In this document: positions 1 through 39,923 of the stretch, piece after piece
Position numbering within the stretch: position 1 is the first letter of the stretch
Layout of the letters: every line of letters starts with the position of its first letter
NCBI RefSeq assembly: GCF_005405485.1
Contig: NZ_BJED01000029.1
Span: forward strand, 1-39,923
Source of the DNA: Enterococcus hulanensis
GTDB lineage: Bacteria > Bacillota > Bacilli > Lactobacillales > Enterococcaceae
Length of the DNA stretch: 39,923 bases
Reading direction: 5' to 3'
Notes under the pieces: generated by a model
What the model saw: the letters and a program-made list of their open reading frames with translations, nothing else
Databases searched by the model: none
What the model was told of the DNA's origin: nothing
Program-made: the position numbers and the translations under genes

Positions 1-365
1 ATTGGCAATAAAAGCAACAAAAAAAGGAGTGGATTTCTCCACTCCGAAAAAAGTCTAACTTTTTGGGGTCACTACATTCTCCTTAAATCATGGAGGGGGA
101 TTTTTTTTCAGTTATGCTTTTTGCAGTTCATTCAGTTATGAGGTATGCCTTGAATTCATTACTTTGTAACGAACAAGCGGTTTAGCATAATGATATGCGA
201 AACGAGAATCAAATTCATTTTCTCGTTTTTTGAGAAAATGATTCCATTGCGACCGAGATAGCAGCGAGTTCCACTTCGCGTTTTTTACGCGATTAGTGGA
301 ATCGTATGCGTGATGAAGATAGGATCATTTTTCTGGTTTTTGGAAAAATGATTCATCCACATGAA
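1..365. other. Gene-free stretch with hairpins downstream of the cstR operon
   Basis: No credible gene is visible. On the minus strand this is the 3' side of the cstR-dsrE operon. It holds a terminator (14-52), three successive hairpins with T-rich loops (216-240, 269-302, 322-352) and a 19-bp direct repeat (108-126 and 373-391). The second repeat copy covers the last codons of the neighbouring small gene. Confidence 0.6.
14..52 (-). terminator. Rho-independent terminator of the cstR operon
   Basis: A perfect 8-bp stem, GGAGTGGA (26-33) and TCCACTCC (38-45), has a 4-nt loop. On the minus strand it is followed by a run of seven T. The plus strand has A after the stem, so it works for minus-strand transcripts. 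Confidence 0.8.
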
Positions 366-605
366 TTAGCTGTCAGTTATGCTTTTTGCAGATTGTTTCA
401 TCTGACGGATAAACCCGATTTTTTCTTGAATGGAGACAATCTCTGTTTCGATCGTATTTAGAGCGTCCATGATTTCTTGTTTTTCCTCTTCTGAATGAAT
501 ATCCTTGGCATTGATTTTTTCAAAATTTTCTTGAATCGTCTTTAAATTAATCAAACTGCCTGTGACATGCATTTTCTTGTTAATATTTTCAATAGTGTCC
601 AACAT
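366..605 (-). CDS. Small helical protein of unknown function
   Basis: A 79-residue soluble protein without cysteine, signal peptide or membrane segment, rich in Glu, Lys and Ile and probably all helical. I do not recognise a family. The frame opens at 620, but the ATG at 605 is the better start because GGAAGGGG lies just upstream of it. The gene follows the DsrE-like gene by 53 bases on the same strand, so it is probably the last gene of the cstR operon and may belong to the sulfur-stress response; that is inference from position only. Its last codons carry one copy of a 19-bp repeat whose other copy is at 108-126. Confidence 0.6.
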   Translation of the reverse strand: MLDTIENINKKMHVTGSLINLKTIQENFEKINAKDIHSEEEKQEIMDALNTIETEIVSIQEKIGFIRQMKQSAKSITDS

Positions 606-658
606 CCTACCCCTTCCCATGAGCAGTTTTTACATTCCCATAAATAATTTCCCAGCTA

Positions 659-973
659 TTATGGTTTGATATATGCGTAACCCTCAGCCTGTAGCTCAAT
701 CAAATCCAAAACACCCGCAGAAACGACAACAACATCCTTCGGTAACTGTTCCTTTACGATCTTATTCGCTCTCATCGCATTGCTGCAGGCATGAAAGGTA
801 ACCCCTTCAGTTGCAACAAATGCTTGATTTTCAGCAGCGAGATATCCAGTGATCGCGGCCCCATTTACTAAAATAATTATAGTTATTTTATCAGGTTCTT
901 TCAATAAGTTTTTGACATTGCTGGCTGTCTCTGCCCATTTCTCTTGTTCATCGATGTGGAAAACGACCTTCAT
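659..973 (-). CDS. DsrE/DsrF-like sulfur-relay family protein
   Basis: A 104-residue cytoplasmic protein with the alpha/beta layout of the DsrE/DsrF-like family. Its N-terminal strand is KVVFHIDE, a central strand is ITIIILVNGAAI, and a single cysteine (C63) lies in HACSNAMRAN, where the family carries its conserved Cys. DsrE-like proteins carry or bind sulfane sulfur. The gene lies 9 bases behind a CstR-type persulfide repressor and next to three rhodanese domains, so a role in handling persulfide is likely. Sulfur-transfer activity is inferred from family and context, not shown. Confidence 0.75.
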   Translation of the reverse strand: MKVVFHIDEQEKWAETASNVKNLLKEPDKITIIILVNGAAITGYLAAENQAFVATEGVTFHACSNAMRANKIVKEQLPKDVVVVSAGVLDLIELQAEGYAYIKP

Positions 974-982
974 GTTTACACC

Positions 983-1243
983 CTATTTCTTAATAATCAT
1001 ATTTATTGCTTGTTCTAGTTTTTGCGCCTGTTCCTCCGGATTCTGATCCGGATTTTCGAAGCAATTCTTCAAATTTTCGGCCACGATCATCCCCATCACG
1101 CGATCGATACTGGAACGCACGGCGCTTAATTGAGTAATAATATCGATACATTCCTTTTCATCATCGATCATTTTCTGCACTCCGCGAATTTGTCCTTCGG
1201 TTCGTTTCAACCGATTAAGGATCTTTTTTTCTTCTATCTCCAT
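983..1243 (-). CDS. cstR: CstR-type persulfide-sensing repressor (CsoR family)
   Basis: An 86-residue all-helical CsoR-family DNA-binding protein. C32 and C61 are the two sensor cysteines. The position that is His in copper-sensing CsoR is Asn (N57, in AENLKNC). That pattern marks the CstR branch, which senses per- and polysulfide through a disulfide or polysulfide cross-link and does not bind Cu(I). It resembles S. aureus CstR, which has the same ENL-x-x-C segment. The ATG follows a GGAAGTG site. It is divergent from a rhodanese and CoA-disulfide reductase operon, and palindromic sites in both promoters fit autoregulation and repression of that operon. Loss of repression under sulfide stress would turn on both transcripts. 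Confidence 0.88.
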   Translation of the reverse strand: MEIEEKKILNRLKRTEGQIRGVQKMIDDEKECIDIITQLSAVRSSIDRVMGMIVAENLKNCFENPDQNPEEQAQKLEQAINMIIKK

Positions 1244-1280
1244 TTTTTAGACACTTCCTTTATTAAATCTGCTTAAGAAG

Positions 1281-1310
1281 AATATACCTAGATAGGGTAT
1301 GTTTAGTCAA
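1281..1310 (-). promoter_or_regulatory. cstR promoter with CstR operator in the spacer
   Basis: On the minus strand TTGACT (1310-1305) and TATATT (1286-1281) are 18 bases apart. The spacer contains ATACCTAGATAGGGTAT (1284-1300), an imperfect palindrome closely related to the site at 1380-1395. Confidence 0.65.
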
Positions 1311-1350
1311 GTAGGGCGGTCTTTTGACGAATGATTATCAAACAGAATGG

Positions 1351-1397
1351 TTGACAGTCTTCATTTCTTCATGGTAAAAATACCCTATCAGGTATTT
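1351..1397 (+). promoter_or_regulatory. Rhodanese/CoADR operon promoter and CstR operator
   Basis: A TTGACA -35 (1351-1356) is followed after 18 bases by a weak TAAAAA -10. The inverted repeat ATACCCTATCAGGTAT (1380-1395) lies over the -10/start region, where a bound repressor would block RNA polymerase. The same half-site (ATACC/GGTAT) recurs in the divergent cstR promoter. Confidence 0.65.
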
Positions 1398-1421
1398 TAG
1401 AAAGACGAAGGAGATTAATGT

Positions 1422-1733
1422 ATGTTTAAGCTATTTCAAAAGACTTCCGCTATATCTACGCAGGCTTTAGCGGGAAAATTAGAAGGTTCAATCACGTTGC
1501 TAGATGTTCGAACCCCAGAAGAATACCGTAGAGGGCATATTGCCAAAGCCGTAAATTATCCTTTGAATAAAATCGATCGTTACCAAGGAAAAGAAAAAGA
1601 AGTCTATGTCATCTGCCAATCAGGAATGCGCAGTAAACAAGCGGCGAAGATATTAAAGCAAAAGGGCTACGAAGTCACGAATGTCCAAGGCGGCATGAAT
1701 CGCTGGCAGGGTCCAACTAGAGGAGGAAAGTAA
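1422..1733 (+). CDS. Single-domain rhodanese sulfurtransferase
   Basis: A 103-residue cytoplasmic rhodanese domain. Family marks are LLDVRTPEEYRRGHI, the GHI segment, and the active-site loop CQSGMRS with persulfide-forming C65. Single-domain rhodaneses move sulfane sulfur between low-molecular thiols and acceptors. It is the first gene of a CstR-controlled operon and ends one base before the CoA-disulfide reductase gene, so it is probably co-translated with it. Likely role: removing persulfide during sulfide stress. Its exact sulfur donor and acceptor cannot be read from the sequence. Confidence 0.88.
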   Translation: MFKLFQKTSAISTQALAGKLEGSITLLDVRTPEEYRRGHIAKAVNYPLNKIDRYQGKEKEVYVICQSGMRSKQAAKILKQKGYEVTNVQGGMNRWQGPTRGGK

Positions 1734-1734
1734 A

Positions 1735-3384
1735 ATGAAAATCATTATTGTAGGCGGTGTGGCAGGCGGAATGTCGGCGGCTACGCGTTTGCGTCGTTTA
1801 ATGGAGGATGCAGAGATCATTGTATTGGAAAAAGGACCGTTCGTTTCATTTGCCAATTGTGGACTGCCTTATTATGTTTCAGGCGAGATCGCTGATCGCG
1901 ACGCTCTTTTAGTTCAAACACCAGACTCATTGAAGACCCGCTTCAATCTGGATGTCCGGCCATTTCATGAAGTCACGAGTATTTCACCGGAAAATAAAAT
2001 CGTAACAATCAAAAATGAACAAGGGACATTTGAGGAAGGCTACGATAAATTGATCTTATCACCAGGGGCGAAGCCGTTGATTCCTGAAATGGCAGGATTA
2101 GCCGAAGCAGATAATGTTTACAGCTTGCGCAATGTGCCTGATTTAGATCAGATTATGGAAGCACTAGAAGCTAAACCTGCGAAAGCGACGGTGATCGGTG
2201 CGGGATTTATCGGTTTGGAAATGGCAGAAAATTTGAAGGCTCGTGGATTAGAGGTCACTGTCATTGAAAAAGCACCGCATGTTTTGCCACCACTAGATGA
2301 AGAAATGGCGGCGTTTGTACAAAATGAGCTGATCAAAAATGGCGTTCGAGTGATCACTGGAGAATCCGCAGAAAGCTTCAGTGAACAAGGCAAGAAAATC
2401 ACTTTGACCAATGGAGAAGTAGTGGAGTCGGATGTGACGATACTTTCTGTCGGTGTTCGCCCGGAAAATACGTTGGCAAACCAAGCTGGCTTAGCAACAG
2501 GTTTAGGCGGAGGAATCGTGGTTGATGAAAATTATCAAACGAGTGAGCCAGACATTTTTGCAGTCGGCGATGCGATTGTAGTCAAACAGCAGGTCAGCGG
2601 AAACGATGCACTGATCTCACTGGCTTCGCCCGCCAATCGTCAAGGCCGTCAAGTGGCGGACATCATTGCTGGCTTGAAACGGACAAATCGCGGCAGTATC
2701 GGTACAGCAATCGTACGGGTGTTTGACCTTGCGGCTGCAGCGACGGGCTTGAGTGAACGGGTAGTTAAACAATTAGGATTAGATTATCAGGTCGCTCACG
2801 TTTCTGGAAAAGACCATGCAGGGTATTATCCTGGGGCAAGTGATCTGACCTTAAAATTAATTTTTGATCCAACGACTGGCAAAATTTATGGAGCTCAAGG
2901 TGTTGGTGTGAATGGAATAGACAAGCGTATCGATATTTTAGCGACAGCGATCAAAGGTGAATTAACGATTTTTGACCTGCCGGAACTAGAATTCACCTAT
3001 GCACCGCCATTCGGTTCGGCCAAAGATCCAGTCAATATGCTGGGCTATGCAGCGATTAATTTATCAGAAGGTCTTAGTGATTCGATCCAATGGTATCAAT
3101 TAAAAGAAGAACAGGAAAACGGCAGCCAGCTGCTAGATGTTCGGAACACTGAAGAATTAGCCAATGGACGTTTCCCTGATGCCGTCAACATTCCTTTAAA
3201 TCAATTGCGGGAGCGACTGTCAGAGCTGGACTCAACGAAAAATTATATCGTCAGCTGCCATAGCGGATTGCGAAGCTATGTCGCTGAACGATTATTAAAA
3301 CAAAAAGGCTTCAAGGTGAGGAATTTGGATGGCGCCTTTGCTTTGTATAAAACAGTAAGACCGGAGGAATTGATCTATGATTAA
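1735..3384 (+). CDS. CoA-disulfide/CoA-persulfide reductase with C-terminal rhodanese
   Basis: A 549-residue flavoprotein. Residues 1-~440 form the CoA-disulfide reductase module: FAD-binding IIIVGGVAGGMSAATRLRR at the start, redox C42 in SFANCGLPY, a second Rossmann segment ATVIGAGFIGLEMAE, and FAD motif IFAVGDA. Residues ~455-549 are a rhodanese domain with C508 in CHSGLRSY. Such fusions reduce CoA disulfide and CoA persulfide with NAD(P)H, the rhodanese domain handling the sulfur. The start follows a GAGGAGG site. It overlaps the next rhodanese gene by 8 bases. With CstR as neighbour, CoA-persulfide clearance is the probable task. Confidence 0.9.
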   Translation: MKIIIVGGVAGGMSAATRLRRLMEDAEIIVLEKGPFVSFANCGLPYYVSGEIADRDALLVQTPDSLKTRFNLDVRPFHEVTSISPENKIVTIKNEQGTFEEGYDKLILSPGAKPLIPEMAGLAEADNVYSLRNVPDLDQIMEALEAKPAKATVIGAGFIGLEMAENLKARGLEVTVIEKAPHVLPPLDEEMAAFVQNELIKNGVRVITGESAESFSEQGKKITLTNGEVVESDVTILSVGVRPENTLANQAGLATGLGGGIVVDENYQTSEPDIFAVGDAIVVKQQVSGNDALISLASPANRQGRQVADIIAGLKRTNRGSIGTAIVRVFDLAAAATGLSERVVKQLGLDYQVAHVSGKDHAGYYPGASDLTLKLIFDPTTGKIYGAQGVGVNGIDKRIDILATAIKGELTIFDLPELEFTYAPPFGSAKDPVNMLGYAAINLSEGLSDSIQWYQLKEEQENGSQLLDVRNTEELANGRFPDAVNIPLNQLRERLSELDSTKNYIVSCHSGLRSYVAERLLKQKGFKVRNLDGAFALYKTVRPEELIYD

Positions 3385-3676
3385 TTCGATCGCGATGATG
3401 GACTTCTATCATTTGGCGAGACAAAAGGAATTGAACATCATTGATGTGCGGGAAGTCTCCGAGTATCAAATGGGTCATGTTCCTCATGCGAAAAACTTAC
3501 CATTAAGCGGCTTAGGTACTTATAAGCTCGAACTTTCTCCGGAAAATGAATACTACCTGATTTGTCAATCCGGTGCTCGCTCGGAAAATGCCTGCGCCTT
3601 TCTAAGAGATCAGGGCTATCAGGTCGTCAATGTGTTAGGCGGAACAGCCGCTTGGCCGGGAGAACTGGCACATTGA
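3377..3676 (+). CDS. Single-domain rhodanese sulfurtransferase (second copy)
   Basis: A 99-residue rhodanese domain with IIDVREVSEYQMGHV and active loop CQSGARSE (C63). It overlaps the reductase gene by 8 bases and has its own GGAGG site 9 bases before the ATG, so it is translationally coupled. It is the third rhodanese domain in this operon and is only loosely similar to the first, which suggests different partners. A strong terminator follows, closing the transcript. Confidence 0.87.
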   Translation: MINSIAMMDFYHLARQKELNIIDVREVSEYQMGHVPHAKNLPLSGLGTYKLELSPENEYYLICQSGARSENACAFLRDQGYQVVNVLGGTAAWPGELAH

Positions 3677-3705
3677 TTTTCATTTGCTTTTAAAATAATC
3701 TCGAA

Positions 3706-3739
3706 AACACCAGTTTATGTGATGAACTGGTGTTTTTTT
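3706..3739 (+). terminator. Terminator of the rhodanese/CoADR operon
   Basis: A perfect 10-bp stem AACACCAGTT (3706-3715) and AACTGGTGTT (3725-3734) is followed by a T run. Confidence 0.9.
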
Positions 3740-3802
3740 GCCGTAATGTCATGACTTAAAGCCGTTTATTCATTTTGGATTACTTTTTTAAATTTTTATG
3801 TA

Positions 3803-3830
3803 TTGACAGAATGAAAGTAAATGATAATAT
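3803..3830 (+). promoter_or_regulatory. Promoter of the deoC-PTS operon
   Basis: TTGACA (3803-3808) with TAATAT (3825-3830) after 16 bases lies about 35 bases before the deoC start. No convincing operator for the downstream DeoR protein was found by eye. Confidence 0.55.
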
Positions 3831-3864
3831 AAAAGTGTAAATAAAAACAAAAAGGAGCAAACGA

Positions 3865-4539
3865 ATGATTGAGTTGGAAAAATTAGCGAACATGGTCGAT
3901 CATACTTTACTGAAGGCTGATGCGACCAAAGAGGGTTTTGAACAGCTTTGTAAAGAAGCAGACGATTATGGTTTTAAAATGGTAGCGATTAATTCTTATC
4001 CAGTAGCGATGTGTCGGGATTTCTTACAAGACAGCGAGGTTCACGTGGGAGCAGCCATCGGATTTCCGTTAGGACAAACAACGATTGAAACGAAGGTATT
4101 TGAAGTGCAGGATGCAATCAAAAATGGTGCAGATGAAATCGATTATGTGATCAATATTGGCAAATTAAAGGATGGAGACACTGATTATATTCGTGAAGAA
4201 ATGAAAGCAATTGTGAATGCTTCTCGTGAAGGTGAAATTATTAGTAAAGTCATTTTAGAAAACTGCTATTTAACTGATGAAGAAAAAGTAGCGGTCTGCG
4301 AGATCGCGAAGGAAGTGAAACCCGATTTTGTCAAAACTTCAACCGGTTTTGGAACGGGCGGAGCCACAGTGGAAGATGTGGCATTGATGAAAAAAGTCGT
4401 AGGCGATGAGGTTAAAGTGAAAGCGGCTGGCGGCATTCGTGATTTGGCGACGGCTTTGAAAATGGTTGAAGCAGGAGCCGAACGTTTAGGAACAAGCTCA
4501 GGCATCAAAATCGTAGAAGAATACAGAAATCTACAATAA
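3865..4539 (+). CDS. deoC: DeoC-family (deoxyribose-phosphate) aldolase
   Basis: A 224-residue TIM-barrel class I aldolase. The catalytic set of deoxyribose-phosphate aldolase is present: D93 (GADEIDYVINIG), Schiff-base K157 (FVKTSTGFGTGGAT) and K186 (VKAAGGIR). The family reaction splits 2-deoxyribose 5-phosphate into glyceraldehyde 3-phosphate and acetaldehyde. Near residues 41-47 the usual CVNP-type segment is AINSYPV, so the conventional cysteine is alanine and the proline is shifted. No thymidine phosphorylase, phosphopentomutase or nucleoside transporter is nearby. The gene leads a PTS and dehydrogenase operon instead, so the real substrate may be another phosphorylated sugar. The ATG follows AAGGAG. 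Confidence 0.82.
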   Translation: MIELEKLANMVDHTLLKADATKEGFEQLCKEADDYGFKMVAINSYPVAMCRDFLQDSEVHVGAAIGFPLGQTTIETKVFEVQDAIKNGADEIDYVINIGKLKDGDTDYIREEMKAIVNASREGEIISKVILENCYLTDEEKVAVCEIAKEVKPDFVKTSTGFGTGGATVEDVALMKKVVGDEVKVKAAGGIRDLATALKMVEAGAERLGTSSGIKIVEEYRNLQ

Positions 4540-4547
4540 ACAAACAG

Positions 4548-4765
4548 CTTGAAATCAAACTTATTTTTCTGATAAGAAAATAAACACATTAAAAAGAAAA
4601 AAGATGCCAGTCCAACTTTTCCTAGTAATTAAGAAGCGAGGCACGCACAAGAAGTTGCCGCAGCTCAAAAGAAAGGGACAGCTAGTTGGATGGTATACGG
4701 CTTGAAAATCAAACTTATTTTTCTGGTAGGAAAAATAAATACATTAGAATGAAAAAGGAGTAGAG
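4548..4765 (+). repeat. Structured intergenic element R1, copy A (H-G-H modules)
   Basis: It fills the gap between deoC and the EIIA gene. A short hairpin module H occurs twice (4548-4591 and 4700-4746) around a module G (4603-4699). H folds as TTATTTTTC-loop-GAAAAATAA. G is closed by ATGCCAGTCCAAC pairing with GTTGGATGGTAT, twelve pairs with one bulged G. A second G-H copy is at 26647-26805. Both copies end just before an AAAGGAG ribosome-binding site. Function unknown; a structured leader RNA or a spread palindromic repeat would both fit. Confidence 0.7.
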
Positions 4766-4767
4766 AA

Positions 4768-5214
4768 ATGACCGAAATTCGCGACGTATTGAAACCAGCA
4801 TTTATCAATTTTGATCTACAAGCAACGGATAAACAAGCAGCGATCAGTGAACTTGCGAACACCTTTGTATCAGAAGGTGTTGTTACTAATGAGAGCGTTT
4901 ACTTAAAAGCCGTCATGAAACGTGAAGAAGAAAGTACCACTGGGATCGGATTTGGAGTAGCGATTCCTCATGGGAAAAGTGCTGCTGTGACTGAACCTTC
5001 ATTGGCGTTTGGCCGCAGTCAGACCGGAATCCAGTACGACTCAATGGATGGCAAGCCTGTTCATTTGATGTTTTTGATTGCTGTACCAGAAACATCAAAC
5101 GATGAACACCTGCGAATCTTGAGCAAACTGTCCCGCAAGCTGATGCATGAGGATGTCCGTCAAAAACTGATGACCGTCACTAATATAGAAGAAATCTATC
5201 AGATTTTTGAATAA
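4768..5214 (+). CDS. PTS fructose-type EIIA component
   Basis: A 148-residue cytoplasmic EIIA domain of the fructose/mannitol class, with phospho-histidine H68 in GVAIPHGK. It passes phosphate from HPr to the EIIB domain encoded next. The ATG has a clear AAAGGAG site, directly preceded by repeat element R1. A short copy of repeat R2 separates it from the EIIBC gene. The isolated EIIA plus EIIBC arrangement belongs to the Fru family, but family membership alone does not identify the sugar. Confidence 0.88.
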   Translation: MTEIRDVLKPAFINFDLQATDKQAAISELANTFVSEGVVTNESVYLKAVMKREEESTTGIGFGVAIPHGKSAAVTEPSLAFGRSQTGIQYDSMDGKPVHLMFLIAVPETSNDEHLRILSKLSRKLMHEDVRQKLMTVTNIEEIYQIFE

Positions 5215-5215
5215 T

Positions 5216-5280
5216 GTCTGGCTTAACGGACTAGCGTTGGCGTTAATAAGCTGAACGAGTTCGAAAAGTTTGTCTAACTA
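5216..5280 (+). repeat. Short copy of repeat family R2 inside the PTS operon
   Basis: Begins GTCTGGCTTAACGGACTAGC, 18 of 20 bases the same as the copy at 39899-39918, and later has GCTGAACGAGTTCG, matching GCTGAGCGAGTTCG of the copy at 16442. The central part of the long copy is missing, so it looks like an internally deleted derivative. It sits between EIIA and EIIBC. Confidence 0.65.
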
Positions 5281-5295
5281 GAAAGGGTGAAAAAA

Positions 5296-6672
5296 ATGAA
5301 AATTGTGGGGATTACTTCGTGTTCGACTGGGATCGCACACACTTATATGGCTGCCGAAAATTTAGAGATCGCAGCTAAAAAACGCAATATCGAGATTAAA
5401 GTGGAAACGCAGGGGTCGATTGGAGCGGAAAATGTTTTGACCGAGCAAGAGATCGCCGATGCGGATGCCATTATCATCGCAGCGAGTACATCGGTTAATA
5501 AAGATCGCTTCAATGGCAAGCGCTTATTGGAAGTCGATGTAACAGAGGCGATCGATCATCCGGATGATTTATTTGATCGTGCACCTAATGCAGCGATCTA
5601 TACGACTTCAGCGGACGTAAAATCAGAAGCTAAAGCAGAAAAAAGCGGGATATACAGTCATCTAATGACAGGTGTTTCCTACATGATCCCATTTGTAGTA
5701 GCTGGCGGGATCTGTATCGCATTGGCATTTGCTTTTGGCGGAATCAATGCCAAAGGGGAGCTGGCTTCTGCGATCAATGAGCTGGGCGGAATCGCGATGG
5801 GCTTGATGTGGCCGATCTTGGGGGGATATGTGGCCTTCTCGATCGCTGATCGTCCGGGACTTGTTCCAGGGATGGTAGCGGGCATGATCGCGTCATCGAT
5901 GAACGCCGGATTCTTAGGAGCATTACTAGGCGGATTCCTAGCGGGGTATACCGTTCATTTCTTGAAGAAAGCTCTGAAATTGCCGCCAGCCTTTTCTGGT
6001 TTGCTGCCGGTATTGATCCTTCCAGTTATTTCGGTCCTGTTCGTTGGACTGGTAATGAAATTTATCGTAGGGATTCCGATTACGGCATTAAATGAAGGAA
6101 TCACGAATTGGTTGAATAGTTTATCTGGTATGAACTCGGTATTGCTGGGGCTGCTTTTAGGCGGTATGATGGCGATCGATTTAGCGGGACCGATTGGAAA
6201 GGCGGCTTACTTCTTCGGGGTGGCTTCGTTAACAAACTTAGGTGTCGGAGAGACAAGCATGGTGATGGCCGCGGTTATGGTTTCTGGGATGGTACCTCCG
6301 TTAGCAATGGCTTTATCCTCAACTGTTCTCGGAAAAAACTTATACAGTAAAGAAGAACGTGAAGCAGGGAAGTCTGCTTGGGTCTTAGGCCTATCTTTCA
6401 TATCAGAAGGGGCGATTCCTTTTGCGGCGGCAGATCCGATCCGAGTTTTAGCTTCTGTGACCGTTGGTTCAGCGATCACCGGTGCATTGTCAATGATCTT
6501 TAAGTGCGGGATCGCGGTTCCTCATGGCGGCTTCTTCGTTTTCCTGATTCCAGGCGCAGTCGAAAATGTCCTGCTGTATGTTTTGGCACTAGCGATCGGA
6601 ACAGCGGTCAGCGGATTTTTGGTAACAGCAGTAAAAGTATTCTCGCAGAAGAAACAAACGGCTAAGGAGTAA
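5296..6672 (+). CDS. PTS fructose-type EIIBC component
   Basis: A 458-residue membrane permease. Residues 1-~100 are the EIIB domain with phospho-C9 in KIVGITSCSTGIAHTYMAA. Residues ~115-455 are the EIIC channel with about ten membrane segments. It imports and phosphorylates a hexose or polyol of the fructose class. The frame extends to a GTG at 5287, but GAAAGG directly touches that codon, so the ATG at 5296 is preferred. The gene ends at the AAGGAG site of the next gene, so it is co-translated with it. The substrate is unknown; a mannose-type or mannitol-type EII is ruled out by the domain order and EIIB motif. Confidence 0.88.
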   Translation: MKIVGITSCSTGIAHTYMAAENLEIAAKKRNIEIKVETQGSIGAENVLTEQEIADADAIIIAASTSVNKDRFNGKRLLEVDVTEAIDHPDDLFDRAPNAAIYTTSADVKSEAKAEKSGIYSHLMTGVSYMIPFVVAGGICIALAFAFGGINAKGELASAINELGGIAMGLMWPILGGYVAFSIADRPGLVPGMVAGMIASSMNAGFLGALLGGFLAGYTVHFLKKALKLPPAFSGLLPVLILPVISVLFVGLVMKFIVGIPITALNEGITNWLNSLSGMNSVLLGLLLGGMMAIDLAGPIGKAAYFFGVASLTNLGVGETSMVMAAVMVSGMVPPLAMALSSTVLGKNLYSKEEREAGKSAWVLGLSFISEGAIPFAAADPIRVLASVTVGSAITGALSMIFKCGIAVPHGGFFVFLIPGAVENVLLYVLALAIGTAVSGFLVTAVKVFSQKKQTAKE

Positions 6673-6680
6673 TGATCGGC

Positions 6681-7703
6681 ATGACAGAATTGATTAACAT
6701 TTGTTTGATAGGAACAGGCAGGGCTGGGATGATTCACGGAAAAAATTTCGCTCGGCGCATTGAAAAGGCAAAATTGATTGCTTTGTGTGATCCTTCAAAG
6801 GAAAGCTTGGAGCTGGCTCAAAAGGAAGTGGATTGCCAATACATCTATGAAGATTATCGTGAAGCAATGAAAAATCCCGAGATCGACGCCGTCGTGATCG
6901 TTACGCCGACAGTCTATCATAAGGAGATCGCATTGGCTGCGGCTGCGGCAAAAAAGCACATTCTTTGTGAGAAGCCCTTGGCGATGGATGAGGCGGAATG
7001 TCTGGAAATGATTCAGGCGGCGGAAGAAAATCAGGTGAAGCTGCAGGTCGGCTTTATGCGCCGCTTCGATGCCAGTTTTCAAGAAGCTAAAAAAGTCGTG
7101 GAATCTGGTGCAATCGGCGATGTCGTTTTGGTGAAATCACTGACTCACGGACCAAGCGAACCTAAGCCTTGGATGTTTGATATCCATAAAAGTAATGGAC
7201 CGATCGGTGAAGTAAACAGCCATGACTTGGATACTTTGCGCTGGTTGACCGGAAGCGAAGTGAGCAGTATTTATGCTAATGGCGGGAATTATCGTTCTCC
7301 CGAAGTAAAAGAAGAGTTTCCTGATTATTATGATACGGTAGCGATGAATCTACGTTTTGCAGATGGCAAGCTGGGTATGATCGATGGTGCTCAATATGTT
7401 CAATACGGCTACGACGCGCGGACAGAGATTTTGGGAACCAAAGGGAGCATTTTAGTCGGCGATCAAGGCAAGCATAATATCGTAGTAGCTACTAGCGATC
7501 AGCAGCTGACTCAGCCGACGATGCACAGCTGGATGTATTTATTCAGAGAGGCCTATGTGGCAGAAGATCAAGCATTTGTTGATTGTATTTTGAATGATAC
7601 GCCGCCTCAGTGCACGGGACATGATGGCTTGATGGCGGTTCGGTTAGTTAATGCGGGCTTGACCTCGCTGCTGGAAAATAGAATTGTTGAGGTGGAAGGA
7701 TAA
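6681..7703 (+). CDS. Gfo/Idh/MocA-family NAD(P)-dependent sugar dehydrogenase
   Basis: A 340-residue cytoplasmic oxidoreductase. The Rossmann motif GTGRAG is at residues 11-16 and the EKPLA motif at 97-101, with the catalytic Lys at 98. A distal active-site segment, SHDLDTLRWL, lies in the C-terminal alpha/beta domain. Inositol 2-dehydrogenase and related sugar dehydrogenases share this layout. An earlier ATG at 6672 overlaps the EIIBC stop, but AAGGAG (6664-6669) fits the ATG at 6681 better. It is followed with no gap by a zinc dehydrogenase. Together they may oxidise and re-reduce one sugar carbon, as in epimerisation through a keto intermediate; this is inference. Confidence 0.85.
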   Translation: MTELINICLIGTGRAGMIHGKNFARRIEKAKLIALCDPSKESLELAQKEVDCQYIYEDYREAMKNPEIDAVVIVTPTVYHKEIALAAAAAKKHILCEKPLAMDEAECLEMIQAAEENQVKLQVGFMRRFDASFQEAKKVVESGAIGDVVLVKSLTHGPSEPKPWMFDIHKSNGPIGEVNSHDLDTLRWLTGSEVSSIYANGGNYRSPEVKEEFPDYYDTVAMNLRFADGKLGMIDGAQYVQYGYDARTEILGTKGSILVGDQGKHNIVVATSDQQLTQPTMHSWMYLFREAYVAEDQAFVDCILNDTPPQCTGHDGLMAVRLVNAGLTSLLENRIVEVEG

Positions 7704-8750
7704 ATGAAAGCAATCCAATTATTAGGCAAAGAAAAGATTCAATTAAATGAATTAGCTAAACCAGAAATAACCGAAATGGAAGTCTTGATAAAGGTTAAAG
7801 CAGCCTCGATCTGCGGGACCGATGTTCGGATGTATAAGAATGGTTATCCTTCTGCCAGCGAAGAAACGCCATTGACTTTAGGGCATGAGATTTCAGGCGA
7901 CATTGTCGAAGTGGGTGATGCAGTCAATTTTTATAAAGCAGGGATGCGAGTGGCGATCGCGCCGAATATGGGTTGCGGAATTTGTGATCAGTGCGTTAGC
8001 GGCAACACCCATCTGTGTGAAACTTATGAAGCATTTGGGATCAATTTACCCGGCGGTTTCGCAGAATACTTGGTCATCCCCGAAAAGGCCGTCCGCCAAG
8101 GAAATATCTCGTTGATTCCCGATGAACTGTCGTATGAAGAAGCAGCTCTAATCGAACCATTCAGCTGTGTATTCAACGGACAAGAGATCGCCGGAAACAA
8201 TCCAGGAGATAATGTTTTGATCATTGGATCAGGTCCGATCGGGATCATGCACGCGATGTTGGCGAAAGCTCGAGGTGCGGGGAAAGTCATGATGAATGAT
8301 CTATCAGAAGCACGTTTGGCCGATGCGAAGCAAATGATCCCTGATCTGATTACGCTGACTTCGGAAGATTTGAAGAAAAAAATCTTTGCCGAAACGAATA
8401 ATCAGGGCGCGGACCTGTGTATTATTGCCGCGCCGGCTCCACAAGCACAAGAAGCAAGCTTCGGTTATATGGCGATGAACGGCCGCTGTCTCTTCTTTGG
8501 CGGTCTGCCAAAAGAAAGAGAAGAAGTGAAACTAAATACTAATATTCTCCACTATAAACAATTAAGAGTTTTTGGTTGTACTCGTGCTAGTTTGATGGGG
8601 TATCGAACCTCGGCACAGCTGGTTGCCAGCGGCAGAATCCCATTAAAAGAGTTGATTACGAAGCGTTATTCGATCGATCAATTTGATGAAGCATTAGACA
8701 ATGCTAAAAATGCGATTGGATTAAAAAATGTAATTGTCTTCAAAGAATAA
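7704..8750 (+). CDS. Zinc-dependent medium-chain alcohol/polyol dehydrogenase
   Basis: A 348-residue medium-chain dehydrogenase. Catalytic zinc ligands are C37, H61 and E62 (SICGTD, LGHE). Structural zinc cysteines are C91, C94, C97 and C105. The NAD-binding motif GSGPIG is near residue 174. Relatives act on sorbitol, threonine, galactitol phosphate or similar alcohols. The ATG touches the stop codon of the previous gene with GGTGGAAGGA upstream, so the two are tightly coupled. Substrate unknown; the operon suggests a PTS-derived sugar or polyol phosphate. Confidence 0.87.
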   Translation: MKAIQLLGKEKIQLNELAKPEITEMEVLIKVKAASICGTDVRMYKNGYPSASEETPLTLGHEISGDIVEVGDAVNFYKAGMRVAIAPNMGCGICDQCVSGNTHLCETYEAFGINLPGGFAEYLVIPEKAVRQGNISLIPDELSYEEAALIEPFSCVFNGQEIAGNNPGDNVLIIGSGPIGIMHAMLAKARGAGKVMMNDLSEARLADAKQMIPDLITLTSEDLKKKIFAETNNQGADLCIIAAPAPQAQEASFGYMAMNGRCLFFGGLPKEREEVKLNTNILHYKQLRVFGCTRASLMGYRTSAQLVASGRIPLKELITKRYSIDQFDEALDNAKNAIGLKNVIVFKE

Positions 8751-8761
8751 TTTTAGTTCAA

Positions 8762-8790
8762 TTGCTTACGTTTTCAGTTTCTTTTATAAT
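8762..8790 (+). promoter_or_regulatory. Promoter of the deoR-family gene
   Basis: TTGCTT (8762-8767), a 17-base spacer and a perfect TATAAT (8785-8790) lie 28 bases before the regulator start. The repressor can therefore be made independently of the operon upstream. Confidence 0.65.
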
Positions 8791-8818
8791 GAAACAAAAC
8801 ACAAAAAGGTGATAAAAG

Positions 8819-9595
8819 ATGGATGATCAATTGTATGCAGAAGAACGAAAGCAATCAATCGTTAATATAGTCAACGAGAAAAATCGGATGCAGGTTGCCG
8901 AGTTGGCGGATCTGTTTAAGGTGACGGGCTCGACGATTCGAAATGATCTGCGGGAGCTTGAGAATGAAGGCTTGGTGACTCGCACGCACGGCGGGGTGAT
9001 TAAGCGCGACTTTCAACGGAGTGTCGAGATTGTACCTAAGAGCCGCGAGTTTACCAATGAAAAATATCGCATCGCAGAACGAGCAGTCCGCTTGATTGAA
9101 GAAAATGATATTTTGGCGATTGATACGGGAACTTCTTGTCGCGCTTTCGCTGAAAGATTGATCAATAGTCCGTTGAAGCGACTGACTATCTTGACCTATG
9201 ATTTGGAAATCGCCTTATTGTTAAGCGAAAAGACCAATTATCAAGTTCAAATCATCGGCGGAGCAATCCGCAATGGGTATCCGTATGTGTCAGGCAGTTC
9301 GGTGGCACTTGGGTTGGCCGGCTTTTCTGTCGATAAAGTAATCTTGGGAACCACCTCTTTTGATAAGAACTATGGCTATTCGACCCCCAATTATGAAACG
9401 GCAGAAATGAAAAAATGCTTGATGAATATTAGTCGGATAAAAATTGTACTGTGCGAATCCAGCAAGATCAACCAGCGCAGCTTCAAGCAATTTGCGACAC
9501 CGGATGAATGTGATTACTTGATTACAGATTCTCATATTACGCAAGAACAGCAGACCGACATCACTGGATTGAACATCAATCTGCTGCTTGTATAA
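8819..9595 (+). CDS. DeoR-family sugar-phosphate-responsive repressor
   Basis: A 258-residue regulator. Its N-terminal winged helix-turn-helix covers residues ~7-60 (AELADLFKVTGSTIRNDLREL, then a THGGV wing). The C-terminal DeoR sensor domain includes DTGTSCRAFAERL, the phosphosugar-binding type of loop. DeoR proteins generally repress adjacent sugar operons and let go when a phosphorylated intermediate binds. It lies directly behind the PTS operon and has its own TATAAT promoter. The likely effector is an intermediate of this pathway. The transcript is closed by a strong terminator. Confidence 0.88.
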   Translation: MDDQLYAEERKQSIVNIVNEKNRMQVAELADLFKVTGSTIRNDLRELENEGLVTRTHGGVIKRDFQRSVEIVPKSREFTNEKYRIAERAVRLIEENDILAIDTGTSCRAFAERLINSPLKRLTILTYDLEIALLLSEKTNYQVQIIGGAIRNGYPYVSGSSVALGLAGFSVDKVILGTTSFDKNYGYSTPNYETAEMKKCLMNISRIKIVLCESSKINQRSFKQFATPDECDYLITDSHITQEQQTDITGLNINLLLV

Positions 9596-9601
9596 AACAA
9601 A

Positions 9602-9642
9602 GGCCTGTTTAATCTCCTCTAAGGAAGTTAAACAGGCTTTTT
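9602..9642 (+). terminator. Terminator after the deoR-family gene, shared with menA
   Basis: A 10-bp stem GCCTGTTTAA (9603-9612) and TTAAACAGGC (9628-9637) is followed by T. It lies between convergent genes, and the minus strand also ends in T, so it can serve both. Confidence 0.85.
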
Positions 9643-9643
9643 G

Positions 9644-10561
9644 TTATGCAAAAAATGAACCGATAAAGTAAAGAATCGGATAAAGTACCATGATCACTGA
9701 CATGGCTTTTAAGACGATCGGGAAGGTTGTCCGCTTATCTTGCAATGCGCGATATTTTTTTAGGCTCTGCCAATTTTTAGGGAAAAGGAAGATTAAAAAC
9801 AGTACAGTCCATGGTGCCATACCAGCAATAACTAAAACGAACAGCCAGATAAAGCTGAAGACATAGACGCTGGATAATACTTTTACCGCTAAAGGTTTGC
9901 CTAAATAATAAACTAACGTCTTCCGATGATTCTCGATATCCTCTTCCAAATCACAGGTATTATTTGCCAATAAATTATTGAACATCATCAATACTAGCGG
10001 CAGGCTGATCAAGAAAACTTTACCGATCATCGCAAACGTGATGGTATGGGTTTGATAAACCGCGAGATAATAGCTTACTACCGGAATAAAGAATCCGCTG
10101 GCGGTACCAGTCAAGGCTTCTGCGATGGGCAGGCTGTTCAATGGACGGCGGCCATAGGAATAAAACAAGCCAATATAAAAACCGATGACCCCTAAAATTC
10201 CGATTACCCAATTCGTTCGCAAAACTAGCAGCAATCCTAATAGGAAGGAAACGGTCAAACTAAACAAATAAAAATTGCGTACGAAACGCAGATCCAGATG
10301 ATCACGCCCAATGATATTGGTTTGCTGCTTGTAGTTTTCATCAGAAGCATTTCGATAATCCATATAATGGTTAAAAACATTCACGGTGATATGGAACATC
10401 ACGATAATCAAAACAAATAGGAAAAATTCCGGTCCCGGCAGTCTCAGACTGTTAAATTGAAATTTCGCGATGGCATAGCCTAGTAAAATAATGAAAAGAT
10501 TTAAGGGGGCAGTGTAGATTTCCGTCAATTCCCAAAATTGTTTAAAGGTAAGCTGTTTCAA
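9644..10561 (-). CDS. menA: UbiA-family prenyltransferase, MenA-like
   Basis: A 305-residue integral membrane prenyltransferase with about eight to nine helices. The two Asp-rich motifs are visible: NHYMDYRNASD (residues ~64-74) and NNLLANNTCDLEEDIENHR (~200-220). They bind prenyl diphosphate and Mg2+. MenA joins 1,4-dihydroxy-2-naphthoate to a polyprenyl chain to give demethylmenaquinone, the quinone found in enterococci. The start is TTG with GGAG 7 bases upstream. It stands alone on the minus strand, divergent from a purine permease. Another UbiA substrate cannot be excluded, since the motif spacing does not separate the subfamilies by eye. Confidence 0.78.
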   Translation of the reverse strand: MKQLTFKQFWELTEIYTAPLNLFIILLGYAIAKFQFNSLRLPGPEFFLFVLIIVMFHITVNVFNHYMDYRNASDENYKQQTNIIGRDHLDLRFVRNFYLFSLTVSFLLGLLLVLRTNWVIGILGVIGFYIGLFYSYGRRPLNSLPIAEALTGTASGFFIPVVSYYLAVYQTHTITFAMIGKVFLISLPLVLMMFNNLLANNTCDLEEDIENHRKTLVYYLGKPLAVKVLSSVYVFSFIWLFVLVIAGMAPWTVLFLIFLFPKNWQSLKKYRALQDKRTTFPIVLKAMSVIMVLYPILYFIGSFFA

Positions 10562-10728
10562 AATAATTCTCCTTTTATATCTATAGTTTATACGGTCTGC
10601 TCATTAACAAAGAATAATCTCGGCAGCAATGGAGTCCTTTTCAAAAATAGCGAGGTTTGAGCTATTTGTCCAATAGTTTGTTTAGGCTGAGGGAAAGGTT
10701 TTCAATAGAACAGATTATTTTTCCAGTT

Positions 10729-10835
10729 AATGTTCGTGTTTAGTCGTGTTTATACATTATTGTTTACTTATTATCCTGTTTATTATATGATTATCCTCGT
10801 TGTTTGAAAAAACATGCTATTATTTTACGAACATT
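10729..10835. promoter_or_regulatory. Widely spaced CGAAC inverted pair before the purine permease
   Basis: AATGTTCGT (10729-10737) and ACGAACATT (10827-10835) are perfect inverse copies. The core CGAAC resembles the PurBox core known from PurR regulons. A possible promoter lies between them (TTTACT at 10763, TATGAT at 10786, 17 apart). The spacing of about 90 bases is far wider than classical paired PurBoxes, so this is tentative. Confidence 0.3.
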
Positions 10836-10857
10836 TTTAGCTTATAGGAGGAGTATC

Positions 10858-12171
10858 ATGAAAGGGAAGATAAATTCCTATTTTGAACTTGAGAAATTGA
10901 ACACTACCGTAAAAAGAGAAATCTTGGCAGGCTTTACTACCTTCATTTCGATGGCTTATATTCTTTTTGTCAATCCTAGTGTCCTAGGTGCGTCAGGAAT
11001 GAACGAGGGAGCTGTCTTCACTGCCACCGCGTTAGCTAGCGCATTGGGTTGTATTTTGATGGGAGTTCTTGCCCGTTATCCGATCGCTACGGCACCCGCT
11101 CTGGGGATCAATGCCTTCTTTGCGTATTCCGTTTGTGTCGGTATGGGTATCCGGTGGGAAACTGCTTTGGCCGGCGTATTCGTCGCGTCGCTGATTTTCA
11201 TCTTGATCACGATTTTTAAATTGCGTGAGATGATCATTGATGCTATTCCAGCGGATTTAAAATATGCCATCTCTGGCGGGATCGGCTTGTTCATTGCTTT
11301 TCTAGGTTTGAGCGAAGGCGGCATCATCGTTGCCAATAAATCGACCTTGGTCGGCTTAGGCTCAATGAGTGTCGGTACGACTTGGTTAACGGTCTTCGGT
11401 TTGATCGTGACTGCGATCTTGATGGTTCGCCGAGTACCTGGCGGGATATTCATCGGAATGGTCGCAACAACCTTATTAGGATTAGTAACTGGCTTGATTC
11501 AAGCGCCGACTCAAATCATTTCCGCCGCACCGAGCTTGAAGCCGACTTTTTTAGTGGCTTTAAAGCATGTAAAAGACATCAACACACTCCAGCTTTGGGT
11601 CGTTGTACTGACGTTCTTATTAGTTACCTTCTTTGATACTGCCGGAACTTTAGTCGGCCTAGCCAATCAAGCAGGATTTATGAAGGATAATAAAATGCCG
11701 CGAGTTGGTAAAGCATTAGCATCGGATTCTACTGCGATGTTGGCCGGATCACTATTAGGCACTTCACCAGTAGGAGCCTATGTAGAATCCTCCGCAGGTA
11801 TTGCTGTTGGCGGACGTTCAGGCTTGACCGCTATTACGACAGGTATCTTCTTTATCTTTGGGTTGTTCTTCTCCCCATTACTGTCGGTGGTTACCTCACA
11901 GGTAACTGCACCAGCACTAATCGTTGTGGGTGTCTTGATGGCTCAATCACTAAGCCAGATCAAATGGAATCAACTTGAAATTGCGATTCCGTCATTTTTG
12001 ATTTTGATCGGCATGCCGTTAACCTATAGTATTTCCGATGGTATCGCCTTAGGTTTCATTTTCTATCCAATCACAATGATCGCTGCCAAACGCGGTAAAG
12101 AAGTTTCTCCAATCATGTATGGGCTGTTTTTTGTCTTTATCGGCTTTATGTGGATATTAAATGTTAAATAA
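10858..12171 (+). CDS. pbuG: Guanine/hypoxanthine permease, AzgA/PbuG type
   Basis: A 437-residue polytopic permease of the AzgA branch of the NCS2 family. Recognisable segments are GFTTFISMAYILFVNP near the N-terminus, ATALASALGCILMG, ARYPIATAPALGINAFFAYS, and VTFFDTAGTLVGL further on. These match B. subtilis PbuG, which takes up guanine and hypoxanthine with protons. The frame opens at 10804, but AGGAGG at 10847-10852 fixes the ATG at 10858. It stands alone, with a terminator after it. No purine riboswitch was recognised in the leader. Confidence 0.85.
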   Translation: MKGKINSYFELEKLNTTVKREILAGFTTFISMAYILFVNPSVLGASGMNEGAVFTATALASALGCILMGVLARYPIATAPALGINAFFAYSVCVGMGIRWETALAGVFVASLIFILITIFKLREMIIDAIPADLKYAISGGIGLFIAFLGLSEGGIIVANKSTLVGLGSMSVGTTWLTVFGLIVTAILMVRRVPGGIFIGMVATTLLGLVTGLIQAPTQIISAAPSLKPTFLVALKHVKDINTLQLWVVVLTFLLVTFFDTAGTLVGLANQAGFMKDNKMPRVGKALASDSTAMLAGSLLGTSPVGAYVESSAGIAVGGRSGLTAITTGIFFIFGLFFSPLLSVVTSQVTAPALIVVGVLMAQSLSQIKWNQLEIAIPSFLILIGMPLTYSISDGIALGFIFYPITMIAAKRGKEVSPIMYGLFFVFIGFMWILNVK

Positions 12172-12183
12172 AATGGAATAAAA

Positions 12184-12227
12184 CTACTGCTCATTCCGAA
12201 TAATCGTAAATGAGCGGTACTTTTTTT
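12184..12227 (+). terminator. Terminator of the purine permease gene
   Basis: An imperfect stem pairs CTGCTCATT with AATGAGCGG and is followed by seven T (12221-12227). Confidence 0.75.
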
Positions 12228-12610
12228 CATTTTTCAATTGTTTAAGAAATTCATTTTAATGTCTTTATTTGCAGAATAAAGACTTAAATACTGGGGTAAT
12301 CAGTCTATTTGATTTTTATTTAATGGAATAAACGGCGTCACTAAGGCATTAAGTAGGTTTGTTCGTTATTATTCCGGCCATAAACAGCATTGGCTATGAT
12401 TTTATTATATAAAATTAAAAATTGACCTAAAATTAACTGTATAATATAATTAAACTATATAATTATTTTTTTGATTTGCCACAATTAATGATATTTCCAA
12501 TTAATTTCCGAAATTTATTAAGCAAGTGCTTTCATTCAAGAAGAGTGGGCATTGTGATTTAGATAAAAAGTATTTAGTTGGAAAAGGTAATTTTAAGGAG
12601 GATGCAAAGG
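12228..12610. other. AT-rich leader region of the first orphan regulator
   Basis: No gene is visible. The stretch is strongly AT-rich and holds one convincing promoter (12422-12450), which implies an untranslated leader of about 155 bases before the regulator start. Confidence 0.5.
12422..12450 (+). promoter_or_regulatory. Promoter of the first orphan regulator
   Basis: TTGACC (12422-12427), a 17-base spacer and TATAAT (12445-12450). A second TATAAT at 12440 would have only 12 bases of spacing. Confidence 0.6.
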
Positions 12611-13315
12611 ATGCAATTATTGCTTTTGACCAAGGTACCACTATACGAAGAAGATTTTGAACGACAATTAAAACAGTTAGGAAATGAAGTCTATTGTTCT
12701 AGCAATGTGATGACGAGAGTGAATAAAAGTTCTTTCGATAAGAATTTCTTTACTCAATTCGAAGGAATAATTTTTAGTGAGACGCTTTATGATATCGATG
12801 TGTATGAGGTCATCAACCATTTACCTGAAGGAAATATGAAACTCTTCCGTCGAACGATGGGAAGCAACTATGATATTACAAAACCGGAGCCGTTTCATGC
12901 TTGGATTCCAGTAAATTCTGATTTAGAGAGATTACGAGAAATTTTACTGATTGCGGAGCTGTCAAATCTAGCTACCAAGGATGCTATTCACGTTCAACAA
13001 GTTACCGTTAAACAAAAGTTATCAGAATTGAACTTGAAGCTGAAACAAAAAGAAATTGTTTACTACTTGATTCAAGCTGGTGATCGAACAGTTCCTCGAG
13101 AAGAGATCAGCCACCAAATTTGGGAGAAGGAACCGACTAAATCAGTTTTAGCGAGTCTTTCAAAAGTTGTTTCAAAAGTTAATGAGAAGCTGGAGCATAA
13201 ATTCGGTGATGATGCGATTCAAACTGTTTGGGGACAAGGCTATCGTTTAAGCAAAACCTTTTACGATTATTTAGAGAATGATTTTGCTGATAAGCAAGAA
13301 TTCATCATTCATTAA
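12611..13315 (+). CDS. Orphan response-regulator-like winged-helix protein (paralog 1)
   Basis: A 234-residue protein with two parts. Residues 1-~115 have the alternating pattern of a receiver domain, but where the phospho-acceptor Asp should sit it reads GIIFSETL, so phosphorylation is unlikely. Residues ~135-220 form an OmpR/PhoB-type winged helix with the closing motif VWGQGYRLS. The frame begins at a TTG at 12578; AAGGAGG at 12595-12601 points to the ATG at 12611. A paralog at 15622-16320 shares IFSETL, FRRT/LRRT, the LREILL/LREFLL helix and WGxGYRL. No histidine kinase is nearby. The pair lies upstream of gadCB, so control of acid resistance is possible but unproven. Confidence 0.75.
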   Translation: MQLLLLTKVPLYEEDFERQLKQLGNEVYCSSNVMTRVNKSSFDKNFFTQFEGIIFSETLYDIDVYEVINHLPEGNMKLFRRTMGSNYDITKPEPFHAWIPVNSDLERLREILLIAELSNLATKDAIHVQQVTVKQKLSELNLKLKQKEIVYYLIQAGDRTVPREEISHQIWEKEPTKSVLASLSKVVSKVNEKLEHKFGDDAIQTVWGQGYRLSKTFYDYLENDFADKQEFIIH

Positions 13316-13385
13316 TTTCCCGCCTGCCATTATTCTGTATGAAGCATTTTCAACAGAAGTTCATTGAAAGGGTTCAATAGAAATT

Positions 13386-13431
13386 AAAGCGATTTTCGTT
13401 TCTAAGTTGTGAAACGAGAATCGCTTTTTTG
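13386..13431 (+). terminator. Terminator after paralog 1
   Basis: A 16-bp stem AAGCGATTTTCGTTTC (13387-13402) and GAAACGAGAATCGCTT (13411-13426), with one mismatch, ends in a T run. Confidence 0.88.
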
Positions 13432-13435
13432 TTTT

Positions 13436-13705
13436 GATCTTTAAGAAAGTATCCGTTCTTTACAAGTAAAGAACTTTTCTGCACAACTGACATATTGGAA
13501 GTAAAAAATCTGGTTAAACCTAAGAAGTACCAATTAGGAATAATCGCTATCCGCTCCTAAAGGTCTTTGTGATTCATAGCGATTTATCAAAAGATTAGTC
13601 TTTTTGCTGTGCGACACAGCGGTCGTTCTATAGAGCTGATGTGGAACAAGTACCTACTTGGGTGCTCAAGAGCTAAGCGAGTTCGTGAAGCTTTTCTTTT
13701 CCTCC
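13436..13705 (+). repeat. Long, diverged copy of repeat family R2
   Basis: It starts directly after a terminator with GATCTTTAAGAAAGTAT, nearly the same as GATCTTAAAGAAAGTAT at 16381. It shares ATTTATCAAAAGATTAGTC with the copy at 16442 (ACTTATCAAAATTTTAGTC) and ends with GCTAAGCGAGTTCGTGAAG. Relative to that copy it carries an insert of about 55 bases before the final GCTCAA segment. Internal stems include ATCGCTAT with ATAGCGAT. Confidence 0.6.
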
Positions 13706-14898
13706 ATGGCTAGGAGTGTTTGAATAGTTTCAGGTGAGCAGCTTATATTAATGCACTGATAATCACCAGAATAATATAAATAATGCATACGGAATAATGG
13801 GAAATGACTTTTTAATTAATTGAATGAAGCACGTGAAGTTGCTGAAATAGCGCCCTATATAACAATAAGAGAATAATTGTTATCAAGGAACTAAGGAATA
13901 ATGGATTTAATAAATAGCATCAATTAGCTATTTATAGCCTGAAAATTATAGATTATATATTTATCATATTAGAATGGATTTTCTAATTTAGAATAAATGT
14001 AAAAAGTTCTAAAAGGGAACAAATTAGAAAAATAACCGGGAACAGAAAAAAGATATGAACAAGCATTTGATTAAATATTCGTATATCTGTATAAATATCT
14101 AATTATTGCATTTTGCTAGTAAGTGGACTTTATTATTTTCTCTCGATAAATATCTTAAAAATGGTTGAGCTTGATTTGGTTTTTGCAGGAGAGTATTTTA
14201 CCTTCACCGATCTGAAAATAGAAATATAGTTTTTGATATTAAGGAATTAAGAGGATAATTATCTTTAGAGAATTATTATCATATAGCTATTTATATTGGA
14301 ATTATCAGAAAATTAGCCTTCGCTTTGAAACTCTTTAGATAAATGCGTAAATGGTTAAAGATTTCGCAAAGCAAAAATCATTTTAAAAAAAAGGTTTGTA
14401 GAAAAGTTAATATACTGTTGATTTATTATAAAAAATATTTTATAATTTTTTAAAAATAGATGTATAATAAAACATAAAAATTATTTATTTAAAATAAAAA
14501 TAATTTTTATCCTTTTTGGATTAGAACGAGATTGGAAACATCCGCTAATTACATAACGGAAGTTATCGTTTCGGGATGCGTAGCACATTATTTAGTATTC
14601 TCAAATGTCAGGAAATTCAAACTGATAATAAATAATTCAACATTCGAAAATGAAGGGAAAATAAATTCCGCATCTATTTTTTTCTAAGGAATATATTTGT
14701 TCAATATTGAGGAGGCGAAAGAGATAAAATAGCGCGAAAATCAATGGATAGTAAATAGAAGATAAGCTTCTGTTGGATTCGTTAATGAATGGTACTGGGT
14801 CGGAGATAGATAGAAAGTTTTACATAATAAGTCAAAAATCACACATATAAGAGCAAAAATCTTTTGATCTTAATTACACAGAAGAGAGATGAGGCAGC

Positions 14899-15483
14899 TT
14901 GGAAAATTTTGATGTTTCTAAACTAACTGATAATACTGAAGTACAGCTGTTAGACAAAGTGGATGTATTGAAAGAACAGAATGGCGAGCTTTTGAATCAA
15001 ATAGATAAGCTGGAAGGTATTCGCGGGGCATTAGAAGAAAAAGTTTCAGCGTACCGCTATCGTTTGAAGGAAGTAACAAGGCAGTTGGAAGATATCGATG
15101 CAACTGCGCCATATGAAGAAGCAGTCTATCACAATAAGGACAATTTAGAGAGGCGCCGCTTCATACTCAGGAGAAATCTTGTTCAACAGGACACAAAAGA
15201 ATGTTCTGCAGCTATTGAAGACGCAGAGAAAAATGATGAATTGCCGGAAAAATATGAACGTCTGTTAGAACAGTATATGTATGAACGCGAAAAAAATGAG
15301 CAATTATTTAATTACCTGTTTCAACAGGACGAAAACGCTGCTCTTGAATTGTTTGTAAAAGCAGATGCTGCAGACACTTTGTTGGAGGCAACGACATTGA
15401 GTCGAAGGATTATTCAACAGGCGGAAGAGCGGGCAAGGCATATTGGAACAGATTTGAAAGAACAATTACGCGGAGTTTTATAA
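14899..15483 (+). CDS. Coiled-coil protein of unknown function
   Basis: A 194-residue soluble protein, almost all helical and highly charged. Heptad-like stretches run over residues ~15-75 (LLDKVDVLKEQNGELLNQID and onward) and again over ~100-194. The C-terminal part (RIIQQAEERARHIGTDLKE) resembles the charged helices of DivIVA-like or ATPase-stalk proteins, but I do not recognise a family. It has no membrane segment. The start is TTG with GATGAGG upstream. It lies between two paralogous orphan regulators and after a gene desert; the stop is 138 bases before the second regulator. Co-transcription with that regulator is possible. Confidence 0.65.
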   Translation: MENFDVSKLTDNTEVQLLDKVDVLKEQNGELLNQIDKLEGIRGALEEKVSAYRYRLKEVTRQLEDIDATAPYEEAVYHNKDNLERRRFILRRNLVQQDTKECSAAIEDAEKNDELPEKYERLLEQYMYEREKNEQLFNYLFQQDENAALELFVKADAADTLLEATTLSRRIIQQAEERARHIGTDLKEQLRGVL

Positions 15484-15621
15484 GTTGAAAGCAATCTGCC
15501 GCAGCAAGTTGTAAAGGATCTGCAGACTGGCATGTATTGCTTGGAAGAATAAACATGAGTTGGTTTTTGGAAAATAATAGAGTACAAAAGCAGAGGCTAA
15601 TAAAGAGTGGAGTGAAGAAAA

Positions 15622-16320
15622 ATGAAAAAAGTGATCATTCTAACCAGAAATATTATCATTGAGCAGGAATTTCAAAACGAATTACAGCGATTAGATTATG
15701 AAGTATTTGTCTTAAAAGAGTTTTTTGATGTCGATAAACCCAATTATTTTGAGGATATTTTGTCCCTTTTTGATATTGTCATCTTTAGTGAGACTTTGAC
15801 CAATCAGGAATTCAATGAGATCTTACCGATCGTTATCGAAAAAGACATGCATTATTTACGACGTACCGATGAGCCGGTACCGAATGTTGATGAAAATCAT
15901 TGCCTATCGATCGATTGCACATTGACTGAATTAAGAGAGTTCTTGTTGTTAAGTGATAAACGTGAAGGGCAGAAGGAATCTATCTCAAAAGGATTAGTTA
16001 GACAATCTGAGATGAAGAAGCAGGATCTCGTTCTCTTCTATAGTTCATTAAACAATATTGAAAAGAAAATCATCGGTGCGCTAGCGGAAGGCAGCGGCAA
16101 GATTATTTCCAGAGATGAGCTGTGTAATAAGGTCTGGAATAATGAGGTCAGCAAGTCGCGTTTGGTTCAAATGTCGACGGCAGTCGGAAATATTCGTAAA
16201 AAAATTGCGCACGCCCATATCGAAAATGTTCGAATCATCACCTATTGGGGCAATGGGTATCGTCTCCATGATGTTCCGAATGGGTTGATGAATGAACACA
16301 TTAAGGAATATAGTATGTAG
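15622..16320 (+). CDS. Orphan response-regulator-like winged-helix protein (paralog 2)
   Basis: A 232-residue paralog of the protein at 12611-13315. The N-terminal receiver-like half begins KKVIILTRN and has DIVIFSETL, where Ser takes the place of the phospho-Asp. The C-terminal OmpR-type winged helix (~145-220) ends with YWGNGYRLH. The same degeneration in both paralogs implies that it predates the duplication and that the proteins work without phosphorylation. It is followed by a terminator and a full copy of repeat R2, then by gadC. Position makes it the best local candidate regulator of gadCB, but that is inference. Confidence 0.75.
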   Translation: MKKVIILTRNIIIEQEFQNELQRLDYEVFVLKEFFDVDKPNYFEDILSLFDIVIFSETLTNQEFNEILPIVIEKDMHYLRRTDEPVPNVDENHCLSIDCTLTELREFLLLSDKREGQKESISKGLVRQSEMKKQDLVLFYSSLNNIEKKIIGALAEGSGKIISRDELCNKVWNNEVSKSRLVQMSTAVGNIRKKIAHAHIENVRIITYWGNGYRLHDVPNGLMNEHIKEYSM

Positions 16321-16333
16321 TTACAGCGAATAA

Positions 16334-16380
16334 AAAGCTCTAGTTTTCTCCTAAGTCGGGAGAAAGCTAGAGCTTTTTTT
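16334..16380 (+). terminator. Terminator after paralog 2
   Basis: AAAGCTCTAG (16334-16343) pairs with CTAGAGCTTT (16367-16376), and the stem continues inward with TTTCTCC and GGAGAAA. Seven or more T follow. Transcription is therefore likely to stop before gadC. Confidence 0.9.
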
Positions 16381-16565
16381 GATCTTAAAGAAAGTATAAA
16401 AAATTTCTCAAGTAAAAACTTGAATCAACAGCTTTAATGGTGTCCGGCTTCACGAACTAGCTTTATCGGCAATAAGCGAAAATTTTGAGAAGTCTGAGAA
16501 ACGACTTATCAAAATTTTAGTCTTATTGCTCAAAAGCTGAGCGAGTTCGCAAATCCTTTCTAATA
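16381..16565 (+). repeat. Repeat family R2, best-preserved copy, one long hairpin
   Basis: The part 16442-16541 folds on itself along its whole length. Nested pairs from outside to inside are CGAACTAGC with GCGAGTTCG, AGCTTT with AAAGCT, GCAATAAG with CTTATTGC, AAAATTTTGA with TCAAAATTTT, and GAAGTC with GACTT. It starts right after a terminator. Relatives are at 5216, 13436 and 39841. It contains no coding sequence. Confidence 0.72.
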
Positions 16566-16759
16566 GAAAAAATTCCATATTTTTTTAACTTAGCAATCTT
16601 CAATAGAAAAAAATCGAGAAAAAAGTTCGCCGATTCCTATTTATACTTCTCCTTGTAAGAAAAGAGGTGCCTGAAATGTTCTATCAGTATTCTATAACGT
16701 TTTATCCCTGAAGCCTTTCTTTCATTGAATAATTAAAGAAAAGGGAAAGAAGCGTTTTT
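16566..16759 (+). promoter_or_regulatory. gadC leader with short ORF and RBS-pairing hairpin
   Basis: An 11-codon reading frame (16676-16711, MFYQYSITFYP) follows a good GAGGTG site 5 bases upstream. Just after it, CCTTTCTTT (16714-16722) can pair with AAAGAAAAGG (16735-16744), which overlaps the gadC ribosome-binding region. A TATACT (16642-16647) could be a -10 but has no clear -35. Translation control by the short ORF is a hypothesis. Confidence 0.35.
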
Positions 16760-18271
16760 ATGAATCAGAAAAAATTATCTTTATTCGGTTTTTTTGCTTT
16801 AACGGCTTCGATGGTTTTAACCGTATATGAGTATCCGACGTTTGCTACTTCGAAATTGCATCTAGTCTTCTTTTTGCTCTTAGGCGGAATTTTATGGTTT
16901 TTGCCAGTAGCCTTATGTGCGGCCGAGATGTCTACTGTAGAAGGTTGGCAAAATGGCGGGATATTCAGTTGGGTCAGCCAAACATTAGGTGAGCGTTTTG
17001 GCTTTGCGGCTATCTTTTTTCAGTGGTTTCAAATCACTGTAGGATTCGTCACTATGATTTATTTCATATTGGGAGCCTTGTCCTATGTGCTGAATTTCCA
17101 AGCCTTAAATACTGATCCATTGATGAAGTACATTGGGTTATTGGTGATTTTCTGGGGCTTGACCTTCTCGCAATTAGGCGGGACACAACGAACAGCAAAA
17201 ATCGCGAAAGCAGGATTTGTGATCGGAATTTTAATTCCATCGGTGCTTCTATTTGGTTTGGCAGCAGCGTATTTCATTGGCGGTAATCCAATCGAAATCG
17301 CTATTAGCAAAAAAGCATTCATACCAGATTTTTCACAATTATCGACACTCGTCGTGTTTGTGTCATTTATCTTGGCCTACATGGGAGTTGAAGCCTCTGC
17401 TTCACATATCAATGAATTGGAAAATCCCAAGAAAAACTATCCGCTAGCCATGATCCTATTGGTTATTTTAGCGATTGCATTAGATGCGATCGGCGGCTTT
17501 TCGGTGGCTGCAGTGATTCCCCAAAAAGATTTGTCTTTAAGCGCTGGAGTGATCCAAACCTTCCAATCATTGATTCTGCATTTTAACAGCCATTTAAGTT
17601 GGCTCGTTAAAGTGATTGCTCTAATGATTGCTTTTGGAGTAATGGGGGAAGTAAGTTCATGGGTAGTTGGTCCCTCGCGCGGAATGTTTGCTGCGGCACA
17701 ACGAGGTCTATTGCCCAGCTTCTTGCGTAAAACCAATACTCACGGTGTACCGGTACCATTGATCATGATCCAAGGCGTGATCGTGACTATCTGGGGCGCG
17801 GTGTTGACCTTTGGCGGCGGCGGAAATAATTTATCTTTCTTAGTAGCCATCTCATTGACCGTAGTCATTTATTTAGTCGGATACCTTTTATTCTTTATCG
17901 GTTATTTCGTCTTAGTTTATAAAAAGAAAAATTTGGAACGTTCCTATAACGTACCGGGAAAAACGATTGGGAAAACAATCATCGCTGGTGTCGGACTGAT
18001 ATTATCAGTTTTTGCATTGTTGATCTCCTTCGTTCCACCTGCATCGATTGCAAAGAGCGAGGATCGTACCTACCAAGTGATTTTATTGATCAGTTTCGTG
18101 ATCACGGTGATTTTGCCGTTTATTATTTATGAGTTACATGACAAGCATGGACATAAAAAAATCGAGGAGCCCGTTCATATGGAAGCAGGAGATGTGAATG
18201 CGGCAGTCTATCCATCAGCTCGCGGCGAACATCAAATCGTTCAAAAAGAAGAACACACATTGAAACATTAG
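16760..18271 (+). CDS. gadC: Glutamate:GABA antiporter GadC
   Basis: A 503-residue APC-family antiporter with about twelve membrane helices. The N-terminal helix reads LTASMVLTVYEYPTFATSKL, as in GadC proteins. A hydrophilic, His- and Glu-rich tail (about residues 460-503) corresponds to the C-terminal plug that closes GadC at neutral pH. It exchanges external glutamate for internal GABA, removing a proton per cycle together with GadB. It precedes gadB by 34 bases, so the two form an operon. The start follows GGAAAG. Upstream lies a leader with a short ORF. Confidence 0.92.
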   Translation: MNQKKLSLFGFFALTASMVLTVYEYPTFATSKLHLVFFLLLGGILWFLPVALCAAEMSTVEGWQNGGIFSWVSQTLGERFGFAAIFFQWFQITVGFVTMIYFILGALSYVLNFQALNTDPLMKYIGLLVIFWGLTFSQLGGTQRTAKIAKAGFVIGILIPSVLLFGLAAAYFIGGNPIEIAISKKAFIPDFSQLSTLVVFVSFILAYMGVEASASHINELENPKKNYPLAMILLVILAIALDAIGGFSVAAVIPQKDLSLSAGVIQTFQSLILHFNSHLSWLVKVIALMIAFGVMGEVSSWVVGPSRGMFAAAQRGLLPSFLRKTNTHGVPVPLIMIQGVIVTIWGAVLTFGGGGNNLSFLVAISLTVVIYLVGYLLFFIGYFVLVYKKKNLERSYNVPGKTIGKTIIAGVGLILSVFALLISFVPPASIAKSEDRTYQVILLISFVITVILPFIIYELHDKHGHKKIEEPVHMEAGDVNAAVYPSARGEHQIVQKEEHTLKH

Positions 18272-18305
18272 ATAAAGTAAACGAACTATTTAGGAGGATA
18301 TACAC

Positions 18306-19706
18306 ATGTTATATGGAAAAGAAAATCGCGATGAAGCAGAATATTTAGAACCAATCTTTGGTTCAGAAAGTGAACAAGTTGATCTGCCGAAATATAAATT
18401 GAATCAAGCATCCATTGAACCTCGGGTAGCCTATCAATTGGTCCAAGATGAGATGCTGGATGAAGGAAACGCTCGTTTGAATTTAGCAACCTTCTGTCAA
18501 ACCTACATGGAACCAGAAGCAGTTAAATTAATGAGTCAAACGCTAGAAAAAAATGCTATTGATAAATCAGAATATCCCCGCACGACTGAAATCGAAAATC
18601 GCTGCGTGAATATGATTGCGGATCTTTGGAATGCCAGTGAGAAGGAAAAATTTATGAGAACCTCAACGATTGGTTCTTCAGAAGCGTGTATGCTGGGCGG
18701 CATGGCGATGAAGTTTGCTTGGCGAAAACGCGCGGAAAAATTGGGCTTGGATCTTAATGCTAAAAAACCTAATCTAGTCATTTCTTCTGGCTATCAAGTT
18801 TGCTGGGAAAAATTTTGTGTTTATTGGGATGTTGAAATGCGTGAAGTACCGCTGGATCAAGAACACATGTCGATCAATTTAGATAAGGTAATGGATTATG
18901 TTGATGAATATACGATCGGAATCGTCGGGATCATGGGGATCACTTACACAGGTCGTTATGATGATATTAAAGGCTTGAATGATTTAGTCGAAGAATATAA
19001 TAAGCAAACAGACTACAAGGTCTATATCCATGTGGATGCTGCATCCGGCGGCTTTTATGCGCCTTTCACTGAACCTGAACTTGTTTGGGATTTCCGCTTA
19101 AAAAATGTTATTTCGATCAATTCTTCAGGTCACAAATATGGCTTAGTATACCCTGGTGTGGGTTGGGTTTTATGGCGTGACCAACAATATTTGCCAAAGG
19201 AACTGATCTTCAAAGTCAGCTATCTAGGCGGCGAGCTGCCAACCATGGCGATCAATTTCTCTCATAGTGCGGCACAATTGATTGGTCAATATTATAATTT
19301 CGTTCGTTACGGCTTTGATGGGTATAAAGCCATTCATGAACGTACACATAACGTAGCGCTGTATTTGGCTAAAGCCATCGAAGAAACCGGCTTGTTTGAA
19401 ATCGTTAATGATGGTTCGCAATTACCAATTGTTTGCTACAAATTGAAAAAGGATGCCTCTCGTGAATGGACCTTATATGATTTAGCGGACCGTTTATTGA
19501 TGAAGGGGTGGCAAGTACCGGCTTATCCGCTTCCTAAAAATTTGGATCAAGAAATCATCCAACGTTTGGTTATTCGTGCTGACTTTGGCATGAATATGGC
19601 CTGTGATTATGTTCAAGACATGCAAGAAGCAATTGACGCTTTGAATCAAGCACACTTGGTATATCATGAAAAACCAGAAATCAAAACTTATGGATTTACT
19701 CACTAA
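18306..19706 (+). CDS. gadB: Glutamate decarboxylase
   Basis: A 466-residue PLP enzyme, the standard bacterial GAD length. PLP-binding K277 lies in SSGHKYG (K276 in E. coli GadB). Further marks are HVDAASGGFYAPF with the PLP-contacting Asp, and the N-terminal segment LNLATFCQTYMEPEA. It converts L-glutamate to GABA and CO2, using a cytoplasmic proton; GadC exports the product. The C-terminus (KPEIKTYGFTH) keeps a histidine near the end, as in GADs with pH-dependent closure. A terminator follows directly. The gadC-gadB pair would give acid resistance and GABA production. Confidence 0.95.
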   Translation: MLYGKENRDEAEYLEPIFGSESEQVDLPKYKLNQASIEPRVAYQLVQDEMLDEGNARLNLATFCQTYMEPEAVKLMSQTLEKNAIDKSEYPRTTEIENRCVNMIADLWNASEKEKFMRTSTIGSSEACMLGGMAMKFAWRKRAEKLGLDLNAKKPNLVISSGYQVCWEKFCVYWDVEMREVPLDQEHMSINLDKVMDYVDEYTIGIVGIMGITYTGRYDDIKGLNDLVEEYNKQTDYKVYIHVDAASGGFYAPFTEPELVWDFRLKNVISINSSGHKYGLVYPGVGWVLWRDQQYLPKELIFKVSYLGGELPTMAINFSHSAAQLIGQYYNFVRYGFDGYKAIHERTHNVALYLAKAIEETGLFEIVNDGSQLPIVCYKLKKDASREWTLYDLADRLLMKGWQVPAYPLPKNLDQEIIQRLVIRADFGMNMACDYVQDMQEAIDALNQAHLVYHEKPEIKTYGFTH

Positions 19707-19710
19707 GAAG

Positions 19711-19745
19711 AAGCCTGAAAGGACCTTATCCTTTCAGGCTTTTTT
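19711..19745 (+). terminator. gadCB terminator overlapping the end of the Mga-like gene
   Basis: AAGCCTGAAAGGA (19711-19723) pairs with TCCTTTCAGGCTT (19729-19741), then T. The loop contains the stop codon of the convergent Mga-family gene, whose last codons form one stem arm. Confidence 0.9.
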
Positions 19746-21189
19746 CGCTGGGGCGAAGAATCTGATTGATCGCTATGCAGGTTTCATCGATCGTTTTAAG
19801 AGACACAGGAAAAATCAAGGTATTCTCGCTGCCTAAATCTGCTTGATACAAGGCAGTGTCACAAACAATGACTCGTCTTGAACAGAAAAAGACATCGTCA
19901 ACGACCTCATCCAGCGTATTATAAATCATGTTGCTGATAACAAAGTGATCATCCAGCAGAGTCTCCAGTTGTTTTCGATAATATAAAAAGTTGAAGTCAG
20001 AAGGAGCGACGATATACAACTCAATATTTTCATCGAAGGTCGTTCTGTGCAGGAGATCAAGGATCAGGGTCATTTTACGAATGAGATTCGTATTCCAATG
20101 AATTGTTGTTTGTCCGACAGCCGACCATTTGTCTAAGATCGTTTGGATGGTTTGGTAGAGTTCCAGCTGATCCTTGTCCAAGAGATAAATCAAGTCAGGC
20201 TGGAAGAGCTGCATGTCTGCCCAAGTAGAACGGATAAAAGGTAAAAAAGCTTTTTTCAAGAGTAGTTCATTTTCTGGCGAAATATTTAAAGAAGAGCGTA
20301 ATTCCTGCAGTAGCTTCTCGATTTCAGTGTATCGCTGGATGTGGTTTTGATAGACAACTTCAAAATCCTTTTGCAGCAGCTCCAAATTATTGCAAAGATA
20401 GTTCCTGGCGTTGAAGAGAGAATAAACATAAAATAATTCTTCTTCATTTGCGCAAATAGTCGAATCTAAGGTTTTAATACCTTCTTGCAATAATCTGAAT
20501 AGAGGCGTTTGCCGAGCGCTTGCCTTTTCTTCTTCAGAAAACTGAAGGGTGGAATGTCTCGCCCGCTGAGTGCCGAGTTGAATCCCTAAAATAATAATCT
20601 CCCGCTCGCTAGTGGGATAGTCCCGTGCAAAAAAATGATCCTCTACATAATCGATCAATTTTCCTGCGGCAGCTGCGACAACTTTATTAAAGGGGATGGC
20701 AGAACGATCACCCGTATACCTTGCGATCGCTAAAAATAAATACCGAAGATCTTTTTCCCGCGGCTTGATCTGGCGGTCTTGCTGTAAACAGCCCAGTTCC
20801 TCGGCAAAAGCAAAAATGTCTGCTCGAATCTGATAAATCTTACTAGTAGAAAGAAACTCCTTTTCAGCAATTTCGGACCAATGGGTATTTCCGATTAAGT
20901 AATCGTTCAAGACTCGTAAAAAGTCAGAACGGCGATAGATCCGCTGAGTCAATTCCAATAAAGAATAGGCCGGATCAAAGGAAATGCTGCAGGTATTTCT
21001 GTTTTTTTCAAATGTCGTGATCTCTCGAGTAAATGATTCTCTCAATACTTCGAGATCATTCGTGATCGTAACCGTGCAGACATTCAATCGTTCAGCCATT
21101 GTCTGCAATTCAATTTCTTTTTTTTGATACAACTGCTGACAAAGGTAAACTTGGCGAAAAATATTTTTCTCGATATACCTTTCTAACAT
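19726..21189 (-). CDS. Mga/AtxA-family transcriptional regulator
   Basis: A 487-residue regulator with the Mga layout. An N-terminal helix-turn-helix lies at residues ~26-50 (MAERLNVCTVTITNDLEVLR) and a second HTH-like region at ~85-125. Two PRD-like helical domains cover roughly 170-390, and a C-terminal EIIB-like domain covers ~400-487 (NIELYIVAPSDFNFLYYRKQ). Mga proteins couple PTS phosphorylation state to gene activation. It is convergent with gadB and divergent from pflB. Targets cannot be read from sequence; gadCB, pflB or a distant regulon are all possible. The stop codon lies in the gadB terminator loop. Confidence 0.85.
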   Translation of the reverse strand: MLERYIEKNIFRQVYLCQQLYQKKEIELQTMAERLNVCTVTITNDLEVLRESFTREITTFEKNRNTCSISFDPAYSLLELTQRIYRRSDFLRVLNDYLIGNTHWSEIAEKEFLSTSKIYQIRADIFAFAEELGCLQQDRQIKPREKDLRYLFLAIARYTGDRSAIPFNKVVAAAAGKLIDYVEDHFFARDYPTSEREIIILGIQLGTQRARHSTLQFSEEEKASARQTPLFRLLQEGIKTLDSTICANEEELFYVYSLFNARNYLCNNLELLQKDFEVVYQNHIQRYTEIEKLLQELRSSLNISPENELLLKKAFLPFIRSTWADMQLFQPDLIYLLDKDQLELYQTIQTILDKWSAVGQTTIHWNTNLIRKMTLILDLLHRTTFDENIELYIVAPSDFNFLYYRKQLETLLDDHFVISNMIYNTLDEVVDDVFFCSRRVIVCDTALYQADLGSENTLIFPVSLKTIDETCIAINQILRPSEKSLKG

Positions 21190-21777
21190 AAAGTACCTCC
21201 CTAATTAAAAAAACACATATGTTTGATATTGTATACCAACTTAATTAGTTTGGATATTTTTAACTGGAACAATTCGCCATTTTTTTAGACATAAAGATAA
21301 AATAATTAAGAGGGACGTTCAAAAAACAACTAGCTAACAATTTTAAAATAAATTTAATCATTTTTAATTAATAATTATTCTAGCAAGTTGAAATCTTAAG
21401 CGCATGGCCATTGAGTGCGGGCAGAAACTATTTGATAACAACGAAAAACCATTTTGTTGAATTAAAAAGAACTATTTAGAATAATGAGAATAAAATTTTT
21501 TTTCGACTGCTATTTTTTCTATTATGAGAGTTTGAAGGGAGAGATTTTTCACAAGCTGGACTGTATCAGTCATCTGTTTTTCACTAAATGCAGGAGGAGG
21601 AAATGTATATTAGTGAGCAAATGTTGCTATCAAGTAGAAACTGTCATTATCAATTACATTATCTGTTATAGTGAAAAGTGTAACAGAGGGTTGTCGACAA
21701 TAAGAGAATTATCATTATTTTAAAAGGATTTGGAGAGATAAGAAGCTAAAAAAGCCCTTTCTTAAAACAGTTTCCTT
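21190..21777. other. AT-rich spacer between the Mga-like gene and pflB
   Basis: No intact gene is credible here. It contains a 22-codon frame (21603-21671) with a perfect AGGAGG site, followed in another frame by SEKCNRGLSTIRELSLF. Together these look like the decayed start of an Mga-type regulator gene. The remainder is featureless AT-rich DNA. Confidence 0.5.
21603..21723 (+). pseudogene. Possible remnant of an Mga-type regulator N-terminus
   Basis: AGGAGG (21593-21600) precedes an ATG at 21603 giving MYISEQMLLSSRNCHYQLHY and two more residues before a stop at 21669-21671. A shift to the neighbouring frame at about 21664 continues as YSEKCNRGLSTIRELSLF to a stop at 21723. The joined reading looks like a regulator start with a helix-turn-helix (LSTIRELSLF). 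A real short peptide is the alternative. Both readings are tentative. Confidence 0.35.
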
Positions 21778-21817
21778 TGTTATAATCATTTTAAATTATT
21801 ATGAAACTATTTAACAA
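21778..21817 (+). promoter_or_regulatory. pflB extended -10 promoter with Rex-like site
   Basis: TGTTATAAT (21778-21786) is an extended -10 element without a clear -35. TTATGAAACTATTTAACAA (21799-21817) follows and resembles the redox repressor Rex operator (TTGTGAAA, two bases, TTTCACAA), but its centre is one base longer. It would cover the start of the transcript just before the AAAGGAG site. Confidence 0.4.
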
Positions 21818-21829
21818 AGGAGCGCGCAT

Positions 21830-24127
21830 ATGGAAACTACAACAATCAAAAAAACTGTAGAACAAACAAAGAACCCTTGGGAAGGTTTTAACGAAGGACG
21901 CTGGCAGCATGAAGTGAACACCCTAGACTTCATCAAACGCAACTACACAGAATATAAAGGTGACGACAGCTTCTTAGAAGGTGCAGCACCAAGTACTGAA
22001 AAGCTGTGGGATAAGTTACAAGAACTTTTTGAAGTGCAGCATAAAAAGAACGGCGTATATGATATGGATACTGATATTCCAGCGACGATCACTTCTCATG
22101 AGCCTGGCTATTTGATCAAGGAAGAAGAAAAAATCGTTGGTTTGCAAACAGATGTACCTTTGAAGCAAGCATTCATGCCTTTTGGCGGAATCAATATGGC
22201 CAATAAAGCGTTGGAATCAAATGGTTACGAAGTGGACGATGATATGTCATTCATCTTCAACAAATGGCGCAAAACTCATAACCAAGGTGTGTTTGATGCC
22301 TATACAGATGAAATGCGTTTAGCTCGTAAAAATAAAATCATCACGGGGTTACCAGATGCTTATGGACGTGGACGGATCATTGGTGACTATCGTCGTGTTC
22401 CGTTATACGGAATTGATTTCTTAATGAAAGAAAAGAAAAAAGATTGGAAAAATGTCGGCAGCAAAGTTATGACTAACGACGTGATCCAATTACGTGAAGA
22501 AGTTTCTGAACAATACCGTGCTTTAGCAGATATGAAAGAAATGGCCGCAAGCTATGGCTATGACATTTCAAAACCTGCAGCAAACGCTCAAGAAGCGATC
22601 CAATGGTTATACTTCGGTTACCTTGCAGCAATCAAATCACAAAATGGTGCTGCGATGTCAATCGGCCGTATCTCTGCTTTCTTAGATATCTATATCCAAC
22701 GTGATTTAGACAATGGCTTGATTACTGAATTTGAAGCACAAGAAATGATCGATCATTTGATCATGAAATTACGTATGGTGAAATTTGCTCGGACTCCTGA
22801 GTACAACCAATTATTCTCTGGTTACCCAATTTGGGCAACCTTGTCATTAGCGGGTATGAACATGGATGGTTCTTCATTAGTTACGAAGAATGACTTCCGT
22901 ATCTTACACACATTGACGAACATGGGCCCTTCACCAGAACCAAACTTGACTGTTTTATATTCTTCTCATTTACCAGAAGGCTTCAGAACTTACGCAGCGA
23001 AGGTTGCGAAACAAAGTTCTTCGATCCAATTGGAAAATGACGATCTATTACGTCAATACTGGGGATCAGATGATGCAGCAATCGCTTGTTGTGTGTCTGC
23101 GACAGTAATCGGTAAAGATATGCAATTCTTCGGTGCTCGTGCCAACTTGGCTAAAGCAGTGCTTTACGCGATCAACGGCGGTGTCGATGAAATGACTAAG
23201 ATGCAAGTTGCTCCGCGTTTCCGTCCATTAGAAGGCGAAAGCATTGACTTTGATCAATTCATGGACAGCTACAAAGATGTCTTAGATTGGTTAGCAGAAT
23301 TATATGTAAATACGCTGAATGTGATTCATTATATGCATGACAAATATGCTTATGAAGCACCGCAATTAGCCTTGATGGATACAGACTTAAAACGTACCTT
23401 TGCAACAGGGATCGCTGGGATTTCCCATGCGACCGACTCATTGATGGCGATCAAACACGGAAACGTGAAAGTGATCCGCGATGAAGACGGCTTGGCAATC
23501 GACTATGTTCCACAAAATGAATTCCCAACTTACGGAAATGACAACGATGAAGCAGACGAAATGGCAAACTGGATCCTTGAGTACTTCATGACTCAAATCA
23601 AACGTCAGCACACTTACCGTGAATCAACACCAACATTGTCATTATTGACGATCACTTCTAATGTTGTTTACGGAAAAAATACTGGGAATACACCAGATGG
23701 ACGTCGTGCCGGCAAACCATTGGCACCAGGTGCGAACCCAAGTTATCAAGATGGTAAATTCTTAGGTGAGAAAAATGGGCTATTGGCTTCATTGAACTCA
23801 ACAGCGAAATTGAACTACTCTTGCGCACAAGATGGTATCTCTGATACGCAAACAATCAATCCAGGAGCATTAGGCCGTACGGATGACGAAGCGATGCAAG
23901 TAGATAACCTGCGCCAAGTTTTAGATGGCTACTTTGATAAAGGCGGCTACCACTTGAACGTCAATGTCTTTGGTCGTGAACTATTAGAAGAAATGGACAA
24001 AGATATCGACAATCCGAAATATGCGAACTTTACGATCCGTGTATCAGGTTATGCCGTGAAATTCCGTGACTTAACAGCGGAACAACGTCGTGATGTTATT
24101 TCACGTACCGACCACACGAAAATGTAA
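21830..24127 (+). CDS. pflB: Pyruvate formate-lyase
   Basis: A 765-residue glycyl-radical enzyme. The Cys pair C420-C421 (AIACCVSAT) and the radical Gly at 740 in RVSGYAV match E. coli PflB (C418/C419, G734). It converts pyruvate and CoA to acetyl-CoA and formate under anaerobic conditions. The ATG follows AAAGGAG. Codon choice looks highly expressed (GGT, GTA, AAC, CCA rich). The usual neighbour pflA, the activating radical-SAM enzyme, is not found downstream: a terminator follows and the next gene is an L,D-transpeptidase. The activase must be encoded elsewhere. Confidence 0.96.
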
Positions 24128-24162
24128 AAATAATTTTAAATTTAGCAAAATAGATTTTTTAG

Positions 24163-24202
24163 AAGATTCTGAGGCTCATATTTGAGCTTCAGGATCTTTT
24201 TT
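24163..24202 (+). terminator. Terminator of pflB
   Basis: AGATTCTGAGGCTCA pairs with TGAGCTTCAGGATCT (a few wobble or mismatched pairs) and is followed by six T. Confidence 0.88.
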
Positions 24203-24308
24203 GTACCAAAAATGTTAAAAAATATTAATAATTATGATTGAAGAATAAAAAAAGTGTTATTTGATTTATAATATGGGTAATTATCGGGCTTAATAAAGTG
24301 GGTGATAG

Positions 24309-25721
24309 GTGTTGGAGGAGCATGAAAATCGAGTAGTGCTGCGGATTGTTGGTGTTGTTGCGGGGGCAATGACCTTTTTTATGCTGATTTTTTTATATTT
24401 TGGTTCACATTTTTACTTTGGGTCAACTGTCGCGAATGTCGCTGTTGGCGGCTTATCAGTGAACAAGGCAGAAGAAAAAATTCGGCAAGAAACAAAACAG
24501 GTGGAGATTCAATTGAAGGGCGAGAACCAAACCGTCCAATTGCAGCTGACTTCACCGTATCAGATTGATACTGACTATTTGAAGAAAAACATTCGCAGAG
24601 GAGAGTTCAGCCTGCCGTTTAAAAAGGGTGCAAAAGAAAATTTGGTCCAAGCGATCAATTCGGCCACTTTTCTTGGGGGAAAAGCTGCAAAGGATGCGAA
24701 GATCATCTATGCGGAAAATAAGTTTCGGATTGAGCCGGAAAAAAGCGGGACGATGGTGGATTCGATTCGTATTCGCAAAGAACTCTGCGCAGCATTTGAT
24801 GAAGGAACATTACAAACAGAATATGATTTAGCTGATTTTTATCGTGAGCCGGAAATCAGAGCGAAGGAGCTGGAGCAGAAAAATGTTCCACAGAAGCTGG
24901 AGGAGATCAGAAAACGCGGGATCAAATTAAGACTGAACAAAAAAACGATTCCTTTGACGGAACAAATGCTGGCAGCATCTGTCGATGATCAGGGAAATTT
25001 CGATCAGGCTTCGATCACTGAGTGGGTAGCGGATTTGGAGCGGGAATATTCGACTATCTATCAATCGGTTGATTTTACCAATATCCATGGGCAGCATTTG
25101 CGTTATAAAAATGTTGGAAATTATGGCTGGTTCATTGATATCGAACAGTCTGTTAAAAAATTCGTTAAAGAATTGAAAAATCCCGATACTAAAACAATTC
25201 AGCTGGTATTAAAAGGCGACACGAAAAAACAACCGCTGCACGTAACCAAAAATTATATCGAGGTTGATTTAGACAATCAGAAAATGTACTGCTTTGATAA
25301 AGGGAAGCTGGTCGTTGAGACTGACGTGATTACAGGGCGATATAATAAGGGGACAGCGACGGTACCAGGTTTCCATACTATTATGGATAAACGGCGGAAT
25401 GTCGATTTAAGCGGCGTTCTGACGACGGGAGACGGCACCTACAACGTTCCGGTAGATTATTGGCTGCCGCTTTTAAGTTATGGACAGACGATCACGGAGA
25501 TCGGACTGCATGACACGGATCATAAATTGCAATATTTTGGTCAGCCGGGCGCCTATCTGACCGATTTGGGAAGCTACGGCTGCGTGAATACACCGAAAGC
25601 GCAGGTCGCGCAAATTTACGAGTATAGTTATATCGGGATGCCAGTATTTATCTATGGGCATATTTATGATGATGCACCGGGAGAGTTTGATAAGCCGGTC
25701 GAATATGGAACGGAAATCTAA
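24309..25721 (+). CDS. Membrane-anchored L,D-transpeptidase (Ldt-fm-like)
   Basis: A 470-residue cell-wall enzyme. A membrane anchor covers residues ~10-35 (IVGVVAGAMTFFMLIFLYFG). A long extracytoplasmic region of the peptidoglycan-binding type follows (~40-310), and a YkuD catalytic domain covers ~325-460. Catalytic C425 is in GSYGCVN and the upstream His in GLHDTDH. It forms 3-3 peptidoglycan cross-links; E. faecium Ldt-fm, of nearly the same length, does this and can bypass beta-lactam-sensitive enzymes. The GTG start at 24309 has a weak site. An internal GTG at 24336 after GGAGGAG is an alternative that keeps the anchor. Confidence 0.85.
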   Translation: MLEEHENRVVLRIVGVVAGAMTFFMLIFLYFGSHFYFGSTVANVAVGGLSVNKAEEKIRQETKQVEIQLKGENQTVQLQLTSPYQIDTDYLKKNIRRGEFSLPFKKGAKENLVQAINSATFLGGKAAKDAKIIYAENKFRIEPEKSGTMVDSIRIRKELCAAFDEGTLQTEYDLADFYREPEIRAKELEQKNVPQKLEEIRKRGIKLRLNKKTIPLTEQMLAASVDDQGNFDQASITEWVADLEREYSTIYQSVDFTNIHGQHLRYKNVGNYGWFIDIEQSVKKFVKELKNPDTKTIQLVLKGDTKKQPLHVTKNYIEVDLDNQKMYCFDKGKLVVETDVITGRYNKGTATVPGFHTIMDKRRNVDLSGVLTTGDGTYNVPVDYWLPLLSYGQTITEIGLHDTDHKLQYFGQPGAYLTDLGSYGCVNTPKAQVAQIYEYSYIGMPVFIYGHIYDDAPGEFDKPVEYGTEI

Positions 25722-25759
25722 AAAAGCTTCAGCCGAGTAATTCTTGGCTGGAGCTTTTG
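25722..25759 (+). terminator. Terminator between the L,D-transpeptidase and Crp/Fnr genes
   Basis: AAGCTTCAGCCGAG pairs with CTTGGCTGGAGCTT across a short loop. T follows on the plus strand and, in the other direction, on the minus strand, so it can serve both convergent genes. Confidence 0.8.
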
Positions 25760-25761
25760 AT

Positions 25762-26457
25762 TTAGAAAATAATATTGTCTTTGATCAATTCGATGTTTTT
25801 AATAAAAATTTTTCGATCGATCATTTTGATCGCGCCGCAGCTTTTCAAATCATGCATGATGCGGCTGACGCTGCTGGCGGCATTGATACCGCAGAAATGA
25901 GCAATTTCTTCATTCGTTACGACAAAATCAATTAAGACGCCCTCTTGAAACTCAACACCGAATTTATCGTACAGATCATAAATCTGGGTACAGACGGCAC
26001 CGAACTTGCCGTTCATCAGCATTTGCTGGGTTCGCTTCATTGATTTAAGCAACCGTTCGCGGTAATAGTTTTTAACGTAGATTTGCAGTTCAAAATTTTG
26101 ATTGATATCTTTCCAAAATTCGACCCGATCGATTTGATAAAGCTCGGCCTTTTCGGATTCGACGCGAATATTAAAAGGGGCATCGATAAATTGAGAGTAT
26201 TCATCCTTTAACAATGATACTACTTCGAGATCATTGATGTATTCCAAATTGAATTCGCGCCCATCTTTGGAGATGACACTGGTCTTGATGACGCCGCTTT
26301 TCAAAATGTAAACATGGTGGTCTTGAATTCCTTCGTAGAGTAAATATTTCTTATACTCTTTAGTTACGATCGGGAATTTTTTTTGTTTTAAGTAGTCTGT
26401 TAAAGCTGTATTGTCCAATTTTCCGTGATTCCTTCCGTGATTTGCTGAAATTTTCAT
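25762..26457 (-). CDS. Crp/Fnr-family transcriptional regulator
   Basis: A 231-residue regulator. A cyclic-nucleotide-binding-type beta-barrel covers ~25-115 (HHVYILKSGVIKTSVISKDG), followed by the long dimer helix and a C-terminal HTH at ~175-225 (TNEEIAHFCGINAASSVSRI). No FNR-type cysteine cluster for an iron-sulfur centre is visible: cysteines are few and far apart. The barrel lacks an obvious cAMP phosphate-binding motif, so the effector is unknown. It is convergent with the L,D-transpeptidase gene. Enterococcal relatives include PrfA-like stress regulators such as Ers, but I cannot assign orthology. Confidence 0.83.
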   Translation of the reverse strand: MKISANHGRNHGKLDNTALTDYLKQKKFPIVTKEYKKYLLYEGIQDHHVYILKSGVIKTSVISKDGREFNLEYINDLEVVSLLKDEYSQFIDAPFNIRVESEKAELYQIDRVEFWKDINQNFELQIYVKNYYRERLLKSMKRTQQMLMNGKFGAVCTQIYDLYDKFGVEFQEGVLIDFVVTNEEIAHFCGINAASSVSRIMHDLKSCGAIKMIDRKIFIKNIELIKDNIIF

Positions 26458-26646
26458 TGCTATTTTATCATAAGTGGGCGGGTATTTTAGTCAAAAGTAT
26501 GTTTAAAAAAGATACTAACAAATGTTAATGCTTTTTTTGAATAAAAAATTTCAAAGTCATTTCTCATTATGAAAGCTGATTTCCAGCTTTTTTTTTATCC
26601 GTATAATCAATCAAGTAAGCCAAACAAACTCAATAATATGAAAAAG
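26458..26646. other. Spacer with an orphan terminator on the plus strand
   Basis: Between the Crp/Fnr gene start and repeat R1 there is no reading frame. A good plus-strand terminator lies at 26572-26596 although no plus-strand gene precedes it. Confidence 0.5.
26572..26596 (+). terminator. Orphan rho-independent terminator
   Basis: AAAGCTG (26572-26578) pairs with CAGCTTT (26584-26590) and a T run follows. The preceding gene runs on the other strand, so this ends either a small RNA from 26458-26570 or read-through antisense to the Crp/Fnr gene. Confidence 0.6.
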
Positions 26647-26805
26647 GATGTCAGTCCAACTTTTCCCAGTTTATAAGAAAAGAGGGAAAGAAAAAGCTTA
26701 ACTGAAATAAAGTACAAGGAACTAGTTGGATGATATACGGCTTGAAAATCGAACTTATTTTTCCCGAACTTGGGAAAATAAATTCTTTATTATGAAAAAG
26801 GAGTG
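26647..26805 (+). repeat. Structured intergenic element R1, copy B (G-H modules)
   Basis: The G module is closed by ATGTCAGTCCAAC pairing with GTTGGATGATAT. Relative to copy A one C-G pair has become T-A, so the stem is kept. The H module (26740-26792) folds as TTATTTTTCCC-loop-GGGAAAATAA. Both ends share bases with 4548-4765, while the region between differs. It ends at the AAAGGAG site of the following small gene. Confidence 0.7.
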
Positions 26806-26812
26806 GTTATTC

Positions 26813-27100
26813 ATGAAGAAATGGACATGTGCAATGATCGAACGATTGGAATCGGCCTACAGGGTACGGTTTGAAAAGGAAGCAGTTTTAGTTTTTCTAA
26901 ATGATGCTTATCAGAATGCTTTGATGCTGAGAAAGGATTATACGCAGGAAAATGACGAAGCACTTACCGATTTTTTAGCGGCGTTTGACCACACGCGGGA
27001 TTTATTTATTAGTCAAGCGGTGGATCGTTATCCGTCTAACTATAATAAGGTCGCGGAAAAAATTTCTGATTTGAAAAAATTAAATGAGAGTATCGCATAA
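26813..27100 (+). CDS. Small helical protein of unknown function
   Basis: A 95-residue soluble, probably four-helix protein (begins MKKWTCAMIERLESAYRVRF). The size and helix content recall bacteriocin-immunity-like proteins, but I see no specific match and do not assign that role. The frame opens at 26726, inside repeat R1; AAAGGAG at 26796-26802 sets the ATG at 26813. It precedes the MFS transporter gene by 15 bases and is surely co-transcribed with it. R1 lies directly before its ribosome-binding site, as it does for the PTS EIIA gene. Confidence 0.7.
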   Translation: MKKWTCAMIERLESAYRVRFEKEAVLVFLNDAYQNALMLRKDYTQENDEALTDFLAAFDHTRDLFISQAVDRYPSNYNKVAEKISDLKKLNESIA

Positions 27101-27115
27101 TAATGAGAGTGGGTA

Positions 27116-28309
27116 ATGAAAATTAAGGAAGAAGAAAAGTTATTCAATAAAGGTTTTGTCACAATTACAATTATCAATTTTGTCGTCTTTTTAGTTTATT
27201 ATTGTTTTGTCGTAATCACGGCGAAATATGCAACACAGAGTTTAGGAGCAACGACTGCACAGGCAGGATTTGCGGTGGGGATCTATATTATTGGAACATT
27301 GCTGGCTCGTTTATATATCGGAAAGAAATTGGAATTATTCGGCCGCCGAGCAGTCCTGCGTTACGGCGCACTATTTTATTTGGTTACTACGGCCGCCTAT
27401 TTGATCAGCAGCAACATCTTTATTTTAGATGGTGTGCGTTTCTTAAATGGGTTTGGTTATGGGGCAGTATCGACAGCGGCCAACGCTATCGTCACGGCTT
27501 ATATTCCGGAAGCAAAATATGGCGAAGGGATTAATTATTACGGGTTGAGTACCAGTTTGGCCGCAGCGATTGGTCCGTTTATCGGGTTGCTTTTATTGCC
27601 GCTGGTTGGTTTTAAAGCGATCATCGTTCTTGCTGTCATTTTAGCCTTTATCACTGCAATAGCTTGCTTCAAGTTCAAAGTAGAAAATATTGTTTTAACT
27701 GAAGAGCATCGAGCAAGAATCAATACATTTAGTTTAGAAAGCTTTATTGAGCTTAAAGTCCTGTTTATTGCCGGCATTGCCTTTTTGATTGGGATCGCCT
27801 ATTCGAGTGTTTTAGGTTTTCTTTCGATTTATGCGGATCAGTTGCATTTAGTGACGGCAGGGGCTTTCTTCTTTGTGGTTTACGCATTGGTGGTTACTGT
27901 GACACGGCCAATGTCGGGGAAAATTTTTGACAAGCATGGCGAGAACGCCGTGATGTATCCAAGCTTTATTTGTCTGACGATCGGGTTGCTTTTGCTAGCC
28001 TTTACCGGAAACGCGGTTGTTTTATTGGTTGCCGGAGCGTTTGTAGGGTTGGGGTATGGTACCTTTATGGCGAACGGTCAAGCAGTCACCTTGAAGCTTG
28101 TGGACACGGCTCGGATCGGGGTGGCCCTTTCAACTTATTTCATTGGGCTTGATCTGGGGTTAGGAGTCGGTCCCTATTTATTGGGAGCGATCAAAGGAAT
28201 CTTAGGCTCTTATCAGCATATCTACATTTTCTGTGCTGTGATCCCGCTGATCGTTGCTGTTTTGTACATGGTCTTTTATCGACCAAAGAAGGCTTTGGAA
28301 AATGCGTAG
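27116..28309 (+). CDS. MFS transporter, 12 helices
   Basis: A 397-residue major-facilitator protein with twelve predicted helices. The loop-2-3 region reads LLARLYIGKKLELFGRR (the usual G-x-L-x-D-R-x-G-R-R pattern in modified form), and a second copy, RPMSGKIFDKHG, is in the second half. Close families include drug efflux and metallophore export permeases; the substrate cannot be inferred. It is in an operon with the preceding small protein. A strong, probably bidirectional terminator follows. Confidence 0.82.
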   Translation: MKIKEEEKLFNKGFVTITIINFVVFLVYYCFVVITAKYATQSLGATTAQAGFAVGIYIIGTLLARLYIGKKLELFGRRAVLRYGALFYLVTTAAYLISSNIFILDGVRFLNGFGYGAVSTAANAIVTAYIPEAKYGEGINYYGLSTSLAAAIGPFIGLLLLPLVGFKAIIVLAVILAFITAIACFKFKVENIVLTEEHRARINTFSLESFIELKVLFIAGIAFLIGIAYSSVLGFLSIYADQLHLVTAGAFFFVVYALVVTVTRPMSGKIFDKHGENAVMYPSFICLTIGLLLLAFTGNAVVLLVAGAFVGLGYGTFMANGQAVTLKLVDTARIGVALSTYFIGLDLGLGVGPYLLGAIKGILGSYQHIYIFCAVIPLIVAVLYMVFYRPKKALENA

Positions 28310-28320
28310 ATAAGAATAAA

Positions 28321-28365
28321 AGCACGGGATCAGCTAAATAGTTTAGCCGTTCTCGTGCTCTTTTT
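28321..28365 (+). terminator. Bidirectional terminator after the MFS gene
   Basis: An 18-bp arm AGCACGGGATCAGCTAAA (28321-28338) pairs with TTTAGCCGTTCTCGTGCT (28342-28359) with two mismatches, followed by T. It also lies at the end of the convergent RRNPP-like gene. Confidence 0.88.
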
Positions 28366-28366
28366 G

Positions 28367-29185
28367 TTAATTATTTGTCAGTTTTTTGTTGATCAATTCT
28401 TTAAGCTGGTGATTATTGTTTAAGTCAGCATAGTAATCGGCCTGCTTTAATAACTGAACTTGTTCGGCGAGATTTTCTTGGATAATGGCCTTTTCAAAGA
28501 ACAATTCTTCCAAACCGGCGGACAGATTTACTTCTAATAAGGTTTCGATTCCTTCATCACAAAGCTCATTGGCTTTTTCCTGATTTCCGCGATCGGCGTA
28601 GTAACAAGCTGCATGATAATAAGATGGACCTAATTGTAATTGAGTATTCATTTTTTCCTCCAATTGTTCAGCGCGTTCAAAAAAAATGCTTGCGCGCTTT
28701 TTTTCTTCGTTTGCTTGATAACAAGTGGCTAATCCCCTGAGTACTAGCGGTTCATAGCGTTTTTCATCGTGTAAAAAAGTATAGGCTCGTTGAAAATAGT
28801 AGACGGCTTTTTTTGTATCGTGATTGCCGAATAGATTTGCATAGGCTCGAAAATACAACAGGTGGCCAACGATTCGTGCATTGTTGTAAGTAATTTTCTT
28901 TCCATAAGTATCCAACAAAAATAAAACACTTGAAAACTCTTGACGTAAATGTAAGCTGCGGACGATGTTCAATAAGGAAACTTCTGTTAAAAGGGTGGCT
29001 TCTGGAAAAGCTTGATGATAGAAAATGTTCAACTTTCCACAAAGATCTAAAATAACCTCTAACGCGCCTTCATTTTTTACTTCAATCAGTTCTAATTCGG
29101 CTGGTGGACAGATTGCACTAAAAGTATCACGTGGTAAACCAGCATCTTCGCGCATCTGCTTAATGATAAACCCGTTAACTTCCAT
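28367..29185 (-). CDS. RRNPP-like regulator: divergent XRE-type HTH plus TPR repeats
   Basis: A 272-residue protein. Residues ~5-55 have the length and spacing of an XRE-type HTH (IIKQMREDAGLPRDTF) but are divergent. From ~65 on there are helix-pair repeats of the TPR kind (AVYYFQRAYTFLHDEKRYEP, ASIFFERAEQLEE). This is the layout of RRNPP sensors (Rgg, PlcR, PrgX), which bind secreted peptides. No peptide-pheromone gene was found beside it. Its start has an AGGAGG site (on the minus strand, 29195-29190). It is divergent from asd by about 295 bases. Function and targets unknown. Confidence 0.7.
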   Translation of the reverse strand: MEVNGFIIKQMREDAGLPRDTFSAICPPAELELIEVKNEGALEVILDLCGKLNIFYHQAFPEATLLTEVSLLNIVRSLHLRQEFSSVLFLLDTYGKKITYNNARIVGHLLYFRAYANLFGNHDTKKAVYYFQRAYTFLHDEKRYEPLVLRGLATCYQANEEKKRASIFFERAEQLEEKMNTQLQLGPSYYHAACYYADRGNQEKANELCDEGIETLLEVNLSAGLEELFFEKAIIQENLAEQVQLLKQADYYADLNNNHQLKELINKKLTNN

Positions 29186-29480
29186 TGATCGACCTCCTGT
29201 GAATAACGCTTCTGTATTAATTCTAAAGCTTTTATTAGAAAACTACAATAAAATTATTCAATAATCTTCGTTTTTTTAAAACTTTTTACAATATTTTGAT
29301 TAGAAAGTTTATTTTATCTTTGTTATATCAATTATTTAGGTCAATCGAACTGTTGGAAAATAAGACTAATATTGTGTTGAAAGTTTTAACAATTTGAATG
29401 AAGCGGAATAATGAAAGATGACTTGCGTTTCGGAACAAATATGATAAACTGTTAAAATACTATGAAATGAAAGAGTGATT

Positions 29481-30530
29481 ATGATGAGAAAAATGAACGT
29501 TGCAGTCGTCGGTGCTACTGGCGCAGTAGGAACACAAATGATCAAACTATTAGAAGATAGTTCTTTGCCATTAGGTACAGTAAAATTTTTGGCTTCGAAG
29601 CGTTCTGCTGGAAAGCAACTTTCATTTAAAGGCGAGACCCAAACGATCGAAGAATTAGTACCTGATTCATTCGAAGGCGTTGATCTTGCGCTATTCTCAG
29701 CAGGCGGCGGAATCTCTGCCAAGTTTGCACCAGAAGCAGTAAAACGCGGAGCGGTCGTAGTGGATAACACCAGCCATTTCCGAATGGACCCAGAAGTACC
29801 ATTGGTGGTGCCGGAAGTGAATCCGGAAGCCTTGCGCAATCATAAGGGCATCATCGCCAATCCTAACTGTTCGACGATCCAAATGATGGTAGCGTTAGAG
29901 CCGATTCGCCAAGCCTATGGTTTGAAACGAGTGATCGTATCGACTTACCAAGCGGTATCAGGCGCTGGAAATCAGGCGATGGAGGAATTGAAACAGCAAA
30001 CGCGGGACTTCTTAGCTGAAAAGCCTGTCGATGAATGGAAGGCAGATATTCTGCCGTGCGGCGGTGACGAGAAGCATTATCCATTAGCCTTCAATGCTCT
30101 GCCTCAAATCGATGTATTCGCCGATGAAGGCTATACGAATGAAGAATGGAAAATGATCAATGAAACGAAGAAAATCATGGAAGATGACACGATCAAGGTC
30201 TCAGCGACTTGTGTTCGAATTCCAGTGATGAGCGGACATTCCGAATCTGTCTACATTGAAACGGAGAAAACTGCGACGGTAGCAGAGATCCAAGCTTTGA
30301 TCGCCAAAGCACCCGGCGCGGTGTTGGAGGATGATCCAAGTCAGCAAATCTATCCGCAGGCGTTGAATAGTATCGGCAAAAAAGGCACATTCGTTGGCCG
30401 GATTCGTAAAGATCCGGATGAGGAAAAAGGTGTGCATCTTTGGGTCGTGTCAGATAACTTGTTAAAAGGTGCTGCCTGGAACTCGCTGCAAATCGCCGAA
30501 ACAATGTATGACATGGGTTTATTTGAATAG
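29481..30530 (+). CDS. asd: Aspartate-semialdehyde dehydrogenase
   Basis: A 349-residue NADP-dependent enzyme that makes L-aspartate 4-semialdehyde from aspartyl phosphate for lysine/diaminopimelate, threonine and methionine. The Rossmann motif VVGATGAVG is at the N-terminus and the catalytic cysteine C130 in ANPNCSTIQ. The frame can open at a GTG at 29475; with AAAGAG at 29470-29475 the ATG at 29481, or the next one at 29484, is better placed. It stands alone with its own terminator; no dap gene follows. No lysine riboswitch was recognised upstream. Confidence 0.92.
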
Positions 30531-30537
30531 AAGCCAA

Positions 30538-30568
30538 AAAGCGTGAGTGATGATTCACGCTTTTTTTT
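30538..30568 (+). terminator. Terminator of asd
   Basis: AAAGCGTGA (30538-30546) pairs with TCACGCTTT (30555-30563), followed by T up to 30568. Confidence 0.88.
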
Positions 30569-30688
30569 GTTTTGAAAATGCCGACTATTCTAGCTTGAAT
30601 GAATAGAAAAATCCGCTGCCAAAGTAAGATTCTTTTAAAGGAGAGCAGGCATTCATTTCCCATCAATGGTTTTTCAGAAAAAATCATG

Positions 30689-30737
30689 TATAATAGCTAA
30701 TGAGTATAGGCACAGACCGTACTGATTACGGGGTCTG
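30689..30737 (+). promoter_or_regulatory. rnjB -10 element and 5' leader hairpin
   Basis: TATAAT (30689-30694) has no clear -35. A leader of about 95 bases contains a GC-rich hairpin: CAGACC (30713-30718) with GGTCTG (30732-30737), and inside it GTA with TAC, two G bulged. It stands before an RNase gene, so a structure cleaved or bound in feedback control is possible. Confidence 0.45.
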
Positions 30738-30794
30738 AGGAAGCTGAAAACAATAGATAAATCTATTATAGAAAATTTTAGAGAGGTGGATTTT

Positions 30795-32474
30795 TTGAGT
30801 ACAGTCAAAATAATTCCCTTCAGCGGAGTACGTGAAAATGGTAAAAACATGTACGCGGTTGAAGTGGATAACGATATTTTCGTCCTAGATTGCGGACTGA
30901 AATATCCAGAAAATGAATTGCTGGGGATCGATGTTGTGATTCCTGATTTTACCTATTTAATTGAAAATGCGGAGCGTGTGGCGGGGGTCTTCTTGACTCA
31001 TGGACATGCGGATGCGATCGGAGCACTGCCTTATTTAGTATCTGAGGTGGCAGTACCGGTCTTCGGAACGGAATTGACGATTGAGTTAGCCAAATTAAAC
31101 GTGAGTCAAAATGAAGAAAGCAAAGGCTTTAAAGATTTTCACGTAATTGACGAGCATACAGAGATCGATTTTGGCACTGCGATCATCAGCTTCTTCCGAA
31201 CGACCCACACAATTCCTGATTCTGTGGGGATCAGCTTGAAAACGGCTGAAGGCAGTGTGGTTTATACTGGAGACTTCAAATTTGATCCGACTGCGATCCC
31301 AATGTACGCGACGAATTATCGTCGGTTAGCTGAGATCGGTTCGGAAGGCGTTTTGGCGTTACTAAGTTCTTCATCTAATGCTGAAAATCCGATCCAAGTC
31401 GCTTCTGAACGAGAAATCGCCAGCGAAGTTTACGATACCATCAATGAATGGGACGGCCGAATCATCGTGGCTAGTGTCGCCAGCAACCTGCAGCGCGTTC
31501 AGCAAATCTTGAACGCGGCAGAAAAAGCTGGACGCAAAGTCGTCTTGACCGGACAGGATTTGGACCGCATCATCAAAACAGCGATGCGTCTGAATAAGTT
31601 AGAGGTTCCTGAAGATATCTTGATTACGATCAAGGAAATGAAGAAATATGCGCCAGAAGAATTGATCGTTTTAGAAACAGGCCGCATGGGTGAACCGATC
31701 AAGTCATTGCAAAAAATGGCGAATCGTTCTCACCGCAATTTAAAGATTGAAGATGGCGATCTCGTTTACATCACCACGACACCGACGATCGCGATGGAAA
31801 CAACTGTCGCGAAAACCGAAGATATGATCTATCGTGCCGGCGGGATTGTGAAGAGCATCTCTGAAAACTTACGCGTTTCTGGGCATGCCAACCCGCGTGA
31901 TCTGCAAATGATGATGAACTTTATGTCGCCGAAATATTTTATTCCGGTACAGGGGGAATATCGTCAACTGGCAGCTCATGCTCGCTTGGCAAATGAAATG
32001 GGTATTCCGTTTAAGGACATTTTCATTACCGGCCGCGGCGATGTGCTGGAGTACAAAAATAAACATATGAGTGCTGCCGGCAGCGTACCAGCGGACAATA
32101 TCATGATCGATGGGATCGGTGTCGGAGATATCGGCAATATCGTATTACGCGATCGTAAAGTGCTGTCAGATGATGGGATCTTCGTTATTGTAGTAACGAT
32201 CGACCGCAAACTGAAAAAAATCGTATCGGCACCGCAGATTACTTCTCGCGGCTTCGTCTATATCAAAGCCAGTCGTGATTTGATCAAGGAAAGCGCCGAA
32301 ACGACTAGTGAGATCGTAGAAAAGCATCTGCATTCGGATGATTTCGAATGGAGCAAATTAAAACAAGATATCCGCGATCAGCTGAGCCGCTATTTATTTG
32401 AACAAACCAAACGTCGTCCAGTGATTCTGCCAGTTATCATGGAGGCAAATCAACGTCGCGGACGCCGCAAATAA
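30795..32474 (+). CDS. rnjB: Ribonuclease J2
   Basis: A 559-residue metallo-beta-lactamase/beta-CASP RNase with the RNase J layout. The metal motif that reads HGHEDH in RNase J1 is HGHADA here (H69, H71, D73, then Ala for His), and the later LLSDSTNAE-type segment reads LLSSSSNAE. Loss of these ligands marks RNase J2, a weakly active partner that assembles with J1 for mRNA decay and rRNA processing. The beta-CASP and C-terminal domains are intact (SGHANPRDLQMMM, IPVQGEYRQL). The frame opens at a GTG at 30786, but AGAGGTGG lies over it, making the TTG at 30795 the likely start. Confidence 0.9.
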   Translation: MSTVKIIPFSGVRENGKNMYAVEVDNDIFVLDCGLKYPENELLGIDVVIPDFTYLIENAERVAGVFLTHGHADAIGALPYLVSEVAVPVFGTELTIELAKLNVSQNEESKGFKDFHVIDEHTEIDFGTAIISFFRTTHTIPDSVGISLKTAEGSVVYTGDFKFDPTAIPMYATNYRRLAEIGSEGVLALLSSSSNAENPIQVASEREIASEVYDTINEWDGRIIVASVASNLQRVQQILNAAEKAGRKVVLTGQDLDRIIKTAMRLNKLEVPEDILITIKEMKKYAPEELIVLETGRMGEPIKSLQKMANRSHRNLKIEDGDLVYITTTPTIAMETTVAKTEDMIYRAGGIVKSISENLRVSGHANPRDLQMMMNFMSPKYFIPVQGEYRQLAAHARLANEMGIPFKDIFITGRGDVLEYKNKHMSAAGSVPADNIMIDGIGVGDIGNIVLRDRKVLSDDGIFVIVVTIDRKLKKIVSAPQITSRGFVYIKASRDLIKESAETTSEIVEKHLHSDDFEWSKLKQDIRDQLSRYLFEQTKRRPVILPVIMEANQRRGRRK

Positions 32475-32483
32475 TTACCTCTA

Positions 32484-32523
32484 AAGTATCTCTCATCATT
32501 TTTTGATCGGAGATGCTTTTTTT
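32484..32523 (+). terminator. Terminator of rnjB
   Basis: AGTATCTCtcATCA pairs with TGATcgGAGATGCT across a T-rich loop, followed by seven T. Confidence 0.75.
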
Positions 32524-32598
32524 AATACTTACCACTCTGTTTTTTTGGCAAAAAGGAGTATTATTGTAGTAGTAGCAAATGTAGAGAGGGCTGGTTAT

Positions 32599-32805
32599 AT
32601 GTTGGAAAAACCATTAAAGTGTCCAAATTGCGGCACCCATTTTTTTGTTGATGAGGTATTGAATGTTCAGGAACATCCGAAAGAAGCAATGCCGGTGGAG
32701 TGCCCCAATTGCCATCATATTTACGAAAAGAGAATCACTAATGGCTATTTCATGACTTTTGAAGATCGTGAACATGGAAAATATGATAAACAAACGGGAG
32801 AGTAA
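32599..32805 (+). CDS. Small zinc-ribbon protein
   Basis: A 68-residue protein with two CPNC motifs (KCPNCGTHFF and ECPNCHHIYE), a four-cysteine zinc ribbon, and a short acidic/basic tail. Such small ribbons often bind nucleic acid or stabilise partners, but no function is known to me for this one. The frame opens earlier at 32503 within the rnjB terminator. GAGAGGG at 32584-32590 and the ATG at 32599 give the believable start. It has its own terminator, whose stem includes the stop codon. Confidence 0.72.
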   Translation: MLEKPLKCPNCGTHFFVDEVLNVQEHPKEAMPVECPNCHHIYEKRITNGYFMTFEDREHGKYDKQTGE

Positions 32806-32818
32806 TCTCTCGTTTTTG
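32793..32818 (+). terminator. Terminator enclosing the zinc-ribbon stop codon
   Basis: AACGGGAGAG (32793-32802) pairs with CTCTCGTTT (32807-32815) with TAAT as loop. The TAA stop is in the loop. T follows. Confidence 0.8.
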
Positions 32819-32897
32819 TTTTGGTTTGCATTTTTTGAAGACTATCCTTTAGAATAGCTATGGTCTATTTTTTTTGTAGTGGAAGGAAGTCTTTTTA

Positions 32898-34325
32898 ATG
32901 AAAACCTATCAAGATGATCCAGTGGTTCAAAAGAATCGCTGGTGGATTTTAGTGTCTGTCGCGATGTTTACCTTTATGTCCACCTTGGACTCCAGTATCG
33001 TAAATATCGCGCTGCCGACGATTTCAAAGGATCTGGCAGTGCCGATGAATAAGGCTGAATGGGTCGTGTCGATCTATCTGATGATCGTCTGTGCCTGTCT
33101 GCTGCTTTTCGGAAAAGTCGGAGACAGCTTTGGTAAGATCAAGGTGTATCGAATCGGTACGCTGATCTTTACTTTAGGATCGCTGCTGTGCGGCTTCAAT
33201 CATTCATTGGCGATGCTGCTTTTTGGCCGGGTGATTCAAGGGATTGGCGCCAGTATGACGATGGCAACTAATACAGGGATCACGACTGAGGTCTTTCCGA
33301 TGAATGAACGAGGAAGAGCGTTAGGTGCAATCGGTGCGTTTGTCTCACTAGGCTCGATCGCAGGACCGGGGATCGGCGGGTTGATCTTGGCGCATTTTTC
33401 TTGGTCGTACATTTTCTGGATCAATGTTCCGGTGGGGATTTTGACGATTCTGATCGGTGAAAAGTTTTTACCGAAGGATATTACAACGTCCAAGAAGAAG
33501 ATCGATTGGCTGGGGTTTGTCACGTTTGCCATCACGATCATGAGCTTCTTCGGTGCGGTCTTTATTGGACAAGAGGTGGGGTATGTTCACACCTTGCCGT
33601 TGATTTTGCTGATCGTTGCGATCGTGTTTTTCATCAGCTTTATTCAAGTGGAAAAACGAAAAGAAAATCCGTTATTGGTATTTAGCATTTTGAAAAATAA
33701 AATGTTTACTATGAGCTTGATCACCGCGCTGTTGATTTTTTCGGCCAACTTTTTCGTGAACGTGGTCATGCCGTTTTACTTGCAGAATGCGCGGGGCTTG
33801 AGCGCCAGCTTTGCGGGATTATTGATGATGGTCTTTCCCTTCTTGATGGTCATCGGTTCCCCCTTGAGCGGATATTTGACGGATAAAATCGGGCCGCAAA
33901 AACTGGTTTTGATCGGCTTGACGCTGTTATCCATCACGCAATTATTGTATGTCTTCATGAATCAGCTGAGCCCAATCTGGTACTATGTGTTGGCAACGGC
34001 GATCATGGGAATGGGCAATGCGCTGTTCCAATCTCCGAATAACACGATCGTTATGAGCAGCGTTGAAAAGGAAAACCTTGGAGTTGCCGGCAGTATGAAT
34101 TCATTTGCTAGAAATCTTGGCATGGTTATCGGGATCGCGTTATCGACGACGATCCTATATAGCGGGATGAGCGCGTCTTATGGTCAACGGGTAACGACCT
34201 ATATTGATGGTCGGCCGGATATTTTTATCTTTGGGATGCGGGTGACCTTCATGGCCTCTTTGGTAATCTGTGTCATTGCCTTGGTGATCTCGCTTGTGCG
34301 TTTCAGTAAAAAAGCGGTGAATTAA
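32898..34325 (+). CDS. DHA2-type multidrug MFS transporter (EmrB/QacA family)
   Basis: A 475-residue, 14-helix proton-driven exporter. Helix 1 has the DHA2 signature STLDSSIVNIALPTI; motif C-like GFVSLGSIAGPGIGG-type sequence (AFVSLGSIAGPGIGG) and RVIQGIGASMTMA are present. It probably exports lipophilic cations or other drugs; the substrate cannot be told. It stands alone between terminators, without an adjacent TetR-type regulator. Confidence 0.88.
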   Translation: MKTYQDDPVVQKNRWWILVSVAMFTFMSTLDSSIVNIALPTISKDLAVPMNKAEWVVSIYLMIVCACLLLFGKVGDSFGKIKVYRIGTLIFTLGSLLCGFNHSLAMLLFGRVIQGIGASMTMATNTGITTEVFPMNERGRALGAIGAFVSLGSIAGPGIGGLILAHFSWSYIFWINVPVGILTILIGEKFLPKDITTSKKKIDWLGFVTFAITIMSFFGAVFIGQEVGYVHTLPLILLIVAIVFFISFIQVEKRKENPLLVFSILKNKMFTMSLITALLIFSANFFVNVVMPFYLQNARGLSASFAGLLMMVFPFLMVIGSPLSGYLTDKIGPQKLVLIGLTLLSITQLLYVFMNQLSPIWYYVLATAIMGMGNALFQSPNNTIVMSSVEKENLGVAGSMNSFARNLGMVIGIALSTTILYSGMSASYGQRVTTYIDGRPDIFIFGMRVTFMASLVICVIALVISLVRFSKKAVN

Positions 34326-34343
34326 AAAAATTACTAGTACAAA

Positions 34344-34390
34344 AGAAGTTGATTGTTACTTGAATGGTAACGGTTGACTTCTTTTTTTTT
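34344..34390 (+). terminator. Terminator of the DHA2 transporter gene
   Basis: AGAAGTTGATTGTTAC (34344-34359) pairs with GTAACGGTTGACTTCT (34366-34381) with two mismatches and a strong T run. Confidence 0.85.
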
Positions 34391-34461
34391 AGGTACTCTG
34401 TTATACTGGTTTTGCTAAGCTGTACTAATACGATAGATAAATGCTATAACGGGAGGAAACT

Positions 34462-35793
34462 ATGGCGACAAAACATGATTTGATTTTAGAACATATCGAA
34501 AATCTGCCAGTGGGCGAGCGTATCTCTGTCCGCAGTATTGCCAAGAATCTAAGTGTCAGTGAAGGGACTGCTTACCGCGCGATCAAAGATGCGGAAAATA
34601 TTGGTTTGGTATCGACGATCCAACGGGTAGGAACGATCCGGATCGAACGAAAATTAAAGAAAAACATTGAGCGCTTGACCTTTGGTGAGGTAGTTCGCAT
34701 CATTGAGGGCGAAGTTTTAGGCGGTTCTAACGGGCTAGACAAGGACTTGAATAAATTTGTTATCGGTGCCATGACGGAAGATGCGATGCGCCGCTATATC
34801 ACGCCGGGGTCATTATTGATTATCGGAAATCGTGAAGGTGCGCAAAAATTAGCGCTGCAAGATGGCGCTGCTGTGCTGATTACCGGTGGTTTTGATACGA
34901 CGCCGGAGATCGCGAAGCTGGCGGATGATTTGGAATTGCCTGTCTTGAGTACGACCTATGATTCATTTACTGTGGCAACCATGATTAACCGGGCATTGAG
35001 TGACCAATTGATCAAAAAGGATATTATGCAGGTCAGTGATATTTATACGCCGTTGGAAAAAACGGTCTATTTAGAGGCGGGCGATACGATCTCGAATTAC
35101 CATCATCTGTCTGAAAAAACCGGTCATTCACGTTTTCCTGTCGTGAATAAAAGTATGCGGGTTTTAGGCGTCGTAACGGCCAAGGATGTTTTAGGCAAAG
35201 CGGAAAATCAAATGATCGACCGCGTAATGACTCGTGATCCGAATGTCGTTAAGCAAAGCATGAGTGTCGCCTCTGTCAGCCATCAAATGATTTGGGATGG
35301 ACTTGAAATGATGCCGGTGGTGAAAGACGATCTTTCATTAGTGGGAATGGTCAGCCGTCAAGACGTGATGAAGGCGATGCAGCTGGTGCAGCGGCAACCG
35401 CAAATGTCCAACACGATCTCGGATCAAATCGTTGGCGATATCGTAACCGTCGATACGGACCGCGAGGACAACCTGCTGGAAAATCCTTATTTCAAATTTG
35501 AGGTTACGCCGCAGATGGTCAATAGTGTCGGGACGATTTCATTCGGTGTCTTAAGCGAGATCGTCGCCAATGTGGCGCAACGAAGCATCCTGATGGATCA
35601 GCGCCGCAATACCTTGATCGAACAAATGAATCTGCATTATTTACGCTTGATCCAATTGGAAAGCGAGATTGAAATACATTCGAAAACTTTAGAACTAGGC
35701 CGGCGTTCAGCCAAGGTGGACTTGGAAGTCTACATCGACAATGTGATCGTCGCTAAAGCGATCGTGGTCTGCCAAGTGATGGAGCGTTCTTAG
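34462..35793 (+). CDS. ytoI: YtoI-like HTH-DRTGG-CBS-hotdog protein
   Basis: A 443-residue cytoplasmic protein with four modules: winged HTH (~5-60, ISVRSIAKNLSVSEGTAYRA), DRTGG domain (~68-185), two CBS domains (~190-312) and a thioesterase-like hotdog fold (~325-443). This is the B. subtilis YtoI layout. CBS pairs usually sense adenine nucleotides, so a nucleotide-responsive regulator is plausible; the function is not established. It is followed by nrnA after 13 bases, the same order as in B. subtilis ytoI-nrnA, which supports the assignment. The start follows GGGAGGAAACT. Confidence 0.88.
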   Translation: MATKHDLILEHIENLPVGERISVRSIAKNLSVSEGTAYRAIKDAENIGLVSTIQRVGTIRIERKLKKNIERLTFGEVVRIIEGEVLGGSNGLDKDLNKFVIGAMTEDAMRRYITPGSLLIIGNREGAQKLALQDGAAVLITGGFDTTPEIAKLADDLELPVLSTTYDSFTVATMINRALSDQLIKKDIMQVSDIYTPLEKTVYLEAGDTISNYHHLSEKTGHSRFPVVNKSMRVLGVVTAKDVLGKAENQMIDRVMTRDPNVVKQSMSVASVSHQMIWDGLEMMPVVKDDLSLVGMVSRQDVMKAMQLVQRQPQMSNTISDQIVGDIVTVDTDREDNLLENPYFKFEVTPQMVNSVGTISFGVLSEIVANVAQRSILMDQRRNTLIEQMNLHYLRLIQLESEIEIHSKTLELGRRSAKVDLEVYIDNVIVAKAIVVCQVMERS

Positions 35794-35806
35794 AAAGAGG
35801 AATCAA

Positions 35807-36769
35807 ATGACAATTACAGAAGAAATTTTACAGATGATTAAACAATACGATCGGATCATTATCCATCGCCATATGCGGCCAGATCCGGATGCGCTAGGTT
35901 CACAATGCGGACTCGCTGAGATTCTGCGGGCGAACTTTCCAGAAAAGGAAGTTTACCAAGTCGGCGGATCGGTGGAAGGCTTGGATTTTCTAGCTGAAAT
36001 GGATGAGATTGCTGACGATTTGTATCAAGGGGCTTTAGTGATCGTGACCGATACGGCGAACGCGCCGCGAATCAGCGATGAACGTTACAGCCTTGGAGAG
36101 AAGCTGATCAAAATCGACCATCATCCGAATGATGATCCTTACGGTGATTTGCTTTGGGTCAATACAAAAGCCAGCAGCTGCAGCGAGATCATCGCAGACT
36201 TTGCCTTTACGGAAGGGTTAACGATGACAGAAAATGCGGCGCGCCTGTTATACGGGGGCATTGTCGGTGATACTGGCCGCTTTTTATATCCAGCGACGAC
36301 ATCTCATACCTTGCGAGTAGCCGCGAAACTGTTGGATCATGGCTTTGACGCGACGAAGCTGAATCGCGAGCTCGACCAGATTTCATTAAATGTCGCGAAG
36401 CTGTCAGGCTACCTTTACCAGAATTTGCAGATCGATGAGAATGGTGCCGGCTATGTCTTTTTAGATCAAGCCATCTTAAATAAATATGGGATCAAGGATT
36501 CTGATACGGCGGCACTTGTACCGCTGCCGGGAACGATCGATGCTGTCATGGCTTGGGCCGTTTTTGTCGAGCAGCCGGAAGGGTATTATCGTGTTCGCCT
36601 TCGCTCTAAGGGTCCGGTCATTAATGAACTTGCCAAGCGCTATCATGGTGGCGGCCATCCATTAGCCAGCGGAGCCAATGCGAAGGATCAGGCGGTGTGC
36701 CAAGAAATCTATCAAGAAATCCAATTTTTGTGCGAAAAATATCAAAAAAATAAAAATTCTTTCGATTAA
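35807..36769 (+). CDS. nrnA: Nano-RNase / pAp phosphatase NrnA (DHH family)
   Basis: A 320-residue DHH-DHHA1 phosphoesterase. Metal ligands lie in HRHMRPDPDALGS (~20-32), DTANAPR and DHH (104-106). The DHHA1 substrate-binding motif GGGHPLASGA begins at residue 281. NrnA degrades 2- to 5-mer RNA and dephosphorylates 3'-phosphoadenosine 5'-phosphate, thus linking RNA turnover with sulfur assimilation; some relatives also act on c-di-AMP breakdown products. It is co-transcribed with ytoI. About 15 bases after its stop the next promoter begins. Confidence 0.92.
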   Translation: MTITEEILQMIKQYDRIIIHRHMRPDPDALGSQCGLAEILRANFPEKEVYQVGGSVEGLDFLAEMDEIADDLYQGALVIVTDTANAPRISDERYSLGEKLIKIDHHPNDDPYGDLLWVNTKASSCSEIIADFAFTEGLTMTENAARLLYGGIVGDTGRFLYPATTSHTLRVAAKLLDHGFDATKLNRELDQISLNVAKLSGYLYQNLQIDENGAGYVFLDQAILNKYGIKDSDTAALVPLPGTIDAVMAWAVFVEQPEGYYRVRLRSKGPVINELAKRYHGGGHPLASGANAKDQAVCQEIYQEIQFLCEKYQKNKNSFD

Positions 36770-36784
36770 TTTGTGAAAAAAGTG

Positions 36785-36813
36785 TTGACAAAGCTTTCAT
36801 TGGTCTATACAAT
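36785..36813 (+). promoter_or_regulatory. glcT-nagE promoter with possible cre site
   Basis: TTGACA (36785-36790), 17 bases, TACAAT (36808-36813). TGACAAAGCTTTCA (36786-36799) reads on the other strand as TGAAAGCTTTGTCA, matching the CcpA site consensus TGWAARCGYTWNCW at 12 of 14 positions. It would sit on the -35 and spacer. Catabolite repression is thus plausible but unproven. Confidence 0.5.
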
Positions 36814-36833
36814 CAAAAGTGTTAACAATACTG

Positions 36834-36909
36834 TTTCATGTGACTAGATAATACTAGGCATGGAAAGAAACGCAAGGAGTCCTCCTTGTGCTTCTTTCCA
36901 TGCCTTTTT
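36834..36909 (+). promoter_or_regulatory. RAT antiterminator / terminator switch
   Basis: The antiterminator hairpin pairs TTTCATGTGACTAG (36834-36847) with CTAGGCATGGAAA (36854-36866). The terminator pairs GGCATGGAAAG (from 36857) with CTTTCCATGCC (36894-36904), prolonged inward by CAAGGA with TCCTTG, then T. Both use bases 36857-36866, so they exclude each other. This is the BglG/GlcT ribonucleic antiterminator arrangement. The protein encoded just downstream is expected to hold the first form. Confidence 0.85.
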
Positions 36910-36965
36910 ACTTGGCCGGTAACTAGTCAAAACAGTGAAATTATTCTGCAGAATGAGGAAAGAAA

Positions 36966-37817
36966 ATGAAAATCAAAAAGATATTGAATCAAAATGCAGT
37001 GCTTGTCGACGATCGCGGAGAAGAAAAAATCGCCATCGGTAAAGGTGTTGGCTTCAATAAGCAAAGAAATGATCTGCTTTTTTCCCGTGAGATCGAGCGT
37101 TTGTTTGTGATGGAGCCGGAAGGACAGCAAAAGTTACAGACCTTATTAAATCAAATAAATGAATCCTATTTTTTTGCTGCAGAAGCGATCATTGACCATG
37201 CGGAGACTGTTCTGATGGAGAAGCTCAATGAGCACATCTTCATTTCGTTAACAGATCATATCGCCTTTGCAGCCCAAAATATCGCTAATGGAATCGTGAT
37301 TCGCAACAAGCTTTTAAGCGAAATCGAGATTCTTTACGGCGAAGAATTTGGCATTGCGCAATGGGCGGTCGATTACCTGAATCGGACGTTAGAGATTCCT
37401 TATGGGTATGACGAAGCTGGTTATATCGCGATCCATATCCACAGTGCTCGCACGGGGAAAAATAATAATCACGACAGTATCAGAGAAGTCACGATTATTT
37501 CCGATGTGATCCATTTGATCGAACAAGAGTTAGACGTAAATATCCATTCGCGCGAAATGGCTTTGGATTACTCTCGTCTAGCCAATCATCTGCGTCTGTT
37601 ACTGCAGCGGTATCAGAATCAGCGTTATGCTGTTTTGGATCAGGACATTATCGAAATGGTCCGCAGCAAGTATCCCGAGAGTTATCAAGTGGCAAAGAAG
37701 ATTCGGGTCTTTTTGATGAAGCATTATCAGTTAGCGATCACGACAGAAGAGCTGGGCTATGTAGCGATTCATGTCGAGCGATTGCGAAAAATGAAAGAAC
37801 ATGAAGGAGAAGAATAA
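36966..37817 (+). CDS. glcT: BglG/GlcT-family transcription antiterminator
   Basis: A 283-residue antiterminator. A CAT RNA-binding domain covers ~1-60 (MKIKKILNQNAVLVDDRGEE, then KGVGFNKQ). PRD1 covers ~65-170 (DHAETVLMEKLNEHIFIS) and PRD2 ~172-280, with conserved PRD histidines (GYIAIHIHSAR, GYVAIHVERLR). PRDs are phosphorylated by PTS proteins; without substrate the EII would inactivate it. The RAT/terminator pair is upstream of this gene itself, so the operon is self-controlled. It ends 3 bases before the EIICBA gene, its likely partner and sensor. GlcT is the nearest named type; the inducer would be the sugar of the downstream EII. Confidence 0.88.
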   Translation: MKIKKILNQNAVLVDDRGEEKIAIGKGVGFNKQRNDLLFSREIERLFVMEPEGQQKLQTLLNQINESYFFAAEAIIDHAETVLMEKLNEHIFISLTDHIAFAAQNIANGIVIRNKLLSEIEILYGEEFGIAQWAVDYLNRTLEIPYGYDEAGYIAIHIHSARTGKNNNHDSIREVTIISDVIHLIEQELDVNIHSREMALDYSRLANHLRLLLQRYQNQRYAVLDQDIIEMVRSKYPESYQVAKKIRVFLMKHYQLAITTEELGYVAIHVERLRKMKEHEGEE

Positions 37818-37820
37818 AAT

Positions 37821-39797
37821 ATGAAAGCATATATGCAGCGCATGGGGCGTTCGTTAATGTTGCCAGTAGCAGTTCTGCCGGCGGCGTCCATTTTAGTTGG
37901 GATCGCCAACTGGATCGTCGGAATGGGTGTTACCAACGTGGCGACCACATTCTTGATGAACAGCGGGTTAGCAATTTTAGATAATTTGGCATTACTGTTT
38001 TCAGTCGGTTTGGCTTTAGGGATGTCAAAAGACAAGGACGGGGCCGCAGCTTTGGCTGGTCTAGTAGCCTATCTTGTTCCAAAGGCGGTTTTGGCACCGA
38101 CTTCGGTTCAAGCATTGTTGGGCCTGAAGGATATCGCAGATGTGAATCCGGCCTTCAACAGTATGGGAAACAACGTATTCGTAGGGATCATCGCCGGATT
38201 AGTCGCAGCCGAAATGTATAATCGTTTCAGCGGCGTTAAACTTCCGATGGCCTTGTCGTTCTTTAGCGGAAAACGTTTAGTACCGATCATGTCGGCATTA
38301 GGTATGTTAGCTATTTCGGCCGTTTTATTATTTGTTTGGCCAGTAGTTTATAATGTATTAGTTAGTTTGGGTGAGGGTATCTCAGGATTAGGCTTTATCG
38401 GAGCAGGACTGTACGGATTATTCAACCGTCTGTTGATTCCGACCGGCTTGCACCACGCATTAAACTCTGTATTTTGGTTTGACGTTGCCGGCATTAATGA
38501 TATTGGAAACTTTCTGGCCGGCCAACAAGCGATTGATCAAGGATTGGCGATCGTTGGTAAAACAGGGATGTACCAAGCTGGATTCTTCCCAGTAATGATG
38601 TTCGGTTTACCGGCAGGAGCATTAGCGATCTATCAATGTGCTCGCCCAGAAAAGAAAAAAGTTACGGCATCATTAATGATCGCTGCTGCTTTTGCTTCTT
38701 TCTTCACAGGGGTTACTGAGCCGTTGGAATTCTCATTCATGTTTGTGGCATGGCCAGTGTATGTTTTACATGCTATTTTTACTGGTTTGTCTTTAGCAGT
38801 AAGTGCATTCTTCCAATGGACTGCTGGGTTCGCCTTCAGTGCCGGCTTTGTTGATTACTTCTTATCATTAAAAAATCCTGTCGCAAATCAGCCATTTATG
38901 CTGATTCTACAAGGTTTAGTCTTCGCAGCGATTTACTATTTTGGTTTCCGTTTTGCGATTACTAAGTTCAATCTGATGACACCAGGCCGCGAAGAAGGCG
39001 ATGGTGAAGAAACACCGGATATTGATACAACAGGCGGCGGCAAACACGCAGCGATGGCAGAAAGAATTTACAATGCCTTAGGCGGCGCAGCAAATGTTAC
39101 AGCAATCGACAACTGTACAACGCGATTACGTTTGCAGGTGAATGATACTGGTGCGGTCGATCAAAGTAAGATCAAAGCCACTGGTGTTCCTGGATTGAAA
39201 GTGATCGATGATAAGAATATTCAAGTCATCGTCGGTACGGAAGTCCAGTTTGTGGCAGACGAAATGAGCCGTTTGCATGGCGGCGGAGGCGGTTCTCGGG
39301 CCGTTGTCGAGCAGACGGTTGAAGTAGAAGAAGCACCTAAAGCACAAGCAATGTTTGCGGTAGCGCAAGGACGCTTAGTGCCGATCACTGAAGTTTCTGA
39401 CGATGTCTTCTCAGAAAAAATGATGGGTGACGGGTATGCGGTATTGCCAACTGCTGGTGAAATCTTCTCGCCTGTGTCAGGGACGATCTCGAATGTCTTT
39501 CCTACGAAGCATGCGGTGGGAATCACTACTCCTTCTGGCATCGAAGTGCTATTGCATATGGGACTGGATACAGTAGATCTAGGCGGCAAGCCGTTCACTG
39601 TCTATGTGACAGCTGGACAGCATGTTGGACGCGGACAAATGATCGCGAAGGTCGACTTGGAAGCTGTTGTTGCAGCAGGCAAGAAGACGGATATGATCGT
39701 GGCATTAACCAATATGGATAAAGTCGATAAGTTTGAATTGGTTGAGCAAAAGGATGTTCAAGCAAATGACATTATCGGTGAGTTAACAAGTAAATAA
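37821..39797 (+). CDS. nagE: PTS EIICBA, N-acetylglucosamine (NagE-like)
   Basis: A 658-residue three-domain permease: EIIC (~1-390), EIIB with phospho-C432 in DNCTTRLRL, and EIIA with phospho-H579 in LLHMGLDTV. Within EIIC the segments GFFPVMMFGLP, FTGVTEPLEFSFMF and FNLMTPGRE match E. coli NagE better than PtsG, whose equivalent reads FLFKMYGLP. So N-acetylglucosamine is the most likely sugar, glucose being the alternative. It takes up and phosphorylates the sugar at the membrane. The operon with a GlcT-type antiterminator fits induction by the transported sugar. Confidence 0.85.
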   Translation: MKAYMQRMGRSLMLPVAVLPAASILVGIANWIVGMGVTNVATTFLMNSGLAILDNLALLFSVGLALGMSKDKDGAAALAGLVAYLVPKAVLAPTSVQALLGLKDIADVNPAFNSMGNNVFVGIIAGLVAAEMYNRFSGVKLPMALSFFSGKRLVPIMSALGMLAISAVLLFVWPVVYNVLVSLGEGISGLGFIGAGLYGLFNRLLIPTGLHHALNSVFWFDVAGINDIGNFLAGQQAIDQGLAIVGKTGMYQAGFFPVMMFGLPAGALAIYQCARPEKKKVTASLMIAAAFASFFTGVTEPLEFSFMFVAWPVYVLHAIFTGLSLAVSAFFQWTAGFAFSAGFVDYFLSLKNPVANQPFMLILQGLVFAAIYYFGFRFAITKFNLMTPGREEGDGEETPDIDTTGGGKHAAMAERIYNALGGAANVTAIDNCTTRLRLQVNDTGAVDQSKIKATGVPGLKVIDDKNIQVIVGTEVQFVADEMSRLHGGGGGSRAVVEQTVEVEEAPKAQAMFAVAQGRLVPITEVSDDVFSEKMMGDGYAVLPTAGEIFSPVSGTISNVFPTKHAVGITTPSGIEVLLHMGLDTVDLGGKPFTVYVTAGQHVGRGQMIAKVDLEAVVAAGKKTDMIVALTNMDKVDKFELVEQKDVQANDIIGELTSK

Positions 39798-39807
39798 AGC
39801 AATTCAT

Positions 39808-39839
39808 GAGCTGTGTTTTTACGACACAGCTCTTTTTTT
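39808..39839 (+). terminator. Terminator of the glcT-nagE operon
   Basis: GAGCTGTG (39808-39815) pairs with CACAGCTC (39825-39832), followed by seven T. Confidence 0.9.
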
Positions 39840-39840
39840 G

Positions 39841-39923
39841 ACTGGCGAAAGTATAAAATTTTCACATGAATAAATCGCTTTGTAGCGGGTATATCCATGT
39901 CTGGCTTCACGAACTAGCTTTTC
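39841..39923 (+). repeat. Repeat family R2, copy cut by the window end
   Basis: It starts right after the nagE terminator. GAAAGTATAAAATTTTC (39847-39863) matches the start of the copies at 13436 and 16382, and GTCTGGCTTCACGAACTAGC (39899-39918) matches 16442-16461 at 19 of 20 bases. The second half lies outside the window. Confidence 0.6.

Follow-up and report, generated by a model that had tools for sequence, protein, structure and literature searches.

Two structured intergenic repeats of Enterococcus hulanensis probably belong to a mobile family of Enterococcaceae that inserts at Shine-Dalgarno sequences

The question raised by this locus is what two intergenic segments that share a paired structure and lie before unrelated genes have in common, and why they lie where they do. 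The window analysed here, a 39,923-nt stretch of Enterococcus hulanensis DNA (contig NZ_BJED01000029.1), had been described in a first-pass annotation as containing copies A (4548-4765) and B (26647-26805) of one such element, which was read either as an RNA fold controlling translation or attenuation or as a mobile palindromic family. Both copies are present where they had been placed, and the window holds more than this pair, namely a partial unit in front of copy A and a two-unit array at 106-372; all of these features are on the + strand. Copy A is made up of a partial first unit (4546-4604; 86% identity over 4544-4604, nhmmer match at 4546-4601 with E 0.037), in which the H hairpin and tail are kept and the G module is absent, and a full unit (4605-4760) with G, P3/H and a terminal AGGAG, which matches the covariance model R1 of the family with 127 bits. 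Copy B consists of the leftover tail of a lost upstream unit (26622-26648, read by eye), which ends GAAAAAGGA, and a full unit (26649-26803; R1 match, 136.6 bits). A Pfam search with the small protein encoded 3' of copy B (26813-27100; 94 residues) gave no match at E 0.001. By themselves, A and B have unremarkable folding energies (z −1.21 and −1.47, respectively), and the evidence for the predicted fold is comparative, not energetic.

The comparison began with A and B as queries against the host genome (designated G000; 4.74 Mb, 47 contigs), which gave 70 and 79 matches, and 35 full units taken from 38 regions of that genome were assembled into an alignment, A1. In A1 helix G has 11 pairs and one invariant bulged G, and helix H has nine pairs. 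Sequence and covariation place the arms of G at 4605-4616 and 4685-4695 in copy A (bulged G at 4610) and at 26649-26660 and 26725-26735 in copy B (bulged G at 26654), while the H hairpins occupy 4715-4738 (arms 4715-4723 and 4730-4738) and 26755-26781 (arms 26755-26763 and 26773-26781). G and H are paired in 98.4% of the 699 cells of the 35 units, and double changes occur at 11 of the 20 pairs, in 96 cells, which is far beyond chance (25.8 in shuffled alignments and 2-11 in slid versions). The claim that a C-G pair of the G stem had become T-A with the bulged G retained holds; the 35 units divide into 18 with UA and 17 with CG at this pair and none is broken, and the change on both arms of the H hairpin between the two copies is also real. 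The covariance model R1 (156 positions) was built from A1 and used to search further Enterococcus genomes, where additional copies were found with both stems kept. Two larger alignments, A2 (the best 150 of 154 R1 matches in 75 host-genome sources) and A3 (67 R1 matches in 39 sources from E. pingfangensis, G354, and E. xiangfangensis, G355), are paired in 96.0 and 94.1% of cells, respectively, and double changes fill 470 cells in A2 (126.8 in shuffles) and 174 in A3 (45.9 in shuffles); both were fitted to R1 and hence lean towards it, which A1 does not. G.U pairs outnumber A.C pairs by 47 to 2 in A1, where 34 of the G.U are a constant second pair, leaving 13 vs 2, and by 269 to 52 over 217 units, where the constant second pair contributes 157 of the G.U. 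Because G.U is the commoner of the two, the sense strand is the likelier folding strand.

The paired elements G and H of the first-pass annotation are thus borne out, and a third, P3, had been missed. It was found by a mutual-information scan of alignment columns and joins the stretch immediately upstream of H to one downstream, so that P3 encloses H and has its end one base 5' of AGGA. By covariation its strands lie at 4702-4706 (TTGAA) and 4750-4754 (TGAAA) in copy A and at 26742-26746 and 26793-26797 in copy B. In order, it comprises N-N', Y-R, GA facing GA (a tandem G.A/A.G), and one further covarying pair (AU, GC or CG), and the tandem is invariant in A1 and in A2 is found in 67 of 74 units of class I and 37 of 43 of class II (the classes are defined by the right end, as given below). 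Double-change cells number 34 vs 12.9 in shuffles (A1), 134 vs 52.4 (A2) and 32 vs 10.1 (A3), and no shuffle out of 500 equalled the real alignment in percentage paired, in double-change cells or in covariation score. On the measures that tally pairs or pair types, shuffles often did equal it in A1 and A2, as is expected with three pairs. P3 is weaker than G and H, with 78.9-85.7% of cells paired, and in the A3 scan none of its three pairs is within the top 26. Neighbouring columns that do not pair also covary in A1 (100-159 and 101-159), and part of the P3 signal may be inherited linkage. Mere subfamily linkage was rejected as its whole explanation, as the direct counts beat shuffles and slid versions in all three alignments. 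A kink-turn was also considered and rejected: the tandem G.A has a covarying pair immediately on either side, with no 3-nt bulge.

How far the family extends was determined with R1. At E 0.1 the host genome of 4.74 Mb contains at least 150 matches, a few of them weak or overlapping, corresponding to about 150 units with a length of about 155 nt, with forms of 100-110 nt as well. The 150 units form 91 arrays of one to five units, and the 67 units of the two relatives form 51 arrays. All 20 genomes searched within the genus have matches (6-149 each), as do 44 of 105 genomes of the family under stricter filters (those 20 included), representing six of 17 genera, and 19 of 295 genomes of the order, where all positives are Enterococcaceae. 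The other genera mostly have units of ~100 nt with a short G loop, a type that occurs in the host genome too, and where their ends are readable these short units also run into GGAG before a start codon. In one genus (g13; genome G083) there are 0-17 R1 matches in 22 genomes, class II-like copies among them, and six genomes (loci L109, L349, L352, L353, L355 and L356) have one class I copy in front of the same gene, apparently an old shared insertion. Carriage by phages was rejected, as a phage collection searched with copy B at E 0.01 gave no match.

The placement of these units can be sorted by their right end. A unit consists of TG-YCA, a bulged G and stem G, a linker, P3 with its tandem G.A/A.G around H, a short tail, and then either AGGA (class I) or TTAGC (class II); arrays ending GGAG were assigned to class I and those ending TAGC to class II, and 10 of the 91 host arrays fit neither. 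Copies A and B are class I. Their ends had been put 5-10 bases before an AAAGGAG site, which is wrong in that AGGAG is the copy's own last five bases: at 4756-4760 it is the Shine-Dalgarno (SD) sequence of the PTS EIIA gene (start codon 4768), and at 26799-26803 that of the small protein gene (start codon 26813), at distances of 7 and 9 nt. An open-frame start codon lies 1-14 nt past the array 3' end in 54 of 91 host arrays and 46 of 51 arrays in the two relatives, with a peak at 7-8 nt, compared with 2/91 and 0/51 on the antisense side and with a high baseline of 12.7% (host) and 12.5% (relatives) at random positions; these counts describe units, the host regions having been chosen for holding matches, and not the genome at large. 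Division by class sharpens the pattern. Of the 52 host arrays ending GGAG, 51 have a start codon in the sense orientation (50 of them at 5-11 nt), against two of the 29 ending TAGC, and in the relatives 41 of 43 GGAG-ended arrays pass the start-codon filter, the first start codon of the other two overlapping the array end. Neither loss of the stems nor random position and orientation relative to gene starts, which would have spoken against the first-pass annotation, was found: the stems are kept and placement is far from random.

The left flanks differ in a corresponding manner. Where the first unit is intact, GGA stands directly 5' of 25 of 37 class I arrays (background 1.4%), the other 12 having something other than GGA, and a T-run is present in the left flank of 19/29 TAGC-ended but only 4/52 GGAG-ended host arrays. 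The 45 nt to the left of class II arrays whose first unit is intact have a median fold of −17.0 kcal/mol (31 host arrays), vs −3.4 (24 host arrays) and −5.8 kcal/mol (13 in relatives) for class I, with class II defined partly by the T-run in this comparison, for which reason the T-run figure above is taken from the right-end classes. Class II units mostly begin in or at the T-run of apparent intrinsic terminators. The array at the left edge of the window is of this class: immediately 3' of a T-run (GGGGGATTTTTTTT) there is one unit at 106-264 (R1 match, 98.4 bits) and a second at 263-372 (63 bits), followed in the sequence by the 5' arm of a third, truncated G module (to about 391). Class II units elsewhere, at L050:2784-3443 (−) and L065:3183-3340 (−), the latter upstream of an apparent hisS, were seen by eye to lie right behind what appear to be the terminators of T-box leaders (GGTACCGCG or GGAACCGCG, then a hairpin and T-run).

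What happens at the target is seen where a filled site can be compared with orthologous empty ones. Between acoB and acoC the host genome has GGCATAGGA[unit]GTGAAAAGATG and the 12 others compared have no unit (13 of 16 acoC matches, three 40% relatives having been left out); the nearest empty site is GGCATAGGAGGGATAAAGATG in G019, the only one with an exact AGGAGG, and the others have TAGGGGGG-like gaps. Between the PTS IIB and IIA genes, where 13 of 25 loci from 35 matches were compared, the host has CAGAAGGCTTAGGA[unit]GGAATTGAG and G015 has CAGAAGGTTTAGGAGGAATTGAC, with no unit in any of the 12 others and longer gaps in several. At the gene for the dehydratase medium subunit (nine of 12 loci compared), the host and G015 are filled and seven are empty, with TTTAAGGA[unit]GGATTAAAATG in the filled state and, in five of the empty ones, TTTAAGGAGGAGTAAAAATG; the left copy of G015 is AGAA. 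At all three sites in the host the break is AGGA^G inside the SD, the unit is flanked by AGGA left and right, and the distance to the start codon is roughly unchanged. The match between the flanks extends to TAGGA at acoC and PTS but not beyond AGGA at the dehydratase site, so that a duplication of TAGGA fits two sites and only AGGA fits the third, and with flank agreement of this kind at three sites AGGA can be read either as a target duplication or as the element's own end. The three sites show class I units inserting at AGGA^G within the SD, in such a way that the downstream gene keeps a normally spaced SD. For class II, four sites were compared: two T-runs are interrupted by a unit and unbroken in relatives, one site is filled in both, and one is unmatched.

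Other sites suggest a longer history. Before whiA an H remnant and one unit are present in the host, H by itself in Enterococcus sp. MJM16, and nothing but the SD in E. avium and E. raffinosus; at uvrA three species have units. In addition, 34 orthologous array pairs are found among the host, E. pingfangensis and E. xiangfangensis. Such sharing of many sites between species, together with apparent H remnants, identified by eye, before the same SD of uvrA in several other species, would fit ancient arrays that no longer transpose, that spread as copies recombined with one another and as genes carrying them were transferred horizontally, and that are absent elsewhere through loss. This is quite unlikely in view of the three empty sites, where genes are closely spaced and the closest relatives compared have no visible scar. 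Changes within species are of a different kind, as comparisons of near-identical strains revealed no insertion and differences in unit number only. On megaplasmids of E. raffinosus, one strain has a single unit at the PTS IIC site and the three others compared have two; at trpB, three strains have two units and two strains have three. A partial unit lies in front in each case.

It might be asked whether the fold serves the genes that it precedes. The main rival to mobility is that each unit acts in cis as an RNA leader controlling how its gene is translated or how stable the mRNA is, was spread by duplication, and is kept because selection acts on the RNA. Orientation in sense at start codons is in keeping with such a leader, several sites are in short, operon-like gaps between genes on the same strand, the excess of G.U over A.C (13 vs 2 in A1 outside the constant second pair) suits a folded RNA, and P3 is one base from AGGA. 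Function in place would also fit the conservation of orthologous class I sites, where loops have diverged more than stems: for E. pingfangensis compared with E. xiangfangensis identity is 0.84 in the G stem, 0.91 in the H stem, 0.94 in the tail and 0.67 in the G loop (8 of 18 pairs intact on both sides), and between the host and those two species it is 0.78, 0.81, 0.84 and 0.66, respectively (4 of 16 pairs intact on both sides). However, the predicted probability that the SD is unpaired is 0.441 at 89 sites vs 0.425 for 164 control genes (p = 0.63), and accessibility is above that of the site's own shuffled upstream sequence at 49 of the 89; the SD would be neither hidden nor unusually open, and its sequestration or exposure by the leader was rejected as an explanation. 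The most discriminating result is that class II copies, away from start codons, have the same fold, with pairing in host units of 94.5 (class II) vs 93.0% (class I) in G, 98.3 vs 98.4% in H, and 78.6 vs 81.7% in P3. A fold under selection for translation control should be stronger in leaders, and as that of class I is not stronger, this argues against translation control. Further, the downstream genes are varied among those inspected, the number of units differs within one species as described above, and Rfam searches were negative, both over the window at gathering score and over 26400-27000 at E 1. A regulatory leader is therefore unlikely, and control of translation or attenuation, as it was originally put, is unsupported.

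Since class II, mostly without a start codon, keeps the fold as well as class I does, the fold looks like the element's own property, and most simply would serve recognition by its mover. The tail, and perhaps H, would be retained by ordinary selection on the ribosome-binding site, and at a number of older sites, seen by eye, only H and the SD tail are left. Two further candidate functions were rejected. A promoter inside the unit is not indicated, with no promoter- or terminator-like site in a scan around copy A and, around copy B, two promoter-like sites where 2.0 are expected by chance; terminator-like sites in the same scan of copy B number two against 0.3 expected, namely the H hairpin itself and a site at 26571-26591, upstream of the copy. 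A leader peptide starting at ATG-AAA-AAG-GAT in copy B was dismissed by eye, as other units do not keep the frame open.

The second of the original readings, a mobile palindromic family, is instead supported by the many dispersed copies, by orthologous sites that are filled in some genomes and empty in others, and by tandem arrays that vary in length. Copies A and B probably belong to a non-autonomous, mobile family of small structured repeats in Enterococcaceae that target and rebuild the SD. The sense strand would fold, in keeping with G.U being kept more than A.C, and a candidate enzyme acting in trans would recognize the folded ends and insert the unit next to SD or terminator signals. The inserted unit would become the 5' leader of the gene, with its SD tail then coming under ordinary selection, and the insertion may survive because neither the SD nor the terminator signal is destroyed. 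A bolder proposal is made tentatively, as it falls somewhat short of being probable: the family could be a transposable element lineage that targets the SD itself, with a sister form that targets terminator T-runs, using a folded sense-strand intermediate and a novel enzyme and regenerating the signal, such that it can sit within operons as the ribosome-binding site of the next gene.

The nature of the mover was approached by way of elements of the IS200/IS605 family, which insert without target duplication; their derivatives and REPs have single-strand hairpin ends and insert next to short motifs. The R1 units might be an IS200/IS605-type single-strand element cut down to its two hairpin ends and moved in trans by a Y1 (HUH) transposase, with P3 as the pairing of guide and cleavage site at the right end, for which IS608 offers the comparison. 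Such an origin would account for two hairpins, one with a conserved bulge, for folding of the sense strand, and for a short pairing on either side of the right hairpin, where the right end is presumed to lie, yet it is decidedly unlikely. Y1 genes were absent at E 1e-5 from nine of the 20 genus genomes, including the high-copy E. malodoratus (G009, 142 matches) and G003 (145), and a motif scan of 20 Y1 loci for unit ends gave single matches in three, none beside the gene and never on both sides. The interval from AGGA to the G stem is also too short to hold a left guide, and AGGA on both sides does not fit the no-duplication pattern of that family. A Y1 transposase was rejected as the mover, as it does not track copy number and no unit ends flank Y1 genes, and the same two features, no matching Y1 partner across high-copy genomes and AGGA on both sides, set the R1 family apart from IS200/IS605 derivatives and REPs. 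Nor is it a typical miniature inverted-repeat transposable element (MITE), in which, according to the available portion of one source, inverted repeats of 15-30 bp join both ends (PMC3733652). When the first 30 nt were scored against the reverse complement of the last 30 nt in 35 units, the mean was 10.5 vs 10.7 for shuffled sequences, with 13 of the 35 above their own shuffles, and a MITE with terminal inverted repeats was rejected for these units.

Among known systems the closest description is that of EFAR/Efa-1 of E. faecalis, the likeness being one of description. EFAR reportedly has modular lengths and inserts at terminator-like stem-loops, in which it would resemble class II and not class I. 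Efa-1 is described in the accessible text as a 163-nt pair of adjacent stem-loops found in 65 intergenic copies in Enterococcus faecalis (PMC2267715), and EFAR, which is presumably the same as Efa-1, is listed in an excerpt as the MITE of Enterococci (PMC3733652). As far as these partial sources go, the R1 family is like Efa-1 in occurring in Enterococcus, in being intergenic, and in its size (about 163-170 nt) and two adjacent stem-loops, to which the 156-position model with two hairpins plus P3 corresponds, and it differs in class I in that the same excerpts mention no SD placement for EFAR/Efa-1. BOX of Streptococcus pneumoniae is, in the part of its description at hand, modular with repeated middle modules (A1B2C1), folded, and transcribed at tested loci (PMC3049150); it is like the R1 family by description in being modular and folded, whereas it is over-represented between convergent genes and SD-exact placement is not among the features that this part mentions. 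A third counterpart, bcr1 of the Bacillus cereus group, is given in the excerpted sources as 147-167 nt long (PMC2267715), MITE-like, and often in UTRs or operon gaps (PMC3446304), and these are its points of likeness by description, while those excerpts make no mention of SD or T-run targeting. By analogy, the R1 family would work like such small structured MITE-like repeats (EFAR/Efa-1, BOX and bcr1), and differs from MITEs in being without terminal inverted repeats. A literature search of incomplete coverage, only partly directed at the SD and limited to titles and abstract openings, found no description of repeats inserted in the SD.

The general expectation is that small bacterial repeats land where little harm is done, and class I instead appears to land inside a gene's most position-sensitive signal and to restore it. 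The natural series before the same genes in relatives (empty, one, two or three units, or a remnant) makes the effect of an inserted leader on operon translation directly testable, and the precise junctions and two target classes (SD and T-run) would provide a handle for finding the missing enzyme.

Some arrays have features of their own. N runs lie inside L043, L061, L217 and L227, where unit counts are lower bounds and near-identical tandem units were perhaps unresolved by assembly, or masked. Class II-like copies in L354 (G071) and in L240 and L242 (host genome) appear by eye to stand between two inverted flank arms, as if inside a hairpin loop. Finally, the arrays L050, L064 and L238 alternate long-loop and short-loop units or two unit types as dimeric higher-order repeats, which suggests duplication of unit pairs.
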